From positions 1 through 63,912 of the IMG/VR virus record IMGVR_UViG_3300010938_000037: 63,912 nt of DNA; one strand, 5' to 3'. Of the stretch, positions 1-63,912 are shown in pieces (positions within the stretch are counted from its first letter, which is position 1; each line of letters opens with the position of its first letter). The notes under the pieces were generated by a model. It was given only the letters and a program-made list of their open reading frames with translations. It searched no databases and had not been told where the DNA came from. The stretch comes from a virus. The position numbers were made by a program, and so were the translations under genes.

Positions 1-105
1 CCTAGCGGCCCAAGCGGCGGCCCAAGCGGCGGCACTAGCGGCGGCCCTAGCGGCCCAAGCGGCGGCACTAGCGTCGGCCATAGCGTCGGCCATAGCGTCG
101 GCATC
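1..105. repeat. GC-rich short tandem repeat at window start
   Basis: Degenerate 12-15 base units built from AGCGGCGGC/CCTAGCGGC/GTCGGCCAT. They match the repeat at 63831-63912. They code for the A-A-A-X repeats on the minus strand. An assembler would tend to break a circular molecule here. Confidence 0.9.
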
Positions 106-435
106 AATCTCTCCGCGTGCATATTGCTGGCGCGCGACGATGCAGTTCCGTATCCGCATGTCTGATGGGTATTCTCTCTCGTAGAGGTGCAGCACGTGCG
201 CTGCGACATCTGCGAGCCATGCGCGCAAGCGGCTCTTAAGCTCTTTGTCGGTTCTGGCTAAAGCGCACAGCGTCCATAGCAGGTCATCGAACGTGACCCC
301 GGCCTCTGCCGCCTGCTTGGCGGTCACCTTTCCTTCGAGGCCGAGTGAGCGGGCGAACGCTAGACGCTCTTTGCATGGTCCGAGTCTAGCTATCTCTGCA
401 ATGCTGTATCGCGGAATGGAATCATGTCGCGTCAT
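1..435 (-). CDS. Ala-rich tetrapeptide-repeat protein, N-terminal part (runs off window edge)
   Basis: Reads 145 codons from an ATG at 435 with no stop before base 1. Residues 1-110 look like an ordinary globular phage protein (starts MTRHDSIPRYSIAEIARLG). The rest is a tetrapeptide repeat of the form A-(A/D)-A-X with X = M, S, W or R. The other end of the window (63912-63704, minus) continues the same repeat in a frame shifted by two bases and ends in a unique C-terminus. I infer one gene of about 214 residues or more, split by the contig ends. Similar Ala/Trp/Arg/Asp tetrad repeats are common in phage hypothetical proteins; function is unknown. The gene is not in the supplied frame list because it has no stop in the window. 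Confidence 0.8.
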   Translation of the reverse strand, partial: MTRHDSIPRYSIAEIARLGPCKERLAFARSLGLEGKVTAKQAAEAGVTFDDLLWTLCALARTDKELKSRLRAWLADVAAHVLHLYEREYPSDMRIRNCIVARQQYARGEIDADAMADAMADASAAAWAARAAASAAAWAAAWAAR

Positions 436-464
436 TTTTCTCGTATCCTATCCGGTTTTGCACT

Positions 465-863
465 TCATCTTACATCCTCCCACCGCCCAGTGTCTGGGTT
501 CCATCTTCTTTTGGTGCCATCAAACTTGCGACCAACCCGCATCTTCGGCTCCCTTCTAAAGCCTGAACGCATCTTTTTACGCTTCGCCACTGCTACCTTC
601 TCAGCCACGTCAGCCTTAGTTTTCTGCCGGTGACAGCCTGGGCACAATGGCTGGATATTGGTTTCACGATTGCCGTGCGGAGGTGGGCCAGCCCAGTTCA
701 CCAAGGCTATGATATGGTCCTTCATCAGACTTTTTACAAGTCTGAGAGGACGCCTACAATTGGCACAACTCCAGTCGTAGAACTCTAAAATCCGCAGCCA
801 AACCCGATCAGGGATTTTAGTTGTATCCGTCTTGCCTATCCATTCCTGGACCGGCCTTGCCAT
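465..863 (-). CDS. HNH endonuclease
   Basis: 132 aa. Shows the HNH/McrA-type layout: CANC zinc pair near residue 33, DHIIAL (first His) near residue 50, then N-x-QPLCPGCHRQKT (Asn, second CxxC and catalytic His) near residue 70. The C-terminus is Lys/Arg rich, as in DNA-binding phage HNH proteins. Phage HNH proteins act in packaging, as homing nucleases or in recombination. This one sits among recombination-type genes (NinB-like, PD-(D/E)XK) rather than beside the large terminase, so I favour a recombination or homing role (inference). Confidence 0.85.
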   Translation of the reverse strand: MARPVQEWIGKTDTTKIPDRVWLRILEFYDWSCANCRRPLRLVKSLMKDHIIALVNWAGPPPHGNRETNIQPLCPGCHRQKTKADVAEKVAVAKRKKMRSGFRREPKMRVGRKFDGTKRRWNPDTGRWEDVR

Positions 864-869
864 TCTATT

Positions 870-1115
870 CTACTCCCCTGCATCAGCATGAAAAACTCTA
901 TCATTCAGCCATTCTATCATAGAGTTCACAAAGTCTTTTTCGTCATGCGCCCGCGCCAGGCAAGCCGTCAAAAACAATACTGGTTTAGGCAATACCGCAT
1001 CCGGCGGCAGCTCAGGGATATATAGGTCGAAACCACCCTTAAGGTTATCAGTAGTAACCAGGGCAGCCTCACCCTCTGGCAAGATTGTTGGCTTTAACTT
1101 TTTTGCGGTAACCAT
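870..1115 (-). CDS. Hypothetical protein (81 aa)
   Basis: Preceded by a good ribosome site (TAGGAGG). Seven bases upstream of the HNH gene and co-directional with it. The sequence is mixed alpha/beta, with a middle segment LYIPELPPDAVLPKPVLFL and an acidic end. I recognise no family. Confidence 0.65.
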   Translation of the reverse strand: MVTAKKLKPTILPEGEAALVTTDNLKGGFDLYIPELPPDAVLPKPVLFLTACLARAHDEKDFVNSMIEWLNDRVFHADAGE

Positions 1116-1161
1116 TCCTCTCTAACCTCCTATCGTTTGGTGGCTTGGCTGGCCTGTCGCT

Positions 1162-1338
1162 TTACGGGTCATCGTCGATCATCAGAACGAGTAGAGTGGG
1201 GCCAGCTATAGCCGCGACAAGACACATTGGCAGCCACCCCGCCGGGGCCTCACCATATCGCCGCTCAAAGCGGTCGCACCAAACCAAATGCGCCCCAACC
1301 CCAATCATGATCCACACCATTACGATCAGTCCGATCAT
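1162..1338 (-). CDS. Small two-helix membrane protein (58 aa)
   Basis: Fills the gap between the NinB-like gene and the 81-aa gene. Translation from ATG 1338 starts MIGLIVMVWIMIGVGAHLVW, a clear hydrophobic helix. A charged loop (CDRFERRYGE) and a second hydrophobic helix follow, and the protein ends LMIDDDP. Hydrophobic-loop-hydrophobic topology suggests an inner-membrane protein. It is shorter than a 60-codon cut-off and easily missed. Role unknown; a superinfection or host-takeover function is possible but not shown. Confidence 0.6.
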   Translation of the reverse strand: MIGLIVMVWIMIGVGAHLVWCDRFERRYGEAPAGWLPMCLVAAIAGPTLLVLMIDDDP

Positions 1339-1365
1339 TTCATTCCACTACCGCCTCACGACCCC

Positions 1366-1800
1366 TCATTCTAGGCTCTCCGGTGTTGTCAATACAACTC
1401 CACACTCTACCCAATGCTTGTAAACAGCGTCAAGGTATTTTGTTTTCTGCTTAACCGTCATACACCTGGTTACTGGCAGGTCCAACGGTTCCATCATAAT
1501 CGCCAATTTCTGCTCATAATTCAAAGGTTTAACAACCCTATCATACTGCGCCCTAAAAACAGAGTTTTCTTCTCGCAGAATTGGTATCCCAAAGTGCAGC
1601 TTGCAGTAGCCTCGGACCTCTTCGGAGGTCCTGTCTCCTAACTGCTCAGCAACCTCATGGCACCACAGTCGCTGGAGCCTGTTTTGTTCCAGTGTGCGCT
1701 TACATCCTTTGGTTAGTGAGACTAAAAATGGAACAGGCTGATTTTGGATGAAACGGACAAGCACCTGCTTATCCGCTTCACACTCAACATATCTATCCAT
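1366..1800 (-). CDS. NinB/Orf-like recombination protein (putative)
   Basis: 144 aa. The stretch R-T-L-E-Q-N-R-L-Q-R-L-W near residues 36-47 resembles the R-S/T-x-x-Q-N-x-x-x-x-x-W signature of NinB-family (lambda Orf) recombination mediators. Length agrees with that family. Lambda Orf binds ssDNA and SSB and helps load recombinase. Neighbouring HNH, PD-(D/E)XK and the later RusA-like gene fit a recombination module. The GGGGGGG run just upstream provides a strong ribosome site for ATG 1800. Family assignment rests on one motif. Confidence 0.55.
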   Translation of the reverse strand: MDRYVECEADKQVLVRFIQNQPVPFLVSLTKGCKRTLEQNRLQRLWCHEVAEQLGDRTSEEVRGYCKLHFGIPILREENSVFRAQYDRVVKPLNYEQKLAIMMEPLDLPVTRCMTVKQKTKYLDAVYKHWVECGVVLTTPESLE

Positions 1801-1822
1801 TCACCCCCCCCCACGTTACCAT

Positions 1823-2119
1823 TTACCGCCTTTTGGCCCGTTCCTTCCTACGGACATAGACTCTGGCCTTGCGGCCGGAGCGTGTTGTTCTGCGCTCGCC
1901 GCTATCGACCAGAATACCTTTCTTAACCAAAGCAGTAATGGCGGCGCTTGCCGTCTGATGGCTGAGACCTAGCCTAATCTCTAGCTCCTCACAGGTGGCA
2001 CCGTTGGGCGTCATTAGTATTTTCCCTAGAATACGAAGCCGAACGGACCCCTTATCAATAGTGCTTCTAACGGTCGGGTCGCGCGGGATAAACCTGCTCG
2101 CACCAGGCTCAAAATTCAA
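1823..2119 (-). CDS. Winged-helix DNA-binding protein (MarR/ArsR-like fold)
   Basis: 98 aa from a TTG at 2119, which overlaps the previous stop and has AAGGAGAC 8-10 bases upstream. Residues 28-75 form a winged helix: GKILMTPNGATCEELEIRL, the recognition-helix-like SHQTASAAITALVKKGIL, then a wing with ERRTTRSGRKARVYV. The tail RRKERAKRR is strongly basic. Likely a small transcription or replication regulator of this operon. Confidence 0.7.
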   Translation of the reverse strand: MNFEPGASRFIPRDPTVRSTIDKGSVRLRILGKILMTPNGATCEELEIRLGLSHQTASAAITALVKKGILVDSGERRTTRSGRKARVYVRRKERAKRR

Positions 2120-2583
2120 AATTCAATGTCTCCTTCGTCGTGTTTATAATCTAGTCTCAAAAAATCATCCACAACACCAGAACTTGCATCTGGGTCGTCT
2201 GGATTAACCCATTCCTCGATCTTGGCTTCTGCCACAACAGCCTTACCGCCCTTGGAACTAGCCTTTTCGATGGTCTGGCGCTTGGTCCTAATTCGCTTCT
2301 CTTCCACCGAAATTGAAAGGTCTCTAAACGACCTAACATCGGTGAAGATTGCCCGCAATCTATCGCCCTTCTCATAAAGACGCAAGGCCCAAGTTCCTTC
2401 GTCACCACGATAGCCAGCGCTCCCCTTCCTTTCAAAGGGAACAGTCGGACCAAAAGTAACCTTCCACCCCGCCGGAACAGTCAGCTTGCGCTGACCACCG
2501 TTCTTTAGTTCCAGCAGGTATGTCCTTTTAGGCTCCTCATCGTCGTCTTGGTTAACTGTGGCATTCTCGACTTGCCTTGGCAT
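2116..2583 (-). CDS. Hypothetical protein (155 aa)
   Basis: ATG at 2583 with GGAGACG upstream. The N-terminus is acidic. Central beta-rich segments include LELKNGGQRKLTVPAGWKVTFG and WALRLYEKGDRLRAIF, and the C-terminus is acidic (HDEGDIEF). An acidic tail is a feature of SSB-like proteins but is weak evidence. Overlaps the winged-helix gene by four bases, so the two are probably translationally coupled. Confidence 0.65.
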   Translation of the reverse strand: MPRQVENATVNQDDDEEPKRTYLLELKNGGQRKLTVPAGWKVTFGPTVPFERKGSAGYRGDEGTWALRLYEKGDRLRAIFTDVRSFRDLSISVEEKRIRTKRQTIEKASSKGGKAVVAEAKIEEWVNPDDPDASSGVVDDFLRLDYKHDEGDIEF

Positions 2584-2612
2584 CTGGCGTCTCCACGAAT
2601 CTTCATGACGGC

Positions 2613-3098
2613 TTAAAAGGGAATCTGATCATTTAATTCTTGTGAGAGAGGTTTTTCCTCTGACTTCTGTTCGGAAGCAAATCCGCGCTCCCATGCCGAA
2701 CGGAGTGCCCTAACGTGCTCCACAAGCACACTCTCGTCTGGCAGCATACCAGTTCCCTCATATGCCCTCCCAATAACCCCCATAACAAACATCTCCACGG
2801 CTGCCGTATGGCTATGGCCACCAACACTAGCCGGTCTGGCACCGCTATTACTACTATTACTACTACTAATAGCAGGCAGTCCCTTTATACTAAGGATACG
2901 TTTTAAAGTATTGTAGGTATTCCCATCCTGGCCGATTGTCTGCTCGTATTCGATCTCGTAGACGCCACCACGCCCAAACTTTGGCAGCAATTCTGGGAAT
3001 ACCCCAAAATATTTCCCGTCAACGGTCTTGATTGACCCCATCTTCCGGCCAGCCCTTGGCTGGTTGACGTATTGAACAGTAACTGTATCTACTGGCAT
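2613..3098 (-). CDS. Hypothetical protein, possible ssDNA-binding/OB-fold
   Basis: 161 aa. Residues 1-80 are beta-rich (TVTVQYVNQPRAGRKMGSIK, then YFGVFPELLPKFGRGGVYEIEYE). A Ser/Asn-rich linker and a helical C-terminus ending QELNDQIPF follow. A beta domain, a flexible linker and a short terminal D-Q-I-P-F motif are reminiscent of bacterial SSB (acidic tip ending in P-F), and phage recombination operons often carry SSB-like proteins. I therefore suspect a DNA-binding role, without a definite family. Confidence 0.6.
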   Translation of the reverse strand: MPVDTVTVQYVNQPRAGRKMGSIKTVDGKYFGVFPELLPKFGRGGVYEIEYEQTIGQDGNTYNTLKRILSIKGLPAISSSNSSNSGARPASVGGHSHTAAVEMFVMGVIGRAYEGTGMLPDESVLVEHVRALRSAWERGFASEQKSEEKPLSQELNDQIPF

Positions 3099-3290
3099 TT
3101 AGAATCCCTTTGCCACATAGCCAATAATGTAAGAAACGCAAACCGCCACAACAATTGCATCCAATACCGAAAAAGCATAACTACCGAATGTAACTTGATA
3201 AATTTTGCCAATAATGATTCCGCTTGCTATTCCAGCAAGCACCTGCGTCCAAAATACTAGATCATCCCCAAATTTTCTTCGCTGCTTCAC
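3099..3290 (-). CDS. Small membrane protein (63 aa)
   Basis: The longest reading extends to 3392. The start is best placed at GTG 3290, because GGGGAGGAGG lies six bases upstream and the nuclease gene ends at 3262. Basic N-terminus (KQRRKFGDD), then a hydrophobic stretch (TQVLAGIASGIIIGKIYQ) and a second one (AFSVLDAIVVAVCVSYIIGY). Two predicted transmembrane helices; function unknown. The two genes overlap by 29 bases. Confidence 0.65.
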   Translation of the reverse strand: MKQRRKFGDDLVFWTQVLAGIASGIIIGKIYQVTFGSYAFSVLDAIVVAVCVSYIIGYVAKGF

Positions 3291-4014
3291 GGGCCTCCTC
3301 CCCTTTCCAATAGAAACTCTCAAAGTCTGGGACAAAAATTCTCGCCAAGTCAAATTTACAAGAGAACATTGATAGAACACGGCGAATGGCATGAGCGTGC
3401 CACTCCAATCGCTTTACGTTGGTCTCAACCTCCTCCTTGGTCAAAGCATGGAATGCAGCCCTTTTAGGGGTTGCATATAGGATTGAGTATGGTTTTTTCC
3501 TTGCCACTTGGTATAGGCTAATTTGTCTGGCGTGTCCACCATAAATTTTGCTAGGCATGTTACGCCCAACAGATTTAAGGTCAATGCCGAAATCTGGCCA
3601 CTCGTAGTCGGCATAACCAATGACAGGGACCTCGATTCCATCGAACCAGTATTCGACCGGAACCTGGCGTCCTGTGGGTTCTGGTAAGGAATCTGCCAAC
3701 TCGATTGCCCGTTCCAGTATGGCAAGCACGCGCCCACGCTCTGTCTCGGTGGGATCGTCGGCAAGACCAACAGCATCAAGCTCGAAACGAGCCATGGCAG
3801 CAGCTTCGGCTGCTTTTTTTTGCCTTTTGAACAAAAAGTGATCGAGACCGGCCTCGACGGCGTTACCCCGCCAAGATGCCGGGTTGCCATCATCCTTAAA
3901 TTTGTGCAGATATTTAAGTGCCCAATAGGCTGGCTGTTCTGCATAACAATTTAACGAGCTTGGGCTTAGATGATCTAAGCCATGCCGCTGAAAAGGGTTC
4001 ACCCGCCCCCCCAT
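3262..4014 (-). CDS. PD-(D/E)XK nuclease (RecB/Cas4-like)
   Basis: 250 aa. HLSPSSLNCY near residue 14 is the usual start of this family. The catalytic core is GYADYEWPDFGIDLKSVGR near residues 130-150, with the D...D-x-K arrangement. QISLYQVARKK is the conserved Q-x-x-x-Y helix. Phage members act as exonucleases in recombination or DNA processing. Adjacent NinB-like and SSB-like candidates support a recombination operon. ATG 4014 is the first gene of the leftward operon, divergent from the replication operon. Confidence 0.85.
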   Translation of the reverse strand: MGGRVNPFQRHGLDHLSPSSLNCYAEQPAYWALKYLHKFKDDGNPASWRGNAVEAGLDHFLFKRQKKAAEAAAMARFELDAVGLADDPTETERGRVLAILERAIELADSLPEPTGRQVPVEYWFDGIEVPVIGYADYEWPDFGIDLKSVGRNMPSKIYGGHARQISLYQVARKKPYSILYATPKRAAFHALTKEEVETNVKRLEWHAHAIRRVLSMFSCKFDLARIFVPDFESFYWKGEEAREAAKKIWG

Positions 4015-4058
4015 TTTCCACTACCCCAACTACCATTGGTAAACTCAACATGGCAGTC

Positions 4059-4087
4059 TTGTCAAGAAAAAAAACGCAACATAGGCT
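4059..4087 (+). promoter_or_regulatory. Possible promoter for the replication operon
   Basis: TTGTCA at 4059-4064, 17 bases, then TAGGCT at 4082-4087, about 30 bases upstream of the DnaA-like start. The -10 is poor (3 of 6). Supported mainly by its position in the divergent gap 4015-4118, which must drive both operons. Confidence 0.3.
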
Positions 4088-4118
4088 TCCCCCTTAAACC
4101 CAAAGGGGAGAAACCAAA

Positions 4119-4616
4119 ATGTATTCAAAGACATACAAAAACGGATGGGCTCGCAAGATTTGGGATGATGACAGGATACGCCAAGAATGCTTGGCAGGGG
4201 CTTGCCGAGAAATGATGGCGTATCTCAATGCTGGATATACTTTGCAACCAAAAGAAAGACCAGTATTAGAAAAAGAAGAGCTAGAGCGTAAGCTAGTAAA
4301 TCAATTCAGAGATATCCAAGTAAAAGACAGACTAATAAGGTGTCGTGATGTTGCTGCTTTAGTAATAGCCAAGCACAATATTACAATATCTCAATTAAAA
4401 GGCCAATGCAGATCAAAACATCTTGTCATTGCTAGACAAGAATTTATAGATATATGCGTTAATATTCTAGGAAAATCATGCGCTTCTGTGGGGAGGTTTC
4501 TTGGGCGCGACCATACAACTGTGTGCTATCATGCCCATAAAATGGCTGCCAAACGGAGGGATCAAAAGTGCAGCGAGCAACCGGCCCAAGCGGTGAATCA
4601 ACCACTTTCACCCTAA
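4119..4616 (+). CDS. DnaA domain IV-only DNA-binding protein
   Basis: 165 aa. The C-terminal 70 residues match the DnaA duplex-binding domain: ISQLKGQCRSKHLVIARQEF, then GKSCASVGRFLGRDHTTVCY, including the GRDHTTV signature that reads DnaA boxes. The AAA+ domain of DnaA is absent. The N-terminal part is helical and charged. It heads the replication operon, just upstream of RusA and about 1.1 kb upstream of the putative origin. It could mark the phage origin, recruit host DnaA/DnaB or compete with host DnaA (inference). GGGGAG precedes the ATG. Confidence 0.85.
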   Translation: MYSKTYKNGWARKIWDDDRIRQECLAGACREMMAYLNAGYTLQPKERPVLEKEELERKLVNQFRDIQVKDRLIRCRDVAALVIAKHNITISQLKGQCRSKHLVIARQEFIDICVNILGKSCASVGRFLGRDHTTVCYHAHKMAAKRRDQKCSEQPAQAVNQPLSP

Positions 4617-4948
4617 CCTGGCCTCCATCAGTCAACCAGATTTGGCGATCAGTTCGCGGCAGAAACATTCTTTCTGCCGAAGCTAGGCAATGGCGTGAAA
4701 CTGCCAAAAACGAATTGCTATCCCAGCACGTCTTGCCAGTGAATGGGCAGGTTGAGGTGGAGATCGTGCTACGGTCCCCCTTCAACAGACCTTTTGATCC
4801 TGACAACCGAATCAAGGCTGTGCTTGACTTGCTGGTGGAAAATGGTATTATCGACGGCGATGGGGATTCTGTTCTAAAAAGAATCACCGTTTCAGTTGGG
4901 GAGGATTTCCAGGGGGCGACCGTTACAATACGGTCGTTTAGGGGATGA
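4568..4948 (+). CDS. rusA: RusA-like Holliday junction resolvase
   Basis: 126 aa. Contains PPSVNQIWR at the N-terminus and the RusA catalytic pattern FDPDNRIKAVLDLL...GIIDGD, with acidic residues at D-x-D-N and the later D-G-D. Length is typical of RusA (about 120 aa). It would resolve branched DNA before packaging. Overlaps the upstream gene by about 50 bases and the next by four (ATGA). Confidence 0.88.
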   Translation: MQRATGPSGESTTFTLTWPPSVNQIWRSVRGRNILSAEARQWRETAKNELLSQHVLPVNGQVEVEIVLRSPFNRPFDPDNRIKAVLDLLVENGIIDGDGDSVLKRITVSVGEDFQGATVTIRSFRG

Positions 4949-5154
4949 CCACCAAGGACGTTTTGGCTGCCATGGCCAATGGCGCTGTGCTATGCGTAGG
5001 CTATAGCGACGGTGGCAAGATTTTTTGGTTAGAACCAAAGAGAACCATTGTTCCCAAGGAAATTGGGGAAGCCATCACCAAATTGCCAGGGCTAAAGCCT
5101 GGAGGAGACAGGCTCTTTGACGATGCCACCTCTCAGACCTGGAGAGTGGCTTAG
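4945..5154 (+). CDS. Hypothetical protein (69 aa)
   Basis: Starts at an ATGA overlap with rusA and stops directly before the methyltransferase start, so it belongs to this operon. Sequence is MTTKDVLAAMANGAVLCVGY followed by a beta-like half. No family recognised. Confidence 0.65.
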   Translation: MTTKDVLAAMANGAVLCVGYSDGGKIFWLEPKRTIVPKEIGEAITKLPGLKPGGDRLFDDATSQTWRVA

Positions 5155-5604
5155 ATGGCCCAAAGGCATTCCGAATATGCCAGGATACCAGGCGATCTCT
5201 ATATAACGCCAGGATGGGTATATGACGCCCTCTATACGGTTGAGCCGTGGGCCAAGTTAGCCTTTGATTGCGCCCCTGTCAGCCCGACATTTGATTTTCT
5301 CGATCCAGAATTTGAGCCTCCAACTGACTGGCTGGCTACAAACCCGCCTTTCAGAAAGGCTGAGGCATTTTGTCGCAGGGCGATAGACCTTAGTGATAAG
5401 GTTGCTATGCTTCTGCCGCACGCCTTTGATGCCGCCAAAGGTCGTATAGACCTCTGGAAATGGCCGTTTAAATGTAAATATACGTTAACCCAAAGAATAC
5501 GTTGGGTAAATCTCAAGCAAAAAAATAGCGGGCCAAGTAATAATCATGCTTGGTTTGTATGGGACAAAGATTATTCCGGTCCACCCATCATGGGATGGCT
5601 GTAG
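5155..5604 (+). CDS. Phage DNA N6-adenine methyltransferase-like protein
   Basis: 149 aa. Contains LYITPGWVYDALY (typical start of phage Dam-like proteins), FDCAPVSP, and the catalytic ATNPPF motif near residue 62 (NPPF/Y class of N6-adenine methyltransferases). KVAMLLPHAFDAAKGRIDLW follows. The size fits the compact phage Dam-type family. It lies immediately before the initiator-like gene with its cluster of GANTC sites, so methylation of the origin is an attractive idea (inference). Target specificity cannot be read from the sequence. Confidence 0.75.
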   Translation: MAQRHSEYARIPGDLYITPGWVYDALYTVEPWAKLAFDCAPVSPTFDFLDPEFEPPTDWLATNPPFRKAEAFCRRAIDLSDKVAMLLPHAFDAAKGRIDLWKWPFKCKYTLTQRIRWVNLKQKNSGPSNNHAWFVWDKDYSGPPIMGWL

Positions 5605-5617
5605 ACAAGGGGGAACC

Positions 5618-6571
5618 ATGAAGAACGACATCCTTGCCCTAATCAAGGAAGCCTACGCCAGGCTACGTGCTGCTGGCCTAACCCATGACCAAGTTGTGTT
5701 GGTCAGTGAGTTGGTTGCGGCGGTAGTATCTTCGCTTTTTGGTTGTTTTGGCCATGGCCGTTCGGATGGCAACGAGGACTCCAAATTGGAGTCCAAAATA
5801 GACTCCAACGACTCCAAAATGGAATCCAACGACTCCAAAATGGACTCCAAAATGGAATCCAAATTGCTAGAATCCGTAAAAGAAAGAAAGAAAGAAAGAA
5901 CCAAAGAAAGAAAGAAAGAAAATATATATATATATAACCCCCTTTCCCCCTTGGCTGAAACAAACTCCAAAATGGAGTCCCCCCTGGCCAAACAAGGACT
6001 CCAAAATGGAGTCCCCGCAAACCAAATTTTCCTTGGTCAATTCTGCGAGTTCTGGGGGATTTTTCCGCGCCGCGAGGCCAAGGGCGCGGCGCTCCGAGCC
6101 TACAAGGCGGCCCTAAAACGGGCCTCCCACGACCAGATCATGGAAGGCGCGCGGCGGTATGCCGCCAAGCGCCTTGGGCAGGACAAGCGGTATACCTGCA
6201 TGGCGTCAACCTGGCTGAATCAGGATCGTTGGTTGGATGAGGATGACGCGGAGGAACCTAAGGCGAACTCCAAGCCGAAGTTCCCAATGTGGGCCGAGGT
6301 GAAGGAGCATTACGTGGCTAAATATGGTCGCCCGGAAGCCTTTAAGCGGTATTGTGATGATCGTGAATCGGCTGCTGCTCCTGGTGCCAAAATTATTTTG
6401 TTCCCAGGAGGGTCGGGTGGCTGTGATGCGGATAGAAGGGGGAGAGATGCGCTGGTATGCGGTGATGACGAAAGCCAGGAAGGAGGAACTAGCCAAGAAA
6501 AATCTTCAGGCTCAGGGCTACTCGGTATTCTTCCCGCATTACAAGCAATGGACAACTCCCAAGAAAACTAA
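5618..6571 (+). CDS. Replication initiator-like protein containing the putative origin
   Basis: 317 aa from ATG 5618 (AAGGGGG upstream). N-terminal helical segment, then a low-complexity D/E-S-K/N-M repeat and a Lys/Glu run near residues 50-105. A C-terminal domain follows, with FWGIFPRREAKGAALRAYKA and TCMASTWLNQDRWLDE. That W...YP-R...K..A...TWLN..RW pattern is typical of the C-terminal part of phage replication proteins (DnaD/O-like neighbourhood). The low-complexity segment is where the DNA carries iteron-like repeats and an AT tract, as lambda O contains ori. The last 40 codons overlap the NusG gene. Confidence 0.65.
   Translation: MKNDILALIKEAYARLRAAGLTHDQVVLVSELVAAVVSSLFGCFGHGRSDGNEDSKLESKIDSNDSKMESNDSKMDSKMESKLLESVKERKKERTKERKKENIYIYNPLSPLAETNSKMESPLAKQGLQNGVPANQIFLGQFCEFWGIFPRREAKGAALRAYKAALKRASHDQIMEGARRYAAKRLGQDKRYTCMASTWLNQDRWLDEDDAEEPKANSKPKFPMWAEVKEHYVAKYGRPEAFKRYCDDRESAAAPGAKIILFPGGSGGCDADRRGRDALVCGDDESQEGGTSQEKSSGSGLLGILPALQAMDNSQEN
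5776..6014. other. Putative replication origin: palindromic iterons, purine tract and AT run
   Basis: At 5776-5794 there is a perfect 9-bp-arm palindrome, GGACTCCAAATTGGAGTCC. Related full or half units occur at 5801, 5810, 5831, 5843, 5963-5980 and 5996-6014. Between the two iteron groups lie a purine tract (AAAG-type repeats, 5879-5921) and an alternating AT run (about 5921-5937), a likely unwinding element. Twelve GANTC sites fall in 237 bases (starts 5777, 5789, 5801, 5810, 5822, 5831, 5843, 5855, 5870, 5975, 5997, 6009); about one is expected by chance. The layout parallels lambda ori inside gene O. Confidence 0.65.
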
Positions 6572-7001
6572 ACCAAGGTTAATCACCAAGCCATACCTGA
6601 CTAGGTATCTATTTGTCGGCATAGTTCCTGGTTGTGGGCAGTCAATTTATAGTATAAATAACACTATAGGGGTTTCTACTGTAGTATATTGTGGTTATGA
6701 ACCTCTACCAATACCAGAAACTGTTATACAAGAACTTAAGAATAGAGCGGATAATAACGGGGAAATACATACAAAGAAAGATATAAAGCCTGAATTTCAA
6801 GGTAAAGAGGGAGATTATGTCAAGTTTGTAGAAGGCAGCCCATTATTTGGCCTCATTGCTCAAATAAAGAGGGTTGACAACAGTGGTAAGCTTATGGTAG
6901 AATTGTCGAAAATGTTGGGATCGGAACGAGAAATCCTCGTCAACCAATCCGATGTAGGCGAAATAATCAAGCCTACGGCCATCGAGCCTACCACGCGGTA
7001 G
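6447..7001 (+). CDS. NusG/RfaH-type transcription elongation factor
   Basis: 184 aa from ATG 6447 (GAAGGGGGAGAG upstream; the reading frame extends further but this start fits the family). N-terminal NGN domain: MRWYAVMTKARKEELAKKNL, then YLFVGIVPG near residue 60. C-terminal KOW-like segment: FQGKEGDYVKFVEGSPLFGL. Length matches RfaH/NusG (160-180 aa). Such factors bind RNA polymerase and modulate pausing and termination. It may act as an antiterminator for this phage, whose genes are separated by many hairpins (inference). Overlaps the initiator-like gene by 125 bases. Confidence 0.85.
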   Translation: MRWYAVMTKARKEELAKKNLQAQGYSVFFPHYKQWTTPKKTKPRLITKPYLTRYLFVGIVPGCGQSIYSINNTIGVSTVVYCGYEPLPIPETVIQELKNRADNNGEIHTKKDIKPEFQGKEGDYVKFVEGSPLFGLIAQIKRVDNSGKLMVELSKMLGSEREILVNQSDVGEIIKPTAIEPTTR

Positions 7002-7053
7002 AAAACTTGGTTTCCCGCCAATGGCGGTAGCCTGTCTTCACGGGAGGAATTTG

Positions 7054-7470
7054 ATGGCAGAAAAGCCTAAGCTGCGGCTTGTATCCAACGACAATACCGA
7101 AAAAAAAACCGAAGAGGAGCGGCGAGTTTCCAATGTCAAGGCGCTAATCGAAAAGTCATTAGCTCAGGAAGAGCAGGCGGTTATTAATGGAGTGGATGAT
7201 TTAGCCCTTGAAAGGATTAGGCGCAATAAAGTGCCAGCTGCCGAAGTAACTCCAAGGCAGCTTCTTACCATCCTTCTTGATGACATAGAACGAATGGAGA
7301 ACGATGGCGAGAAGGTTGATAAGTGTTATGTCACGCTCATCCGGGATGGCGGGGAGAACGTTATCGTTACTAGCTATAGGGCTGGGTTATCCAGGCCGGA
7401 AGAGCTAGCATATCGTCAGCTAGGAGTGCAGGAAACCCTCGACTCCTGGCGCTTTGGTGAGGATGTTTAG
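7054..7470 (+). CDS. Conserved phage hypothetical protein (138 aa)
   Basis: Start at ATG 7054, chosen over 7021 because CGGGAGG lies seven bases upstream. N-terminal charged and disordered half, then a helical region (TPRQLLTILLDDIERMENDG) and a beta segment with YVTLIRDGGENVIVTSYRAG. No family named with confidence. Confidence 0.6.
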   Translation: MAEKPKLRLVSNDNTEKKTEEERRVSNVKALIEKSLAQEEQAVINGVDDLALERIRRNKVPAAEVTPRQLLTILLDDIERMENDGEKVDKCYVTLIRDGGENVIVTSYRAGLSRPEELAYRQLGVQETLDSWRFGEDV

Positions 7471-7559
7471 GGCTTGCCCGCCCCCATCTAGTGAATCGGG
7501 AGAGTTCTCCATCGGTTTTGCTGTTACGCGCCAAACGAACTAGAGTGGGAAGCGAAACA

Positions 7560-7703
7560 ATGAGCGGCTGGCAACCGATAGAGACAGCGCCGAAGAATAT
7601 TCAGGTCTTGGTGGGCGGAATCAATCAGCATGGGAAACCGTATTGGGCTGTTGCTGTGCTGGATGCCGAAGATGGCTGGCTCCAATTCGACCCGTGGGCT
7701 TGA
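7560..7703 (+). CDS. DUF551-like small protein (47 aa)
   Basis: Begins M-S-G-W-Q-P-I-E-T-A-P-K, the hallmark N-terminus of the short phage/bacterial DUF551 group, and continues with a small beta domain (QVLVGG...YWAVAVLDAEDGW). Function unknown in all relatives I know. Confidence 0.6.
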   Translation: MSGWQPIETAPKNIQVLVGGINQHGKPYWAVAVLDAEDGWLQFDPWA

Positions 7704-7864
7704 TGAGTACTGCTACGGTAGTGAGGCTCCATCCGTCTGGATGTCTTTACCAGACCCGCCTACGTAGCCTGTGCGCGGAGAACGCTTCGGTATGCTTTTG
7801 TAGTAGGCTACAAAATTCCGGTAGGTTTGGTATGATGAATGGCCCAGGGGAAGGAGTCGCGTCA

Positions 7865-8089
7865 ATGCCTCTAAAAAAAGGATACAGCAAGAAAACAATC
7901 AGCCAGAACATTAAGACTGAAATGGCCCACGGCAAGCCGCAGAAGCAAGCTGTGGCCATTGCTCTTTCTGTAGCCAGAAGGAGCAAAAAAGATGCCCCCA
8001 AACCACAGGATGTAATGGGTAAAAACCCAATGTCCAGGTTTAGGGGCAATAAGACGACTATGAAGCGGCCCTCTGGCCGTAAGCGATAG
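7865..8089 (+). CDS. DUF6496-like small basic protein (74 aa)
   Basis: MPLKKGYSKKTISQNIKTEM then GKPQKQAVAIALSVAR. This is a widely distributed short phage protein pattern (KKG.S..TIS.NI..E...GKP.KQAVAIAL). The tail is Arg/Lys rich. Good SD (AAGGAG) upstream of ATG 7865. Its end overlaps the end of the convergent zinc-ribbon gene by about 30 bases. Confidence 0.65.
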   Translation: MPLKKGYSKKTISQNIKTEMAHGKPQKQAVAIALSVARRSKKDAPKPQDVMGKNPMSRFRGNKTTMKRPSGRKR

Positions 8090-8342
8090 CCGCTTCCTCC
8101 TGATCCCTCCATAAATCAGGGAGACTTTTGTTCTTGCCTACCGCAAGGTAGTTGCAGCCATTTTTTCTAATGTCGGAAACGTGACCGCATTGGTCGCATG
8201 TTCCTGTTTCGTATATTGTATTTGCCTCGTCCACGGTCAGGCGGGCGTGGCATTTTTCGCAAGAGAATTTTTGGTAGCATTCCCAGCCCTTTGAGGCTAG
8301 GTAGTTGATATAAAACACGATTTCTTCAAATGGGTGGTCCAT
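8058..8342 (-). CDS. Zinc-ribbon protein (94 aa)
   Basis: ATG 8342 preferred over 8354, because GGAGGAAATA directly precedes it. Contains two CxxC knuckles (CEKC near residue 28, CDQCGHVSD near residue 50) separated by a short helix, which points to a single zinc ribbon. Likely a small regulatory or nucleic-acid-binding protein. Confidence 0.6.
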   Translation of the reverse strand: MDHPFEEIVFYINYLASKGWECYQKFSCEKCHARLTVDEANTIYETGTCDQCGHVSDIRKNGCNYLAVGKNKSLPDLWRDQEEAAIAYGQRAAS

Positions 8343-8563
8343 TATTTCCTCCATTCTGGGGGGACGCCATAGGCGTCAAACATCATTAAAAGCCGGTATG
8401 TTTGTTTCGGTATTGTTCTGTGTCCAAGTTCAAATCTCCTAATGTGCATGTCAATGCTTCTTTCTTTTCCATTGTAGCCGAGGGCCTTACCAAGTTCTAC
8501 TGTTGATAAACCCAAACGGGTCCGGACTGCCCGCATTTTCTGTCCGTTCTTGTTTTTGTCCAT
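8342..8563 (-). CDS. Helix-turn-helix DNA-binding protein
   Basis: About 73 aa. KMRAVRTRLGLSTVELGKAL, then a short insert and DMHIRRFELGHRTIPKQT, resemble the XRE-type HTH. The C-terminus has LLMMFDAYGVPPEWRK. The best start is uncertain: 8575, 8563, or an ATG about nine codons further in. Ends exactly where the zinc-ribbon gene starts. Could be a Cro/repressor-like regulator. Confidence 0.6.
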   Translation of the reverse strand: MDKNKNGQKMRAVRTRLGLSTVELGKALGYNGKERSIDMHIRRFELGHRTIPKQTYRLLMMFDAYGVPPEWRK

Positions 8564-8831
8564 CGAGGCCGCCATTTCTGATCCATTCTTGGACTGCTTC
8601 CCGCGAACCCCAGCAATCGGCTGGGGCGTGCCACATCAAAAATTGGACAATATCGACTAATCTGTGGCGGTTGATTTGGTCGGCTTTTGCGACAGCGCCG
8701 GTCAGGTCGTTAAACAAAACGGCTTCGAGAAAACCGCCCGGCGGGATGCCGCTACAGATGTAGCGGTCCATAGCGCCCCGCATATGGGCGGGGATAAGTT
8801 CCCAGCCAGGGCTTTTAGGCTTGAATTTCAT
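8487..8831 (-). CDS. Conserved phage hypothetical protein (114 aa)
   Basis: Pattern: IPAHMRGAMDRYICSGIPPG, GFLEAVLFNDLTGAVAKAD, DCWGSREAVQEW. This arrangement (RYI..G.PPGGFL.AVL.NDL..A...AD...N...CWGS...V..W) recurs in many phages of Gram-negative hosts, usually in accessory or early regions; function unknown. Overlaps the HTH gene by about 80 bases. Confidence 0.65.
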   Translation of the reverse strand: MKFKPKSPGWELIPAHMRGAMDRYICSGIPPGGFLEAVLFNDLTGAVAKADQINRHRLVDIVQFLMWHAPADCWGSREAVQEWIRNGGLDGQKQERTENAGSPDPFGFINSRTW

Positions 8832-8945
8832 ATGGGAATCTCCTATATGATAAGGGATCGGACGGGGGGTTCAGGTGCTTTCCTCCTTTCTGCCTGGATA
8901 AAATCCTCTGTCCGTGGTTTGTAGGTGTAGTTTGCATCCCAATGG

Positions 8946-8984
8946 GGATAGGGCGGCCTAATAAGCCGCCCTATCCTTTTCTTT
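8946..8984 (+). terminator. Strong rho-independent terminator (plus direction)
   Basis: A 12-bp stem (GGATAGGGCGGC with GCCGCCCTATCC, loop CTAATAA) followed by TTTTCTTTT. The U-run follows only in the plus direction. It would stop rightward transcripts coming out of the 4119-8089 operon before they run antisense through the leftward block. The T-rich tail abuts the stop of the minus-strand gene at 8984. Confidence 0.8.
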
Positions 8985-9427
8985 TAAGCAGATGCTGGTG
9001 CCCGTTCACCATTTAGGTCGCTTCCCGTAGTTGTGGGAAGGGAGGACCAACCGGAACCCAACTGGTAGAGGCCGGGGCCAAGTTTGTTTAGTTTACCGCT
9101 GTCAACCGCCATCCTGATGGCCCGATAGGCAACGCCATTAGAAATACCTTTAGCCTTGCAGGCTCTAGCGTATTCTGATGGCCGGAAGGGTGTATCTGGC
9201 ATTGCCATGAGGATGTCGGTAGCCTTGTCATGGCTAGATTGCGCACTCTTGCGGTATGGTCTGCGCCCGCCAGAAATAACGGCGGGCTGGTGACTGGCGT
9301 CTGCCGCCCGTTGCGGATCGGACGGCACCCATCTTGCTTCAACCGTGGTGATTCCAGCCTGATGGAGCCGGGTCAGTGTGTCAGCCAGACTTTTGGCGTC
9401 TGGCACTTTGATAGTTAAGTTATACAT
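8984..9427 (-). CDS. Hypothetical protein with winged-helix-like C-terminus
   Basis: 147 aa from ATG 9427. Residues 1-30 look like a small beta/alpha segment (MYNLTIKVPDAKSLADTLTR). A basic linker precedes a helix-rich domain (TDILMAMPDTPFRPSEYARA, then GVAYRAIRMAVDSGKLNKLG), consistent with a winged helix. It possibly binds DNA; no family identified. Confidence 0.6.
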   Translation of the reverse strand: MYNLTIKVPDAKSLADTLTRLHQAGITTVEARWVPSDPQRAADASHQPAVISGGRRPYRKSAQSSHDKATDILMAMPDTPFRPSEYARACKAKGISNGVAYRAIRMAVDSGKLNKLGPGLYQLGSGWSSLPTTTGSDLNGERAPASA

Positions 9428-10016
9428 GCTTCCGTTCCTTTTTTGTTCGGACAATTACTGGCACCTGGGATGTTGATTGCATGGGTGCGTCAAGATCAAT
9501 GATCTTTCTGAAATGAACCATCCCGCGTCCATTTCTAACCTCGTCCAGCTTCCCATGAATGGTGGTGTAGCCGGAAATTGCTGCCCGCCGCTTAGGCGTG
9601 ATGCCTAAAGCTTTGCGGGCACGCTTAATCTTGGTATATTCACGCTGATAGTCAAGGGTCTGTGTTGGGCTTGGCGCACTTAAAAGGAAGCCGCCCGGAC
9701 TAGCCTCGCCAGTTTGATCGAACAATCTAATTTGTGCTCTCACCTTCGCCCCAAGGTCGAACCTGTGAACAGCTCTGTTCCCTTTTTCATCGGGGAGGTC
9801 AATGTAAGCCTTGGTCCGCAGAAAGACCACCGTGTTTGAACCGTATAGGCGGCGGCAAGCCTGTGCATAGACGCAAGCCTCCGGGTCCTTAGGGGACGCC
9901 GTCTCTATATCTTCTCTATTCACGAAGATGCGGAGGCTTTCGGTGGCGTCGATGACGGGCAACCCGCCAAAATACCTTTCAGAGATTTTGCGTTCCAAAG
10001 ACGCCCGTTTGCTCAT
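9420..10016 (-). CDS. Conserved phage hypothetical protein (198 aa)
   Basis: Start at ATG 10016 (GAGGAG upstream and ATGA overlap with the preceding gene). Begins MSKRASLERKISERYFGG, then VIDATESLRIFVNREDIETA. The pattern CVYAQACRRLYGSNTVVFLR (a set of small residues and Cys before an R-L-Y-G) occurs in phage hypotheticals I have seen. No function known. Confidence 0.6.
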   Translation of the reverse strand: MSKRASLERKISERYFGGLPVIDATESLRIFVNREDIETASPKDPEACVYAQACRRLYGSNTVVFLRTKAYIDLPDEKGNRAVHRFDLGAKVRAQIRLFDQTGEASPGGFLLSAPSPTQTLDYQREYTKIKRARKALGITPKRRAAISGYTTIHGKLDEVRNGRGMVHFRKIIDLDAPMQSTSQVPVIVRTKKERKHV

Positions 10017-10228
10017 TTTCCTGCTCCTCTTTTGTGAAGCTTTGGGCCATGCTTCACTATCGCCTTTAGCATGGCGTGGTTTATTAGTCTGGTCGTGGAT
10101 TCGATGGTCATGGTGCCATCGTCCCATTCGACGAGGCTGTATCCGGAGGCGAGGCTATCCACTACTGTTCCCCGCTTTGTGGTTGGCATTCCCTTGTCGT
10201 TCGCTAAGCTTACGCGTGCTGGCTTCAT
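10013..10228 (-). CDS. Small KOW/SH3-like hypothetical protein (71 aa)
   Basis: ATG 10228 with AAAGGA upstream. Central GTVVDSLASGYSLVEWDDGT looks like a small SH3/KOW-type beta barrel. The C-terminus is basic (KHGPKLHKRGAGK). Overlaps the 3' end of the upstream gene by 74 bases in another frame. Confidence 0.55.
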   Translation of the reverse strand: MKPARVSLANDKGMPTTKRGTVVDSLASGYSLVEWDDGTMTIESTTRLINHAMLKAIVKHGPKLHKRGAGK

Positions 10229-10613
10229 GGAAAATCCTTTCTTTAAGGCACCTGCTAAATCCAATAGCAAGCCGGTCGATTGCTATCTGTTCCATTCCTG
10301 GCTTGACACATCCTTCCAGCACAATGCCAGTAAAGAAAGCGGCAGCATTTAGGATGGAATTAAGAACCTCCCCCTGCCTGGTGTCGCGCTGATTTTCCTC
10401 TAGGATGGCCTTGCAAAAGCCTGGGGCCATAGCCTTTATAAGGCGGCCAACAACTCTGGCTTCGGGGCTTAAATTTTTATTCACGCTAATATCATGTGCC
10501 CAGGCAATGATGGTGATTTCAGCCTGTTCTGGCTTGTTTAGGTTGATAAACCCAACCTCTGGGATAATTTCCTCAACTAGAAACGGAACGTCTGGAATTT
10601 CTCTTATTGTCAT
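10155..10613 (-). CDS. Hypothetical protein (152 aa)
   Basis: Mostly helical. Contains the hydrophobic N-terminal beta pair DVPFLVEEIIPEVGF and helices EARVVGRLIKAMAPGFCKAI and LNSILNAAAFFTGIVLEGC. It overlaps its upstream neighbour by four bases, as expected for an operon. No family recognised. Confidence 0.6.
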   Translation of the reverse strand: MTIREIPDVPFLVEEIIPEVGFINLNKPEQAEITIIAWAHDISVNKNLSPEARVVGRLIKAMAPGFCKAILEENQRDTRQGEVLNSILNAAAFFTGIVLEGCVKPGMEQIAIDRLAIGFSRCLKERIFHEASTRKLSERQGNANHKAGNSSG

Positions 10614-10936
10614 TTGGTTTGGACTCCTTTTTTATTCGCATTTATTTCTGCTTGTTCGGCCTTGTATGCAGCCCTCACCTTGTCAAGGGACAGGCGCATG
10701 GCAGCAAACTCACCGGCTAGGCGAGCCGCACTATTACGTAGCTCGTCGGCGGCCTCCAGGGTAATCCTGCCATCACTCTCCATTATATGGAGGCTAGTAA
10801 GCCAGCCCAAGGCAATGTCCATGTCGGTTGTTGACATGTCTTTTTTGGCTCTACAATCCATGGCATTCTCTAGGAGATTAATCATGTCTCCAATGTCAAG
10901 GGAGAATCTGCTCTTAGGTTTTCTATTGTTCCACAT
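10610..10936 (-). CDS. Hypothetical helical protein (108 aa)
   Basis: Predominantly alpha-helical: FSLDIGDMINLLENAMDCR and ADELRNSAARLAGEFAAMRL, probably coiled coil, with a Lys-rich end. It is the first gene of the 10936-8058 leftward set and follows a 350-base non-coding stretch that should contain its promoter. Confidence 0.6.
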   Translation of the reverse strand: MWNNRKPKSRFSLDIGDMINLLENAMDCRAKKDMSTTDMDIALGWLTSLHIMESDGRITLEAADELRNSAARLAGEFAAMRLSLDKVRAAYKAEQAEINANKKGVQTK

Positions 10937-11292
10937 TTTTTTAATACCTCCATCGAATCTAGAATTTGGAATTTAGCCCCCCGGCATACCTTTGTAAAGA
11001 GGTTTTGATGGCCACTGGCTCTATTTTGGACTGACAATTTAAGTCATTGTTTTTGTTTGTAAAAATCAATGCACACCCCCTCGCTGGTTTGAGGTGGGCC
11101 TGCAAAATTTTTATGTTAGGTAAGGAGGGCTTTTCCAAAAAACCGAAACTCTAGCTATGAAAACCAGTTTTTGATCTAGGGGATTTTGGTTTTGATTCTG
11201 GCTGGGGTTGAGATTTGAAAAGGCCGAGTATCGAGCTATGAAAACATGCCAGTGGTGGGAACCAAGAACAAACCAAGAACAAACGAAGAACG
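10937..11292. other. Non-coding leader region with repeated motifs
   Basis: No credible gene. Two copies of an AGCTATGAAAAC motif lie near 11153 and 11234. At 11260-11291 there is an array of GAAC at 11260, 11266, 11277 and 11288 (11-base spacing for the last three). The same GAAC phasing is seen near 15534 and 19353 and, inverted, near 16215-16289. Probably promoter/operator territory for the leftward genes starting at 10936. I could not pick one convincing -35/-10 pair. Confidence 0.5.
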
Positions 11293-11323
11293 AAAAAAAG
11301 GGAAAGGGTATTGTCCCTTTCCC
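11293..11323 (-). terminator. Rho-independent terminator (minus direction)
   Basis: GGGAAAGGG / CCCTTTCCC, 9-bp stem with a 6-base loop. On the minus strand it is followed by seven T. Lies 11 bases after the stop of the gene at 11335, so it ends the vWA/MoxR cassette. Confidence 0.85.
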
Positions 11324-11334
11324 CTAAGAGTTAG

Positions 11335-11562
11335 CTAAAGGCGGACACTGATTCCTGCCGCTTCAAAGTGCGCCTTGATGCACTCGGCGTCAGCTTCTTG
11401 GAAGGCGCGCGGAAAGTCTGGCAGTCTACCTGTTAGCGTAAGCGTATTGGCATGTTTTTTGAATACCAAGCCAGAACGCGGAACGATCCAGGTCCCGCCT
11501 TCTGCCAATGTGGCGAATAAGCCTTGGCACCATTGCGCATGCTCGTGTGTCTCTTGTGTCAT
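11335..11562 (-). CDS. Hypothetical protein (75 aa)
   Basis: ATG 11562 with AAAGGAGTC upstream, the ribosome site shared by the whole 11.3-15.1 kb cassette. Sequence: MTQETHEHAQWCQGLFATLA, then a beta-like TWIVPRSGLVFKK and a helix RAFQEADAECIKAHFEAAG. No family recognised. A structured leader (11586-11638) lies just upstream. Confidence 0.6.
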   Translation of the reverse strand: MTQETHEHAQWCQGLFATLAEGGTWIVPRSGLVFKKHANTLTLTGRLPDFPRAFQEADAECIKAHFEAAGISVRL

Positions 11563-11585
11563 GATTAGACTCCTTTCCTTTGGGC

Positions 11586-11638
11586 GAGTAGCCCGATAGC
11601 CGCGCGAGTCAGGAACCCGCGCGGCTAAAATGCTACTC
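11586..11638 (-). promoter_or_regulatory. Nested-hairpin leader upstream of the 75-aa gene
   Basis: Outer arms GAGTAGC (11586-11592) and GCTACTC (11632-11638), inner arms AGCCGCGCG (11598-11606) and CGCGCGGCT (11618-11626). All pairs are perfect. Position just 5' of the AAAGGAGTC ribosome site suggests a translation- or stability-controlling element (inference). Confidence 0.55.
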
Positions 11639-11734
11639 GGAATCAAGAGATAGGCACCATAAAAAAATCAATACTCCCACTAAAGCCCAAAATGGATTCA
11701 CGTTTCCGCTAATGATTAAGTCTGCGAATGTCAT
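11633..11734 (-). CDS. Very small membrane protein (33 aa)
   Basis: ATG 11734 with AAGGAAC upstream. Product MTFADLIISGNVNPFWALVG then VLIFLWCLSLDSE: one hydrophobic helix with short polar ends. It sits between the vWA gene terminator and the leader of the next gene. Too short for most gene finders; plausible but unproven. Confidence 0.5.
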   Translation of the reverse strand: MTFADLIISGNVNPFWALVGVLIFLWCLSLDSE

Positions 11735-11745
11735 TGGATTGTTCC

Positions 11746-11789
11746 TTAAAAAAATTTGAGGGAAGGGGGATAAATAATCCCCTTCCCTC
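11746..11789 (-). terminator. Rho-independent terminator after the vWA gene
   Basis: Perfect 11-bp stem GAGGGAAGGGG / CCCCTTCCCTC with a 10-base loop. On the minus strand it is followed by AAATTTTTTT. Lies 17 bases beyond the vWA stop. Confidence 0.85.
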
Positions 11790-11805
11790 ACAAAAATGTT
11801 CTCCT

Positions 11806-13176
11806 CTAGTCAAGTTTGCTAGGGGAGACACTAGGGCCAAAGATAGCTAGATTAGCCTGCTGCGCGTCCTCGACGCGGATAATGCGGCCACTGGCTAGCG
11901 CTTTGTTGCACTCTGCGATCATGTGATATGTGTCGCAGTTGTAGGCGCATACTCCGCCGTCACTGATCCATATCCTTGGCGCGGTTTGGCGCGCGAGGAA
12001 TCGTAGGGCCGAGTCGTCTATCTCGTTGCCGCACCCGACGCGATTCTTCCATGCTTCCACGGCATCTAGTCGCGCCATGCGGCCTCTATCGGCGAGCAAG
12101 ACGAGTCTGCCTCTACCGTCACGCCCAGCATAACCATAGACCGTGCATTCTGGGAGCGCCTCTATGAGTGCGGCATAGCTTTTGCGAGTCCAGCACATAG
12201 AGCCAGATAGATCGACCATTACTGTTCCGCGACCGCGATAACCCCCGCGCCGGATGATACCGGCCCTAAAGATTTTCTGGTCAGTCCAGAGTCGAGAGAT
12301 TCGGCCCAATACCGTGCCACTTACGTTAGAGCGTTTACGAGCGCCCTGCTTTCTTCGGCGCGGTTCCATTGGCAGCATGTCCGGCTTATTGAAGTTTTCG
12401 CAATGGCCGGTATTTAATCCTCCTCTAGACGGGGGCGGAGTCGTGCCTAGCTCCCATGGGTTACTTTCTAATTCGTCGTCGGTAAACTCCTGGTCGCTAC
12501 CAAGCTTAGTCGGCGTTAACGGCTTGGGCTTTGGATCAGCCTGAATCTCTTCCGGCGTTCGATATTTTTTGCCCTCGCCTTCGCCGCCTTCGCCTTCGCT
12601 TCTACTTTTGACTTTGGTTTCGCCACCTTGCGGCTTCTTCGGCGGTGGCGGTGGTGGTGGTGGCGGCGGCGGCTCCCCATTCGCCAACGAGCGCTGCATT
12701 AGTTTGGCGGCTTCAGCGATCACGTCTTCCCACGTGACGATAGGGCTTTCATCATCATAGCGAGTCGGAAACCCGCATATCATGGCTGCCCTCCCTATCG
12801 CAGCGGCGCGTTGCACTGCCGAGATAATAGGCAGGTTCACGACATATTTTTCGTATAAGCCACTATCTGGAGTCGCTGGCTTAGCGAGTATGCCGCTAGA
12901 TTCGGCGTGATACATAGCGCGGGCTAACCTGGCGGTATCGAGTGCCCATGCCGGAAGGCCGAAAGCGCCAGACATATCAGCAGGAGTTAGCGCCGCGTCA
13001 ACGAGCCGCAACATTCTCAGTCTTTCTTCCGTTTCGGATTCGCCTTGTGGCACAACCAGTGACGGTGCGAACGTGCTAACTTCTTGTGCGGCTGCCTCCT
13101 CGGTGGTACCCGGTATTTCCCGGTACCGTGCCAGCGACACTAGGCTAGTGTATAGCTTTCGTTTCGGTGGTTTCAT
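11806..13176 (-). CDS. von Willebrand factor A domain protein (CobT-like)
   Basis: 456 aa. N-terminal helical domain (about 1-170), a poly-Pro run and a charged, disordered linker (about 170-270), then a C-terminal vWA domain. The MIDAS starts VMVDLSGSM near residue 318 and continues with a later T/D-type motif (WISDGG near residue 408). Proteins of this shape (acidic or low-complexity linker plus vWA) partner MoxR-family AAA+ ATPases, as CobT does CobS and ViaA does RavA. The MoxR gene lies directly upstream. Substrate unknown. Codon style (many CGC, GCG, CTA, TAG-containing triplets) differs from the late genes. Confidence 0.85.
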   Translation of the reverse strand: MKPPKRKLYTSLVSLARYREIPGTTEEAAAQEVSTFAPSLVVPQGESETEERLRMLRLVDAALTPADMSGAFGLPAWALDTARLARAMYHAESSGILAKPATPDSGLYEKYVVNLPIISAVQRAAAIGRAAMICGFPTRYDDESPIVTWEDVIAEAAKLMQRSLANGEPPPPPPPPPPPKKPQGGETKVKSRSEGEGGEGEGKKYRTPEEIQADPKPKPLTPTKLGSDQEFTDDELESNPWELGTTPPPSRGGLNTGHCENFNKPDMLPMEPRRRKQGARKRSNVSGTVLGRISRLWTDQKIFRAGIIRRGGYRGRGTVMVDLSGSMCWTRKSYAALIEALPECTVYGYAGRDGRGRLVLLADRGRMARLDAVEAWKNRVGCGNEIDDSALRFLARQTAPRIWISDGGVCAYNCDTYHMIAECNKALASGRIIRVEDAQQANLAIFGPSVSPSKLD

Positions 13177-13184
13177 AATGGACT

Positions 13185-13245
13185 CCTTTCTTGGTGCGAG
13201 AGATAAAGCACCAAAAGGCGCACGCTTTTGGCGTGCGCTAATTGC
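13185..13245 (-). promoter_or_regulatory. Intercistronic hairpin/RBS module 1
   Basis: On the minus strand: GCGCACGC-CAAAA-GCGTGCGC then CTTTT (13218-13238), a GGTGC-containing spacer, then AAGGAGTC before the vWA start. A diverged copy of the modules at 14066-14133 and 14590-14662. Confidence 0.6.
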
Positions 13246-13249
13246 TGCT

Positions 13250-14056
13250 TTATGCCGTTGTGGCTTCGGTAACGCCGATAGCTGACCTTACCTCGATTGC
13301 CTTGGCGATTTGTTTTGCGTTACCGCGTGGACCGAAAATAAATTCCACTGCGTCGGCGATGGACCATCCGTGCCTGTCCATTACTTGGCCGAGGGCTACC
13401 CACTGGCGCGTGGTGACTTGCAGCCCCGCCGTGTTGCCATAGAGCGAAAATGCTGCTGCTGGGCGGAGACAACGCGGTAGCGATAGGAGTAGACGTGGAT
13501 CGGGTGCGTCGATTAGGCGCTTAATTACGAATCTGTCATTAAGCGCTTCAGGCAGTGCGGTAGGTTCGACGTTCATGGAAGCGTAGCATTGGAAATTTTC
13601 ATGCGGCCTAACTGTGCTGCCATCCGGCAGAGTGTATTGCGCGACTCCCTCGCCATCGAGAAGCAGGTGTAAGAAAGGCACAGTATCGCCCGATGCTTCG
13701 TTAATCTCCTCGATAACGAGTCTATCGCCGCGTTCCCACGCTAGCAGCCCATTGGCTTTTACGTATGCCAGTTGCGTGCCACAAGGCCGGCCTTCCGCGT
13801 CGAATGCTGTAACGGGTTCTTTCTGTCCCGCTATCTCGCCTTTAACGGTTTCGGCAGTCAGCACAACCCGTTGCAGGTTCCTGCCTTTTAAGCCGTGTTT
13901 GCATTGAACTGTAGATTTCCCGGTCCCGGGTGGGCCATAGAATAACGCTAGTCTGGCGTACTCACAGACATGATATATGTCCTGCCACATCCGCGTCGAT
14001 TCCATCAGACGCTTATGTAGCTCACCAGGAAACTGAGCTAGTTCCGCTTTTGTCAT
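13250..14056 (-). CDS. MoxR/CobS-type AAA+ ATPase
   Basis: 268 aa. Walker A GPPGTGKST near residue 40. Walker B-like RLVIEEINEASGD near residue 110. The sensor region is CYASMN near 155, with ALNDRFVIKRL near residue 170 giving the arginine-containing helix typical of MoxR (phrase L...DRF). No transmembrane segments. MoxR ATPases remodel or activate metal chelatases and other complexes with a vWA partner. The vWA protein encoded next is the obvious partner. Phages occasionally carry CobS-like genes; the role is unsettled. Confidence 0.88.
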   Translation of the reverse strand: MTKAELAQFPGELHKRLMESTRMWQDIYHVCEYARLALFYGPPGTGKSTVQCKHGLKGRNLQRVVLTAETVKGEIAGQKEPVTAFDAEGRPCGTQLAYVKANGLLAWERGDRLVIEEINEASGDTVPFLHLLLDGEGVAQYTLPDGSTVRPHENFQCYASMNVEPTALPEALNDRFVIKRLIDAPDPRLLLSLPRCLRPAAAFSLYGNTAGLQVTTRQWVALGQVMDRHGWSIADAVEFIFGPRGNAKQIAKAIEVRSAIGVTEATTA

Positions 14057-14065
14057 GCTAGGACT

Positions 14066-14133
14066 CCTTTTCTTCTATATTGGTGCCAATCGCACCAAAA
14101 GGCGCACGCCGAAGCGTGCGCTAATTGCTGCGA
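14066..14133 (-). promoter_or_regulatory. Intercistronic hairpin/RBS module 2
   Basis: GCGCACGC (14102-14109), loop CGAA, GCGTGCGC (14114-14121), then on the minus strand CTTTTGGTGC and a second small inverted pair (GGTGCG...GGCACC), ending in AAAAGGAGTC before the MoxR start. About 50 bases are nearly identical to module 3. Confidence 0.65.
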
Positions 14134-14586
14134 TCAAGAATAGATTGGCCTTCCAGTGCACGGGACACTAGTTGCCGATCGCTTAATCGCGCGATGGGCA
14201 TCGTTCTCGATGTCTGCCATGGTAAACACGCCAGTAGAGTCGGCGATGGACTCTAGGATTTGCCGCGCCATCGACGCGACCATGCTAACAGCGGCGGGTT
14301 TAATTTCGGCTTTGTCCGGCGCGAGCCGCAAAGCATAATTCGAGAACAAGAAGGATATGATTTGCGCGCACGCGCAGTTGATAGCTTGGACCCAGTCCCC
14401 CGGCGTGTCGTGACCGTGCCGACGTAAATCAGCGAGCGCCGCCGCGATGCCCGGTGCGAGCGATTTTAGCACTAGGCCATTAGCCTCGTAATCTTCGCCA
14501 GACTCGAGCAGGGTTTGCGCGATTTGCGCGAAGCAATCGCCGATTGACTCGGGATCGGACATATCTACCGTAATTTTACTTTCCAT
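14134..14586 (-). CDS. Hypothetical protein of the vWA/MoxR cassette (150 aa)
   Basis: Largely helical: MESKITVDMSDPESIGDCFA, QTLLESGEDYEANGLVLKSL, then INCACAQIISFLFSNYALRL and MVASMARQILESIADSTG. No catalytic motif seen. Same ribosome site and upstream module as the ATPase gene, so probably part of the same functional unit. Confidence 0.65.
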   Translation of the reverse strand: MESKITVDMSDPESIGDCFAQIAQTLLESGEDYEANGLVLKSLAPGIAAALADLRRHGHDTPGDWVQAINCACAQIISFLFSNYALRLAPDKAEIKPAAVSMVASMARQILESIADSTGVFTMADIENDAHRAIKRSATSVPCTGRPIYS

Positions 14587-14589
14587 TGT

Positions 14590-14662
14590 GAGACTCCTTT
14601 CTTTCTGTAGGTGCCAAATCGCACCAAAAGGCGCACGCCGAAGCGTGCGCTAATTGCTGCGA
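14590..14662 (-). promoter_or_regulatory. Intercistronic hairpin/RBS module 3
   Basis: GCGCACGC (14631-14638), loop CGAA, GCGTGCGC (14643-14650), the GGTGCG/GGCACC pair and AGAAAGGAGTC before the start at 14586. Nearly identical to module 2 over about 50 bases. Confidence 0.65.
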
Positions 14663-14668
14663 TTACGA

Positions 14669-15121
14669 TTAGTTGCTGGCAGCGTCCCGCAATTCCTCAG
14701 GGCCAATATCATCCCACGGGTGCTGATAGATATGCCGCCAGACTGTGCGAGCGGTGTAGTCGCCGCAATCGAGTTTGTTGCTGATAAAGTCGAGGCGCGC
14801 GCTGATGAGGTCGGCCAGCGCCGACAATGCCTGGCGCACGTTCTCCGTATATTCGCGCGCGGCGTCATGGTCGTGCCCGGATGTCTGGTATCCTATGTTG
14901 TAGATGGCGTCCATATCCCATGACCGCAGGGCTTCGACGTCTCCAGCAGCGATCATGCGCCTGATGGCGCGATCTACCTCAGGATATGCATTCAGTGCGC
15001 CGGTCAACGCCTTGTATTGGCGCCGAAGGCCGTGCCAGTCAAATCCGATGCCGGGTCCATCGGCGTCATCGTCGCAGTATGCGGCTGGGATACCCCAGCC
15101 ACGGCATATCGTAGTTTCCAT
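14669..15121 (-). CDS. Hypothetical protein, first gene of the vWA/MoxR cassette (150 aa)
   Basis: Begins METTICRGWGIPAAYCDDDA. Helical middle (YKALTGALNAYPEVDRAIRR), a segment SWDMDAIYNIGYQTSGHDHD and the C-terminal DYTARTVWRHIYQHPWDDIG. Many acidic and His residues, so metal binding is possible but unproven. AAAGGAGTC precedes ATG 15121, and the structured leader 15158-15245 lies upstream. Confidence 0.6.
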   Translation of the reverse strand: METTICRGWGIPAAYCDDDADGPGIGFDWHGLRRQYKALTGALNAYPEVDRAIRRMIAAGDVEALRSWDMDAIYNIGYQTSGHDHDAAREYTENVRQALSALADLISARLDFISNKLDCGDYTARTVWRHIYQHPWDDIGPEELRDAASN

Positions 15122-15157
15122 GTTCAGACTCCTTTCTAGTTAGCTCAGGTGCTACTT

Positions 15158-15245
15158 ATTGAGCGCCAAAGACTCCGCGTTGGCTCCCTAGTCTGGTGCC
15201 GGGAAGCGAGTCAGTCACTAGGGCACGGAGTCGTTGCCGCTCAAT
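15158..15245 (-). ncRNA. Structured leader/ncRNA, element A
   Basis: Three nested helices: ATTGAGCG (15158-15165) with CGCTCAAT (15238-15245), GACTCCG (15171-15177) with CGGAGTC (15226-15232), CCCTAGT (15186-15192) with ACTAGGG (15217-15223); all perfect. Shares GGTGCCGGGA and GGGCACGGAGTC with 42686-42725, and AGACTCCGCGTTGGC (14 of 15) with 19974-19988. Lies in the 5' leader of the 15121 gene. The rest of the 15122-15532 gap is GC-rich and shows no gene. Confidence 0.6.
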
Positions 15246-15532
15246 ACGTAGTTTGGGCCAAGCGTGGCTATCCTTACCGGCATTAGACTAGCGGGGCGCC
15301 CTTTGGGCCCATGGCGTCGATCTTGCTATTATCCATTGCCCCAAGTGTGCGCATGACGCCGCTATCGCTTGCCCGCGCGGGATAAGCCCGGCTTGGGCCG
15401 CGCCGTGCGTGCTCTACGTTTTAACCCCATAGGCTTACCCTATAGGAGTGCCGGGTCACGGTGGGCGGGTAGTTGATTCTATTTGCTTGCATTATGCCAT
15501 ACGGCTAAAGCAAAGTCATTCCTTTTTTAGGG

Positions 15533-15561
15533 TGAACATTAAGCGAACATTAGAATATTAT
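15533..15561 (+). promoter_or_regulatory. Promoter overlapped by GAAC repeats, upstream of the small terminase candidate
   Basis: TGAACA (15533-15538), 17 bases, TATTAT (15556-15561). GAAC occurs at 15534 and 15545 and again at 15580 and 15591, each pair 11 bases apart. The first pair overlaps the -35 and spacer, so a protein binding GAAC repeats could block this promoter (inference). Confidence 0.5.
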
Positions 15562-15594
15562 TCCAATTTCTGGAAATGAGAACATTAAGCGAAC

Positions 15595-16182
15595 ATGCCG
15601 CCAACATACAAGCGAAAAAAACAGCTAGATCAAAGGCTTGCCGCCGTGGCAGACAATGATTTGGGCATACCAAAATTAACGGCCAAGCAAGAAAAGTTCG
15701 CCAGACTCGTGGCTATGGGAGTTAATCCAAAGGATGCCTACAGGCAATCTCATGATGCCTCACAGATGAAAGAAAATAGTGTTGCTGTAGAAGCGTGGCG
15801 GATGCGGCAAAAACCGAAGATCGCGCAGTTTATCCGGGCAATTCAACGACTTGGCATCGAGCACGAAACAATAACCAGAGAAAGTCACCTAGCAGAATTG
15901 GCGCGGGGCCGCGAAATTGCTTATGCGCTCGGCCAAGCCAGCGCAGGAATACAGGCCGAACACTATCGCGGGCGGGTTTCTGGGCTGTATAACGACAGGA
16001 TAACCTTGGCTATCGGCCCTAGCGACGAGGCTCTATTGGGTCAGCTAGCGGCCATTTTGGGGCCGGAAACTGCCCAGGTTCTTGGCGAAGCTATGGGCGT
16101 TACTGGCGATGTTATTGACCTACAGCCCAATACCGACACCGACAGTGAGACTTTGAGTCTCCCTCCTCCTTGGGAATCCTAG
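15595..16182 (+). CDS. terS: Terminase small subunit (putative)
   Basis: 195 aa. After a basic N-terminus comes PKLTAKQEKFARLVAMGVNP, KDAYRQSHDA and VAVEAWRMRQKPKIAQFIR. This is the L-T-x-K-Q-E-x-F...A-Y-R-x-S...A...R-x-x-x-K-P-K-I pattern of the HTH domain of many small terminases. The C-terminal half is helical, as expected for an oligomerisation core. TerS rings recognise pac/cos DNA. It is 24 kb from the large-subunit gene, which is unusual. Phased GAAC and GTTC arrays flank it. Confidence 0.7.
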   Translation: MPPTYKRKKQLDQRLAAVADNDLGIPKLTAKQEKFARLVAMGVNPKDAYRQSHDASQMKENSVAVEAWRMRQKPKIAQFIRAIQRLGIEHETITRESHLAELARGREIAYALGQASAGIQAEHYRGRVSGLYNDRITLAIGPSDEALLGQLAAILGPETAQVLGEAMGVTGDVIDLQPNTDTDSETLSLPPPWES

Positions 16183-16214
16183 GAATTTTCCATAATTAAG
16201 CTTATGCGAATCTG

Positions 16215-16289
16215 GTTCGCCTTTTGTTCTTGGTTCGCTTTTGTTCATGATTCGTTCTCGCTTGTTGGCCTTTTGTTCACGGTTTGTTC
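16215..16289 (-). repeat. Helically phased GTTC array
   Basis: GTTC at 16215, 16226, 16233, 16243, 16254, 16275 and 16286, plus GTTG at 16264: most steps are 10-11 bases, one helical turn. On the minus strand these read GAACAAA-type units like those at 11260-11291. The gap 16183-16479 otherwise shows no gene. Candidate protein-binding array (operator or packaging site). Confidence 0.55.
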
Positions 16290-16479
16290 CGAGGGCGAGG
16301 TGCCGGGGCACCCCCAGGCATCAATGCGAATCCGGAGTCACCCATCTTTAGCGCCCCCCAGTCAACGGTTTTTACAACCTGTGCGCGCATATGCTAGTCT
16401 AGAGTGCCAGGAAACACGGGGTTTTTACCAATCTGAGGTTGAATAGCCGTAAACGCCGTTAGGATAGGAGTTATAATAA

Positions 16480-16797
16480 ATGGCTGTAAATAGGACAATC
16501 GGGCCAAGCATTGCGCCGCTTGGCGAAACTGAGAGTGATTATTTTGGCAACAATATTGCCGAGCTGGCCGGTATCACCAAAAAGTCCAAGGTGAAGGCAG
16601 CTATTACGCCAAGAAAGAAACAGGTCAAGTTAGCCACGCCGTTTGCGGCCAATACGCCAATTAATGCGCCGCTTATGCAAAAAATGATTGGCAATGAACC
16701 TGGCGGTCCGACCACCTCTGCCGCCAATGGCAATATAATTGGGATGGACGATGCGGCCTGGAAAAAGTTGCTCGCCAAATTTGGCGTGTTTGACTAA
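16480..16797 (+). CDS. Hypothetical protein (105 aa)
   Basis: Preceded by TAGGATAGGAG. Low-complexity Ala/Pro/Asn-rich middle with many Lys, and a C-terminal segment MDDAAWKKLLAKFGVFD that looks like a short amphipathic helix. No family recognised; could be a small virion or head protein. Confidence 0.55.
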   Translation: MAVNRTIGPSIAPLGETESDYFGNNIAELAGITKKSKVKAAITPRKKQVKLATPFAANTPINAPLMQKMIGNEPGGPTTSAANGNIIGMDDAAWKKLLAKFGVFD

Positions 16798-16822
16798 TGG
16801 TCCCGATCCTGGCGTCCAGGGG

Positions 16823-16844
16823 TGGCGGGTAGCCTCGCCATTTT
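16823..16844 (+). terminator. Weak terminator-like hairpin
   Basis: TGGCG/CGCCA, 5-bp stem, 8-base loop and TTTT, 25 bases after the 16480-16797 gene. Separates it from the convergent phosphoesterase. Low strength. Confidence 0.35.
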
Positions 16845-16902
16845 GACTCCGCCAGGGGGGCGGTATGCCCAAGAGGGGAGTGCGCCTGGAGCACCCCCTC
16901 CC

Positions 16903-17406
16903 TCATTTTCCGAGTTGAACTCGTCGTGCGGCGGCTATCGCAATAACCTCGTCTATGTGAATTGGCTTGTAGCCAGTCTGTTCCACAGACACATTAATGT
17001 AGTGCTGATCCTGGAGGTTGCGATTGTGGGTGTGCCCATGGACGTTAAACTGGCATTGGTTTGTTTCCAATGTGCCAGGGTGAACGGGAATGTGGCTTAG
17101 AAGAAGGGGTGGAAATTTTCTCCAGATGCCAATTTTCCGGAAGGTGGCCTGTAGATGTTGGCACCTGCCATTATCGTGGTTACCGAGCAGGAGATGTTTG
17201 CGCCCCTTTAGAGCATAAAGTATTTGTGGATTGCGGAAGTAAACATCGCCAAGGTGGTAGATAATATCGTTGTCTCTCACTGTATCATTCCAGTTAGCTA
17301 GTATAGTTTCGTCCATTAGCTCTGCGCTTTTGAATGGCCTGTCGCAGTATTTGATAATGTTGGCGTGCCCAAAATGGGTATCGGATATTATCCACAAGTC
17401 AACCAT
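16903..17406 (-). CDS. Calcineurin-like metallophosphoesterase
   Basis: 167 aa. Motifs in order: ISDTHFGHANII (D-x-H) near residue 8, HLGDVYFRN (GD) near residue 52, LLLGNHDNG (GNHD) near residue 73, LLSHIPVH near residue 101 and VHGHTHNR (GHxH) near residue 124. These supply the two-metal site. Compact phage members of this group are thought to act on nucleotides or RNA ends; substrate unknown here. A second, longer phosphoesterase lies at 43238. Confidence 0.92.
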   Translation of the reverse strand: MVDLWIISDTHFGHANIIKYCDRPFKSAELMDETILANWNDTVRDNDIIYHLGDVYFRNPQILYALKGRKHLLLGNHDNGRCQHLQATFRKIGIWRKFPPLLLSHIPVHPGTLETNQCQFNVHGHTHNRNLQDQHYINVSVEQTGYKPIHIDEVIAIAAARRVQLGK

Positions 17407-17415
17407 TACTACTAC

Positions 17416-17649
17416 TTATACCAGCAGTCTGGCTGCTGTAACAATATCTCTTGTGGTATATGGGTCCGGAAGTTTGCAAATGGTATTGTAGGCGACAGCG
17501 GTATTGACCAGCTTGCCATCGCGCATTCTGAACTGGACAAGGGTGACGCCATCCTTGTGTGGTTGGAAGCTAGCGATAATGGCGCTTTGGCTTGGATGCA
17601 GAATCCATAGCGGTTCACCCTCGTAGCAGGTGAATTGTGGCTGTCCCAT
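17416..17649 (-). CDS. Hypothetical protein (77 aa)
   Basis: Ends ten bases before the phosphoesterase start, so the two form an operon. Beta-rich start MGQPQFTCYEGEPLWILHPS and C-terminus PDPYTTRDIVTAARLLV. AGGAAAGGA precedes the ATG. No family recognised. Confidence 0.6.
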   Translation of the reverse strand: MGQPQFTCYEGEPLWILHPSQSAIIASFQPHKDGVTLVQFRMRDGKLVNTAVAYNTICKLPDPYTTRDIVTAARLLV

Positions 17650-17755
17650 TAAATGTTCCTTTCCTGGTCAATTTTAGGGGGATAACCCGAACCTGGCGTC
17701 AAATTTTCAGGCTTTGTTTATGTTACAACGGTTTCCGGCTGGGGGGCAGAAGGAA

Positions 17756-17907
17756 GAGTGGCAGGGCCTAGCATCATGTTCTCTATTGGGGCGGGGGGAG
17801 AGAACTAATGCCATTACTGGTCCTGCCACTCCCCTTCGGGCAGTCGGGAAGGTTAAGGCTAGGAGCGGGGGAGGGTATGGGTGTCCAACCTGGGGGGATT
17901 AGGTTGG
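17756..17907 (-). ncRNA. Structured leader/ncRNA, element B
   Basis: GAGTGGCAGGGCC (17756-17768) pairs with GGTCCTGCCACTC (17819-17831), with one G-U pair. Inside it GTTCTCT (17778-17784) pairs with AGAGAAC (17799-17805). A separate hairpin CCAACCT (17885-17891) / AGGTTGG (17901-17907) follows. The gap 17650-17948 has no gene. Either strand could be transcribed; on the minus strand it is the 5' leader of the 17649 gene. Confidence 0.5.
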
Positions 17908-17948
17908 CACCCAGCGCGGCCCTAAGCCTCCGGCCTTCCTCTTCCTGC

Positions 17949-18380
17949 CTACCAAGCGGCTAGGGTGTTGTCAAGCCCCATTTCCGCAAGCTGCTTGGCC
18001 AGCCTTGTGCATTCTTCCTCCACGTAAGAGATGGGCTTGTATTCGCCATCTTCTGCCGTTTCCCAGGCCGGACATCGATCTCCCTCGTGGGCACAATCGA
18101 AGCCGAACCACCAGGTTTTTCCTGGAGTTTGGATCGTCTTGGCGTACTTGGAGTGAAGGCGATCGTCGGAGTAGGTGAGGCCGCCATGAACATCGGCATC
18201 CATTTGATCGTATCGGGTGCCAAAACATGGGATAACCGAATAGATCAGCTTGTTCGCTGGGGCAGGCTGGACAAAATTGGCATCAGCATCCGCGAGCCAT
18301 TTGGCTCGGCGTTCCTCCGAATAGTTAGGCATCGCCCTTGGGGGCAGAAGAAGTCCCTTGCTCGCGCGTGCCCGGGCCAT
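17949..18380 (-). CDS. Conserved phage protein (WWFGFDCAHxGD type)
   Basis: 143 aa from ATG 18380; an alternative start at 18333 gives a 127-aa form. Signature DVHGGLTYSDDR and KTWWFGFDCAHEGDRCP is shared by a widespread group of phage and prophage hypotheticals. The Cys, His and Asp residues could bind metal. Divergent from the cytosine methyltransferase with only about 20 bases between starts. Confidence 0.65.
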   Translation of the reverse strand: MARARASKGLLLPPRAMPNYSEERRAKWLADADANFVQPAPANKLIYSVIPCFGTRYDQMDADVHGGLTYSDDRLHSKYAKTIQTPGKTWWFGFDCAHEGDRCPAWETAEDGEYKPISYVEEECTRLAKQLAEMGLDNTLAAW

Positions 18381-18399
18381 CTAGCGCAGGGTGTGTGAC

Positions 18400-19311
18400 A
18401 TGCGTTTCGCGTCCTTCTTCGCAGGAATAGGCGGTTTTGACCTCGGATTCCAGCGCGCCGGATTAGAGCCGGTCTTTCACTGCGAAATTGATCCGTATTG
18501 CCAGCGGATTTTAAGGCGTCATTGGCCGGAGGTTCCACTACATGGCGACATCACCACGCTTAGGGCGGCAAAAATCCCTCAAGCTGACGTTTGGGCGGGC
18601 GGCTGGCCGTGCCAAGACATCAGCCACGCGAACGCGCAACGGGAAGGGCTCCAAGGCGCAAGAAGCGGCCTGTTCTTTGCGTTTGCAAAGCTTGCTCGAA
18701 AAGTTCAACCGCGCTGGCTTGTCCTGGAGAATGTGCCGGGACTCCTCACGGCAGACGGGGGCACAGCCTTTGAGGCTGTTGTCAACGAACTCGAAAAGAT
18801 CGGGTATTTGGGGATATGGTTTACGTGTAACACTCTCAGCGCGGGCCTTCCCCACAACCGCGAAAGAGTATTCATTGTTGCAAGTCTTAGATCGGAACTT
18901 TGCTATGAGTTCTATTCTAACGGCAGCCAATTGCTTGGGGATCATGCGCCGCGAGCAGAGGGCAGGGCGCGTGCTAGACCCGGTGTTCCAGGAGAGTTTA
19001 TCACAGACACTCCGCTTCTGGTTCAGCGTCGCGGCGGCTTTGGGTATACCAAAGCAACGAGCTATAGCCCCACGATACGCGCCCAAACTGGCAGACATCA
19101 GGGAGGCCATACCGACCGGCCAATTCTATGTGGCCAGAAACTTGACCTGGACCGAGTGCGAGAGACTGATGGGTTTCCCGGACGGCTGGACGGTAGACGA
19201 GGGCGATTCATTGGCAATGCGGTAGCGCCGCCGATTGCCGAGTTCATCGGCCGCGAGATCATCAAGATTGAGAAGCGAGCCGCGCGCCTAAAACCAAGTG
19301 CCGCCGCATAA
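18400..19311 (+). CDS. DNA (cytosine-5) methyltransferase
   Basis: 303 aa from ATG 18400. Motif I FFAGIGGFDLGF, motif IV GWPCQDIS with catalytic Cys near residue 73, motif VI LENVPG near 118, motif VIII-like NRERVFIVA near 155, a short target-recognition region, motif X RFIGNAVAPP near 280. All key elements are present. No cognate restriction gene is nearby, so it probably protects phage DNA from host restriction (inference). Length is at the short end for the family, consistent with a small target-recognition domain. Confidence 0.93.
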   Translation: MRFASFFAGIGGFDLGFQRAGLEPVFHCEIDPYCQRILRRHWPEVPLHGDITTLRAAKIPQADVWAGGWPCQDISHANAQREGLQGARSGLFFAFAKLARKVQPRWLVLENVPGLLTADGGTAFEAVVNELEKIGYLGIWFTCNTLSAGLPHNRERVFIVASLRSELCYEFYSNGSQLLGDHAPRAEGRARARPGVPGEFITDTPLLVQRRGGFGYTKATSYSPTIRAQTGRHQGGHTDRPILCGQKLDLDRVRETDGFPGRLDGRRGRFIGNAVAPPIAEFIGREIIKIEKRAARLKPSAAA

Positions 19312-19352
19312 CCGGCCAGCAGCCTAGAGTTGTCATCGTTTGCGGATGCCGT

Positions 19353-19367
19353 GAACGGACCAAGAAC
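19353..19367 (+). repeat. GAAC pair, 11-base spacing
   Basis: GAAC at 19353 and 19364, in the gap after the methyltransferase. Same spacing as at 11266-11291 and 15534-15594. The rest of 19312-19520 shows no gene. Confidence 0.4.
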
Positions 19368-19520
19368 ATCAGCCCAGAAAAACCCAGTTAATCACAAATC
19401 AAGGCATTGATTTTCTTAGCTGAGATTTCCGCTCAACCGTAGGTGAGACTGCTACATAATTCCGGTTTTTTCCATCTGAATCATCCTTCCCATGACTGGG
19501 AGTCGATGGTTATTCCATCT

Positions 19521-19829
19521 CTAGTCAATCGGCTTCAAGTGGACATGCATAAATTCATTCGCATGGTCCGGGCAAAGGCAAGCGTCTCGTTTGCAGCCGC
19601 TACCCATGGCAACCTCACCGATTGATCTGGTGGTGCTCCCTTTGTCATCCCAAACTAGGAAGTAAACCCAGCCGTCCGGCAGGCCGTCCTTCATTAGGTA
19701 TGTGTTTTTGCAGCCGTTCCATGCGCACCCGGCCTCCAGTGTTTCGGCCACTTCAAAAAAGTCCTCTATGCGCATCTTGGCTTTGAAGCCGGTAGCGGTT
19801 TTTTCCGGGTCTTGCACTTTGAGTTTCAC
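19521..19829 (-). CDS. Hypothetical Cys-rich protein (102 aa)
   Basis: GTG start at 19829 with AAAGGA upstream. Cysteines in GCAWNGCKN and SGCKRDACLCPDHANEFMH suggest a zinc-binding site. Beta-rich middle (DGWVYFLVWDDKGST). Downstream of a structured leader. Function unknown. Confidence 0.6.
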   Translation of the reverse strand: MKLKVQDPEKTATGFKAKMRIEDFFEVAETLEAGCAWNGCKNTYLMKDGLPDGWVYFLVWDDKGSTTRSIGEVAMGSGCKRDACLCPDHANEFMHVHLKPID

Positions 19830-19872
19830 TGGTCTGGTCCTTTCGTTTTCTAAAAATTAAGAGTGCCGTGGC

Positions 19873-19990
19873 GCGCCAATTTGACGGCTATGCAGCACTG
19901 GGGGGAATGCTGACCGAAAGGCAGGTTGTCCCACCCTTCGGCACCTACTGAATCAACCTCCCCCAACCCAACCAGACTCCGCATTGGCGC
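19873..19990 (-). promoter_or_regulatory. Structured leader, element C
   Basis: GCGCCAAT (19873-19880) pairs with ATTGGCGC (19983-19990) and closes a loop of about 100 bases. AGACTCCGCATTGGC at 19974-19988 matches 15170-15184 of element A in 14 of 15 bases. Lies just upstream of the 19829 start on the minus strand. Interior pairing not resolved by eye. Confidence 0.45.
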
Positions 19991-20082
19991 TCTCTACTTA
20001 GTCGGATGCACGGCCACCCGGAGGTCACTGTCTGGCGGGCAATAGCCTATTGCGGGCTATTTATGTGTGGGTTGTTTCTCCT

Positions 20083-20895
20083 TCAAGGGGATTTAGTTGG
20101 GGTATATGTAGCATGTCTCATGCCTGACCGCAAGCCAGATTTTGCGGTAGCTATAGCCTCAAATTTGGGGAGGCCAGCGGCCATCCCAGAGGCCACCAAA
20201 AAATCGAGCGCTTCGCGCTCGTTTAGGCCCCCATCACGAACAATCATGCCAATCAAAAACGAGACTTTGTTGAGAGTGTGGTTTCTTTGCCCCGCTGGCG
20301 CGTTCTTGATTTGATCTAACAGGTGAGCGATTCGTTCAGGCGAGGTGTCTTGCGGGTAAGACCTTAGCGGGGTTGTTCTAATTTTTGGAGCTACTGCTCT
20401 GACAATCCACATTGGTATTGTGGGTAGAGTTCTTCCAAATGGGGGTTTTACCCATTCATAGAGTTTGCCAGAGGGGTGTAAACTCACTGGCGCGGTTATC
20501 GACCCGCCGTCGCCTCTTATGTCTATTCCTGGGTGGAGTTTACCTGCCGAACAGCCGATAGGCTCTACCCTGGGGTAGCGGAAATAAAGGTGTCTGCCCC
20601 GGCCACTTTTAGCTTCTGCTGTTTCAGGCAGTCTAGTCCAGCTTCTATTTATGGCTTCGATGAAGCGTTCCCCTTCCTCGTCGTCAATGTCGATAACAAC
20701 AATGCCGGAATCTGCTCCAGTTTTGATGGAAACATTGGCCTGGGGGAACATTTCAGACCAGTCCTCGATCTGGAGCGATACGCAGGTGGCATCTTTCCTG
20801 CCGTTTGGGCAGAGTGGCACCTTGTCTGGGGTGGAAGGAAACACTTTCCAGCCCATTTCGATGTAAGGCAAGGCCCTATGGAAGAAGCTGTCCAT
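20083..20895 (-). CDS. Prim-pol (archaeo-eukaryotic primase superfamily) N-terminal domain protein
   Basis: 270 aa. GWKVFPSTPDKVPL near residue 15, VVIDIDDEEG (the D-x-D metal site) near residue 67, SGRGRHLYFRYP near residue 95, DIRGDGGSITAPVSLHPSG near residue 128. This is the bifunctional primase/polymerase N-terminal pattern. The C-terminus (GQRNHTLNKVSFLIGMIV, NEREALDFL) resembles the helical domain that usually links to a helicase, but no helicase follows. It could prime or extend DNA at the phage origin. It is the only polymerase-like enzyme seen in the window. Isolated on the minus strand in a plus-strand region. Confidence 0.88.
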   Translation of the reverse strand: MDSFFHRALPYIEMGWKVFPSTPDKVPLCPNGRKDATCVSLQIEDWSEMFPQANVSIKTGADSGIVVIDIDDEEGERFIEAINRSWTRLPETAEAKSGRGRHLYFRYPRVEPIGCSAGKLHPGIDIRGDGGSITAPVSLHPSGKLYEWVKPPFGRTLPTIPMWIVRAVAPKIRTTPLRSYPQDTSPERIAHLLDQIKNAPAGQRNHTLNKVSFLIGMIVRDGGLNEREALDFLVASGMAAGLPKFEAIATAKSGLRSGMRHATYTPTKSP

Positions 20896-20948
20896 GGCCT
20901 TTCTTATAGTTTATTGGTGGCCTTTTGGGAACTAGGAGGATAATTAAA

Positions 20949-21347
20949 ATGCCTGGAAATATGGGTAGGGACAAGCCTGGAAAGAGGGTTGGCTATAAGT
21001 TCGGGGATTCGGCGCTAGGCAAGTTGTTTAGTGGCCGCCTTGGCAAGGATTCGGTAAAGGGAACAGTGCGTAGCACTGGCGCTGGACGCACAGGCGAAAA
21101 GGGCGAAATTCCAGTTCCTCCAGTCAAAAGTGCCAAAATGGCTGCTATGCCTAAGATGAAGGCGATGTCTGGAGGTGAGCTTGGGGCCAAGCCCAAGCTG
21201 GTAGCCGCCAAGGTTAATCTGGCCAAGCCAAGGCCAGCCAAGACGGTTAGCGGCGATTTTAACCGGCGCTCGGAGTTGGGCGATTTTTATCTCAGCGCAA
21301 CCGAGCACATGTTTTCTGAAAAAGCCGGGGGAAAAAAGAAACGCTAG
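20949..21347 (+). CDS. Basic low-complexity protein (132 aa)
   Basis: Start at ATG 20949 with AGGAGG upstream. Gly/Lys/Pro-rich, very basic (ends GGKKKR), with the C-terminal segment DFNRRSELGDFYLSATEHMF. Could be a DNA-condensing or virion protein. No family recognised. Confidence 0.6.
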   Translation: MPGNMGRDKPGKRVGYKFGDSALGKLFSGRLGKDSVKGTVRSTGAGRTGEKGEIPVPPVKSAKMAAMPKMKAMSGGELGAKPKLVAAKVNLAKPRPAKTVSGDFNRRSELGDFYLSATEHMFSEKAGGKKKR

Positions 21348-21384
21348 CCTTATAGCCGCCACAAATCATTATACGGTGGACCAG

Positions 21385-21567
21385 ATGGAAACCAAGGCCG
21401 AAGCAAATTATCGCCGGGGTGGAACCCAAAGAAAATGCTCTCAATGCGAGCATTTTATTCATCCTGATGGGTGCGAGATAGTGTCTGGCAACATTTCTCC
21501 ACAGGGGGTTTGTGATTACTTTAAGCGCAAAGCTGGTTTATCTACTGCTACCAAATTTGGTGGGTAG
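21385..21567 (+). CDS. Small four-cysteine protein (HiPIP-like)
   Basis: 60 aa from ATG 21385; the frame opens at GTG 21376. CSQCEHF, then DGCEIVSGNISPQGVCDYF: the C-x2-C...C-x-V-x-G-x-I-x-P-x-G-x-C pattern of small high-potential iron-sulfur-like phage proteins. Whether it holds a cluster or zinc cannot be told. Confidence 0.6.
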   Translation: METKAEANYRRGGTQRKCSQCEHFIHPDGCEIVSGNISPQGVCDYFKRKAGLSTATKFGG

Positions 21568-21571
21568 GTAA

Positions 21572-21796
21572 ATGCTAAGATTAATTGACTACTCTAACTA
21601 TAAGAAAAGCCTTCATTCCAGCGGAGAATATATTACAGTATATCGCTGCGCTTGTGAATGTTGCGAAGTTTGCTGGTTTCGTGAAGATATAGGCCAGTGT
21701 ATATTTGGCGGGCCATACAGCGGGTATATTCAGGTTGGAGACGATTCTCAGTCTTGTGATGGTGGCGGCTGCGGTGGTGACGGCTTATCTGGCTGA
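21572..21796 (+). CDS. Hypothetical Cys-rich protein (74 aa)
   Basis: Begins five bases after the previous stop. CACECCEVCWF plus later Cys suggests metal binding, and the tail is Gly-rich. The 3' part overlaps a hydrophobic reading in another frame, so the frame choice is uncertain. Confidence 0.4.
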   Translation: MLRLIDYSNYKKSLHSSGEYITVYRCACECCEVCWFREDIGQCIFGGPYSGYIQVGDDSQSCDGGGCGGDGLSG

Positions 21797-21817
21797 TAAG
21801 CATAACTGGGGGACTAA

Positions 21818-22303
21818 ATGCACAGATCGAGCTTTCGTGCTCCTAAGTTTGCTGGCCAAGTGCGGCAGGAGCGTGTTCAGCCAGTTGTTCCGCCGCTAAA
21901 GGGCGAACTTGATGGGCTCAGGGAGCAAATAGAGAATATCAGTCGGAGGCTAGTTCCTCTAACATCCAGCGTGGCACGCCTGGCGGCCCCCAGGGAGGAT
22001 GTTTCGATTCCTGCTGATGTGGCCCAGTCCTTAAAACTAGTTCATGGTCGCCTCGATAGGTTGGAACGTGAACTCGCAGAAGCCGAATCTTCCCGGAAAA
22101 AGATGGCAGCAACCTTTTCAAACGCCATCTTGAAGATGGGTGATAAGGTCGAGAAAATAGCTGGGGTAGAAGATTCTTCTTTTTCATTAGCGCACTCCCT
22201 AGAGAAGCTGTTGAAGGTTCTTTCCAGCCGAAAATTGCGCATTATCCGCGATTCTAATGGGGATATGGTCGCGGTAGAAACTGAGATTCAAGCAGGAAAT
22301 TAA
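21818..22303 (+). CDS. Coiled-coil protein (161 aa)
   Basis: GGGGGAC precedes the ATG. Heptad-like stretches ELDGLREQIENISRRLVPL and LKLVHGRLDRLERELAEAES indicate coiled coil. C-terminus RKLRIIRDSNGDMVAVETEI is beta-like. First of a run of small plus-strand genes leading into tail genes; possibly a virion accessory protein. Confidence 0.6.
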   Translation: MHRSSFRAPKFAGQVRQERVQPVVPPLKGELDGLREQIENISRRLVPLTSSVARLAAPREDVSIPADVAQSLKLVHGRLDRLERELAEAESSRKKMAATFSNAILKMGDKVEKIAGVEDSSFSLAHSLEKLLKVLSSRKLRIIRDSNGDMVAVETEIQAGN

Positions 22304-22313
22304 GGGATAGTCA

Positions 22314-22556
22314 ATGTCTAAAGAGCTACGACTAGCGTTCTGGAAGAAAAAGGCCAAACTGGAGGCCCTTGAAGCCAAGGTTAAGCCATTGCGGGATAAG
22401 TATGACAAGCTGACCCAGAAGTATCATGCCGATATTAGGCCACTGATTGACGCCCTCAAAGTAGAGGAAAAGCCTATTTTTGAGCTTAAACAGGAGATCG
22501 CTAACATAGTTCGCCAACTTGGCGGGCAAACTGCATTGCAGCCGGGGGATAAATAA
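22314..22556 (+). CDS. Short coiled-coil protein (80 aa)
   Basis: Helical and charged throughout: LAFWKKKAKLEALEAKVKPL, then DALKVEEKPIFELKQEIANI. Stop overlaps the next start (ATAATGG). No family recognised. Confidence 0.55.
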   Translation: MSKELRLAFWKKKAKLEALEAKVKPLRDKYDKLTQKYHADIRPLIDALKVEEKPIFELKQEIANIVRQLGGQTALQPGDK

Positions 22557-22975
22557 TGGCATCTTTCAATAAATTTCAACCATTTGTGGAAAATCTAGCC
22601 GAAAAGGTGTTTAACCTTGGTTCGGATACACTAAAAGTGGCCCTCTCTAATACTGCGCCAAATGCTACAGACGGTACTCTGAGCCAGATCACCCAGATCA
22701 CGGCTCAAAATGGCTATACTGCCGGTGGTGCGGCGGCAACTATTTTGACATCCAGCCAAACATCTGGCACTTATAAGCTTTTCTTGGCTGATGTGACATT
22801 TACGGCGTCTGGCGGGTCGTTTGGCCCGTTACGGTATGCCGTCCTTTATGACGACACGGCCACGAATGATGAGCTTATTGGTTACTGGGATTATGGAACC
22901 AGCATTACCATCACCGATGGTAATTCATTGGTGGTTGATTTTGATGGCACAAACGGGGTCTTACAACTTGCGTAA
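22556..22975 (+). CDS. Conserved phage structural protein (139 aa)
   Basis: MASFNKFQPFVENLAEKVFN then LGSDTLKVALSNTAPNATDG, ITAQNGYTAGG and a beta-rich C-terminus (LRYAVLYDDTATNDELIGYW). This small beta protein occurs next to tail-fibre genes in many phages. Probably a tail or head decoration protein (inference from relatives and position). Confidence 0.7.
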   Translation: MASFNKFQPFVENLAEKVFNLGSDTLKVALSNTAPNATDGTLSQITQITAQNGYTAGGAAATILTSSQTSGTYKLFLADVTFTASGGSFGPLRYAVLYDDTATNDELIGYWDYGTSITITDGNSLVVDFDGTNGVLQLA

Positions 22976-24716
22976 ACTGTTTTGGGCGGCGGCGTTAGTA
23001 TTATTACTAGCATCCCCGGCGCACGCTGATTTTGAATTTTCTGACATCGCGTGCGAAACCACTACCACGACAGGAACTGGAACGCTCAGCTTGGCCGGGG
23101 CCAAGACTAACTATATTAGTTTCCTGACCGCTGGTATTGATTCTGGAGATACGGTTCCATATCACATCAAAGCCTCGGATGGAAAGCTTGAGACTGGCAT
23201 TGGGACTTTTACCGATGCTACCCCAGACACGCTCGCTAGGACATCGGTAAAATATTCTACCGATGGCGCTGCAACTAAACTCAATTTGCCATCTGGGACG
23301 CATACTGTTTGTATAGGTCCAATTGCTGCTATCTTTACTGGTGGTGGGTCGGCGACTAGCTGGAATCCAACCACCAATGATGGCGCTAGCCTTGGCACAT
23401 CATCTTTGCAATGGAGCGACCTGTTTCTTGCCAATGGGGGGGCGATTAATTGGAATAACGGCGATGTGACGCTGAGCGCTACAGGCAATTCTTTACTGCT
23501 TGATGGCAGCGCCCCAGAACTCGTTATTGACGGGGGCACAAACGGCGGCCAAATACTGTTTTTTGAATCGGATTTCGGCGGTAATGATGCGTATACTCTG
23601 CGGGCACCAAATACAATGACAACATCTTACGCTTGCCAGTTTGAAGACGATTCTAGCTTTATCCCCGATTCGTGTGTGGGTAACGGCTCCGATGACAACA
23701 CGCTCGGTCCTGATGGAGACAAGGGTGACGTTACGGTAGGCGGCACGGGCACTACGCTTGAGATAGATTCTGGCGCGGTCGGCACGGCGGAGATCGCGGA
23801 CGGCACGATTGCCGAAGTGGACCTGAAGGTTGTCGATACCCCCAGCGACGAAGAGTGCCTTACCTACGAGACAACGGCCGGGGATTTCGAGTGGCAGAGT
23901 TGCGGGGCAGGAGGGGGGTCTGGAGATGTTACTGGGCCAGCTTCTTCGACAGACAACGCGATTGCTCGGTTCGACGGGACAACTGGGAAGATCATACAGA
24001 ATTCGGGTGTTACGATAAGCGACACGAATGACATCAGCGCCGCGTCATTGACGTTGACCGGAACACCCCTCGCGGTTGGGTCGGGAGGCACGGGGCAGAC
24101 GACCGAAGCGGAAGCTCTCGGCGAGATGACTCAGGCCCTCACGGAAGATACCGCCCCCGACTATACGGCGGACTTCGTGATGACGTATGACGCTTCCGCC
24201 GACACTGGGAAGAAGGTGAAGCTGCAAAACCTTCGCGGCGCAGGTGAGTTTTTCTGGTGGACGGCGGGCTCGACTTGCCCCGCATACAGCCTGAAGGCTG
24301 ACGGCTCACTCGTCTCGCGCACCACCTACTCTCGGCTGTGGAATGCGGTGTCTGCCATTGCGCAAGCCTCGCCTGACGCTGCCGACTATGGTACTGGCGA
24401 CGGCTCGACGACGTTCCGCCTCCCGGACCTGACGACGGGCAGTCAATTCATCCGCGCGGGCACATTCGGGACAGCGCAGGCATCTGGCGCTCCGAACATC
24501 ACCGGCGATCTTACCACCGCCACGAATCGGCGCGTTTTTACCAGTGGCACCGGAGCTTTCAGTCTTAACACAGCCACCAATGCGTCTGGAACATCCACAA
24601 CAAACTCGGCTGCCGCCAATGTCAACTTCAACGCCTCTAGCTCCAACTCAATTTACGGCGCGGCGACCGAAATTCGCCCGCCCAACGTGGCCTGGACGCC
24701 ATGCATTGTGTTCTAA
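22968..24716 (+). CDS. Tail fibre/collar-domain protein with signal peptide
   Basis: 582 aa from TTG 22968, overlapping the previous gene by 8 bases. N-terminus LRKLFWAAALVLLLASPAHA followed by D-F is a textbook Sec signal with an A-x-A cleavage site. Then beta-rich, Gly/Thr/Ser-rich fibre-like sequence. The C-terminus holds a phage tail collar domain: YSRLWNAVSAIAQ, then YGTGDGSTTFRLPDL and SQFIRAG. A signal peptide on a virion protein is unusual. The TTG has only a weak SD, so the start should be confirmed. Confidence 0.75.
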   Translation: MRKLFWAAALVLLLASPAHADFEFSDIACETTTTTGTGTLSLAGAKTNYISFLTAGIDSGDTVPYHIKASDGKLETGIGTFTDATPDTLARTSVKYSTDGAATKLNLPSGTHTVCIGPIAAIFTGGGSATSWNPTTNDGASLGTSSLQWSDLFLANGGAINWNNGDVTLSATGNSLLLDGSAPELVIDGGTNGGQILFFESDFGGNDAYTLRAPNTMTTSYACQFEDDSSFIPDSCVGNGSDDNTLGPDGDKGDVTVGGTGTTLEIDSGAVGTAEIADGTIAEVDLKVVDTPSDEECLTYETTAGDFEWQSCGAGGGSGDVTGPASSTDNAIARFDGTTGKIIQNSGVTISDTNDISAASLTLTGTPLAVGSGGTGQTTEAEALGEMTQALTEDTAPDYTADFVMTYDASADTGKKVKLQNLRGAGEFFWWTAGSTCPAYSLKADGSLVSRTTYSRLWNAVSAIAQASPDAADYGTGDGSTTFRLPDLTTGSQFIRAGTFGTAQASGAPNITGDLTTATNRRVFTSGTGAFSLNTATNASGTSTTNSAAANVNFNASSSNSIYGAATEIRPPNVAWTPCIVF

Positions 24717-24726
24717 GGAGAGTGAC

Positions 24727-25413
24727 ATGCGCGCTTTGATATTCGCCCTTGCCCTCATTGCCAGTCCCGCTCTCGCACAAGATGCATGGTGGGAAGGGAA
24801 AGAACCGCCCACCGTTTATCGCTTCGATCAGCAGGGGATGCTTGTCGATGAGAATGGCGAATCGGCCTCGCCTTCGCCGCTAGAACCAGGAGTGTGGCTC
24901 ACGCCGGGAAGCTCTACCACCATTGCCCCGCCGCTTCCAAAGCCCGGCATGGCTCGCAAATGGACGGGGGACGCATGGACATATGTGGAGGATCATGGCG
25001 GTGAGACTGTCTATTCGAAAGCTGATGGCTCGCTGCTTACCCTCACCAACGATCCTAAGGATGCCGACGGCTATAGCTATGGCCCCATTCCTTCCGGCTA
25101 CACGCCGTTGCCGAAGCCGGGGGAGTTTTACGAGTGGGATGCGGCCCAGGGGACGTGGGTTGAAAACACGCTCAAGAAAGACGCCGCAGCGGCTGAGATC
25201 GCCCGCAAGAGCGCCCTGATGCAGGACGCTGACCGCAAGACGCTCGATGGCGCGCTCCGTATTGCGACCCCAGAACAGATTGAGACCTATGTTACCAACA
25301 AACTGAATGTTGCTGGTTGCACCACGGTTGCCACTTGTCGGCAAGTTCTTCAGCGTGTTGAGCGTGCATTGATTGAGATTCTAACTCGTGAAGCTGCGCT
25401 AGGTCAGGAGTAA
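24727..25413 (+). CDS. Tail-fibre-associated protein with signal peptide
   Basis: 228 aa from ATG 24727 (AAGGAG upstream). N-terminal MRALIFALALIASPALAQDA is a clear signal peptide. Body resembles caudoviral tail-fibre assembly proteins: short W-containing repeats (MARKWTGDAWTYVED, FYEWDAAQGTWVEN) and helices at the C-terminus. Directly follows the fibre gene, as such chaperones do. It is odd that both carry signals. Confidence 0.65.
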   Translation: MRALIFALALIASPALAQDAWWEGKEPPTVYRFDQQGMLVDENGESASPSPLEPGVWLTPGSSTTIAPPLPKPGMARKWTGDAWTYVEDHGGETVYSKADGSLLTLTNDPKDADGYSYGPIPSGYTPLPKPGEFYEWDAAQGTWVENTLKKDAAAAEIARKSALMQDADRKTLDGALRIATPEQIETYVTNKLNVAGCTTVATCRQVLQRVERALIEILTREAALGQE

Positions 25414-25422
25414 AACCTCAAA

Positions 25423-26226
25423 ATGTGCCCGCCGCCAGAATCAGAAAATCCGTTTGGCGGTCATGCCTTTGGCGATCAACCATTTGGTCCCGTTACCGAT
25501 ACAACAACTTTAACCTTAACCGCTGAATATGGGTCTTTTACCTTAACTTGGCCGTCCCTATTCAGGGTAAGTCTGGTTTCAGGTAGCGGTAGTTTTTCCC
25601 TTACTGGCCAGAGCGTATCTCTTCAGGCTAAACTTGCTGCTGGCCATGGCTCTTTTTCTTTAACTGGGCAAAATGCCCTGTTTAGAACCTCTTTGGTGGT
25701 TGCCCAGGGCGGTTTTTCGCTGTCAGGGCAATCAGCGGCGTTTCGGGCGGCCATCACTGCTGCACAGGGTTCGTTTGCTCTTATCGGGCGAAGTGTTTCA
25801 TTTAGCGTTTCTTTTGTTGCGGCCCAGGGCAGTTTTTCGCTGTCAGGTCAGTCGGCCCTGTTTAGAGAGGCACTTTTACTACCGGCATCGCAGGGGTCGT
25901 TTGTCATTGCTGGGCAGAGTGCTCTATTTAAGACCTTCCTGCCTGCCAGCGTCGGCTCCTTCAGTGTTTCTGGCCAAAGCGCCACCTTTAAAACTGAATT
26001 TGCTGTTGGCAGCGGTAGCTTCACGTTTACTGGTGGAAATATTCTGTCGGCACCATCACTGTTTGGCGTTTCCCATGATAGAGGATATGAGGAAACGCTG
26101 CGCCTCTTCGCCCTCCAAAGGAGGCGGGAGCGTGAGGAGCAGGAAATCGAGCAGTTATTTGCGCTTGAAACACGGATAATTCGTGAGGCGCTTGAACCGT
26201 TTGTGAGCATTAAAGATGCCGCTTAA
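25423..26226 (+). CDS. Beta-repeat virion protein (267 aa)
   Basis: About eight to nine repeats of roughly 21-24 residues, consensus G-S-F-x-L-T/S-G-Q-S-A-x-F-x-x-x-L-x-x-x-x, from residue 25 to 210. A helical C-terminus rich in Arg/Glu follows (LFALQRRREREEQEIEQL), probably coiled coil. Repeats like these occur in phage tail or virion proteins. Probably a fibrous structural protein; exact place unknown. Confidence 0.6.
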   Translation: MCPPPESENPFGGHAFGDQPFGPVTDTTTLTLTAEYGSFTLTWPSLFRVSLVSGSGSFSLTGQSVSLQAKLAAGHGSFSLTGQNALFRTSLVVAQGGFSLSGQSAAFRAAITAAQGSFALIGRSVSFSVSFVAAQGSFSLSGQSALFREALLLPASQGSFVIAGQSALFKTFLPASVGSFSVSGQSATFKTEFAVGSGSFTFTGGNILSAPSLFGVSHDRGYEETLRLFALQRRREREEQEIEQLFALETRIIREALEPFVSIKDAA

Positions 26227-27148
26227 TCTCACTATTAAGTTTGATGAAAATGGTGTCCCTATCTTGGATAGGGCCAGAGAAGCCATTGCGTCTATCGAAA
26301 GCGCTGGCAGCGGCGGCTATGCCGCTATCGGCCCGCGCGCCAAGTCTGGCGATAGAGCTTATGGACGCTACCAGGTTATGGGTGCAAACATCCCGGCCTG
26401 GACTGAGCAGGCGCTAGGTAAGCGCATGACTCCGCAGCAGTTTTTAGCATCTCCAGAGGCTCAAGATGCTGTGTTTAATCATATTTTTGGTGGTTATACG
26501 CAAAAATATGGCCCTTCTGGGGCCGCCAGGGCATGGTTCACTGGTAGCCCAACTGGTGGTGGAAAGGACATTCTTGGAACAAGCGCAGAACAGTATGTGA
26601 ACAAATTTAATGCCGCCATGGGAGATTCTGTGAATCAGCAGCCGCAATTCACATTCCAGCAGAGCCAATTTGGTCTACCAGTAGTCCCTGCCGTTGATGT
26701 TATTCGTGGTCCATGGGGAGGGATAAATGAAATCATTGGTCCAGAAATGGGTCGCAGAGCCTATAAAGGTGGCAGCAATCCAGGCTACGGCAGCAGATGG
26801 CGAACTCAAGAGGGGATTAGCCAGTATGAGGCCCAGTCTGGGCTGCGGCCAGGGTCGTTAAAGCCTGTTGAGAGACCGCCAGCCGAAGTAAAGAATTTGC
26901 GAGAAGCTACTCCATTGCGCGAACCATTTATTCAGCGCCAGGAGCAACCAAAGCCAAACTGGCTTTATGATCGGGATGCTACCAAATTAAATCTACCAAA
27001 CCGCATTGCTAAAATGGTGCGGGAGTTTCCTGGGACCAAGAGAATGCTTGGCGAATGGTTAAATCAAGTTTCCCAGGCGCAGAACAAAGACCAGCAACTT
27101 AAAATCATGCAGCATCTGTCTGGTTTTCTGGAATCTATGGGGTTCTAA
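26216..27148 (+). CDS. Virion lytic transglycosylase-like protein
   Basis: 310 aa. Residues 22-130 match the phage transglycosylase-like domain: AIASIESAGSGGYAAIGP with catalytic Glu in I-E-S-A-G, then RAYGRYQVMGANIPAW and FGGYTQKYGPSGAARAWF. C-terminal 170 residues are linker-like with a helical end. It would open peptidoglycan during DNA entry. Overlaps the preceding gene by 11 bases and abuts the LysM gene. Confidence 0.8.
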   Translation: MPLNLTIKFDENGVPILDRAREAIASIESAGSGGYAAIGPRAKSGDRAYGRYQVMGANIPAWTEQALGKRMTPQQFLASPEAQDAVFNHIFGGYTQKYGPSGAARAWFTGSPTGGGKDILGTSAEQYVNKFNAAMGDSVNQQPQFTFQQSQFGLPVVPAVDVIRGPWGGINEIIGPEMGRRAYKGGSNPGYGSRWRTQEGISQYEAQSGLRPGSLKPVERPPAEVKNLREATPLREPFIQRQEQPKPNWLYDRDATKLNLPNRIAKMVREFPGTKRMLGEWLNQVSQAQNKDQQLKIMQHLSGFLESMGF

Positions 27149-28486
27149 ATGGCTGACATTAGCACCTACACGGTCAAGAAGGGGGATACCCTTGGCGCTA
27201 TCGCCAAGCGGTTCAAAACGACCGTGGCAGAATTGGTGCGCTTAAATAAAGATCGTATCAAGGACCCCAACAAGATTAGCATTGGCTGGGAGCTTAAAGT
27301 TAAAGAAATCCAGCCGCCACCACCTCCTCCTCCGGAAGAATCTGGCGGGCCAATCAAGGGGAAAGGGGGGCGTGGTTATCGAATCGTCTATGACAAAAAC
27401 AAGAAGAAAGACGAGGAGATCAAGGTGGTCAATCCCACCTCTGACACCGGAAGGAAGGCTTCCGCTGTGGTCAAAGAAAAGGATTGGCGCAAGGGACGTG
27501 AAATTATTGATGAGGTCCAGACTCCAGTTGAAATTGCTGTAGTTAAGCCGCCGGAGCCTGTGTTACCACCTCCGCAGCCAACGCCGTTTAACCAGACTAC
27601 GCTTGGCAAGATTCACAGCCATATTGATCCGGTGGCAGTTTTTGCTGGGCGGGCTGGTGACCCAAATTTTGAGGCCGGACTTAATGACTATGCTGGTGTG
27701 GCTCTCCAGGCTTTTGGGGGTGGTGGCAAGCTGCCAGCCAGGCCGTATCCAACCGATGTGCCTATTGATCCGGTCATGCAGGGCTGGCGCCCTGGCATGA
27801 CGCCAGTTCCGAAAGAGATTTCTGTTATTGGTATGCGTCCGCTTACCCAGACCAGCCTGACCCCAGCAAGTTTGCAAGGCAAACCAATGGTCGATCCGCG
27901 CGTGGAGCCGTCTTTTGGCCCCCCAGCGGAAACACCATGGACGCCTGCCGTTCAGCTAAAAAGGACGGAGCCCGTCTTCTCTTCTTCTTGGAAGAGAACC
28001 AAACCAGGCGTTCAGCCGAAAGATTTTAGGGAGGAGCCAGGGCTTGACATCACTCCATACCATGCTGGCCTCAGAAAGCTCCGGAACAAAATGGCAACAA
28101 AAACTGCTCAGGCGCGGCTGAAACAAATGGGTGGTGATGAGGCTATTGACCCGCTTTGGAAAGAAATGACCAAAAGGGGGTCGGTGAAGGGCAAGAACTT
28201 TTCTGTAGAGACTGGGGACCCCATACAGGTGTTTGCTGACGAGGTGAATACCATTGGCGACCTTGGCAAGATGTTGTCGAATGCTGACAACAACACTATC
28301 ATTGTTAATGGCGCTTCTGATTGGGGGTTTAATTCTGATTATGTGGTTATTACCGCTGGGCGTGGCGGCCCAAAACTGAGCGGCAAAAAAATAGGGGATA
28401 TTCTCGATTCTTCCTCGACACCAGTGCTGACCCAGGGCATGTTCGCCCAGGTTATGCGCCACATTGGGTTTGGTGGCGGCAAGTAG
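27149..28486 (+). CDS. LysM-domain virion protein (445 aa)
   Basis: N-terminal LysM (residues 5-51): TYTVKKGDTLGAIAKRFK then VAELVRLNKDRI and ISIGWELKV. LysM binds GlcNAc in peptidoglycan. Poly-Pro spacer near residue 57, long linker, then a C-terminal mixed domain (KNFSVETGDPIQVFADEVNT, NTIIVNGASDWGF). It follows the transglycosylase gene without a gap, so both probably form a cell-wall-penetrating unit of the virion. Confidence 0.8.
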   Translation: MADISTYTVKKGDTLGAIAKRFKTTVAELVRLNKDRIKDPNKISIGWELKVKEIQPPPPPPPEESGGPIKGKGGRGYRIVYDKNKKKDEEIKVVNPTSDTGRKASAVVKEKDWRKGREIIDEVQTPVEIAVVKPPEPVLPPPQPTPFNQTTLGKIHSHIDPVAVFAGRAGDPNFEAGLNDYAGVALQAFGGGGKLPARPYPTDVPIDPVMQGWRPGMTPVPKEISVIGMRPLTQTSLTPASLQGKPMVDPRVEPSFGPPAETPWTPAVQLKRTEPVFSSSWKRTKPGVQPKDFREEPGLDITPYHAGLRKLRNKMATKTAQARLKQMGGDEAIDPLWKEMTKRGSVKGKNFSVETGDPIQVFADEVNTIGDLGKMLSNADNNTIIVNGASDWGFNSDYVVITAGRGGPKLSGKKIGDILDSSSTPVLTQGMFAQVMRHIGFGGGK

Positions 28487-28496
28487 GGGGAGGTGG

Positions 28497-28709
28497 ATGG
28501 CGGAAACGCTTACCGCGCAGGCAGCATCAAGACTAGCCACAAAAATCCAGCTTTATTGGGTAACCAGAGGTCTTTCTGGAGTCCAGGTGTGGGCTGAACC
28601 AATCAATATTCTTGAGAACGGTCTTCCTGCTACGGTTTTCCAGATACGATCTAACATTGTGGAATTGCTCAAAAAGAATGTCTTTACTCATAGCAACCCC
28701 GTGCTATAA
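28497..28709 (+). CDS. Hypothetical protein (70 aa)
   Basis: ATG 28497 after GGGGAGG. MAETLTAQAASRLATKIQLY then VTRGLSGVQVWAEPINILEN. Small alpha/beta protein. Its end overlaps the next gene by 32 bases. Confidence 0.55.
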   Translation: MAETLTAQAASRLATKIQLYWVTRGLSGVQVWAEPINILENGLPATVFQIRSNIVELLKKNVFTHSNPVL

Positions 28710-29346
28710 TGGGTGGTCAACGGTTCCTTTTGAGGCTTCTTGTTACAACCTTAAGAAGGAGCTTTCTGGAACGAGTTTCCCCCATGACTTTCATCGGATA
28801 ACCAATGAAAGTCTCATAACGAGGGCTAGAAATGTTATCTGTGCGGATTTCCTTACAGAGACTGATTTCGAGTGCCTGCTATTTATTGATGCTGATATTG
28901 AGTTTAGCCCTAGTGACGTGGCTCACCTTTGGAACCTTTGCTTTACTGGGGCTGATGTTGCTGTTGGTGCCTATCGGCATAAGAATCCTGATGCAAAGTT
29001 AGAAGTTTGGGTTGGTGGCCGGTTGAGGCCACTAACCGACTTTAGCGGCCCGTTTGAGATAGATTTTGCTGGCACCGGCTTTATGATGATAAAGCGTGGG
29101 ACTTTTGAGCGCCTAAAAATGGCGAATCCTAAGTGGAGCTATCAAGAGGGTTTTACAGACGAGAATCGTGTCACTAAGGCGCGTGAATGCTGGGGTTTTT
29201 TCCAGGACCCAATAGACTCATATGGAGATGGGCGGGTTCATTTTAGTGAGGACTATTTCTTCTGCCGTGAGGTGCGTAAGCTTGGCATGAAGATTATATG
29301 TGATCCGGAAATTCGGCTGAAACATTGGGGGATGTATCCATATTAG
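28678..29346 (+). CDS. Glycosyltransferase, GT-A fold (222 aa)
   Basis: Start at ATG 28678 gives MSLLIATPCYNGWSTVPFEA, a GT2-like N-terminus. SLITRARNVICADFL follows, then the D-x-D site LLFIDADIEFSP near residue 65, and the acceptor-side end FSEDYFFCREVRKLGMKIIC with a terminal LKHWGMYPY. Many phages of environmental bacteria carry this class. First gene of the sugar island. Confidence 0.8.
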   Translation: MSLLIATPCYNGWSTVPFEASCYNLKKELSGTSFPHDFHRITNESLITRARNVICADFLTETDFECLLFIDADIEFSPSDVAHLWNLCFTGADVAVGAYRHKNPDAKLEVWVGGRLRPLTDFSGPFEIDFAGTGFMMIKRGTFERLKMANPKWSYQEGFTDENRVTKARECWGFFQDPIDSYGDGRVHFSEDYFFCREVRKLGMKIICDPEIRLKHWGMYPY

Positions 29347-29419
29347 TGATGTATTCGACTATTTTGGCCTAGATAAGCGCCAGTTTCCACGGCGGCTAAT
29401 CGGGTCTGAGCAAGGTGAA

Positions 29420-29947
29420 TTGCTCATTGTTGGCAGCGGTCGCAACGTCTGGGAAGAGGTGCGTGGCCTCTGCCTACAAAGGAATGTCATGTGCGTCAAT
29501 GACATGGGAATGTATTGGCCGGGGTATATCAAGCACTGGTATTCAAATGATGTGGAGCAGCTAATCCACTGGTCTGAAGGAAGAAGGAAACCGTTAACGC
29601 AGCTTTGGGGGAAGGGATGGAAGCTCCATTCCTGTTTTAAGCGCGATGGACCAGAATACGCTGACGTGCATTATTGGCCTGTGCCAGGGCAGGGTTCATC
29701 CGGCTTGGTGGCTATTTTGGTGGCTCTCTGCCTCGGTTATGACGATATTACCGTTGCTGGTATACCGCTGGACAATTCCGGGCATTTTTACGATCCGCCT
29801 TATGGGCATCCGCTAAGTCATGGCCGGGAATGGTCAAATTTCTTAAACGAGACAACAGATAGAATTATCGCGCGGTCGCTGCCGTTGTTTCGTGGTAAGG
29901 TGAGGGCGTTGTCGGGGAGACTCAAAGAGGCTCTGGGGGATGGGTGA
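29420..29947 (+). CDS. DUF115/sialyltransferase-like hypothetical protein
   Basis: 175 aa from TTG 29420, but the frame is open back to 29312 and ISDVFDYFGLDKRQFPRRLI reads as coding, so the true start may be earlier. LLIVGSGRNVWEEVRGLCLQ resembles a nucleotide-binding beta-alpha-beta start. GQGSSGLVAILVALCLGYDD and ITVAGIPLDNSGHFYDPPYG are typical of a family near glycosyltransferase genes (MptE/DUF115-like). Probably acts on glycans; not certain. Confidence 0.6.
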   Translation: MLIVGSGRNVWEEVRGLCLQRNVMCVNDMGMYWPGYIKHWYSNDVEQLIHWSEGRRKPLTQLWGKGWKLHSCFKRDGPEYADVHYWPVPGQGSSGLVAILVALCLGYDDITVAGIPLDNSGHFYDPPYGHPLSHGREWSNFLNETTDRIIARSLPLFRGKVRALSGRLKEALGDG

Positions 29948-29971
29948 CGGTGTTGATTTTTGGGGTTATGA

Positions 29972-30682
29972 ATGGATAATCGTGCTATCTACATAGGTTT
30001 CGATCCAAGAGAAGCGGCGGCTTTTGCAGTTTGCAGGGATTCAATTCGTAGAACATTGACGCAACCCATACCAATTCATGGAATTGTTCTGGACGACCTG
30101 CGAAGGGACGGCCTTTATTATCGCCCTATTGATTTTCGTGATGGCCAACTTTACGATCCGATTTCTGAAGCGCCAATGTCTACCGAGTTTGCAATCTCTC
30201 GGTTTTTCACTCCGTATCTTGCCGGTAGTGGGTGGGCTCTTTTCATGGACTGCGATATGTTGGTCCGCGAATCTCTGGTAAGACTCTTTGAAGAGGCCGA
30301 TCCCAAATATGCTGTTTACTGTGTAAAGCACAACCATGTGCCGCAGGAAATAGTAAAGATGGATGGCCAGACCCAAACAAGGTATGCTCGTAAGAATTGG
30401 TCAAGTTTCTGTCTTTTTAATTGTGACCATCCAGCCAATAAAAAGCTAACTCTCAAGGTCTTAAATACAAGACCTGGGCGAGATTTGCATAGGTTTTTCT
30501 GGCTCCAAGACGAAGAGATTGGCGAGCTTGGCCCGGAGTGGAACTTTTTGGTTGATGAAACCAAGGCTAAAGTTAGGCCAAAGGTTCTACATTTTACCAA
30601 GGGTGGACCTTGGATGGAGGGGTATGAGGACGTTGACTTCGCTGATCAGTGGAACGAAGCCTTAAGGATGTGGGCTAGATAA
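29972..30682 (+). CDS. Glycosyltransferase, GT8-like (236 aa)
   Basis: IYIGFDPREAAAFAVCRDSI (N-terminal strand and helix), STEFAISRFFTPYLAG, the metal site LFMDCDMLVRE near residue 92, and the C-terminal VLHFTKGGPW near residue 210 (second His). This is the retaining GT8-type layout. Confidence 0.82.
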   Translation: MDNRAIYIGFDPREAAAFAVCRDSIRRTLTQPIPIHGIVLDDLRRDGLYYRPIDFRDGQLYDPISEAPMSTEFAISRFFTPYLAGSGWALFMDCDMLVRESLVRLFEEADPKYAVYCVKHNHVPQEIVKMDGQTQTRYARKNWSSFCLFNCDHPANKKLTLKVLNTRPGRDLHRFFWLQDEEIGELGPEWNFLVDETKAKVRPKVLHFTKGGPWMEGYEDVDFADQWNEALRMWAR

Positions 30683-30723
30683 ATAAAGCAGGGGGCGAAA
30701 GGCGTAACCCGATTAGACCGTAG

Positions 30724-31476
30724 ATGGCAAAGCCAGTTGCAACGATTTTAGGGCGTGCTAGATCGGTTAGGCAAATCGGTGACGGCCTGCGCAGGCTGGG
30801 GTTTGATTTAGCCGAGGCCCCGAAACTAGAGCCGACCCCGGAGGATGTTCTGGTTTTATGGAACCGCCTTTCGACGCATGACCCGTTCGCCAGACGCTAT
30901 GAGGCGGTGGGAGCCAAAGTTGTTATTGCTGAGCATGGTTGGGTTGGGGGAAACACCTTTGCGCTTTGCCTTGGCCAACATAATGGGGCTGGGACCTGGT
31001 GGGTAGGAGAAGAAAGCCGCTGGCCCAATTTTGGTATCGCAGTAAAGCCATGGCGAACAGAAGGGGAACACATCCTGGTTGTCCCCCAACGAGGTATCGG
31101 GATACCGCCGGTGGCAATGCCAAGGATTTGGACATCGGATGTGCTGCGGAGGCTGACGGTGGCGACCAATCGCAGGATCGTGGTAAGATACCCACAAGAT
31201 AGAATCCATCCGATTGAGCCAGAATTTCGTGGCTGCCATGCTGTGGTTACCTGGGCTAGTGGCGGTGGCATAAAGGCTATAGTTGAGGGCTGTCCAGTTT
31301 TTTACGAAATGCCGCACTGGATTGGCGCTTACGCCGCGCGGCCAGGAATAGAGCATATCGAGCAGCCATATCTTGGTGAGCGCGATACACTTTTTCACCG
31401 CCTGTCCTGGGCTATGTGGAAGCCAGAAGAAATCGAGACGGGAGAACCGTTCCAGTGCTTGTTCAGGTGCTTATAG
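30724..31476 (+). CDS. GT-B-like capsule/Kdo transferase-type protein, paralogue 1
   Basis: 250 aa. Shares with the next two genes the order: W-x-x-E-G-x-H-I-L-V (here WRTEGEHILVVPQRGIG), R-R...RIVVRYP, CHAVVTWASGGGIKAIVEGC, and an end with IEQPYLGERDTL and WAMWKPEEIETGEP. Resembles the C-terminal half of capsule polysaccharide/Kdo transferase-like GT-B enzymes. It is the most diverged of the three and lacks the W-Q-W-style end block. Confidence 0.6.
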   Translation: MAKPVATILGRARSVRQIGDGLRRLGFDLAEAPKLEPTPEDVLVLWNRLSTHDPFARRYEAVGAKVVIAEHGWVGGNTFALCLGQHNGAGTWWVGEESRWPNFGIAVKPWRTEGEHILVVPQRGIGIPPVAMPRIWTSDVLRRLTVATNRRIVVRYPQDRIHPIEPEFRGCHAVVTWASGGGIKAIVEGCPVFYEMPHWIGAYAARPGIEHIEQPYLGERDTLFHRLSWAMWKPEEIETGEPFQCLFRCL

Positions 31477-32297
31477 GGCCAAGCCCAAGGTCTCGAATAG
31501 TTTGTTCGGCTATGGCGGAGGGAATTAGGCGTTGCGGTGACCAGGTGAGGGAGATTAGGGAAGAATTTTACAATGGCCCTGACTTTGATGTGGCTGTATT
31601 CTATGGGCTTTATGGCAAATTACGGCAGGCTTTTGTTGATTACCGCAGAACCGGGAAAAAAGCAGTTTACATAGACCTTGGTTACTGGAAGCGAACAGAA
31701 GGCGGCAAACTGTATGGCTACCACAAAATTGCTGTCAACAGCCGACATCCAACAGCGTATTTTCAGAATAGACCATACCCTGAAGATCGTTTCAATCGGC
31801 TCGGCGTTAAAATTGAGCCGTGGAAAAAAGAAGGCAGGCACATTCTTGTTGCCGGGATGGGGGCCAAGGCGGCCGAGGTTGAGGGCTTCAGGCCCAACCA
31901 GTGGGAAGAAGCTGCTGTTCGTGAAATCCGTCGCTACACGGATCGGCCCATCGTGTATCGTCCGAAACCGTCCTGGAACAACCCGACCAGAATTGAAGGC
32001 ACTATCTTTAGTGGGAAAGAGCAACGTCTCGAAGACGTTTTGGCTGACTGCCATGCGGTTGTATCCCACCACTCAAACGTGTGTGTTGACGCTCTTTGTT
32101 CTGGAGTGCCTTCTTTCTGCTGGCATGGTGTGGCTACGGCTTTAAGTCTGAAAGAGCTTTCCCTAATTGAGAGTCCCATCTACCCCGATGGGCGGGAACA
32201 ATGGGCGGCCAATATTGCCTATACCCAGTGGAGGCCCGACGAAATGAAGAGTGGCGCGGCCTGGCGCTATCTTAAGGATGAGGGGATAATCCAGTGA
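31455..32297 (+). CDS. GT-B-like capsule/Kdo transferase-type protein, paralogue 2
   Basis: 280 aa from GTG 31455 (GGGAG ten bases upstream), overlapping paralogue 1 by 22 bases. WKKEGRHILVAGMGAKAAEV, YTDRPIVYRPKPSWNNPT, the AVVSHHSNVCVDALCSGVPS switch motif, then ESPIYPDGREQWAANIAYTQ. Clearly homologous to paralogue 3 over most of its length. Confidence 0.7.
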   Translation: MLVQVLIGPSPRSRIVCSAMAEGIRRCGDQVREIREEFYNGPDFDVAVFYGLYGKLRQAFVDYRRTGKKAVYIDLGYWKRTEGGKLYGYHKIAVNSRHPTAYFQNRPYPEDRFNRLGVKIEPWKKEGRHILVAGMGAKAAEVEGFRPNQWEEAAVREIRRYTDRPIVYRPKPSWNNPTRIEGTIFSGKEQRLEDVLADCHAVVSHHSNVCVDALCSGVPSFCWHGVATALSLKELSLIESPIYPDGREQWAANIAYTQWRPDEMKSGAAWRYLKDEGIIQ

Positions 32298-33343
32298 CGC
32301 CATTGAAGGTTGTTTTTATCAGCGCCGACAAAGACCGGGAGGAGGCCCTGGCGAAAGCGTTCCTAGAGGGCGTGGCCAAGGGGGGAGACATTGGGGAGAT
32401 AGTTTACAAGGGCAAGCGTGACTGTCTAGAGGCCGATGGCGATGTCTTTTGTATGGTCGGCGTCAAGAGCCACAAACTATTCTGTGAGGTGCGGCGGGCT
32501 GGAAAGCATGTGGTTTTTTTTGACAAGGGATATTTTCGCCATCGCGGCCCTAACCGGACCTGGGAATATTGGCGGGTCGCGGTTAATACGCATCATCCAA
32601 CAGAATATGTTAGCAGGGCCAAGCATGGGCGTGAGCGTTGGGACAGGATTTCCAAGCGCAGGGCGGTGAAGCCGAAGGATTGGCGCGAAGGCGATTATGT
32701 TGTTTATGCTGGATCGAGCGCAAAATACCATAGTTTCGCTGGTTTGCCAGACCCAACTACTTATGCTCAGGACATTGTTAACCGGCTTCGCAAGTTAACC
32801 AACAGGCTTATTGTCTATCGCCCAAAGCCGACTTGGCTTGCTGCTGAGCCTGTGAAGGGGGCCTCATTTTCTGGGCGTGAGGAGAGTCTTTACGACCTTC
32901 TCCAGAGGGCGCATGTTCTGGTCACCAATGGGTCAAACGCTGGGTTTGATGCTGTTCTTGAGGGGGTGCCCACTATCGTTCTTGGTGAGGCCATCACAAA
33001 GCCGATCTCCTCAACCGATTTGCGGGATGTGGAAAAACCATATTTAGCCTCCTATCCAGACAGGGATCAATGGCTCTGGAATATTGCTTGGTGTATGTTT
33101 ACTGAGGCCGAAATGCGTGACGGCTTGGCTTGGCAGGCTGTTAGGCCCCAGCTTTTTGGCGATATTCTGGATGATGCTGAAATCAAGTATGTGGCCGGTG
33201 AAGCAATGAAGCCTTCCAAGGCGCTTCTTAAAAAGAATGGACTTTGGAAGAAAGCCTGGAAGAAGCAGAAATCGAAAGAAGAGCAGCGTAATGTGGCTAA
33301 GTCAAAGAAAGAAGAGGCTCAGCCAAATGAAGGACTATCTTAG
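32294..33343 (+). CDS. GT-B-like capsule/Kdo transferase-type protein, paralogue 3
   Basis: 349 aa. WREGDYVVYAGSSAKYHSFA, LTNRLIVYRPKPTWLAAEPV, HVLVTNGSNAGFDAVLEGVP, EKPYLASYPDRDQWLWNIAW. Same blocks as paralogue 2, plus an extra Lys/Glu-rich C-terminal tail of about 60 residues. Overlaps its neighbours on both sides. Confidence 0.7.
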   Translation: MTPLKVVFISADKDREEALAKAFLEGVAKGGDIGEIVYKGKRDCLEADGDVFCMVGVKSHKLFCEVRRAGKHVVFFDKGYFRHRGPNRTWEYWRVAVNTHHPTEYVSRAKHGRERWDRISKRRAVKPKDWREGDYVVYAGSSAKYHSFAGLPDPTTYAQDIVNRLRKLTNRLIVYRPKPTWLAAEPVKGASFSGREESLYDLLQRAHVLVTNGSNAGFDAVLEGVPTIVLGEAITKPISSTDLRDVEKPYLASYPDRDQWLWNIAWCMFTEAEMRDGLAWQAVRPQLFGDILDDAEIKYVAGEAMKPSKALLKKNGLWKKAWKKQKSKEEQRNVAKSKKEEAQPNEGLS

Positions 33344-33977
33344 TAAGGTCTCTCATAAATATTTCGCTGCCCTAGAGGATTCGAAGAAATTACAGGCAAA
33401 TACCAACAAGTTCTCCGGCAAGTTTATCAAGCCACACGCTAAATATATCAAGGGAATAATAGACCAATATAATATAAGGTCGATTCTGGATTATGGATGT
33501 GGCAAGGGTCTCCAGTATGAATGGGTCATTCCATCTGATACGCCTCTTGCGCAATGGTCTCTTTCCGGAGACCTGGAAAGAGAGGAGAATATAATTCCTG
33601 GCGGAATGACGCTAGAACAATATTGGGGAATCAAGGTCACAAAGTTTGATCCAGCCGTTCCCAAGTTTGCCGCCGAACCAGAGGCGGCTCACGACTTGGT
33701 AATTTGTTCCCATGTCCTGGGGGCCATCCCGGTTTATGATTTGCCGGTCATAATTAAGAGGCTGTTTTCCTTGGCAAATAAGTTTCTCTATATTGTGGAG
33801 TCAATCGGTCTCCCCAAAAAAAAATGGGTTTCAGAGGGAATTGAGTGTCCGATTGGTTGGACAAAGATGCAATGGATCGAAGTGATTGCGCCTCATAAAA
33901 GACCTGAAGTGGAATGCGAGATTGCCTTTAAGTATAGGTCGGAGTCCGATTATCATCTTAGCCGTTTTCGCCTATAG
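33327..33977 (+). CDS. SAM-dependent methyltransferase
   Basis: 216 aa from ATG 33327. Motif I SILDYGCGKGLQYEW near residue 50, a loop equivalent to motif II/III, and AHDLVICSHVLGAIPVYDLP (motif IV/post-IV) near residue 125. Class I Rossmann methyltransferase. Its place in the sugar island suggests sugar or glycan methylation (inference). Confidence 0.8.
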   Translation: MKDYLSKVSHKYFAALEDSKKLQANTNKFSGKFIKPHAKYIKGIIDQYNIRSILDYGCGKGLQYEWVIPSDTPLAQWSLSGDLEREENIIPGGMTLEQYWGIKVTKFDPAVPKFAAEPEAAHDLVICSHVLGAIPVYDLPVIIKRLFSLANKFLYIVESIGLPKKKWVSEGIECPIGWTKMQWIEVIAPHKRPEVECEIAFKYRSESDYHLSRFRL

Positions 33978-34013
33978 GTGCCATCCATAGACTTATGATG
34001 GGGTGATATTGTA

Positions 34014-34718
34014 GTGGGTCTCTACGCCTTTGAGATTGAGAGAATTGCAAGGTTGCCCCTGCCAAAGCCGTTCCGGGCCTTGTCTTTGGGACATCCAGAT
34101 ATTCTGGCCACAGCCGATGAGCTTTTTCCGATTCTTGGGTCCAGGCTCGCCATTGACAATATGCAAGTCCTTGTAGAGAGGAAGTTCCATCCTAAGCCAG
34201 ACATTGTAGGAAATGCTCGGGGAGTGTTCAAGGCAATGGGCGGGGAACTTACCGTGGCGGATATTAGAGATACCTATAATGTAGACCATATAGTTGACCT
34301 TAACGATAAGTTTAGCTTGCGCTTTTTGCGGGATAGATTTGATCTTGTTATTGACCCTGGCACCAGCGAGCACTGTTTTAATGTTGGAACTGCTCTCTGG
34401 AATATGGCTGATGCTGTGGAGCCGATGGGCTTTATCTATCACATGGTTCCTCTTTGCCACTGGAACCATGGTTTTTGGAATTTTTCTCCCTGTGTCTTTG
34501 CTGATTTTTACGAGCAAAACGGCTTCAAGATCGTCGCCCTTGAGGGCGAGCACCGCTGCCGCAGGCGCGATGTTGTCCCTCGGCAGAAATTCAAGATCGA
34601 CCACAACGGCATGAAATTAAACCTGATGTGCATTGCCCAGCGGGTAAAGGACCAGGAAATTGTCTTTCCCACCCAATACAAGTATTACAAGTTAGTTTCC
34701 GATGAAAATAAGGGTTAG
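34014..34718 (+). CDS. Methyltransferase-like protein (234 aa)
   Basis: GTG start at 34014. RALSLGHPDILATADEL stands where motif I would be. VDLNDKFSLRFLRDRFDLVI plus DPGTSEHCFNVGTALWNMAD looks like motif IV in a DUF-type class I methyltransferase. EPMGFIYHMVPLCHWNHGFW and the R-R-R-D-V-V-P region follow. The glycine-rich loop is atypical, so activity is uncertain. Confidence 0.6.
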   Translation: MGLYAFEIERIARLPLPKPFRALSLGHPDILATADELFPILGSRLAIDNMQVLVERKFHPKPDIVGNARGVFKAMGGELTVADIRDTYNVDHIVDLNDKFSLRFLRDRFDLVIDPGTSEHCFNVGTALWNMADAVEPMGFIYHMVPLCHWNHGFWNFSPCVFADFYEQNGFKIVALEGEHRCRRRDVVPRQKFKIDHNGMKLNLMCIAQRVKDQEIVFPTQYKYYKLVSDENKG

Positions 34719-35679
34719 GGGCGCTGGTTGGTATGGTTGCAATTTGGCCCTGGCCCTGCTAAATAGGGGCCATGAGGTCGAACTGGCAGAGAGAAATTCC
34801 ATTTTCTCCGGAGCATCGGGCGCGAATCCTGCTCGCCTCCATCAAGGCCAGCATTATCCGCGATCCCGCCTTACGCGAGCGTATTGTCAGGAGCATCAGT
34901 CTGCGTTTCTTGCTCGTTACGGTTTCCTTACTCGCCACGTGCCAATTAATGTGTATGCAGTTGCTGAGAATGATTCGCTGGTCGATTTTGGGACTTATTG
35001 CCAGATTTTGCGCGGGGAAATCGAGTTCATTACAGTATATGACCCTGGCGAATATGGAATTGTTCATGTTGAAGGAGCGATTCTTACTGGCGAGAGGCAT
35101 ATTGTCATTCGTGAAGCAAGAAACTTTTTTGAGCGGAAGCTAAGACAATGCTTGGTTAAGGATGATTCGGATAAATCTGGCCAATTTGACTGGGAAATAG
35201 ACTGCACTTTCTGCGCTAGAGATAGCGAGAATATTGATCGTTATGAGGCGTGTTTGACTGTTCTTCTTGAAGGGCCAACCGACAAGGCGGTTACCATTAT
35301 GGATGGGCCATTCCCTTCACTCTATCCCTGGGACGAAGAACAAAACATGAACAGCCTAACTTCGGCAAAGTTCACGCCAATCCAAAAATGTTCATCTTAT
35401 GAAGAGGCAAGACGTGTCCTTGACACGATTAAGCCTCCAGAGGTCGCGGCACGTGCCGACGCCATGTTAGATCAGATGTGTTACTATTGGCCGTCTGTCC
35501 GCGACCTCTACACTATTGCTGATTACCGTTTCGGAATCAGGGCCATGCCAAAATCGGCGGCTGATGCTAGACTGGTAGACATTATTAGGACTGGGGAGAG
35601 GTCGCTACGGGTCAGGGCTGGCAAGATTGATGCGGTAATCCATGCTGAGAAGCTGATATGCGAAATGATCGGGGCCTAG
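34702..35679 (+). CDS. FAD-dependent oxidoreductase (DAO-like)
   Basis: 325 aa. N-terminal dinucleotide motif RVRGAGWYGCNLALALLNRG (G-x-G-x-x-G type) and E at the end of strand 2 (HEVELAE). SGASGANPARLHQGQHYPRS follows, as in amino-acid-oxidase/UDP-galactopyranose-mutase-like flavoproteins. It is in an operon with glycosyltransferases and overlaps the upstream gene, so it may oxidise a sugar or sugar nucleotide. Substrate unknown. Confidence 0.7.
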   Translation: MKIRVRGAGWYGCNLALALLNRGHEVELAERNSIFSGASGANPARLHQGQHYPRSRLTRAYCQEHQSAFLARYGFLTRHVPINVYAVAENDSLVDFGTYCQILRGEIEFITVYDPGEYGIVHVEGAILTGERHIVIREARNFFERKLRQCLVKDDSDKSGQFDWEIDCTFCARDSENIDRYEACLTVLLEGPTDKAVTIMDGPFPSLYPWDEEQNMNSLTSAKFTPIQKCSSYEEARRVLDTIKPPEVAARADAMLDQMCYYWPSVRDLYTIADYRFGIRAMPKSAADARLVDIIRTGERSLRVRAGKIDAVIHAEKLICEMIGA

Positions 35680-35682
35680 AGA

Positions 35683-36435
35683 ATGGCAATAACCATCGTT
35701 AGTGGATTTTCTAGGGACGGATACGATCTTTATGGCAGGCGATTTATAGATACCTTCTACCAGTTTGCGCCTGTCGGCTACGGCTTGGTTGTTTATGTTG
35801 CTGAGCCTATCTTGATGCCCAGAGGTGATTTCGTGCTGCACTCGGCCCTCAATGGGGCTGTTGAGTTCGCGGAACGAAATAAGAACATTCCTGAGCGTTG
35901 CGGAAAAGCTCCTGTGCCTGGATGGCGCAAAAAGGACATCCGGAACGGTTATTCGTATCGCCATGATGCGGTTCGGTTTTGCTGGCAGCTTTTTTACCCA
36001 GAGCACGCCTCAAAATCCATGAATGATGGTGACATTCTAGCCTGGTTTGATGGTGATGTGGTGTTCACAAACCATATGCCTCGGTTTATCGAGGGCACGC
36101 TCAATACCGCCGATTTGGCCTATCTTGGACGGGTAACCCATACAGAGCTTGGCTTTTGGGCCATTCGGCTTAGCGCGGCGACGAGGGAGTTCCTTTGGTT
36201 TATGCCGGAACTTTACCGATCAGGCCAGGTGTTTAAGCTGCCAGAGTGGCACAGCGCCTATGTTTTTGACTATGCTAGGTCTCAGTTCCCGATTCGTTCT
36301 AATGACCTTACCCCAGGCAAGAAGGGTAACGTCTGGCAGCAATGCCAACTCCAGGATTTTTCGATACATCTGAAGGGTAACCTAAAGCAAAAGGGCCTGG
36401 ATAAAATTGATAAGGCCCAAGAAAAGGGCTGCTAG
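35683..36435 (+). CDS. Glycosyltransferase-like protein, GT-A fold
   Basis: 250 aa. AITIVSGFSRDGYDLYGRRF at the start. The acidic site ILAWFDGDVVFTNHMPRFIE near residue 120 (D-G-D). RNGYSYRHDAVRFCWQLFYP precedes it, and FSIHLKGNLKQKGLD with a His-Lys-Gly end is typical of GT-A enzymes of environmental bacteria and phages. Confidence 0.7.
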   Translation: MAITIVSGFSRDGYDLYGRRFIDTFYQFAPVGYGLVVYVAEPILMPRGDFVLHSALNGAVEFAERNKNIPERCGKAPVPGWRKKDIRNGYSYRHDAVRFCWQLFYPEHASKSMNDGDILAWFDGDVVFTNHMPRFIEGTLNTADLAYLGRVTHTELGFWAIRLSAATREFLWFMPELYRSGQVFKLPEWHSAYVFDYARSQFPIRSNDLTPGKKGNVWQQCQLQDFSIHLKGNLKQKGLDKIDKAQEKGC

Positions 36436-36437
36436 AA

Positions 36438-37319
36438 GTGAATAATATTAGGTTTGTTGTTTTCCACGCTGGCGCGGATACGCTGCCTATCTACGCGCCA
36501 CTTATGAAGGTTGGCCGGGAGGCACTTGAATTTACTAATCCTGGTGCTCGCTATATAGTGCTGACCGACAAAGAGACTGCCCCCGCCCTAGAAAAAGATT
36601 TTGAGGTGGAGGTATTAGCGCCATCTGGCGAGCCTCTTATGCGACAATACATGCTGGCCCAGCTTGCTTACGAGAAAAAAGCCGAAGATGGGCTTGTTGT
36701 TTTGGCCGCTACTGACTGCGCCGCCGTCCGCGACCTAAGCACGTCTTTGCAGCACAATATGGCAGTTACCTACCGTATCATGGGTAAGGCTATGATCAAT
36801 AACATAGCCTATGTCTATGACCATGATAGGGCCGCCTGGTTTCTTCGGCGCGCTCTAGATATGATGAACCCAGACTTTTACGAGTTCTGGGGAGACCAAG
36901 AGTCTTGGCAAGATGCGCTCGGCCCAAGTGAAGAATGGGAGCCACTTAACCCAGACTACCCTGATCGGATTAGGGTGGCCAAACCAGATGGCTGCTGGAT
37001 TCATCTGTATCCGTGTCGCACCCACAATTATTTTGTCAAGCGTAGTGGGGCGTTTAGTAATATTGCTAGGCGGGCATACCTTGTTCATTTCAAGGGAAAC
37101 CGCAAACTGATGATGGTAGAGTCGGTCTGTTGGAACATTTTGGGTCGCGCCCCGCAAGGGGAGGCATTTCCGAACTGGAAGCAGGCTAGAGAGAACAGCC
37201 TTGTTTTGCCGATGGAGGAACGGAGGGCAAGGGTTATAAAACAGCTTAAGAAGAAGAGGGGCGTAGGCGGGGAATGCGGTTCGTTCTTGTTGGACCAGGA
37301 TACTGGGGAAAAAAACTAG
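36438..37319 (+). CDS. Glycosyltransferase-like protein (293 aa)
   Basis: GTG start at 36438. Begins NNIRFVVFHAGADTLPIYAP, then EDGLVVLAATDCAAVRDLST, where a D-x-D-like acidic site would stand. It ends with a YLVHFKGNRKLMM block like that of its upstream neighbour (His-x-Lys-Gly-N-x-K). Distant GT-A relative; weaker than the others because the D-x-D is replaced by T-D-C-A. Confidence 0.55.
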   Translation: MNNIRFVVFHAGADTLPIYAPLMKVGREALEFTNPGARYIVLTDKETAPALEKDFEVEVLAPSGEPLMRQYMLAQLAYEKKAEDGLVVLAATDCAAVRDLSTSLQHNMAVTYRIMGKAMINNIAYVYDHDRAAWFLRRALDMMNPDFYEFWGDQESWQDALGPSEEWEPLNPDYPDRIRVAKPDGCWIHLYPCRTHNYFVKRSGAFSNIARRAYLVHFKGNRKLMMVESVCWNILGRAPQGEAFPNWKQARENSLVLPMEERRARVIKQLKKKRGVGGECGSFLLDQDTGEKN

Positions 37320-38155
37320 CCAGGGCCGTTACCGAGCTTGGTCACAGCATTGTGCATACCATCGACAAGCATAACGTCGATGAGCTAGACCATACAATGG
37401 CGACAGCGGCCATTATTGCCACCCCGCCGCACACCCACTATGATTTGGCTTCCCGCGCCATGCAGAACGGCATGGATGTTCTAGTCGAGAAGCCTATGAC
37501 TCTAAATACAAAACAAGCCTGCCGATTGGTAGACCAGGCTAGGGGGGAGGGGCTAGTGCTGTCGGTTGACAGCACTTTTCTGCATACGGCTACCGCAAGC
37601 TTCCTGATGAAACTTGGGGAGCCTCTGATTAGCTACCAGTCGGTGCGGCTTGGGCCGCCTATGCCGCAGGCCCAAATAAATGCCGCCTGGGACCTTATTG
37701 TTCACGATTTGTCTATTCTCCAAAGGCTGTCGGGTGCTATTGTGCCTGGTATAGGCACGGTTGATGGAGCAGTAGCCCAAGCGGCAATCCCGCTTTCTAG
37801 CGGTGGCAGCGCCTTTATTATGGCAAGCAGGGTGTGGTCACACAAGGTTCGAGATATTGTGCTTCACTACCCAGGGGCCACCTATCTATGGAGGTTGGAT
37901 GGGCTTTATGGCGGCAAAGATTTTGCCAAAAAAATGGTTGATGAGAAGGAGGAGCCATTAAAACGCCTCATTTCTGATTTTGTCTGGCGGTGTCAGGAGA
38001 GGATGTTATCTGGGGTCACTGATGGTCTGCACGGGGCCGAAGTTATTGGATGTCTCGAACGACTGTTCCCCCACCATTCGCCACTCTTGTCTGGACAGGG
38101 TAGAATGGGGAATGGGTTGCATCGTGGGAGCGCCATCGAATATATATCGGTGTAG
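37274..38155 (+). CDS. Gfo/Idh/MocA-family sugar dehydrogenase (WbpB-like)
   Basis: 293 aa. RFVLVGPGYWGKKLARAV (G-x-G-x-x-G NAD-binding), AAIIATPPHTHYDLASRAMQ, then the family hallmark VLVEKPMTLNTKQA (E-K-P). Shorter than typical WbpB (about 315 aa). Followed directly by an acyltransferase and, one gene later, an aminotransferase, which matches the WbpB/WbpD/WbpE set for 2,3-diamino-uronic acids. Overlaps the upstream gene by 46 bases. Confidence 0.78.
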   Translation: MRFVLVGPGYWGKKLARAVTELGHSIVHTIDKHNVDELDHTMATAAIIATPPHTHYDLASRAMQNGMDVLVEKPMTLNTKQACRLVDQARGEGLVLSVDSTFLHTATASFLMKLGEPLISYQSVRLGPPMPQAQINAAWDLIVHDLSILQRLSGAIVPGIGTVDGAVAQAAIPLSSGGSAFIMASRVWSHKVRDIVLHYPGATYLWRLDGLYGGKDFAKKMVDEKEEPLKRLISDFVWRCQERMLSGVTDGLHGAEVIGCLERLFPHHSPLLSGQGRMGNGLHRGSAIEYISV

Positions 38156-38525
38156 GATAGGCAATAATGTCCGAATCGGCCCCTTCGTTGAAATCCAGTC
38201 AGATGCCGTTATTGGCGATGACACAGTTATTTCCTCCCATTGTTTTTTGGCTGGTGGCACCCGCGTTGGCTCAGGGGTTTTTCTGGGGCATGGCGTGGTC
38301 ACTTGCAATGATAAATACCCGGTTGCCAACAATCCCAATTTCAAGCTTGAGCCACCAGTTATTGAGGATGGAGCCTCAATTGGGTCTGGAGTCGTCATCC
38401 TCCCTGGGGTTACAATAGGTAGCGGTTCTATTGTCGGTGCCGGGGCAACTATTGTAAGCGATGTTCCCGCAAATGGAATCGTAATCTGTCGTGCTCAGCA
38501 AATCCAGTTAAGAACGCTCAGTTAA
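38112..38525 (+). CDS. Left-handed beta-helix acyltransferase (WbpD-like)
   Basis: 137 aa from ATG 38112; the frame is open upstream. Hexapeptide repeats: IGNNVRIGPFVEIQSDAVIG, GTRVGSGVFLGHGVVTCNDK, then ASIGSGVVILPGVTIGSGSI and IVGAGATIVSDVPANGIVIC. The loop with TCNDKYPVANNP replaces the N-P loop of WbpD-type N-acetyltransferases. Shorter than WbpD (about 190 aa), so possibly a minimal form. Confidence 0.75.
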   Translation: MGCIVGAPSNIYRCRIGNNVRIGPFVEIQSDAVIGDDTVISSHCFLAGGTRVGSGVFLGHGVVTCNDKYPVANNPNFKLEPPVIEDGASIGSGVVILPGVTIGSGSIVGAGATIVSDVPANGIVICRAQQIQLRTLS

Positions 38526-38540
38526 TCCAGAGAAGAAGAA

Positions 38541-39152
38541 ATGTCCTGGAATTACAGGATTGTAAAATATTGCAAAGAATCAGACTGTTACGGTCTGCAT
38601 GAGGTGTTTTACAATAAGGACGGGTCGGCATGGTCCATGACGGCAGAGCCGTTTTTTACTGGCAGCACCCCGGAGGAAGTTATTAGTTCTATTGAAATGG
38701 CGCTTAATGATGCTCGTAAGCGAGACGTGTTTATTGAGCCTGCGGAGGGAGAATGGGCATACCCAGATTGGACAGATGAGGTTGCAAAGGATGGCGAAAC
38801 GCTGGAACGGAAAGAAAATGAGCCACGGCAAGAAGAATCTTCCGAGGCCAATAAAGAAGCCGAGACAAATGGGTTCCCCAGTAAAGAAGAGCCAATCCAA
38901 ATAATAAAATGTATTATCTGTAAGTGCGAGCTAGAGAATCTCTATGCCCCAGGCTTCATTCCCAGCGGAGGGCTGGCGTTTGCTTCGCATGGGCACTATG
39001 GTTCTACAGTGTTTGACCCGATGGATTCTTCATTTATTGAGTTTGCCGTATGCGATAAATGCCTTATCGAGCATAGAGACTGCATCTACCATGGCAAGGT
39101 TACATACAGCATCGAAAAAGCTGAGGCGACCAGGTGCAAATGGCTCCCATAG
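38541..39152 (+). CDS. Two-part hypothetical protein with zinc-binding C-terminus
   Basis: 203 aa. Residues 1-65 match a small domain seen in phage and bacterial hypotheticals (MSWNYRIVKY...YGLHEVFYNKDG...TPEEVISSIEMALNDA). A charged Glu/Lys/Asn linker follows. The C-terminal part has CIICKCE and VCDKCLIEHRDC, probably two zinc knuckles. It interrupts the sugar genes without an obvious enzymatic role. Confidence 0.6.
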   Translation: MSWNYRIVKYCKESDCYGLHEVFYNKDGSAWSMTAEPFFTGSTPEEVISSIEMALNDARKRDVFIEPAEGEWAYPDWTDEVAKDGETLERKENEPRQEESSEANKEAETNGFPSKEEPIQIIKCIICKCELENLYAPGFIPSGGLAFASHGHYGSTVFDPMDSSFIEFAVCDKCLIEHRDCIYHGKVTYSIEKAEATRCKWLP

Positions 39153-40207
39153 TCCCGCTTTTTAATACCCACCTTGAATTTGAGGAGGTCGAGGCGGTTT
39201 TAGATGTTATCGACACCGGCAAATTCATTATGGGAGATCAGGTTCAGGCCCTGGAATCCGAGCTGAATAATTATCTTGGTGCTGGCGGAGTTGTTACTTG
39301 TGCGTCGGGAACGGACGCACTGGAAATGGCCATCGAGGGGCTTGATTGCGCCGGGTATGGAATTATTGTCCCAGCAATGACATTTAGTGCGACCTGTGAG
39401 GCGGTCCTTCGGAAAGGCGGCATCCCTATCATCTGTGATGTGGACGAAAAAACCCTAACACCATCGCGGGACCAAATCAGGGATGTCCTGGTAAGGTCGA
39501 TTACTAATGGCATTCCTGTAAGGGCGGTGTGTCTGGTTCACCTGTATGGCTGGCCAGCTTATGATACGCTGGAAATCGCTGATTTTTGCCGCAGCGTCAA
39601 TCTGTTTTTAATTGAGGACTGTGCCCAGGCTTTTGGAGCCTCGCTTGAAGGGATAAAGGTCGGCAATTTTGGTGATGCTGCTGCCTTCAGTTTTTATCCA
39701 ACTAAACCCCTAGGGGGTATAGGTGATGGGGGAGCGGTTTATTTCCAATCCAAAGCAAAAGCCGAATACATGGCTGAAAAACGGAACCATGGTCGTGGCC
39801 CTGGGGGGCAAACGCATCAAGGATTTAATTCGAGGTTGGACGAAATAAATGCTGCCGTTATCAGATGCAAACTCTCCAGATATGGAGAGATTATCGAGCG
39901 CCGCCGGGCGGTGTCGGGCCGTTATCATATTAACGGCATAAAGAAAATGTCCTTTACAAGAAAGGGGAATGGTGTGCCGTATGTCTACCCGGTGTTGGTA
40001 GACAACCGGGAGGCCGTTAGATATAGGCTTGCAGAAATTGGCGTGGAGACGCGCATTCATTACGATCCTGCGATATGCGATCTGCCATATGTGAATGCTG
40101 AGTGTCCTAACGCTAAGTGGGTTTCAAGGCGTGTGCTGTCACTGCCATGCCATGAAAATGTTTCCGACGCCCAGGTAGACATGATTAGCGATGCGCTTAG
40201 GTCGTGA
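39134..40207 (+). CDS. DegT/DnrJ/EryC1/StrS-family sugar aminotransferase (WbpE-like)
   Basis: 357 aa. VPLFNTHLEFEEVEAVLDVI start, GDQVQALESELNNYLGAGG, CASGTDALEMAI, IIVPAMTFSATCEAVLRKGG, IEDCAQAFGA and the PLP-lysine region FSFYPTKPLGGIGDGG near residue 190. NSRLDEINAAVIRCKL follows. Full length for the family (about 360-370 aa). Transfers an amino group to a keto-sugar nucleotide. Completes a WbpB/WbpD/WbpE-like set. Confidence 0.9.
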   Translation: MQMAPIVPLFNTHLEFEEVEAVLDVIDTGKFIMGDQVQALESELNNYLGAGGVVTCASGTDALEMAIEGLDCAGYGIIVPAMTFSATCEAVLRKGGIPIICDVDEKTLTPSRDQIRDVLVRSITNGIPVRAVCLVHLYGWPAYDTLEIADFCRSVNLFLIEDCAQAFGASLEGIKVGNFGDAAAFSFYPTKPLGGIGDGGAVYFQSKAKAEYMAEKRNHGRGPGGQTHQGFNSRLDEINAAVIRCKLSRYGEIIERRRAVSGRYHINGIKKMSFTRKGNGVPYVYPVLVDNREAVRYRLAEIGVETRIHYDPAICDLPYVNAECPNAKWVSRRVLSLPCHENVSDAQVDMISDALRS

Positions 40208-40916
40208 TCCAAGGACAGACGAAAAAATAATTCAGTTGCACTCTGAGCGACTGAATACTGCCGAAATATCCAGGCAGCTTTTAGCCAGATACGGCATAAA
40301 AATCCGTTATGGTAATATCCATAAACGCCTGAAACGGCTTGGACTAACACCGTGGACGCAGAGACGTCCTGCTGTTGCCAGGGGGGGACCTAAAACCAAG
40401 CAGTATCTTGAACTCTATGCGCTTGGTAAGTCTGATAAAGAGATCAGCCAAATCATGCTGCTTGAATATCAGTATGTGTATAGCATCAGGCGCAGACTTG
40501 GCCTGCCCCCCAACAAGTATATCAGGCCGCTCTACAGGCAAGTGAAGGCGATGTATGAGAGCGGAATGACATGTGGCGAAATTGCGCAACGTCTCAACCG
40601 AAGCCCTAAATACATTGGCTGGATTCGTAAAAGAATGGGTGTTCCAGCTACGTGGAAACATAAAAACTGGCATCCAGAAACTGAGCTTCGCCGTTGCTAT
40701 GAACTCCTTAATGATGGCTATTCCTACGGTGAAGCGGCCAAGATACTAACTAGAGAGTTGGGGAAAAAGGTTACCCGCAGTGCTGTTGCTGGTGTAGCCT
40801 ATCGCCGGGGGTGGAAAAGCAAGAATGCTCCTTCAAGAATTAAAAGAGAAATTGAAGACATTGGGGCCAGATTCTCCAGAGCGGAAACTTTTAGCGATAG
40901 CTTTAAGGCGCGTTGA
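40191..40916 (+). CDS. Multi-HTH GcrA-like DNA-binding protein
   Basis: 241 aa, strongly basic, with three or four successive helix-turn-helix-like units: KIIQLHSERLNTAEISRQLL, then YLELYALGKSDKEISQIMLL, VKAMYESGMTCGEIAQRLNR, and YELLNDGYSYGEAAKILTRE. The last runs into VTRSAVAGVAYRRGW, the S-R-x-A-V-x-G-x-x-x-R-x-G pattern of GcrA. It overlaps the large terminase start by 92 bases, so it may instead be a packaging-site-binding (small-terminase-like) protein. Confidence 0.6.
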   Translation: MRLGRDPRTDEKIIQLHSERLNTAEISRQLLARYGIKIRYGNIHKRLKRLGLTPWTQRRPAVARGGPKTKQYLELYALGKSDKEISQIMLLEYQYVYSIRRRLGLPPNKYIRPLYRQVKAMYESGMTCGEIAQRLNRSPKYIGWIRKRMGVPATWKHKNWHPETELRRCYELLNDGYSYGEAAKILTRELGKKVTRSAVAGVAYRRGWKSKNAPSRIKREIEDIGARFSRAETFSDSFKAR

Positions 40917-42303
40917 GCAGCGGAAACTCCTTCGGTATAAACCATATCCTTGGCAGCTTGATTTCCACAACCATGGGCATGCTAACTCCCAACGCCTACT
41001 AATGGCGGCTAACGGTGTCGGAAAAACTGTGGTTGGAGCGGCTGAGACCGCATTCCACCTTACAGGCCGCTACCCCGATTGGTGGAAGGGAAGAAGATTT
41101 GATAAGCAAGTGCTGGTTTGGGTGGGTTCTATTTCTAACCAGACTCAGCGCGATTATACCCAGCCCGCACTCTTCGGCCCCAACCTGGGAGAAGGACTCG
41201 GATGCGGTTTTATTCCGGGTGAATGTCTTGTTGGCAAGCCTCGCCCTCGTCAAGCTGGCATTGGTGATGTTGTTGATATTGCTTATGTTCGCCACGTTTC
41301 TGGCAAAGACTCTATGGTTGTTATGAAAACCTATGAGCAGGGTTGGCGCATGTGGCAGGGTGCCGCCCCAGATATTGTGTGGATGGACGAGCAGCCAGAC
41401 GAAACAGCCAAAGAGGAAAAGCCGATCTTTTCCGAGGTGGTAACCCGCATCTTCCGATCCTCCGGCATCATGTATGCCACGCTTACGCCGCTTCTTGGTG
41501 AAACAGAAATGATCCGTCACTTTATGACGGCAGCGCCAAATTCTGGTGTCTGGTGGAGAGGTGCCACCTGGGATGATGCCCCCCATTTGAAGGAGGAGGA
41601 CAAGGTAGCAGCTAGGGCTGCTTACGGTGAGCATGAGGTGGATGTGCGCACCCAGGGCGTCCCGATGATGGGTATGGGCCGGGTATTCACCTCAAATGAG
41701 AGTGATATTAAGTGCCCGCCCAAGAAGATTCCGGATCATTGGGCCAGAATCGTCGGTATTGATTTCGGCCTTGACCACCCTGCTGCTGTTGCTGAAATCG
41801 CCTGGGATCGGGACGATGATGTTATCTACGTTGTCAGAACCTGGCGTCAAAAGGGTGCGGATGTCCCGACCCACGTAACTGCTATCCGAGGGACTGAACC
41901 ATGGATTCCGGTGGCATGGCCGCATGACGGTCTACAGCGAGAGCCTGGGGTGGACAAGGGCCTGAAAACCTTGAAACAAATCTACATGGAGGCTGGTGCC
42001 ACCAAAATGCTTTCCATGTCAGCCCGTTACAAGAATGATGTAGGCGGCGGCCAGCCGGTGGAGCCGATAGTCCTGGAAATGCAGAATCGCTTTCGGGATG
42101 GTGGCCTTAAGGTTTTCGACACCTGTAGCGAGTTTTTTGATGAATACAGGTCATATCATCGGGACGAAAACGGCAAGATCGTTCCTCTTCGGGATGATGT
42201 CATTAAGGCCGTAATGTATGCCATTATGATGCGGCGCTATGCCAAGCCAAAATCCCTGAGAACAAAGCAGCAACAAAGTGCATACACAAGTGCAGTAATT
42301 TAG
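40825..42303 (+). CDS. terL: Terminase large subunit
   Basis: 492 aa. Walker A MAANGVGKTVVG near residue 62, Walker B DIVWMDEQPDE near residue 185, coupling motif YATLTPLLGE near 216, nuclease motif IVGIDFGLDHPAA near residue 305, further acidic motif AWPHDGL near 370 and IVPLRDDVIKAVMYAI near residue 455. ATPase plus RNase H-like nuclease in the usual order. Powers DNA packaging. The upstream GcrA-like gene and distant small-terminase candidate leave its partner unsettled. Confidence 0.95.
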   Translation: MLLQELKEKLKTLGPDSPERKLLAIALRRVEQRKLLRYKPYPWQLDFHNHGHANSQRLLMAANGVGKTVVGAAETAFHLTGRYPDWWKGRRFDKQVLVWVGSISNQTQRDYTQPALFGPNLGEGLGCGFIPGECLVGKPRPRQAGIGDVVDIAYVRHVSGKDSMVVMKTYEQGWRMWQGAAPDIVWMDEQPDETAKEEKPIFSEVVTRIFRSSGIMYATLTPLLGETEMIRHFMTAAPNSGVWWRGATWDDAPHLKEEDKVAARAAYGEHEVDVRTQGVPMMGMGRVFTSNESDIKCPPKKIPDHWARIVGIDFGLDHPAAVAEIAWDRDDDVIYVVRTWRQKGADVPTHVTAIRGTEPWIPVAWPHDGLQREPGVDKGLKTLKQIYMEAGATKMLSMSARYKNDVGGGQPVEPIVLEMQNRFRDGGLKVFDTCSEFFDEYRSYHRDENGKIVPLRDDVIKAVMYAIMMRRYAKPKSLRTKQQQSAYTSAVI

Positions 42304-42307
42304 GTTA

Positions 42308-42364
42308 TTGACTTGACGTTAGGCTTGACATTAGGCTTGACATTTCTGGCCTGGGTAGTATGTT
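42308..42364 (+). promoter_or_regulatory. tRNA-cluster promoter with tandem -35 repeats
   Basis: TTGAC occurs at 42308, 42313, 42325 and 42337; the last three are spaced exactly 12 bases (TTGACRTTAGGC units). TTGACA (42337-42342), 16 bases, TATGTT (42359-42364) makes a good sigma-70-type promoter, 157 bases before the first tRNA. The region 42365-42521 shows no gene. Confidence 0.6.
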
Positions 42365-42521
42365 ATGGTTCTTGGCACTGGCCCTTCTGGATTGACCTTG
42401 CCAGCACCCAGTTGGGTGTGCCTGCCTGGGCATCCCTCTCTGACTGCGGGAATGTTTAGGTTTGCCAAATGCCTAATCGCCCGGAGACCCAGTTTGGGGT
42501 GCCCAGGTACCCTTCTTTTAA

Positions 42522-42596
42522 AGCAGAGTGGCGCAATGGCAGCGCGGTGACCTCATAAGTCACAGGTAGTGGGTTCGATTCCCACCTCTGCAACCA
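42522..42596 (+). tRNA. tRNA-Met (CAT)
   Basis: 75 nt with encoded CCA. Anticodon arm GTGAC-CTCATAA-GTCAC (CAT at 42554-42556), D arm GCGC/GCGC, T arm GTGGG-TTCGATT-CCCAC. Acceptor pairs 2-7 are perfect but 1-72 is A-A, a mismatch reminiscent of initiator tRNA. It lacks the three G-C pairs of an initiator anticodon stem. Confidence 0.9.
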
Positions 42597-42597
42597 T

Positions 42598-42673
42598 GCG
42601 GGGTTGAGCGTAATTGGCAGCGCCACAGCCTTCCAAGCTGTAGGTGTCGGTTCGAGCCCGACACCCCGCTCCA
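42598..42673 (+). tRNA. tRNA-Gly (TCC)
   Basis: 76 nt with encoded CCA. Acceptor GCGGGGT/ACCCCGC perfect, anticodon arm ACAGC-CTTCCAA-GCTGT, T arm GTCGG-TTCGAGC-CCGAC. Starts two bases after the tRNA-Met end. Confidence 0.93.
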
Positions 42674-42684
42674 TATTCTTCAGC

Positions 42685-42795
42685 GGGTGCCGGGAGCAGG
42701 CAGCCAGAGTGCTGGGCACGGAGTCTTTGGTGCTGTCTCTGGATTGGCACCCTAGACAAGCGGGCAGGGTGGGCTAAACCCTGCCCCCCGCTCCA
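42685..42795 (+). ncRNA. Structured RNA with tRNA-like CCA end, related to element A
   Basis: GGGTGCC (42685-42691) pairs with GGCACCC (42746-42752). GGTGCCGGGA and GGGCACGGAGTC (42714-42725) match element A at 15195-15232. A second hairpin, GCAGGGT/ACCCTGC, is followed by CCCCGCTCCA, the same end as the neighbouring tRNA-Gly. No normal T loop or anticodon arm, so not a functional tRNA. Co-transcribed with the tRNAs. Confidence 0.45.
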
Positions 42796-42839
42796 TTTCT
42801 TGACACATGAAGGAATATTGGTTAGAAGACTGGGCTATC

Positions 42840-42916
42840 CTGGGCGTGGCGCAGTTGGGTAGCGCATATCGTTTGGAGCGATAGGGTCGATGGTTCGAGT
42901 CCATCCGCCCAGACCA
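42840..42916 (+). tRNA. tRNA-Pro (TGG)
   Basis: 77 nt with encoded CCA. Acceptor CTGGGCG/CGCCCAG, anticodon arm TATCG-TTTGGAG-CGATA, T arm GATGG-TTCGAGT-CCATC. All stems perfect. Confidence 0.93.
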
Positions 42917-42986
42917 TTTTGAAGGTGCTTAATTAGCGTGATGGAGAAGAAAGTGGAACATTCATCGTCAGGCTCGTCCACCCAAA

Positions 42987-43076
42987 GGATGGGCAAGCCG
43001 ATTGGCGACGGCAGCGGTCCTGAAAACCGAAGAGCCTCAAAGGGCCTTGGGGGTTCGACTCCCTCCCCATCCGCCA
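42987..43076 (+). tRNA. tRNA-Ser (TGA)
   Basis: 90 nt with long variable arm and encoded CCA. Acceptor GGATGGG/CCCATCC, D arm GCC/GGC, anticodon loop CCTGAAA, T arm GGGGG-TTCGACT-CCCTC. Position 33, normally an invariant U, is C here, and pair 27-43 is mismatched. Confidence 0.85.
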
Positions 43077-43139
43077 TTAAAACTGCTTTTTATGAACGCC
43101 TGGTGCGCCGCGTTAAAGGCTGGCGGCTCCACTAACCAT

Positions 43140-43213
43140 ACCAGCGTGGTGTAGTGGTAGCATGGCGGCCTCCAACTCCGAAGGTGCGGGTTCGATTCCT
43201 GCCGCTGGTGCCA
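43140..43213 (+). tRNA. tRNA-Trp (CCA), weak anticodon stem
   Basis: 74 nt with encoded CCA. Acceptor ACCAGCG/CGCTGGT, T arm GCGGG-TTCGATT-CCTGC. Standard numbering gives loop CTCCAAC, anticodon CCA, U33 present, but the anticodon stem keeps only three of five pairs. Shifting by one would read TCC (Gly) with a worse stem. Confidence 0.75.
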
Positions 43214-43237
43214 ATTTTCTGCTTTTGGGGGGTTATT

Positions 43238-43864
43238 TTACAGGCCAACCTCAATTTCTTTTGTTTCAAGCTCGTTCAGGCACACAAATCTAGTTCCGTT
43301 TATAATCTTGTCATAACTGGTGTGCCAGTGGCCAAAAATCCAAATGTCCGGCTGATGAAATTCCCACATTTTCTGAAAAGATTGCCTAGTTAGGCTCTTC
43401 TCGAAAAATTTTGGTGAGCCCTGTGGTAACAACAGGTCAGAGATGTCCTCTGGACAGTCGTGTGTAACCATAATGCGCGGACGCTGGTTGCGGTAAATAT
43501 CAACCATTAATCCCATTTCCTGGGCTGAAAGTTGCTCGTCCGGCCACCAGGTCATACCAAGAACGCGCGAGTGCTTATCAATCGAGGTTGCTCCGCCGAT
43601 AAACATTATTTCACCCTCAATGGTCCCATCCGGAATCCATTGGGTGTGCGTCTTGCATATTGCTGGGTTATCATGGTTGCCACGTATAAAACGATGGCCG
43701 CCAGATAGCATTTTGAAATGTGGCGGATTAGCCAAGGCTTCGCCTGTCATCGGGTGGAAAAAACCCACCCCCATATCGCCCACCTGGATGGTGCCGATAT
43801 TCTCGCTGAGAATTTTTCTATATTGCTTGTATTTGCCGTGAACGTCACCAATGAAGAGAGTCAT
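43238..43864 (-). CDS. Calcineurin-like metallophosphoesterase (208 aa)
   Basis: FIGDVHGKYKQYRKIL near residue 5, VGDMGVGF near 28, FIRGNHDNP near residue 58, MVTHDCPEDI near 131, WIFGHWHTSYD near residue 174. Complete two-metal site. More similar in shape to larger bacterial-type phosphoesterases than the 16903 gene. Part of a minus-strand insert inside the late operon, between the tRNAs and the portal, together with an AAA ATPase. Confidence 0.92.
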   Translation of the reverse strand: MTLFIGDVHGKYKQYRKILSENIGTIQVGDMGVGFFHPMTGEALANPPHFKMLSGGHRFIRGNHDNPAICKTHTQWIPDGTIEGEIMFIGGATSIDKHSRVLGMTWWPDEQLSAQEMGLMVDIYRNQRPRIMVTHDCPEDISDLLLPQGSPKFFEKSLTRQSFQKMWEFHQPDIWIFGHWHTSYDKIINGTRFVCLNELETKEIEVGL

Positions 43865-43909
43865 CCTACTTTATCCACATCCATACCGTTGTCATTAGAC
43901 CGCTTGGGC

Positions 43910-44962
43910 TCAACCGATGACCCCTATTTTCTGGACAACAGGGGTGAGGGTAGCCACCCTGTCTTGGTTATAGAGTTCAGACATAGTATAGTCTTTTTTC
44001 TCAAGCGGGATCGGTAGCCCGGCTGCTTTGCAGGCAATCACAGCCTCCTCATAAAAGAGTGGGCGCATTTCAATGACATTGAAGCAGCGGCCTGGGCGCA
44101 ACAAGGCCGGGTCAACATCCTTCAAGGATGGAAGGTTGGTGGTGAAAATTATTTTCTTGTTAGGGAACTGAATTAGGCCGTCAGAGACGTTCAAGAAACG
44201 AGCCATAAGTTCGTTCTTGTCCATTTCCCTTTTTTGCAACAACTCGCTAACATCCTCCAATATCATAATATTGGCACCTTTATCTCCTGCCATTCTGCGC
44301 GCATCCTCTGGGGTGAGGAAGCTGATAAACATGGAATCGCCACGCAATACCCTTTCATCGTAAGAAACATAGGCATCCAGGTTGTTTTCCCACAAGAACT
44401 GCCTAATTAGAGAGGTTTTTCCAGTCCCAGGTGGCCCAATCAAAAAAAGAATGGACGCGTTTGAATTGTAGTATTGTTTCATATATCCAAGCGGATCGCC
44501 ACCAAATACCTTCATTGGATACATTTTAGGCTCAAATTTTAATGGTTTTCCAAGTGGAATGCGCACAGACTGGGGGCCGTGCTGAGCAGTATACCACCAA
44601 TGAATGTGGCAGGTTCGAAAAATCTCCAGGGCCTTGCCAAGAATGGCGTTGATTTTATCTACGGCGCTCTTTTCGCCAAAAGTCTTGACCTCCACAGCGT
44701 TGATAGGAACATCTCTTATGAAGAAAAAGATATTGTCATTCATACCAATTGTTAGCTCGGATTTGGCAAAGAATGACAGCCCGTGTCCGGTCACCATCTT
44801 TGCAATCTCTTCCAATTGTGCTTTGATGGATTCTTGATTGGCCAGATACACATTTTGGGTGGTAATAACATTTTGCGCACTGGCGGTGCGTGTAGAGTTT
44901 AACCACTCTACAAATACAGCTTCATTATAGTCGTATATATCGCCAGCAATGCTGATCTCCAT
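43910..44962 (-). CDS. AAA+ ATPase (BCS1/FtsH-like AAA core)
   Basis: 350 aa. N-terminal 150 residues are unique. The AAA core has Walker A FLIGPPGTGKTSLIRQ near residue 175, Walker B NIMILEDVSE near 235, sensor 1 KIIFTTNLP near 277 and arginine finger DPALLRPGRCFNV near residue 290. This is the classical AAA order (D-P-A-L-x-R-P-G-R). Phages rarely carry it; it may remodel a host or virion complex. Neighbours are the phosphoesterase and a 72-aa protein on the same strand. Confidence 0.88.
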   Translation of the reverse strand: MEISIAGDIYDYNEAVFVEWLNSTRTASAQNVITTQNVYLANQESIKAQLEEIAKMVTGHGLSFFAKSELTIGMNDNIFFFIRDVPINAVEVKTFGEKSAVDKINAILGKALEIFRTCHIHWWYTAQHGPQSVRIPLGKPLKFEPKMYPMKVFGGDPLGYMKQYYNSNASILFLIGPPGTGKTSLIRQFLWENNLDAYVSYDERVLRGDSMFISFLTPEDARRMAGDKGANIMILEDVSELLQKREMDKNELMARFLNVSDGLIQFPNKKIIFTTNLPSLKDVDPALLRPGRCFNVIEMRPLFYEEAVIACKAAGLPIPLEKKDYTMSELYNQDRVATLTPVVQKIGVIG

Positions 44963-44964
44963 AG

Positions 44965-45183
44965 CTATGAAACCTTTACTATGCCGTAATCTACCGATGG
45001 GTTGAACTTTCTCATCTTTTCCAAGTCAGTTTGTGCTGCTTCTACGCTAGGATAGTGCTCAGCCGTTACGCCACACTCCCTAGCGGTAAAAGTGTCAGGA
45101 TGGGCCGCCGCAGTTAGTGGGGCCACCCCCTGCGGATAAAGATAGCTGGCATATTTTACTATAATGTAACGGGGCTGTGACAT
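44965..45183 (-). CDS. Hypothetical protein (72 aa)
   Basis: Starts at ATG 45183, two bases from the AAA gene. MSQPRYIIVKYASYLYPQGV, then TFTARECGVTAEHYPSVEAA and a C-terminal KFNPSVDYGIVKVS. Looks like a small ferredoxin-like fold. Probably co-expressed with the ATPase. Confidence 0.55.
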   Translation of the reverse strand: MSQPRYIIVKYASYLYPQGVAPLTAAAHPDTFTARECGVTAEHYPSVEAAQTDLEKMRKFNPSVDYGIVKVS

Positions 45184-45199
45184 CGCATTATGTAACTGG

Positions 45200-45523
45200 A
45201 TGGTAACAAAAGTGCCAGAAGTTAGAACCAATGTATCAAAATTTGAACAGGTATGCCGCGAATCGAACCTTGCGCCTGTGAAAAAGCTTAAGGTTGGGGA
45301 TCGTATCGTGCTGATAGCGGATGGCTATTGCAACGACCACCCCAATTTCAGGGGGCCACACTACACTACTCTGTGGGCAGTTGGCAAGGATGAAAATACG
45401 CTTGAGGTCGCTCGCCCCCTGTATTTTGCCGGGCTTGGCCTGGTGGATAGGGAAACCCGAATTAAGGCTGCCGAAGAAGATGGCATAGCATTTGCAGAGG
45501 AAATGAATGGCCGAGGATACTGA
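45200..45523 (+). CDS. Hypothetical protein upstream of portal (107 aa)
   Basis: Small beta-rich domain (VKKLKVGDRIVLIADGYCND, HYTTLWAVGKDENTLEVARP) and a helical end (ETRIKAAEEDGIAFAEEM). Overlaps the portal start by 17 bases. Possibly a small head-assembly factor; no family recognised. Confidence 0.6.
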   Translation: MVTKVPEVRTNVSKFEQVCRESNLAPVKKLKVGDRIVLIADGYCNDHPNFRGPHYTTLWAVGKDENTLEVARPLYFAGLGLVDRETRIKAAEEDGIAFAEEMNGRGY

Positions 45524-47372
45524 AATCACCGAAAAGCGCCGTTTTGACGCTAGGGATTTCGATGCCATTTCCGAGTTCATTGCAGATACGCACGCCACCC
45601 GCAAGCGTAAACGCAAAGACATGGAAGATCAATGGAAAGAAATCGACCGCCAGCTTGCAATGGAGCCGAAAGTAGGATATAAGATTAATCATATTACTGG
45701 CAAAGCAAAGCCTGGAATGGCATGGATGCCGGAAAAAGAGCTTCCTCTCCAGGCCCAGACATTGGAAATCCTTTGCGCGGATGCCAGAAGGATGTTGTTT
45801 CCTGACAACGGACCATGGTTTCGTGCCCATGCGCTTGTTTCTGATGAGTACCTACAGAAGATTGATTTTGCCAGCCTGATTTCTGGCGATGAAAATGATG
45901 TTCCATCGCGGATAAACCAAGACAATGTTGATAAGATTGTCGAAGGAATTATTGGAGATATTCACGAACAGCAGGGGTTTTTTCAGCAGATAGACAGATT
46001 CAATGCTGAGGCTTTTAAGTATGGCACTGGGGTTGGCCGTGTTCGCAAGGCAAAAAAGCCAGTTTACATAGAAACAGCAAGGGGCACAACCAAAGAGGAG
46101 CAACTGCTCCCGGTGTTTTTCGCCACCTCGATCAAAGACACTTACCTTGATGACACCCCCCAGCTTGTCATGCAGGAAGGGTTTGTTCTCGGTCCTGGGA
46201 CAATTTTTTTCAAGCGCCAAAAGCTGGCCGATATTGTTCTGGCTGCCCAGAAGGGATCGAAAGACCCCAACAATGAGGATGGCGGCTGGATGCCGAAGCA
46301 GCTTAAGGGGGTAGAGGGCGACAAAGATGGCTGTGTTGATGTGATTCGCTGGGAGGGCGATCTCGTTGTAGAGCGCAAGACTGTGGATAACATTTTTATT
46401 CCAGGTGCCCTCTGCACAGTCATCGTCAGCAACGGCAAGCCAAGGGTGATTCGCATGGCTTTCCGTAGTAAGCCATTCACCTCATACGTGACGCAGCCAT
46501 ATCATATAGAGCATGTTAACTCTCCTTATGGAGTTGGCCCCCTTATGAAGGGCGAGCCGCTTCAGGCTGCCGCTACGGAGATGTTTTGCCGATTGCTTCA
46601 GTCGGCCATTCTTAATACAGAGCCGCCAGTCAAATACGATCCGGAGGACCCGTATTGGGCTTCAACTGGTGGTCCGCTTATCGAGCCGCGAGCACTCTGG
46701 GGGTCGGCCGGAGACGTGGAGGCCGTTCAGATTGGTGATCCGAATGCACTTTTGCAGGCTTATGCCACCATAGTTACCCATTATGCTGATGTGACCGGGA
46801 TGCACGCGCCAAGGCTCGGCCAGCAAACCGTGTCGCATACGACAGCCTATGCCAAAGAAGCAGAGTTATCGCGTGGGCAAGTCAGGACCGTTGATTATGC
46901 CAATTCACTTCTGGATGGTGCCATGGGGCGCATCCTGGACATGCAGTTTGCCTATCTAGGTGATGTCTGGGGTGAAGAGCGTGATATTTGGATTCCAGAC
47001 TACGGTGGATTTGTGCGGGTTTTCAAGGATGTTATCCCTCCTGGATGCGTCTTTGAGATATTCGGCTCGGCTGGACCGGCAGAACAACGGGCACGGATTC
47101 AAGATCAAATGTCTGCCATTCAGCAAGTCATTCAGATTGATGTGCTGGAGCGTCAGATGGGAGGCGGTGGCCAACCTCTTGACACCACCACGCTTAAGAA
47201 GATGATTCTCAAGAATGCGGGATTTGCCGATGTCGATGTTCTCTTTGCCAGCACACCTCCAAACCAGATTGGCCAGACTCCGGGCGGACCCGGAGTTCTT
47301 GGAATTGCTCCAGGCGCTTCCGGAACCGCATCTACCGCGCTTCAGGCGCTCGCGTTTGGAGGAAGGGGATAA
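45507..47372 (+). CDS. Portal protein
   Basis: 621 aa, in position before scaffold and capsid genes. Long helical N-terminus (RRFDARDFDAISEFIADTHA, KRKDMEDQWKEIDRQLAMEP). Central domain with EILCADARRMLFPDNGPWF and the Trp/Tyr-rich wing NSPYGVGPLMKGEPLQAAAT. Helical stem region LLQAYATIVTHYADVTGMHA, and a Gly/Pro-rich end. Size and order fit portals of podoviruses with N4-gp56-type capsids. The assignment rests on synteny and general shape. Confidence 0.82.
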   Translation: MAEDTEITEKRRFDARDFDAISEFIADTHATRKRKRKDMEDQWKEIDRQLAMEPKVGYKINHITGKAKPGMAWMPEKELPLQAQTLEILCADARRMLFPDNGPWFRAHALVSDEYLQKIDFASLISGDENDVPSRINQDNVDKIVEGIIGDIHEQQGFFQQIDRFNAEAFKYGTGVGRVRKAKKPVYIETARGTTKEEQLLPVFFATSIKDTYLDDTPQLVMQEGFVLGPGTIFFKRQKLADIVLAAQKGSKDPNNEDGGWMPKQLKGVEGDKDGCVDVIRWEGDLVVERKTVDNIFIPGALCTVIVSNGKPRVIRMAFRSKPFTSYVTQPYHIEHVNSPYGVGPLMKGEPLQAAATEMFCRLLQSAILNTEPPVKYDPEDPYWASTGGPLIEPRALWGSAGDVEAVQIGDPNALLQAYATIVTHYADVTGMHAPRLGQQTVSHTTAYAKEAELSRGQVRTVDYANSLLDGAMGRILDMQFAYLGDVWGEERDIWIPDYGGFVRVFKDVIPPGCVFEIFGSAGPAEQRARIQDQMSAIQQVIQIDVLERQMGGGGQPLDTTTLKKMILKNAGFADVDVLFASTPPNQIGQTPGGPGVLGIAPGASGTASTALQALAFGGRG

Positions 47373-47475
47373 ATCAGCTAATTATCAGCAGCAAATGCAC
47401 GAATGGATTTTTGCCAGCGGAATGCGCGAAGGCCATAATTTACTGCTGGCACATTTTGGAGTCCCAACTAAGTAG
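47356..47475 (+). CDS. Small protein between portal and scaffold (39 aa or less)
   Basis: The clearest part is MHEWIFASGMREGHNLLLAH from an internal ATG at 47395. TTG 47356, overlapping the portal end, gives a 39-aa form. The longer frame back to 47215 overlaps the portal too far to be believed. A GGAGGAAGGGG stretch at 47358-47368 fits neither start well. Confidence 0.45.
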   Translation: MEEGDKSANYQQQMHEWIFASGMREGHNLLLAHFGVPTK

Positions 47476-47484
47476 GGGGGTAAC

Positions 47485-48120
47485 GTGACTGAAGAAGTGA
47501 AGAACGAGCAGACTGCGGTTGCCGAAAATACCAATGAGGAGCCGAAGCAGGAATCCTTAGCGGAGGGCGGCGCTGCGCAGGAAGATGATGGTCTTGAGGA
47601 ACTCCTGAAGGAATTTGACGAGCGTAGAGCATCGGCAACAAAACAGGAACAATTCAGGACCACAAGCGAACCAAGTGGTGACGAGTCAAAGATTGATGTC
47701 GCCGCGCTTGCCGCACTTGAACGCCGAATTGCAGAGCAGGAAGCAAGGGATCGCCAACGCGAGTTGGATAATCTCTATAATCGCCTTGCAGACGGGTTAG
47801 AGGCCACGCCTCTGCGCGTCGAGGGCTTCCTAAACGCATTGGCACGCCGCAATCCGCAACTCAATGACATCTGGAATAACCGTATGGTAAATCCGAGAGA
47901 GTGGGAAAGGGCGGAAGCTGCCATTCGCAAGGAAATGCTGAAGGAATTTGGCAAGAAAGTTGACAAGCAAGCGACTGAAAGTCGTGAGGCCGTGGCCTCT
48001 GCGGTTCGTAGCGCATCAACCGCAGCGCCACCAAAGGAACTTTCGCAGCAAGATATTGTAAATATGTCGAAAGACGATTTCGATAAATTGCAGCGGGAAT
48101 TGGGGGTTTCCCCGGTATAG
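47485..48120 (+). CDS. Head scaffolding protein
   Basis: 211 aa from GTG 47485 (AGGGGGG upstream). Acidic, Glu-rich and largely helical: EDDGLEELLKEFDERRASAT, ALAALERRIAEQEARDRQRE, then a basic C-terminal helix region and a short hydrophobic end (KDDFDKLQRELGVSPV). Composition and place immediately before the capsid gene are typical of scaffolds. Confidence 0.8.
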   Translation: MTEEVKNEQTAVAENTNEEPKQESLAEGGAAQEDDGLEELLKEFDERRASATKQEQFRTTSEPSGDESKIDVAALAALERRIAEQEARDRQRELDNLYNRLADGLEATPLRVEGFLNALARRNPQLNDIWNNRMVNPREWERAEAAIRKEMLKEFGKKVDKQATESREAVASAVRSASTAAPPKELSQQDIVNMSKDDFDKLQRELGVSPV

Positions 48121-48135
48121 GACCTTAATGGGGTG

Positions 48136-48159
48136 CTGCTCTTTCTAACTAAGGAGCAG
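48136..48159 (+). promoter_or_regulatory. Hairpin covering the capsid gene ribosome site
   Basis: CTGCTC (48136-48141) can pair with GAGCAG (48154-48159). The latter contains part of the AAGGAG ribosome site for ATG 48164. Could tune capsid translation. Confidence 0.4.
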
Positions 48160-48163
48160 TAAG

Positions 48164-49240
48164 ATGACTGTCACAGGTACGACAGTTATCCAGAAGCCGA
48201 TTAACGTGATGTTCACGCGGCGGTTTCTGGAGCGTGCGCAGTATAAGACCCACTATTTCATGGGGTCCGATCCTGCTAGCCTGAACAAGCACGCAGGCAC
48301 CGCTACGGCGCTTTGGCGTCGGATTGAGCACCTGACGCCTTCTACTACCGCTCTGTCGGAGCTTACCAGCGAGTCCTATCCGACCCGCACCGGCGTCACC
48401 CCGACAGTGACGGACGTGCAGAAGGCCGTCTCGAAGTATGGCACCCACATCCTCCTAAATGAGGAAGCGGATGTGTTCAACTTCAACGGCACGACCGCAG
48501 AACTGCTGGATGTTCTGGCAGATAACGCTGGCCGTGTTGTCAACATGATTGTCCGCAACGAGGTCGAGGACAACGCTACCATCGTTTATGCTGGTGGCGG
48601 TTCGTCTGACGGCAACACCGGATCGGTGATTACCGCAGGCGTCCTCAACAACGTCATCAATACGCTTCAGCGTAATGTGGCGGACACCTTCCTGGCCATG
48701 ACCCGTGGCTCTGTGAATGTCGGCACCGTTCCGATTCTGGCTGCCTACTATGGCGTCACCCATCCGGACGTTGCCTACGACATTTCCCAGATCAGCGGAT
48801 TCACCAGCGTTGAGAAATACGCTGGCCAGGTCAGCGTTATGCCTGGCGAGTTTGGCTTCTATGGCCTTGCTGGCACCGGCATTCGCTTTATGTCTACCCC
48901 GGATGCGTCGGTTGACGCTGGCCTCGGTGCTACTGGTGCCGCAGCCGGTGACAAGCGCACCACTTCGGGCGACAACGCCGATCTCTATTCAACCGTCATC
49001 TATGGTCGCCATGCCTTTGGCACCCTTGGCCTCGGTAAAGAGGTCCCAACGGATGCCGGGCCTGTTGGCCGCAAGATGGAGGTCATCGAGATCATTAACA
49101 AGCCGTTCGGATCGGCTGGCACCGCTGACCCGCTCAACGAGTATAGCACGTTGGGATGGAAAGCCTGGTGCGCTGCCAAGATTCTGAACAGCAACTGGAT
49201 CAGGACTGTCCGCTCAGCGGCCACCAACCTGTCCAACTAA
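48164..49240 (+). CDS. Major capsid protein, N4-gp56 family
   Basis: 358 aa. RRFLERAQYKTHYFMGSDPA, GTATALWRRIEHLTPSTTAL, then ELTSESYPTRTGVTPTVTDV and KYGTHILLNEEADVF. This matches the N4-gp56 layout: G-x-T-x-x-W-R-R, L-T-E/S-x-x-x-P, Y-G, then helix E-loop and A-domain-like beta regions. Usual length 330-400 aa. HK97-type capsid. A rho-independent terminator follows. Confidence 0.9.
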   Translation: MTVTGTTVIQKPINVMFTRRFLERAQYKTHYFMGSDPASLNKHAGTATALWRRIEHLTPSTTALSELTSESYPTRTGVTPTVTDVQKAVSKYGTHILLNEEADVFNFNGTTAELLDVLADNAGRVVNMIVRNEVEDNATIVYAGGGSSDGNTGSVITAGVLNNVINTLQRNVADTFLAMTRGSVNVGTVPILAAYYGVTHPDVAYDISQISGFTSVEKYAGQVSVMPGEFGFYGLAGTGIRFMSTPDASVDAGLGATGAAAGDKRTTSGDNADLYSTVIYGRHAFGTLGLGKEVPTDAGPVGRKMEVIEIINKPFGSAGTADPLNEYSTLGWKAWCAAKILNSNWIRTVRSAATNLSN

Positions 49241-49270
49241 TGACTAACCAATAAGGTAGTCAGCCGGGTT

Positions 49271-49311
49271 GGCCCCTGCCCCTTGTGGGTGGGGGCCTTC
49301 CCTTCTTTTTT
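49271..49311 (+). terminator. Rho-independent terminator after the capsid gene
   Basis: GGCCCCTGCCC (49271-49281) pairs with GGGTGGGGGCC (49287-49297), 11 bp including two G-U pairs, then TTCCCTTCTTTTTT. It would reduce expression of genes downstream of the abundant capsid gene. Confidence 0.8.
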
Positions 49312-49338
49312 GGAAAAAATCAGAGCCAGGGGATAATC

Positions 49339-49869
49339 GTGGTGTTGAAAAGACTGACGGAGCCGCAGGAGCCAGATACTCTCGCCAGAATTGCCGGTAA
49401 AGATATTTATGGCACCACGGTTGGCGCTTTGCGCCGGGTGGAGCTTTGGCGATTAGGGAATGCCTGGGGAATGAATTTCCCGGTAGGCGCGACCAAAGAT
49501 TTTATGCTTCCATTTTTTATGCGGCTGGAGGCCGAAGGTAAAAATCCAATGCGTCCACCAGGCATGGTGATCGAGCATACAGGACAGCTTCGGTCCCGTG
49601 ATGTTGTTTTTTCAGAGCAGAACCACACAGAAAACTCTGAAGAATCAGAAGAAGAAGTACCTCCGGTAGTGCCGAGTCCGTCATCAGAGTTTGAAGCCAT
49701 GCTTTTATCCTCTCAGATGTGGAGGCTGCGCAAGCTTTGTAAAATGCGCGGCATTAAACATTCTCCTAAAGATTGCAAGGCAGACTTAGTAAATCGCATC
49801 ATGGCCACCATCGGGGATCAAAACATTGAGCAAGACACTCCTGGACGGGATCAACGACCTTTTGGATAG
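49339..49869 (+). CDS. Hypothetical head/tail-region protein (176 aa)
   Basis: GTG 49339 (CAGGGG upstream) or GTG 49342. The frame extends into the terminator upstream, which argues against the longer form. LRRVELWRLGNAWGMNFPVG, an acidic linker, then a C-terminal segment with LSSQMWRLRKLCKMRGIKHS and DCKADLVNRI, which looks like a small SAP/helix-extension-helix DNA-binding domain. Possibly a head-completion protein. Confidence 0.6.
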   Translation: MVLKRLTEPQEPDTLARIAGKDIYGTTVGALRRVELWRLGNAWGMNFPVGATKDFMLPFFMRLEAEGKNPMRPPGMVIEHTGQLRSRDVVFSEQNHTENSEESEEEVPPVVPSPSSEFEAMLLSSQMWRLRKLCKMRGIKHSPKDCKADLVNRIMATIGDQNIEQDTPGRDQRPFG

Positions 49870-50482
49870 GGTCGGCATTCTCGATGCTAATGGCACGCTG
49901 TCCAGCTTAACCAACCAAGGTAAGCAGCTTTTTATTGATCTCGGCGTCCAAATTTGGAATGAAACAGTAGATCACGTCTGTAATATGATGGGACAACCCC
50001 ATCCAGGCGAAACCGGCTCTGCTTCTATTTCTTTGGCAGCTGGGACAAGAGAATACAGTCTGCCATCCGATCTTGTGCAAATAAGATGGCCGCTAATTGA
50101 TACCGCCAACGGGCATTACATTTGGGAATACCCCGGCGGATACGAACAAATGCGTATCGACCAGTTTTTGCCCGACGACTGGACCGGGCTTCCGTATGCA
50201 GCGGCAATTAACCCAACTACTGGCCTGCTACGTATGGATCGAACGCCAACAGCAGCCGAAAATGGCAATACTTATAACATACTCTATGACAAAGATTTGG
50301 TAATGGATTCGGCAACAGATGCCTTTCCATTCTCTGATGCGGTTTACCGTGCTATTCTTCCGGTTGTCACCCAATCATGGGAGCGCCGCAAGCGTAATGA
50401 TTTTGACGAGGTTGAGTATAAGCGGCAGCTAAGTCGCGCCCTATCATTTGCCAACCGCGTTAACAGGAGAAGCCATTGGTAG
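49826..50482 (+). CDS. Adaptor / tail tube A-like protein
   Basis: 218 aa from TTG 49826 (GGGGA upstream). Helical N-terminus LLDGINDLLDRVGIL, DLGVQIWNETVDHVCNMM, beta region REYSLPSDLVQIRWPLIDT, and LRMDRTPTAAENGNTYNILY. Helix-rich ends AVYRAILPVVTQSWERRKRN fit T7 gp11/P22 gp4-type head-to-tail adaptors. It is followed directly by a nozzle-like protein. Confidence 0.65.
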   Translation: MSKTLLDGINDLLDRVGILDANGTLSSLTNQGKQLFIDLGVQIWNETVDHVCNMMGQPHPGETGSASISLAAGTREYSLPSDLVQIRWPLIDTANGHYIWEYPGGYEQMRIDQFLPDDWTGLPYAAAINPTTGLLRMDRTPTAAENGNTYNILYDKDLVMDSATDAFPFSDAVYRAILPVVTQSWERRKRNDFDEVEYKRQLSRALSFANRVNRRSHW

Positions 50483-52083
50483 GAAAGGTCGCGCCAAGGA
50501 CAACTATCGCCTCTAATGAATCGGAGCTAAAGCTCCGTTTTGGCGGCGGGCTGAATACCCGCGCTTCCTCGGACGAAATTGATGACCGGGAGTGCGCGGC
50601 TGGGCAAAACTTTGATCTCGACCTTGGCAATACCCAATTTAGACCACGTAAGCCGTTCGACCTTATGGGAACGGCCCCCAATGCCGCGCGTATAAATGGC
50701 TTTGCACAATTAATCAAAGCTGATGGCAGCATCAGCACGCTTATCCAGGCCGGGACCAATGTGTATAAGGTTGGTCCAAACTGGAATACCTGGACACTTG
50801 TGGGCACCGTGTCAGCAGCGGCCCGATTGCGCGGCCCGCGCACACATATCTGGAACCTGGATGAGGTTGTCCTCATCAGTGACCTGGCGGGCGTCGAACC
50901 AGTCATGCAATGGGACGGCACAACACTCTCTGACATTTATCACATGCTGGGTGGAGATTTTATTGCCAAGTATATCCACGTCGAAAAGGAGCGCGCCTAT
51001 TTTGGCAATATTACCACCAATGGCGTGGCCACGCCTCATGTGCTGTTAGCTTCAGCAAGAAGCGATTATGAAACCCTTTCCACTCAAAATCGGCCCACGT
51101 CATCACTCTCGGATGCTGACGCCTGGTTTTTGCCCACGCCAGACCTGAAACCAATCAACGGTCTGGTTGGAGCCTTCGGTGTGATGGTGATTTCCACCAA
51201 AAACGGTGCTATGCATCAGCTAACTGGGTCGTCGCCAGCAGATTTTGAATTAAGCACTCTCTACCATGATTCTTATGCTGATGGTGTCGAGGCTGTTGTG
51301 TTTGCTGGTAATGATGTTATTTATGGCAGACCTGGACGCATTGAAAGCTTGATAGCTAGCGACACTTACGGCGATGTTGAAACCAACGACCTATCAGTAA
51401 AAATCTCTGATTCAATTGCCACCTATGGTGGATGGAGATTGGCTTATAGTTCGCGTCATCAGCGTATTTACTGCCAGCCAAAAGATCAGCCTGAAATGTG
51501 GGTGTTCCACAAGCCGCTCGCGGAAACAGGGCTATCTCCATGGATGAAATGGACTACCCGTCATGCCATGGATTTTAACCCCACAGAAATGTGGAGTATG
51601 CTAGACATCGAAGATGGGCTTGAATACGTGTTCTGCGGCGACTCTAGCGGTAGAGTATACCGTTTGGAGGGGACCGGCGACAATGGCGACGGCGGGACGC
51701 AGAGCATTGAGGCCCACAGGACGTCTAAGCTGTTTAGTGGCCCTGGCCACGCGCAGTTATATGACCTGCATGGGGCTGTAAAGTTTCGCCCAGTTACCGG
51801 GGAATCTACCGACTTTACGCTTACTGTTCTGTGGCAAGGTGAAACAGTCTTTGACCAGAGCATTAATATAAGCTTGGCATCTGCTGAAGAGGGTGCCTTT
51901 TTTGGGGGAGCGTATTATTTTGGTGATGGAAGCGTCTTTGGAACCCACTTTGCAGGAAGACTCGCAAGGGAGCGTTTCGCAGTCGCAGGACAAGGAAACG
52001 ATCTCCAAATCTACGTCGAAGGAGACGGCACCTCGGAGTTCCAAATCAACGAAATCTACATGGGATTCAAGGCGGCGGGATAG
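50476..52083 (+). CDS. Tail nozzle / tube B-like (stabilisation) protein
   Basis: 535 aa from TTG 50476 (AGGAG upstream). RFGGGLNTRASSDEIDDREC is the usual start of podovirus tail-stabilisation proteins (G-G-L-N/D-x-x...E-I...E-x-x-x-x-N). Beta-propeller-like body with repeated W/Y-rich strands (IWNLDEVVLISDLAGVEPVM, WSMLDIEDGLEYVFCGDSSG), and a beta-jelly end. Pairs with the adaptor upstream. Confidence 0.75.
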   Translation: MVGKVAPRTTIASNESELKLRFGGGLNTRASSDEIDDRECAAGQNFDLDLGNTQFRPRKPFDLMGTAPNAARINGFAQLIKADGSISTLIQAGTNVYKVGPNWNTWTLVGTVSAAARLRGPRTHIWNLDEVVLISDLAGVEPVMQWDGTTLSDIYHMLGGDFIAKYIHVEKERAYFGNITTNGVATPHVLLASARSDYETLSTQNRPTSSLSDADAWFLPTPDLKPINGLVGAFGVMVISTKNGAMHQLTGSSPADFELSTLYHDSYADGVEAVVFAGNDVIYGRPGRIESLIASDTYGDVETNDLSVKISDSIATYGGWRLAYSSRHQRIYCQPKDQPEMWVFHKPLAETGLSPWMKWTTRHAMDFNPTEMWSMLDIEDGLEYVFCGDSSGRVYRLEGTGDNGDGGTQSIEAHRTSKLFSGPGHAQLYDLHGAVKFRPVTGESTDFTLTVLWQGETVFDQSINISLASAEEGAFFGGAYYFGDGSVFGTHFAGRLARERFAVAGQGNDLQIYVEGDGTSEFQINEIYMGFKAAG

Positions 52084-52123
52084 GCCAGCGCCAAGGCGTT
52101 CTAGGCTGTTCCGGGGGCGAATC

Positions 52124-52618
52124 GTGAACATGCGCCCAACCGATGCCGACGATATGAAATATCTCTACGCCGCCTGGCGCTTAGGTAGTCCTGTTTTGCA
52201 AGCCATAAAGACTGAAAACACGCCAGAGGCATTTACTGAAGCTTTTGGTGAACACATTGCTCTTAGATTTCAGCGGGCGTATACGCTAATAGCAACACCG
52301 CCCGGTAAAGATACAATGCCAGTCGGTGTTGTTTTCGGTATCGTGCCTTTTTACCAGAAACAGGTAATGTGGCTTGGTGATTTTATCTGGTTTCCATGGG
52401 CATCGCCAAGGAACAAACTAGAAACAACCGTCCATTTTTTGAATCAGATGCGTAAACAATACACAATAATCGGCTTCTGCGAACCGGAGGCCATTAATTT
52501 TTTTGAGCACATTTGCCGCTATGGGGTTTTGCGCCGGGCTGGCACTGTGTTCGATTTCTTCGAAGAAGGTCCACGGGGAATTTTCCAGACGCGGAAGCCG
52601 CATATAGTGGGGAAATAA
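52124..52618 (+). CDS. GNAT-like hypothetical protein in the virion region (164 aa)
   Basis: GTG 52124 or ATG 52130 (CGGGGGC upstream). NMRPTDADDMKYLYAAWRLG, TMPVGVVFGIVPFYQKQVMW, LETTVHFLNQMRKQYTIIGF, INFFEHICRYGVLRRAGTVF. Spacing of strands and the C-terminal helix resemble a GNAT fold without a clear acetyl-CoA loop. Similar small proteins occur beside tail/ejection genes in other podoviruses. Confidence 0.55.
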   Translation: MNMRPTDADDMKYLYAAWRLGSPVLQAIKTENTPEAFTEAFGEHIALRFQRAYTLIATPPGKDTMPVGVVFGIVPFYQKQVMWLGDFIWFPWASPRNKLETTVHFLNQMRKQYTIIGFCEPEAINFFEHICRYGVLRRAGTVFDFFEEGPRGIFQTRKPHIVGK

Positions 52619-52620
52619 GC

Positions 52621-53493
52621 ATGTCATCTTTGTTTGGCGGCGGGACGGCAGAAAAATACTATAATAAGACCAAGAACGCCACCTCTGGCTACATTAAGCA
52701 AGGTCTAAAAGAGCTTAAGCCGAAGCCTATTGTTAAAGGCTTAAATAACATGATGGAGTCTCTACAGACCTCACCAATTAAGCCTGTAAGCTTCGCTGGC
52801 CCCGGCCTTGGTATCAATATTTCCAGCACCGGCGATATTACCATGAACAGGACCCCTGAGGCCCAGGGCGTCATGGACCGCCTGCTGAGCGGAATGAATG
52901 TTGACGAGGCTGCTTATTCTGATCTTCTCTCACAGATACGTCCTGGCTTCGGACGTCTTACGGACGCCAGAACCAAGGAAATTTCTCGTGCCGCAGAGCG
53001 AGCGGTAGGTAATCTGAGAGATAATCTAGCCAGAAGGAATATGGCCGGGGCTTCATTTGCTGAACAACAGATTGGCAGCCTCCAGGCCGAATTTGCCGCT
53101 CTTGAGGATAAAGCTAGGGCCGAGTCTATTGTAGAAGAACTAAAGATGACCAACGATGTTATTTCGTCGCGCACCCAAGCTAGAAATCAATCAATCGCAA
53201 CTGCTTGGGACCAGATTCAGTTTGAAGGCAACCTTGGTGGTCAGCTTCTACAGTCTGTTATGGCCGGAATGAATAATGCCCAAATGGCCATGGTTGATCT
53301 GGCGAAGACCATCGCAGACGTGAAGCTACAGATTCAGAAGGCGCGGGCTGGTGTCATAACCGACTTTGGCACCACATTTACAAGCCAAGGATCGGAGTTT
53401 GCTGATATTGCTTCCCAGGAAGCCGCTGGTCCAGGCCAGCTTATCGGCACCGCAACTGGCACGGCGCTTGGTAACAGTTCCTTATTTGAGTAG
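52621..53493 (+). CDS. Internal virion / ejection protein (290 aa)
   Basis: Start at ATG 52621, two bases after the previous stop. Helical with a Gly-rich start (SSLFGGGTAEKYYNKTKNAT) and coiled-coil core (TKEISRAAERAVGNLRDNLA, NMAGASFAEQQIGSLQAEFA). Small, Ala/Gln-rich proteins of this type directly after the tail tube genes are ejection proteins in podoviruses (inference from order). Confidence 0.6.
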   Translation: MSSLFGGGTAEKYYNKTKNATSGYIKQGLKELKPKPIVKGLNNMMESLQTSPIKPVSFAGPGLGINISSTGDITMNRTPEAQGVMDRLLSGMNVDEAAYSDLLSQIRPGFGRLTDARTKEISRAAERAVGNLRDNLARRNMAGASFAEQQIGSLQAEFAALEDKARAESIVEELKMTNDVISSRTQARNQSIATAWDQIQFEGNLGGQLLQSVMAGMNNAQMAMVDLAKTIADVKLQIQKARAGVITDFGTTFTSQGSEFADIASQEAAGPGQLIGTATGTALGNSSLFE

Positions 53494-53516
53494 AGGATTT
53501 TAGAGGGGGCTCCTAA

Positions 53517-54797
53517 ATGGTAGCAAGAGGATTTGCTGGCGGTCTGGCCGAAGGTTTTGGCACCGGCCTGGAACTTGGCCTGCGAGCGCAAGAGAACAGA
53601 ACAAAACGTGACATTCTATTGAGGGAGCGCATTGACCAGCAGGTTAATAACGCCACAAGTTTATTCAGCGCCCAATTCAAGACGCTGGCAGACACTATAA
53701 CAAATTCTGCTCAGCGCAGCCCAGGGCTGGAAACAGCTATTGAAGCGCAAAAGGCACAATTAAGTGATATGGCTAATATGGTTGCACAATTGGGAACGCC
53801 AGAAGCGCAAATGGCAGCCCAAAGTATGCAAGCCCAGCTTGGCCTAATTCCTACCCTTAAAACAAAAAGCGAACAGTTTTCTGAGGACATTCAGTCCAAA
53901 ATGTCCGCCTTGAAGGGCAGCCAAACAGCGCCTGCCACAACCAGCCAACAGTCGCAGTCGCAGGCAGGGGCGGTTTTCTCACCGCCAGCCACGATCACGG
54001 CACAGACCCAGCAGCCACAATCTCAACCGATGCCTATGCAGGCTCAGGCAACCACCCAACTGACTGGCCAGCAACAGCCAATAGCTGCCGTAACTGATTT
54101 CAGTCAGATTCCAGAAGAGGATATAGAACTTGTTATTGCCGATCCTACTGCACAGGAAGAATTTAAGCAGGAATATGGCATTGACCCAAATAGGCTACTT
54201 GGCGACCCGGAACGCCCAGGCTCGAAAATAACTGATGACGAAATTATGTCTCAGTTGATGAATGTTGACCCATTTACTCCAGAGCGCAAGGCGATGGCTC
54301 AAGAGGAAGCCAAGTCCTGGAAAGAAAAACGGGAAAAAATGGAAGAGGCGCGCACCATTATCCGCTCCAATTATGAGCAGCGCCGCCTTTTGGATAGTGG
54401 TATTCTATCCGGCCTCGGTGCCGACTGGAGACTGTTTCTTGAGCGAGCCAAGGCTTATGTAGGGGATGAGGAGGCGCAGAAGCTTGTCGCTAGAACAGAG
54501 TCATTCGTACTGGCTGCTGGTAATAAGGTTGGTATTCTCATCAAGCAGTTCGGTGCTGGCACCGGCCTGTCGGACGAGGACCGCAGAATCGCCTATCAAC
54601 TGGCTGCTGGCGATATAACCCTTAATGAAGAAACGCTCAGGGAAATCCTAAGAATCACCACCAGAGCTAGTTTATGGGTCCTGAACAACCCTGGTGCAGT
54701 TCGCCCAATGAGTGATGCTGACATAAGTGCTGATGCCGCGCGACTTGGTGTTGATCTAACACCGGATCAATTCAAAGAATTTACTGGAGTTAAATAA
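53517..54797 (+). CDS. Internal virion / ejection protein (426 aa)
   Basis: GGGGGCTCCTAAATG start. N-terminal helical region (LGLRAQENRTKRDILLRERI), a Gln/Ala/Thr/Pro-rich linker near residues 145-200, then another helical domain (EEAKSWKEKREKMEEARTII, ETLREILRITTRASLWVLNN). Shape typical of ejected proteins; no enzymatic motif found. Confidence 0.6.
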   Translation: MVARGFAGGLAEGFGTGLELGLRAQENRTKRDILLRERIDQQVNNATSLFSAQFKTLADTITNSAQRSPGLETAIEAQKAQLSDMANMVAQLGTPEAQMAAQSMQAQLGLIPTLKTKSEQFSEDIQSKMSALKGSQTAPATTSQQSQSQAGAVFSPPATITAQTQQPQSQPMPMQAQATTQLTGQQQPIAAVTDFSQIPEEDIELVIADPTAQEEFKQEYGIDPNRLLGDPERPGSKITDDEIMSQLMNVDPFTPERKAMAQEEAKSWKEKREKMEEARTIIRSNYEQRRLLDSGILSGLGADWRLFLERAKAYVGDEEAQKLVARTESFVLAAGNKVGILIKQFGAGTGLSDEDRRIAYQLAAGDITLNEETLREILRITTRASLWVLNNPGAVRPMSDADISADAARLGVDLTPDQFKEFTGVK

Positions 54798-56834
54798 GTG
54801 GCAACACTGTATCAGAAGCGAATGGGGCTTCAGACTGGCGTTGACGAGGAGGATTCTGTCATCTCTCCAGCAGCGCCATCTGGGGCTCTATCATCTGGGA
54901 CTCTATATAGCAGGCGCATGGGACTTAACAAAGCGCCGTCAGATCAGGCTGCCAAAACAGATGATGGGTTCAGCTTTGCTAAAATGCTGGGCAATGTTCC
55001 TGGATCGGCCTACGAGGTTGGCGCATCAACAGTCCAAGCCATTGCCCACCCAATAGAAACCGCCAAGGCAGTGTATAATCTTGGCTGGGATGGCTTCACA
55101 GACTACCTGTCAAAACGATATGGTAGTGTTGACGCTTTTCTTAATACTCTGGAAAAAGACCCGGTTGGGACCGCTCTTGATGTTTCAACCCCATTTACTG
55201 TTGGGGGGCTAGCCGCGAGAGCACCGGGCATTGCTGGCAAATTGGGTAGGGCATCAGCGGCTGTTGGCCGTTACACGGACCCGATTGTGGGTGCCTCAAA
55301 AGTTGCTGGGGCTACCTATCGTGGCGGCAAAAAGTTTGTTCAGGGCGTCACTGGCAGGCTATCAACTGCTCATCTCGCTCCACAAATTCTTGCTGAGACA
55401 GCGTATGAGTCCGCCTACCAACTGCCTAAGGCCATGGCCAATAAATATCTTGGCACAAAGTTTGCTGGCACAGAGACGCAAAAACCACAAATTGCCAAGG
55501 GGCACCTGCGTAATAAGCGTCCGGCAACTGAGGGCGTAGATAAGTTTGATATTGCGGAAAAACTCATTGATGATGCGGCGCAGGCAAGGATTGATGCTAG
55601 ACTTGCTCCACTTTATGCTGATAAGAATCCGTTCAGCCTAAAGAAAATTGATGATGCTTTAGAAGAAGCTTATCAGATCGCTCATACAATTGGCGATCCG
55701 GAAGGCTCTGGAGCGGCAGCGGCTGTTTACCGCAAGATGCGGCAAATAGTAGACAAATATCATGTCCCGCCAATTATTAAGCGGCTGGGAGGTAAAATTA
55801 CTAAACCTGTTACGGCCAAGGCCACAGATCACGGTGTTACAGCCAGAGAGATTTCCGATCTCAACAAAATTCGCGCCCTATGGAAGGAAGCACCCGTTAA
55901 TCCAGACATTTCATTCCGCGACTATATTATTGAGTGGGACAGACAGAAGCGTAGCCCTTATGGCCTCGACAGGCTGAAGCGCCAACTGGAAAAGGTTTAT
56001 CCTCGTTATAAGTCTGCCGCTCTTCAGGGCGAGCCCGACGCTCTTGCCCAAAAGGTGGCCGCAAAGGTAGTCAACTCTGTTAAGGATACCTTGCGTAGCA
56101 GGTTCGGAGATGAGTATGATGCCATCATGCGCGAATATGGCGATGATATGCGTCTTAAAGCAGAAGTCCGCCAAATGTTTGGCTTTTCCAAAGATACAAT
56201 AAGCCGCCGCTTAACATCCGCCGCAAGAGATACGGTTTTTACTGATTTCGGGGCCAGACTTGATACCCTCAAGCGATGGGAAAAGCGCGCCGGAGAAGGG
56301 GCAAAACTGCTTGGTATGCAAGGCAATCCAGCCGAAGGATTTATACAAATAGCTGGTGGCCGAACAGCTCAGCCGGTGATGCCACGCGGCATCATCAGCA
56401 TGACCTCTGGTGGTGCTGGCCTTGCGCTCGGCTTTGGTGCTGGTGCTGGTCCCGCAGGCATTATCTGGGGTCTACTGCACATGCCTCGCATTGTTGGCGA
56501 AGCATCTTATGCGCTAGGCAAGGCCGAAGGCTTAATTGCCAAGCCGCTTCTCTTGGCCGAGCGGGCTATGCGCAAAATTGGCATCACCACCAAAGGCATC
56601 GGTGACGTGGCGGCCCAGTCCGGACGCCTCGCTGAGGAGTCTCGCAAACAAGAAATGCTGAGGACAGCGCTGAGAACAAAAGCAGAACAGCTTGGTTACA
56701 AGCTGCATGATAGAGTGCTTAACAAATTAGCCCAGCAGCTATCATCCGAGGACCCAAAAGTTTATCTGGGCGGCCTTAAAACAATAAGCTCAAACAAGCG
56801 CATAGAAGAGCTAATTAAGTCATTGGGGGAATAG
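54798..56834 (+). CDS. Large internal virion / ejection protein (678 aa)
   Basis: Starts immediately after the previous stop. Two N-terminal copies of an L-Y-x-x-R-M-G-L motif (near residues 4 and 36), then long amphipathic helices. A Gly/Ala-rich hydrophobic segment lies near residue 540 (GGAGLALGFGAGAGPAGIIW), possibly membrane-inserting. Largest of the three; probably forms part of the DNA channel (inference). Confidence 0.6.
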   Translation: MATLYQKRMGLQTGVDEEDSVISPAAPSGALSSGTLYSRRMGLNKAPSDQAAKTDDGFSFAKMLGNVPGSAYEVGASTVQAIAHPIETAKAVYNLGWDGFTDYLSKRYGSVDAFLNTLEKDPVGTALDVSTPFTVGGLAARAPGIAGKLGRASAAVGRYTDPIVGASKVAGATYRGGKKFVQGVTGRLSTAHLAPQILAETAYESAYQLPKAMANKYLGTKFAGTETQKPQIAKGHLRNKRPATEGVDKFDIAEKLIDDAAQARIDARLAPLYADKNPFSLKKIDDALEEAYQIAHTIGDPEGSGAAAAVYRKMRQIVDKYHVPPIIKRLGGKITKPVTAKATDHGVTAREISDLNKIRALWKEAPVNPDISFRDYIIEWDRQKRSPYGLDRLKRQLEKVYPRYKSAALQGEPDALAQKVAAKVVNSVKDTLRSRFGDEYDAIMREYGDDMRLKAEVRQMFGFSKDTISRRLTSAARDTVFTDFGARLDTLKRWEKRAGEGAKLLGMQGNPAEGFIQIAGGRTAQPVMPRGIISMTSGGAGLALGFGAGAGPAGIIWGLLHMPRIVGEASYALGKAEGLIAKPLLLAERAMRKIGITTKGIGDVAAQSGRLAEESRKQEMLRTALRTKAEQLGYKLHDRVLNKLAQQLSSEDPKVYLGGLKTISSNKRIEELIKSLGE

Positions 56835-57539
56835 ATGTCATATACTCAAGTAACTGTCAGTGGGTATAATTCTTCGCCACCGGCTGATGATGGGTCAACA
56901 TCCGCATCTAACCAGGTTTTTTGGTCAACCATTAAAACTAAACTTGGCGACCCACTAAAGACTGCTATTGAAGCCATTGACGACAATGTGGCGTCTGCCA
57001 TTGCTACTACAGATACTTATCCGGCCACTTGGGCAGCCGCCGATACCGCCTTGCAGTCAACTATACAGTCAACCCTGCGGGGAGAATTAAATGCTCCATC
57101 GACAACGGCCATGCTGTTTGTGCAAACATCTGCGCCAACCGGCTGGACAAAAGTTACCACCCACAATGATAAGGCACTCCGTCTAGTCTCTGGCACGGTT
57201 GGCACGGGCGGCTCAACAGCGTTCACCTCTGTTTTTACCTCAAGAACTATAACAGAGGCAAATCTACCTGCACATACGCATGGGGTTGGGACGCTTGCGA
57301 CTGCATCTGCGGGATTGCATGCGCATACCTTGGATAATGCCACCAACGTTATTAGCGACCTGGATACAGGCGTATCGGTTGGCACTGGCTCTAACAACTG
57401 GAGCAAAAAAGATATTTCCGTCAATTCCAATGGAGCGCATACACACACCATTACTGGTGCTACCGACAGTGTCGGGTCTGGGACACCTATGGATTTTGCT
57501 GTGCAGTATGTTGATGTGATATACGCAACCAAGAACTAA
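56835..57539 (+). CDS. Tail fibre / collar-like protein (234 aa)
   Basis: Abuts the previous gene. N-terminal helical region, then Ala/Ser/Thr-rich. A typical fibre-tip segment: MLFVQTSAPTGWTKVTTHND and LPAHTHGVGTLATASAGLHA, NSNGAHTHTITGATDSVGSG. The His-x-His repeats recall trimeric fibre tips that bind metal (H-x-H). Ends FAVQYVDVIYATKN, the standard ending of such proteins. Confidence 0.75.
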   Translation: MSYTQVTVSGYNSSPPADDGSTSASNQVFWSTIKTKLGDPLKTAIEAIDDNVASAIATTDTYPATWAAADTALQSTIQSTLRGELNAPSTTAMLFVQTSAPTGWTKVTTHNDKALRLVSGTVGTGGSTAFTSVFTSRTITEANLPAHTHGVGTLATASAGLHAHTLDNATNVISDLDTGVSVGTGSNNWSKKDISVNSNGAHTHTITGATDSVGSGTPMDFAVQYVDVIYATKN

Positions 57540-57550
57540 GGGAACAAAAC

Positions 57551-57889
57551 GTGAATCAAATTCCAAGGGGGCCGGATAATCTATATTGCCCATTTTGGCG
57601 GCAAAAGATGTCCAAAGTCTGCCATACTTGTCCATTTTGGACGATGTTGAGGGGGGTCCACCCGCAGACTGGAGAGCCAGTTCCGGACGAATGGAACTGC
57701 GCCATTGGACACTTACCAAAGCTCCTTCTGGAAAATGCCCAGCAATCCAGACAGGCGGGGGCATCGGCCGACAAGGTGGCCAACGAGGTCGATAAATTTC
57801 ATAAGAGTATGGTTAGGATGAACGAATTGGCCCTTCAAGCCCAAGAGCTTAAGCCTATGCTGGAGAAGAAATGGACGCAGAATGGATGA
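57551..57889 (+). CDS. Conserved small phage protein with Cys motif (112 aa)
   Basis: GTG start at 57551. LYCPFWRQKMSKVCHTCPFW, then DEWNCAIGHLPKLLLENAQQ: the C-P...M-S-K-V-C-H-x-C-P-x-W...W-x-C-A pattern seen in many phage genomes near lysis genes, probably zinc-binding. The C-terminal half is helical. Confidence 0.65.
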   Translation: MNQIPRGPDNLYCPFWRQKMSKVCHTCPFWTMLRGVHPQTGEPVPDEWNCAIGHLPKLLLENAQQSRQAGASADKVANEVDKFHKSMVRMNELALQAQELKPMLEKKWTQNG

Positions 57890-58074
57890 GAAATGCTTTT
57901 TCCGTAATTGCCCAGCATGGGCCATGGGCGGTTCTAGCATTCTATTTAACGTGGAGAGCACTAAAGGGAGCGGAAGCCCAGACGGCTGCCATGGTGAAGG
58001 TCGCGGAGGCTCTTACTGCACTTAAGACACATATCGAGGTTGCGCTCCCTAACAAGGGGGACGACAATGATTAA
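57871..58074 (+). CDS. Small membrane protein, possible holin or spanin-region protein (67 aa)
   Basis: One transmembrane helix near residues 18-34 (PWAVLAFYLTWRAL) and a helical tail (MVKVAEALTALKTHIEVALP). N-out single-helix layout resembles class III-like holins or accessory proteins. Overlaps its neighbours on both sides. Confidence 0.6.
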   Translation: MDAEWMRNAFSVIAQHGPWAVLAFYLTWRALKGAEAQTAAMVKVAEALTALKTHIEVALPNKGDDND

Positions 58075-58273
58075 GGCAATGCAACTGTTATTTGGATCGC
58101 CACAAAAGGAGGCCAGGGACAAGATTGATGCCGCCACCTCTGGCCTGCTGGATACTTTGCAAAAAATAGAGGGGAACAAAAACAGAAAAAAAACAGAACA
58201 AAAACGTGCTATACTTAATGGGCACAAAGCCGATGGGCTTGCCGTGGTGAGTGGCATAAAAGTTGGGGGATAA
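58067..58273 (+). CDS. Small charged protein of the lysis region (68 aa)
   Basis: IKAMQLLFGSPQKEARDKID, then a Lys/Asn/Arg-rich stretch and a C-terminal AILNGHKADGLAVVSGIKVG. Overlaps the upstream gene by eight bases. No transmembrane helix. Function unknown. Confidence 0.55.
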   Translation: MIKAMQLLFGSPQKEARDKIDAATSGLLDTLQKIEGNKNRKKTEQKRAILNGHKADGLAVVSGIKVGG

Positions 58274-58279
58274 TTTACA

Positions 58280-59653
58280 ATGGCTTGGAGGGGGGGCTTC
58301 TCTGGCGTTGGATTTGACCGGGCTGAGTTCAGAAAGTGGCTGAGGACCCAAGAAAAACCGCCCTATCACCGCATCGTTAACCACATGACCGATGCGCCAT
58401 ATACACGCGCGCCAGTTCCATGTTCGCAGCGAATCCGCAATCTGGGTAACTACTATCAGAATGACCTTAAGTGGTCTGGCGGCCCAGATTTCTTTGTGCT
58501 TGGCGATGGAAAGGTCTATCTAGGCAGCCCAATGGGATATTCTATTGGCTGCAAGGGCTGGAACGGCAATTCTTTCCATGTCGAGTGCGAGGGGCGCTAT
58601 AACGGCAAAACCCACGATTTCAAGTCTGGCCGTGGCCTAGAAAACTGGAAAACCATAGCCTGGGTTGAGGCTGAGCTTATCGACTGGATGGGCTGGAAGG
58701 CCGATGGAGAACGTATTAAACTCCACAAAGAGGGAAATACAGGGCATAATTGCCCTGGGGTGGTGCCAAAAGACTGGATCATCAGCCTCATCAAAGAGGC
58801 TCTTGGCGTCACTACCACCGAGACGGGGGGGGTTCACATTCCCAAACAAACCTTTGATGTAAGAACAATCCAGGAACGTCTGCTCGTCCATGGTTATAAA
58901 CTCCCTAAGTGGGGCGCTGATGGCATCATGGGCAAGGAGACCAAAGCTGCCATCATGGAAATGCAGAAGGCGCTTAATATAGCTCCTTCTGGCCTGGTTG
59001 GCCCATGGCTTTGGGGGCAGCTTCTAAAAGACCCGCCCGCTAAGGCCGTCCCTAAACAGCCAGACCCCGGCCCAGACATGGAGCCAACTCCGGTAATCAA
59101 ACCTGAACCATACCAGCCAATTGTGGCTCCTGGGCAACCAGAGCCAAATCCGGCGAAGGCTATGCGTCTCTTGCAAACCGTGGCTGGATGGCCAAAGCAC
59201 TGGGCGGCCGGGGCTGTAGCGCAGGCGCAGAGGGAATCTTACCCTGATTTGCGCCCGTGGGCCAAGGGAGACTGGCTTCTCGATGGCAAGCCTGTCCCCA
59301 GAGGGACCCCAGAAGCAGAGCCAACCGCTTTTGGCATCTGGCAGCTTCGTAACGACCGCTGGGATAACTACCTTTCTTGGGTAGAATTAAGGGGAAAACC
59401 ATGGGACGATTTTGAATCCCAAGTTCTTTGGTGCCCGCATGAATTGAAAACTAGTGAAAAGCTAGCCTGGAAGTGGCTGCAAAAGGCTGCGACTGTAGAG
59501 CAGGCTTGCGCAGCTATGGTGTGGTATGAACGTCCGAAGGGGTATATCTCCTCCAAGGCCAAAGCCGCACTAACCTGGGAGGAAGTTTTCGCGGTCTCAG
59601 AAAAATGCGATGGTTGGGAGGTGCGGCTGAAGTTCGCCAAGGCACTCGTTTAG
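58280..59653 (+). CDS. Three-domain lysin: amidase, peptidoglycan-binding, lysozyme-like
   Basis: 457 aa. Residues 25-175 match N-acetylmuramoyl-L-alanine amidase (Amidase_2-type): HRIVNHMTDAPY (first His), SFHVECEGRYNG, and NTGHNCPG (His and Cys). Residues 190-250 match a PG_binding_1 domain (RTIQERLLVHGYKLPKWGAD, GIMGKETKAAIMEMQ). After a Pro-rich linker, residues 290-457 look like a tail-lysozyme domain (AAGAVAQAQRESYPDL, AFGIWQLRNDRWDNY with catalytic Glu in R-E-S). Two catalytic activities in one phage protein are unusual. Confidence 0.85.
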   Translation: MAWRGGFSGVGFDRAEFRKWLRTQEKPPYHRIVNHMTDAPYTRAPVPCSQRIRNLGNYYQNDLKWSGGPDFFVLGDGKVYLGSPMGYSIGCKGWNGNSFHVECEGRYNGKTHDFKSGRGLENWKTIAWVEAELIDWMGWKADGERIKLHKEGNTGHNCPGVVPKDWIISLIKEALGVTTTETGGVHIPKQTFDVRTIQERLLVHGYKLPKWGADGIMGKETKAAIMEMQKALNIAPSGLVGPWLWGQLLKDPPAKAVPKQPDPGPDMEPTPVIKPEPYQPIVAPGQPEPNPAKAMRLLQTVAGWPKHWAAGAVAQAQRESYPDLRPWAKGDWLLDGKPVPRGTPEAEPTAFGIWQLRNDRWDNYLSWVELRGKPWDDFESQVLWCPHELKTSEKLAWKWLQKAATVEQACAAMVWYERPKGYISSKAKAALTWEEVFAVSEKCDGWEVRLKFAKALV

Positions 59654-59670
59654 GTAGGGGGGTATTTCCA

Positions 59671-59883
59671 ATGTGGGAATGGGGCCGCCTCGTCAGGCTG
59701 TGCCTCGCATTGAGACCGGCCTGTTCATTTTGCCTTCGCGTCAGGTTCTACGTAAAACAAGCAAAACAGCTATTGCGGGCGCATCGCTCGCCGCCGCTGT
59801 CCCATGACACCCCTCCAATGGATGGGCTGTCACTGGGCGAACTCTCTGCCCTAGCGAGCGAGGGCAGATATTTCAGTAAATAA
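59671..59883 (+). CDS. Hypothetical small protein after lysin (70 aa)
   Basis: GGGGGGTATTTCCA precedes ATG 59671. Cys/Arg-rich N-terminus (WGRLVRLCLALRPACSFCLR) could form a membrane-associated helix. C-terminus MDGLSLGELSALASEGRYFS. May be part of the lysis set; no family recognised. Confidence 0.45.
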   Translation: MWEWGRLVRLCLALRPACSFCLRVRFYVKQAKQLLRAHRSPPLSHDTPPMDGLSLGELSALASEGRYFSK

Positions 59884-59898
59884 AATGGGGGAACCAAA

Positions 59899-60057
59899 AT
59901 GATTGATCCAAAGTGGGATGGTGTTATCCGGCACGGCCTTAGCTTTGCTGGTGGCGTTCTTGTTGCCATGGGCGTCATGGATGAAGCTACCTGGATGAAG
60001 TTTACCGGCGCATTGACCACCATTGTCCCGTTCGTGTGGTCCTGGATGTCTAAGTAA
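59899..60057 (+). CDS. Holin-like two-helix protein (52 aa)
   Basis: ATG 59899 after GGGGGAACC. MIDPKWDGVIRHGLSFAGGV then LVAMGVMDEATWMKFTGALT and TIVPFVWSWMSK: two short hydrophobic segments with Gly-Gly-x-Leu, a D-E-A-T-W turn, and a V-W-S-W-x-S-K end. This matches the widespread small phage holin-like pattern (GG.L...G......W....GA......W). Shorter than 60 codons, so easily missed. Strongest holin candidate. Confidence 0.7.
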   Translation: MIDPKWDGVIRHGLSFAGGVLVAMGVMDEATWMKFTGALTTIVPFVWSWMSK

Positions 60058-60073
60058 GAAAATCGCCAGGGAA

Positions 60074-60298
60074 ATGGGCGAATTCCAGAACCCATATCTC
60101 GATCCTAGAGAAGAGGCCCCAGGGGAGCTTGCGCAAGAATATGCCTCGCTTCTTCTGATGGCCTCTTTTTTTCTTGGGATTGAGTTAACCGACCAAGAGA
60201 AAAAGGCGCTCCCGATTATAATTGGAGCGGTTATGCGAGAACGAAACAAGATCAGCCTTGATAAGCTCAAATGGCTCCTTGAGACATTCGGGAAATGA
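60074..60298 (+). CDS. Hypothetical protein (74 aa)
   Basis: ATG 60074. MGEFQNPYLDPREEAPGELA, then QEYASLLLMASFFLGIELTD and LDKLKWLLETFGK. Helical; no strong transmembrane segment. Position in the lysis block suggests an accessory role. Confidence 0.5.
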   Translation: MGEFQNPYLDPREEAPGELAQEYASLLLMASFFLGIELTDQEKKALPIIIGAVMRERNKISLDKLKWLLETFGK

Positions 60299-60328
60299 TG
60301 CATTGCAGCAAAGTTTTTGCCACAATTC

Positions 60329-60354
60329 TCGGTTACCCAGTAGCGGATAACCGA
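60329..60354. other. Inverted repeat upstream of the 60373 gene
   Basis: TCGGTTA (60329-60335) and TAACCGA (60348-60354), 7-bp arms with a 12-base spacer, in the 75-base gap before the next start. Could be a small operator or an RNA hairpin. Confidence 0.4.
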
Positions 60355-60372
60355 TAAAAGGGGGTTATATAA

Positions 60373-60813
60373 ATGGGCGTTCCCATGATCCCGGCCATCG
60401 TGCTGATTGTTTGTAAGACTATTGTTGCCGGTCCTCCGGACGCAAACGCCAAATTCACCGGCTATGAAAATCGGGACTGGGCATATGAGAACTCTATGAT
60501 GGTTTGCCGCCGGGAGGTGGTTGCGGTTTATGACCAAGCACTAGATGGTGGCGAGCGCCAACAAAAAGACGGGACCACAGTGGCTGTCCCACCAGCCGCC
60601 CCACCACCATTCAACCAGCAGAGGTGCATGGCTGCGGCTATACGGGTGGGTGTCGATTGGGATATAAGCCATCGCAGTTCCAATTACCGCGTGTGGCGCG
60701 TTGCTTGTCCAACCCCTATTGTGGACACCAGGACTGGCGCTGTAATCGGCTGGAAGCTGCCAGAGTGTGGCCACAGAGACACTATTGTATGCGACAAGGA
60801 TAGTGTGATATAA
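60373..60813 (+). CDS. Exported Cys-rich hypothetical protein (146 aa)
   Basis: AAAGGGGG precedes the ATG. N-terminal hydrophobic stretch VPMIPAIVLIVCKTIVAGPP looks like an export signal. Six Cys in the mature part, including CRREV, QQRCMA, WRVACPTP and PECGHRDTIVC, suggest disulphides in the periplasm. Located between holin and exonuclease genes. Confidence 0.6.
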   Translation: MGVPMIPAIVLIVCKTIVAGPPDANAKFTGYENRDWAYENSMMVCRREVVAVYDQALDGGERQQKDGTTVAVPPAAPPPFNQQRCMAAAIRVGVDWDISHRSSNYRVWRVACPTPIVDTRTGAVIGWKLPECGHRDTIVCDKDSVI

Positions 60814-60847
60814 TTTGGACCACTACTATCCTATCTATGGGGGGATC

Positions 60848-61564
60848 ATGGCCGGAACAAAACATGAACCTAGAATCTTGTTTTTTGATATCGAGAGCAC
60901 AAATCTCAACGCTACCTTCGGCACCATCCTCTGCATAGGCTACTCCTGGCTAGGCCAGGACAAAGTTTACGTCCCAACCATTCTCGATGATTCAAACAAA
61001 AACCTACTATCAGACAGAGCATTAGTAGAAAAATTTTCTAGGGTTTACAACCAGGCTGATTATGCGGTTGGGCACTACGCCAAGCGATTTGATGTGCCCA
61101 TGATTCAATCTAAACTCCTCAAATATGGCTTGCCCCCGCTTGCTCCAATTCCTCTTATAGACACCTGGAGAATAGCAAGAGACAATTTTAAGCTTCATTC
61201 TAACCGCTTGGCCACCCTAGAGGAGTTCTTGGGGGTAGAACACTCAAAGACGCCGATTACTTTCGATGATTGGCTACAAGCTGCACATGGCAATAAAAAA
61301 GCCCTTAGGCAGGTAGTTAATCACTGTAGACTAGATATACTTGTCCTTAAGGAAGTATTTGAGAAGATAAGACCATGGATAAGCAATGAGCCAGCTAGAG
61401 GTTTGTTTGTTAGTTCTGGTGGCTGCATTTCTTGTGGCTCGCATCATCTTCAAGCTCGTGGATTTCAGGTTGCCAGAACAAGACGATACCAGCGATACCA
61501 GTGCCAGTCTTGCGGCAAATGGCAGAGAGATTCAGCATCCGAAAGGAGGTCGGAGCTAGTATGA
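60848..61564 (+). CDS. RNase H-like 3'-5' exonuclease with C-terminal zinc ribbon
   Basis: 238 aa from ATG 60848 (GGGGGG upstream). ILFFDIESTNLNATFG (Exo I: D-x-E), AVGHYAKRFDVPMIQSKLLK (Exo II), NHCRLDILVLKEVFEK (Exo III: R-x-D). DnaQ/YprB-like DEDD fold. C-terminus CISCGS and YQCQSCGKWQRD form a zinc ribbon, probably for nucleic acid binding. Separate from the replication block. Confidence 0.85.
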   Translation: MAGTKHEPRILFFDIESTNLNATFGTILCIGYSWLGQDKVYVPTILDDSNKNLLSDRALVEKFSRVYNQADYAVGHYAKRFDVPMIQSKLLKYGLPPLAPIPLIDTWRIARDNFKLHSNRLATLEEFLGVEHSKTPITFDDWLQAAHGNKKALRQVVNHCRLDILVLKEVFEKIRPWISNEPARGLFVSSGGCISCGSHHLQARGFQVARTRRYQRYQCQSCGKWQRDSASERRSELV

Positions 61565-61851
61565 CGGATATGATAGATCACCCTCCTCACTATACGGCTG
61601 GCAAAATCGAGACCATTGAAATCATTGAACAAATAGTGAACACCTACGACAACCCAGCGGTAGGATACAGTGTGGGTCAGGTAATAAAATACCTCTCAAG
61701 AGCACCACTTAAGGACAACCAGCTTCAAGACCTAAAGAAAGCAGCATGGTATCTCAGCCGCGCCATTGGTCATTTATCGAAGCCGTCACCGGGACAGCAA
61801 TCGGGTATGCCATCGCCATTCTCACACAGCTACTCACCTTCCCAATCCTAG
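61561..61851 (+). CDS. DUF3310 (SaV-like) protein
   Basis: 96 aa, ATGA overlap with the exonuclease. MIDHPPHYTAGKIETIEIIE and VGQVIKYLSRAPLKDNQLQD, LKKAAWYLSRAI: the family's P-x-H-Y...E-x-I-E...Y-x-x-R...D-L-x-K-A-x-W-Y-L. The C-terminal 30 residues run over the next gene and look non-conserved. Described in some phages as a nucleotide-kinase-like or nucleoid-associated small protein; function unclear. Confidence 0.8.
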   Translation: MTDMIDHPPHYTAGKIETIEIIEQIVNTYDNPAVGYSVGQVIKYLSRAPLKDNQLQDLKKAAWYLSRAIGHLSKPSPGQQSGMPSPFSHSYSPSQS

Positions 61852-62009
61852 GACTAAAAGTTACCTTTAGTCAAAATCTTGTGCTTGGTCTTATTTTTAC
61901 AGGGGTTTCCATTGTCAGAGGATATTACGTCAGAAGACTTTTCAACTACATCCACAAGCGACAGGCCAAAAAGATTTTGCCAGCCATCCATGATGGTGGC
62001 GGCGGTTAG
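61746..62009 (+). CDS. DUF7220-like membrane protein (87 aa)
   Basis: RHWSFIEAVTGTAIGYAIAI (helix 1), then LTFPILGLKVTFSQNLVLGL and IFTGVSIVRGYYVRRLFNYI (helix 2 ending in R-x-Y-x-x-R-R-x-F-N). Matches the conserved two-helix phage family with the S-I-x-R-x-Y-x-x-R-R-x-F-N ending. Overlaps the DUF3310 gene. Confidence 0.75.
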   Translation: MVSQPRHWSFIEAVTGTAIGYAIAILTQLLTFPILGLKVTFSQNLVLGLIFTGVSIVRGYYVRRLFNYIHKRQAKKILPAIHDGGGG

Positions 62010-62118
62010 CCGCTGTCCGTTTTGTGGATTTATGGACTACAAAGAGGTCCAAGAGCATGGACATTACCGAACCGAGTGCTGCAAGCAGATAACGGTTGGA
62101 TGTTGTGGGGAAAATTAA
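61990..62118 (+). CDS. Small zinc-finger protein (42 aa)
   Basis: ATG 61990 or 61993. RCPFCGFMDYKEVQ, HYRTECCKQITVGCC: two Cys pairs and a His in the pattern of small phage zinc-finger (Lar-like) proteins. Overlaps genes on both sides. Confidence 0.55.
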   Translation: MMVAAVSRCPFCGFMDYKEVQEHGHYRTECCKQITVGCCGEN

Positions 62119-62326
62119 AAGGCGCTATTCCATGGTGGAGGATGGCGAGTGGTTTGCGCCAAACATGCGCGACTTTCGCCTCAAGTGCTGTGACTGCGGC
62201 CTAGTGCATGACCTCCAAATGCGAACCAGCAATGGAGAGGTAGAAATACGCATTGCCCGTAATGAACGGGCAACTGCCGCAGCGCGCCGTGCCCATAAGA
62301 AAGCCGTGGTGATTGTCGATGAATGA
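62105..62326 (+). CDS. Conserved small zinc-binding protein (73 aa)
   Basis: GTG 62105 gives KIKRRYSMVEDGEWFAPNMR, DFRLKCCDCGLVHDLQMRTS, RIARNERATAAARRAHKKAV. This is a well-known short phage pattern (RY....EGEW..P..R.F...CCDCGLVH). One Cys pair plus His, likely metal-binding. The longer form from TTG 62096 is less likely. Confidence 0.65.
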   Translation: MGKIKRRYSMVEDGEWFAPNMRDFRLKCCDCGLVHDLQMRTSNGEVEIRIARNERATAAARRAHKKAVVIVDE

Positions 62327-62438
62327 TCCCCATGTGTTCTTTATCCCGCACGAACCCGGCCCCGGCAGGATTGAGATTGCCCCATACTGGGGGCATGGTG
62401 CCGATCAGATTTCCCTCCGCGTCGAGCTTTACCCATGA
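62319..62438 (+). CDS. Small hypothetical protein (39 aa)
   Basis: ATG 62319 overlaps the previous stop. MNDPHVFFIPHEPGPGRIEI, APYWGHGADQISLRVELYP. Short; retained because of the tight overlap and sensible composition. Confidence 0.4.
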   Translation: MNDPHVFFIPHEPGPGRIEIAPYWGHGADQISLRVELYP

Positions 62439-62475
62439 ACAGAAGGGGCGAAAAGCAGCGGTAACGTCATTCTGG

Positions 62476-62509
62476 TTGCTTGGCGTCAAGCAAAAAGTTT
62501 TTCATTTTT
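62476..62509 (+). terminator. Terminator-like hairpin between converging units
   Basis: TTGCTTG (62476-62482), loop GCGT, CAAGCAA (62487-62493), then GTTTTTCATTTTT after AAA. It ends the plus-strand late operon; on the minus strand no T run follows. Directly next to the stop of the minus-strand gene 62502. Confidence 0.6.
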
Positions 62510-62798
62510 GACTATAGCGCTTCCGGATGCGGGCGCGGTAATCGGACTCAAACCCCTTCTTGAAGTCGCGCACGTACTCATCAATACTACGTTGCGCATC
62601 TGATTTTTCAGCGGGTTCCTTCGGCCGATCACGGTTTGCGATGAGTTTTTCTTGAAGCAAGATTACTTGTTCTCGCAACCTCTCGATTTCGTCGGCAGCA
62701 TCGCCAAAGATGCTGGCGAACAGCGGATTACCGCTACGGATTGCTTCCTCGTGCATCCGGCGCAACCGCTCTACAATGTCCTTTTTAGGCGGGGTCAT
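62502..62798 (-). CDS. Conserved helical phage protein (98 aa)
   Basis: ATG 62798 with AAGGAATCC upstream; the frame is open to 62888 but the longer start lacks a ribosome site. MTPPKKDIVERLRRMHEEAI, SIFGDAADEIERLREQVILL: the D-I-V-x-R-L-R...A-A-D-E-I-E-x-L-R pattern common to small phage hypotheticals. C-terminus is basic. Function unknown. Confidence 0.65.
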   Translation of the reverse strand: MTPPKKDIVERLRRMHEEAIRSGNPLFASIFGDAADEIERLREQVILLQEKLIANRDRPKEPAEKSDAQRSIDEYVRDFKKGFESDYRARIRKRYSQK

Positions 62799-62900
62799 TT
62801 GGATTCCTTTCAAAACCAGAAAACTCTTGTGTAGTGTAAGGGGGGGGCGGAGGGAGTGTAACCGTGGGTCACTCTTTGGCCTTGTCATCCTTTATTCCTT

Positions 62901-63167
62901 TCAGAGGGGTGTGGGGGGCGTTGGGGGCCTGCGGGGAGGTAATTCTTCAGGGCGCGAGTCTGCCCGTGAGGGCGACGAGCGGGAGCACGAGGGGAAAACT
63001 CGCCGCACCACCAATCCCACTTGACGAGAGGAAAAGCGCTCATCGAAGGGGCTATGAGGGAGGCGGTGGCACCAGTAGATAGGATAGACCGCTTTTTGTT
63101 CTCCCTCCGCCTTCGGCTCTTCCTTCACGGAGAATTTGCAAGTGGCGCAAGATGGTTTAGGTTTCAT
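62901..63167 (-). CDS. Small Cys-containing protein, possibly split off by a duplication
   Basis: 88 aa. MKPKPSCATCKFSVKEEPKA, then VYPIYWCHRLPHSP: a C-x-x-C...C-x-R pattern as in small phage metal-binding proteins. The last 40 residues are Arg/Pro/Ser-rich and may not be conserved. Removing one copy of the 20-base duplication at 63238-63277 would fuse it in frame to the upstream gene. Confidence 0.5.
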   Translation of the reverse strand: MKPKPSCATCKFSVKEEPKAEGEQKAVYPIYWCHRLPHSPFDERFSSRQVGLVVRRVFPSCSRSSPSRADSRPEELPPRRPPTPPTPL

Positions 63168-63237
63168 AGGAAGGATATCTCCGAGTGGGAGTGTAGACTG
63201 CTCCTCTTTGGGAGTCGCTGTTGCGAAGATCGGAGCA

Positions 63238-63277
63238 ATTTCTGCTAGAAGGGAGCGATTTCTGCTAGAAGGGAGCG
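63238..63277. repeat. Perfect 20-base tandem duplication
   Basis: ATTTCTGCTAGAAGGGAGCG at 63238-63257 and again at 63258-63277. It contains the stop codon of the minus-strand gene 63245-63691; 20 is not a multiple of three, so it shifts the frame. Confidence 0.9.
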
Positions 63278-63691
63278 AGCACGATGGACCGGCATCATAT
63301 CGCGCTCGTATCGTTTGCGCTCAGCGGGATGGACTTCGCCGTTCGGCTCGTAACTGTAACGGCAGTTCAGTTCGGCCTCCAAATCGTCGGCTAATTCTTG
63401 CATTACTTTCGCCATCTTCTCTACCTGAACGCGGAGGGCGGTGAGTTCGGCAATTGCCGAACAAGCACCGGGGGTGGGGCAGCCGTACGGCTCAAATATC
63501 TCGGCTACAGTAGCCGATTCCTTGCGCCTTTCCGGCGTCATCTCAATCATCGCTTTGCTCCTTTGCGCTCGTTCGGCGAACAGTTTTTCGAGCGATACCT
63601 TCGATTCCGACATCAAGAACTCGCCCTCTTCGCTGCCTCCGATGAGCCGAACACCCAAGTCGCCGCCGTCAATGAAAATCTCGATCCTCAT
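63245..63691 (-). CDS. Hypothetical protein truncated by a duplication (148 aa)
   Basis: ATG 63691 with AGGAG upstream; an internal Met at 63613 (MSESKVSLEKLFAERAQRSK) could also serve. Helical: ACSAIAELTALRVQVEKMAK, VMQELADDLEAELNCRYSYE, and HPAERKRYERDMMPVHRARS. Ends LLAEIAPF at a stop made inside the 20-base duplication. Without it the frame continues into the 62901-63167 gene. Function unknown. Confidence 0.6.
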   Translation of the reverse strand: MRIEIFIDGGDLGVRLIGGSEEGEFLMSESKVSLEKLFAERAQRSKAMIEMTPERRKESATVAEIFEPYGCPTPGACSAIAELTALRVQVEKMAKVMQELADDLEAELNCRYSYEPNGEVHPAERKRYERDMMPVHRARSLLAEIAPF

Positions 63692-63703
63692 CCGGAAGGC
63701 TCC

Positions 63704-63912
63704 TCAAATAGGTGAGTTCGACGGGGCGGGCTTCTCCATGGGAACATTAGGCTTTTCCGGCAGTGGCCAGAATTTGGGCTTCTCTTCGCTGAGCCAGTAA
63801 ACGAGGCGGTCGAATTGCCATTGCTTTTCCGCCCTAGCGGCAGCCCTAGCGTCGGCCATAGCGTCGGCCATAGCGGCGGCACTAGCGGCGGCCCTAGCGG
63901 CGGCACTAGCGG
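63704..63912 (-). CDS. Ala-rich tetrapeptide-repeat protein, C-terminal part
   Basis: Enters from the window edge with two bases of a codon, then 69 codons to a TGA. Repeat part: ASAAARAAASAAAMADAMAD. Then the unique end AEKQWQFDRLVYWLSEEKPK, FWPLPEKPNVPMEKP. Continuation of the gene at 1-435 if the molecule is circular; one base (or 1+3n) is missing at the join to keep the frame. Confidence 0.75.
   Translation of the reverse strand, partial: ASAAARAAASAAAMADAMADARAAARAEKQWQFDRLVYWLSEEKPKFWPLPEKPNVPMEKPAPSNSPI
63831..63912. repeat. GC-rich short tandem repeat at window end
   Basis: Same AGCGGCGGC/CCTAGCGGC/GTCGGCCAT units as at 1-105. Confidence 0.9.

Follow-up and report, generated by a model that had tools for sequence, protein, structure and literature searches.

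The question raised by this locus is what a viral MoxR-type ATPase and the vWA protein encoded beside it do, and why the genes of their cassette are separated from one another by structured RNA. In the ORF list of the window (the whole stretch of 63,912 bases that was analysed), the cassette comprises five main genes and one tiny ORF, all on the minus strand, as an earlier first-pass annotation had described. We consider it likely (probability about 0.68) that the locus encodes a divergent version of the MoxR-vWA pair that is widespread among tailed phages, working as a remodelling machine, with hairpins that act on RNA. The coding features are as follows.

14669..15121, minus strand: gene 1, 150 aa, orphan (codon usage z 4.1)
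14134..14586, minus strand: gene 2, 150 aa, orphan (codon usage z 3.6)
13250..14056, minus strand: MoxR-type AAA+ ATPase, 268 aa (AAA_5, PHROG, family alignment and profile matches)
13913-13936, minus strand: MoxR Walker A, GPPGTGKS
11806..13176, minus strand: predicted vWA co-chaperone, 456 aa (PHROG 33218, AlphaFold model, NorD vWA structural match, position 3' of MoxR)
11836..12237, minus strand: vWA domain, residues 314-447
12199-12213, minus strand: MIDAS, DLSGS (alignment of 48 sequences)
11633..11734, minus strand: tiny ORF, 33 aa, one hydrophobic segment
11335..11562, minus strand: last gene, 75 aa, orphan (codon usage z 2.9)

Codon usage also backs coding of MoxR (z 5.2) and vWA (z 7.0), with a training set that included these two genes themselves, and gives no support for the tiny ORF (z 0.8). 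Queried directly against cultured phages by tblastn and blastn, the cassette, MoxR and vWA gave no match at 1e-5.

The product of 13250-14056 is a MoxR-type AAA+ ATPase with a single AAA+ domain. It matches AAA_5 (3e-9), PHROG 16448 (2.6e-16) and PHROG 249 (1e-10), and its best profile matches are midasin, NorQ, CbbQ and CobS. Besides Walker A it has VIEEIN at the Walker B position, sensor-1 N162, arginine finger R175 and sensor-2 R217; in an alignment of 31 sequences G41, G44-K47, N162 and R175 are invariant and R217 nearly so. Within Walker B (hhhhDE) the catalytic Glu is retained, while the Asp position is occupied by Glu here and by Asn in most relatives. Because of this replacement, and because the protein forms a lone, deep and very long branch in the tree (end branch 3.56), its ATPase activity is not assured from sequence.

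The neighbouring protein has a helical N-terminal domain, a Pro-rich and acidic linker and a C-terminal vWA domain. All 48 family members match PHROG 33218, and the MIDAS residues DxSGS, N384, D387 and D406 are invariant among them; the Thr position of the canonical DxSxS-T-D pattern appears to be Asn384 in 48/48. D322 and S324 belong to this MIDAS. Within residues about 255-312, G287, R295 and D299 are invariant and F303 nearly so, and this stretch may form a loop that enters the ATPase pore in a NorQD-like manner. The best structural match of the AlphaFold model, in which the N-terminal and linker parts are of low confidence, is the NorD vWA domain (Z 9.5, 161 residues, 4.1 Å), followed by a second NorD match (Z 9.4, 122 residues, 2.5 Å), then by a score of 7.3, with other vWA proteins in the rows below NorD; Foldseek alone against the PDB gave no E below 0.001. 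As modelled, the product of 11806-13176 is thus a MIDAS-bearing vWA protein with a vWA fold. One candidate vWA relative, L002, was rejected, since the similarity is confined to a short chance match (DAVEAWKNR) and the 88-aa ORF that contains it, from another phage, is unrelated.

Given the fit of the vWA model to NorD and of the MoxR profile to midasin, NorQ, CbbQ and CobS, the pair most likely works, by analogy, in the manner of NorQD, CbbQO and CobST, with MoxR as an ATP-driven remodeller and the vWA protein as its adaptor. Following the mechanism of the NorQD relative (PMC13036017, PMC9976466), MoxR would form an ATP-driven hexamer, and the partner would dock on this ring through its C-terminal vWA domain. 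The MIDAS metal site would hold a client protein, and ATP hydrolysis would pull or twist the linker that leads to the N-terminal domain, remodelling the client or supplying it with a cofactor. The chaperone-like machine proposed in the first-pass annotation is supported by the motifs, by the NorD vWA match and by conservation of the pair.

That conservation is extensive. In 79 of 83 MoxR-seeded loci the vWA gene lies directly 3' of MoxR in the same orientation. The four exceptions comprise two that end at a contig edge, one (L091) in which inspection shows the pair, and one (L172) that is bacterial, which brings the MoxR-to-vWA order to 80 loci. In the reverse direction, MoxR stands immediately upstream in 41 of 47 fresh, independent vWA-seeded loci, the remaining six being cut at a contig edge. 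Wherever a viral relative has sufficient sequence the order is kept, and the virus-wide set comprises at least 120 pair loci. A search for MoxR co-occurrence among terminase-related contigs, most of them fragments, gave no matches. Close relatives of the window pair are absent, while environmental viruses commonly carry distant ones. Cultured phages with the pair include a cyanophage with cobS/cobT and Actinomycetia phage DSL-LC01, in which a 'cobalamin biosynthesis protein' comes after an AAA ATPase.

The rest of the cassette does not travel with the pair. The cassette had been described as a self-contained five-gene system, but about 130 loci contain no relative of any of the four non-pair genes, and only the MoxR-to-vWA order recurs in other phages; the five-gene arrangement is thus not conserved. 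For the unknown genes, this is the outcome that the first-pass annotation had itself named as refuting such a system. Gene 1 has no Pfam, PHROG, NCBIfam or PADLOC match, gene 2 no Pfam, PHROG or NCBIfam match and the last gene no NCBIfam match, and each is without a relative in the fetched loci. The gene 2 product is predicted to be mostly helical in a low-confidence single-sequence model (pLDDT 54). Judging from sequence, these flanking small proteins are lineage-specific.

Phage takeover genes are often small orphan genes, a point in favour of the view, also taken from the first-pass annotation, that all five genes form a counter-defence or host-takeover device. Bacterial conflict systems with MoxR-vWA modules have also been proposed (PMC7159879). 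However, PADLOC found no match in the cassette, the bpMoxR domain scored 12.9 bits against a cut-off of 27 (a model that covers the beta-propeller subclass only), and none of the small genes accompanies the pair at the loci compared. The neighbours match no Pfam or PADLOC family for VMAP, iSTAND, FtsH or a beta-propeller third component, a comparison that could miss fast-diverging ones. We regard this device as quite improbable, and a link of the pair to defence or counter-defence as unsupported.

What, then, might the client be? In group 2.2 jumbo phages, the vWA protein that is paired with MoxR carries a fused metallopeptidase at its N-terminus, and a role in virion assembly was proposed (PMC7824862). 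A virion-assembly chaperone that remodels structural proteins, or processes them where the metallopeptidase domain is present, might likewise be encoded here, as was proposed in those phages and is reported from Acidianus two-tailed virus, and an N-terminal HExxH motif is retained clade-wise in 48/79 relatives. The window protein, however, has LRLVD at the aligned site, and the cassette and the virion genes lie on opposite strands. An exonuclease-type gene lies beside the pair in 68/83 loci, and in one cyanophage cobS adjoins sliding clamp and clamp loader genes, which also speaks against a virion client. Virion assembly therefore appears unlikely; the early-type genes of the region and its strand opposite to the virion genes favour a replication or host client instead.

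A cobaltochelatase-like CobST that borrows host CobN and raises cobalamin supply for nucleotide synthesis, already proposed for archaeal and cyanophage cobST (PMC8651126), would fit the match of MoxR to PHROG 249, which is annotated as porphyrin biosynthesis. Yet the CobS equivalog model (TIGR01650) gives only 17.9 bits against a cut-off of 558.55. CobN was found in 0/30 phage records including this one, which may be incomplete, with controls matched and host CobN possible, and the large ribonucleotide reductase chain was found in none of the same 30, which leaves these records without a visible B12-dependent enzyme of this type. These absences disfavour cobalamin synthesis, and we consider a CobST-like role highly improbable.

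We turn to the signals around the genes of this putative remodeller, of which the following were located.

15491..15519, minus strand: candidate promoter (ATGACT, 17 nt, TG-extended CATAAT; consensus match only, with total matches not clearly above chance)
15152..15251, minus strand: long leader hairpin upstream of gene 1 (inverted repeat; 139-nt leader fold z -4.72)
15126..15136, minus strand: ribosome site GAAAGGAGTCT of gene 1
14617..14664, minus strand: hairpin module A, gap between genes 1 and 2 (repeat; fold z -3.95; re-pairing)
14088..14135, minus strand: hairpin module B, gap between gene 2 and MoxR (repeat; fold z -3.29; re-pairing)
13203..13253, minus strand: hairpin module C, gap between MoxR and vWA (repeat; fold z -4.43; re-pairing)
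11748..11789, minus strand: terminator-like hairpin and U-tract 3' of vWA, GAGGGAAGGGG...CCCCCTTCCCTC...AAATTTTTTT (fold z -2.63)
11585..11639, minus strand: hairpin with 25-nt arms upstream of the last gene (inverted repeat; fold z -6.20)
11298..11325, minus strand: intrinsic terminator at the cassette end
14592-14600, 14062-14070, 13181-13189 and 11568-11576, minus strand: other AAAGGAGTC cores in the cassette
10622-10630, minus strand: AAAGGAGTC core outside the cassette

The ribosome site AAAGGAGTC occurs six times in the window against 0.44 expected, always on the minus strand and 4-8 nt ahead of an ATG. It precedes the five main genes, as had been noted earlier, and one start beyond the cassette, with its ATG at 10613, but not the tiny ORF.

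Each of the five gaps in the cassette is 70–82 nt long and contains a hairpin, in agreement with the structured element per main gene described previously, and all five rank in the top 1% for stability among 80-nt minus-strand windows with GC content considered. Modules A, B and C are true repeats, as had been claimed, with two exact 18-mers in common, each present three times (0/300 shuffles matched). Module A has an outer stem of 7 bp, then CAA/UUG, then an inner stem of 8 bp with a UUCG loop; module B, 95% identical to A over 56 nt, starts within the gene 2 stop codon; module C begins at the MoxR stop codon and has the outer stem ATAAAGCA/TGCTTTAT and a CAAAA loop. In a hand alignment of these three copies from one genome, the outer stem is re-paired by three both-sided changes. 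The hairpins in the other two gaps and in the leader are unrelated in sequence to the modules, and in the fold at 11585..11639 the end of the tiny ORF base-pairs with the last gene's ribosome site. Rfam has no match, and an occurrence of a module 18-mer in L087 proved to lie in an unrelated stretch, at chance level for a collection of that size.

Whether the repeats are kept for their structure or as binding sites can be weighed from the same data. In cluster K mycobacteriophages a repeated ribosome site with upstream inverted repeats likewise stands at several gene starts (PMC3203893); the hairpin and ribosome site here might similarly form a family of binding sites for a phage or host factor, not an RNA processing site, and the near identity of modules A and B would suit this. 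Against it, the outer stem changes in sequence while its pairing stays, and three unrelated hairpin sequences are found in the five gaps, which argues that structure, not one binding sequence, is what appears to be kept. We therefore treat binding sites as possible but doubtful. The inter-gene hairpins most likely act at the RNA level, where they would serve in processing, 3'-end protection or partial termination and so allow separate expression of each gene. These repeated structured elements could set expression gene by gene, and dosage control is plausible. No claim is made that the long hairpin switches to a GGUGC/GCACC alternative, which was computed to be weaker by 2.5-5.7 kcal/mol in every copy. 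The idea that the modules arose by tandem gene duplication is without protein support, since the two 150-aa proteins are not duplicates of each other despite their equal length.

The gap between MoxR and vWA is 73 nt here, whereas in most relatives the two genes overlap or almost touch; thus, the hairpin spacer is not a family trait. We think it rather unlikely that the whole cassette is a set of RNA-insulated genes in equal-sized gaps, with pairing kept and sequence replaced, and that the client and the two lineage-specific partners of its remodeller belong to an undescribed pathway of remodelling; such insulation, if real, would give the phage MoxR-vWA machine a separate mRNA unit for each gene. 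With its equal-sized hairpin spacers and paired replacements, the cassette is a clean natural case for phage gene tuning within one transcript.

Phage MoxR–vWA pairs are already published, and in the literature found they have no tested function in bacterial phages; with at least 120 loci, obligate pairing and a metallopeptidase motif distributed by clade, what these machines remodel becomes testable. What is unusual in this copy is how far it has diverged, its loss of the metallopeptidase motif and its hairpin spacers. In cluster K mycobacteriophages, the start-associated sequences (SAS/ESAS) share the repeated site and inverted repeats, but are a 13-bp GGGATAGGAGCCC there versus AAAGGAGTC here, and scattered there, whereas one operon with hairpins of several unrelated sequences is found here. 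The CobS/CobT of cyanophages and haloarchaeal tailed viruses (PMC8651126) also combine an AAA+ ATPase with a CobT-like vWA partner; the window MoxR falls below the CobS cut-off, without CobN or the large reductase chain, and cyanophage CobS proteins show only about 25-33% identity to two members of the environmental clade. Group 2.2 jumbo phages (PMC7824862) have the same pair architecture, while the window vWA is without their metallopeptidase motif and the 63.9-kb record is not of jumbo size. Environmental tailed-phage pairs (PHROG 16448/249 with PHROG 33218) have the vWA right after MoxR on the same strand, the same MIDAS pattern (DxSGS..N..D) and a MoxR identity of about 30-38%; the window copy differs as a lone deep branch, without HExxH and with a 73-nt hairpin spacer. 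From NorQ-NorD and CbbQ-CbbO it differs in that no nitric oxide reductase or RuBisCO was noticed nearby, the position of the MIDAS Thr seems to be taken by Asn across the whole family, and sequence identity is low (16-17% in the fold alignment). Nevertheless, these systems, like the window pair, join a single-domain MoxR ATPase to a partner with a helical N-terminal part, a disordered linker and a C-terminal vWA domain.

The window, a linear 63,912-base sequence comprising the whole IMG/VR record, encodes a large terminase, tail or lysis-type proteins, a head-tail adaptor and a major head protein; by its gene content, the source is an uncultivated tailed phage. Four clustered tRNA genes (Met, Gly, Pro, Trp) follow the large terminase at 42522-43213. 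Coding support is present for every ORF of the cassette except the tiny one.

Candidate promoter near 15.5 kb to terminator at 11.3 kb, minus strand: span of the cassette
Within this span, minus strand: two 150-aa genes, MoxR, vWA gene, tiny ORF, 75-aa gene
10155-10613, minus strand, ribosome site at 10622-10630: sixth gene preceded by AAAGGAGTC, beyond the cassette terminator

The MoxR protein matches Pfam AAA_5 and phage ATPase families, and single-sequence searches found no relatives of it among cultured phages, viral contigs or bacterial genomes. Locus L090 came to light once the query was an alignment of distantly related phage AAA proteins; there, a MoxR relative (33%, 7e-27) is directly followed by a vWA relative (32%, 3e-17). 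A further scan, seeded with this pair of MoxR sequences, gave 80 loci from viruses, which were the top-ranked ones among 173. In 79 of 83 MoxR-seeded loci, the gene that comes directly after MoxR on the same strand is a vWA gene; of the remaining four, two end at a contig edge, one (L091) proved paired on inspection and one (L172) is a bacterial genome. Among 47 new loci from a vWA-seeded search, MoxR is immediately upstream in 41, and a contig edge cuts the other six. The pair is kept whichever gene seeds the search, and the pairing is therefore effectively obligate. The window MoxR forms a deep, long branch beside other viral rows in an 82-row tree, a placement to be read with long-branch caution. 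The Microbacterium phages Zooman (L083), L088 and Cece (L089) carry a MoxR-related AAA-ATPase with no adjoining annotated vWA gene; it is next to rIIA/rIIB-like genes in Zooman and a rIIA-like gene in Cece.

The first-pass annotation had proposed a self-contained five-gene system, perhaps for counter-defence. Its MoxR-vWA core is indeed conserved, but no relatives of either 150-aa protein, of the 75-aa product, of the tiny ORF or of the two downstream genes occur at any MoxR- or vWA-seeded locus, so that the five-gene order does not amount to a conserved system. These genes likewise have no meaningful match in Pfam, PHROGs, NCBIfam or PADLOC, some of these libraries covering a subset of the genes. 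Nothing found supports counter-defence.

The vWA protein was modelled with AlphaFold from 48 sequences: its vWA domain (residues about 314-447) is confident, most pLDDT values being close to 90 or higher, whereas the N-terminal and linker parts are of lower confidence. Its top structural matches are NorD vWA domains complexed with NorQ (Z 9.5 and 9.4; next row 7.3); Foldseek alone gave weak matches, with vWA proteins listed first. As in NorD, N-terminal helices and a Pro-rich, acidic linker precede a C-terminal vWA domain. Since the layout is that of NorQ-NorD, a single-domain ATPase with such a partner, we infer that the pair would act in a similar manner on some client. In NorQ-NorD, mutations of the MIDAS render the client inactive, yet binding to NorQ persists (PMC9976466). 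The MIDAS residues here are invariant, with Asn at the apparent position of the usual Thr. The MoxR family profile matches midasin, then NorQ, CbbQ and CobS. A role in cobalamin synthesis is unlikely: the match to the CobS model falls far short, and 30 records, that of the window among them, contain neither CobN nor the large ribonucleotide reductase chain. The pair may instead serve the virion, but gene location makes this less likely; in relatives, it adjoins an exonuclease gene in 68 of 83 loci.

Near the N-terminus, 48 of 79 vWA relatives carry HExxH, a metallopeptidase motif like that of jumbo-phage vWA proteins (PMC7824862); it is missing from the window protein and from a 28-row clade. 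For the vWA proteins of L090-L171, three changes on the tree suffice to explain this distribution: a putative metallopeptidase gained or lost inside one phage family. In place of the Walker B aspartate, most viral MoxR members (L092-L171) have Asn (VINEID) and the window MoxR has Glu, which is unusual for an ATPase family.

The common ribosome site claimed for each main gene was borne out, with AAAGGAGTC before all five. Its six genome-wide copies (mean 0.44 in shuffles) are all on the minus strand, directly 5' of an ATG. The sixth precedes the ATG at 10613; because this start sits beyond the cassette terminator, the meaning of AAAGGAGTC extends past the cassette. Two exact copies of GAACATTAAGCGAACAT (15534-15550 and 15580-15596, none elsewhere in the window), one directly 5' of the candidate promoter of the cassette and one where a divergent small-terminase-like gene begins, form an operator-like pair.

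The five inter-gene gaps measure 82, 77, 73, 71 and 70 nt, and each holds a strong hairpin in the top 1% of stability among same-strand 80-nt windows, GC allowed for. Three hairpins are copies of one element sharing exact 18-mers, in agreement with the repeated modules first annotated; the other two are unrelated in sequence. The copies are predicted to fold into a single long hairpin with outer, short middle and inner stems. Between one copy (AATCGCA/TGCGATT) and another (ATAAAGCA/TGCTTTAT), three outer-stem pairs are altered on both sides, as would be expected were pairing important, although only three copies lie behind this comparison. Because the stop codon of the preceding gene is inside or adjoins the stem, ribosomes that terminate there would disrupt the structure. 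In the predicted fold before the last gene (11563-11645, minus strand), the last stretch of the tiny ORF base-pairs with the 75-aa gene's ribosome site, which suggests translational coupling of the two. Elsewhere, the 80-nt segment with the highest GC-adjusted stability on this strand (5781-5860, minus strand; z -5) falls within a plus-strand replication-initiation gene.

MoxR-vWA pairs have been published in phage 0305phi8-36 (PMC2147016), haloviruses (PMC7911831) and jumbo phages (PMC7824862), and many tailed viruses are described as carrying cobST clusters (PMC8651126). The cassette is a divergent variant, set apart by gaps of equal size that each hold a hairpin. For repeated ribosome sites accompanied by upstream inverted repeats, the nearest precedent known comes from cluster K mycobacteriophages, with their SAS/ESAS (PMC3203893).
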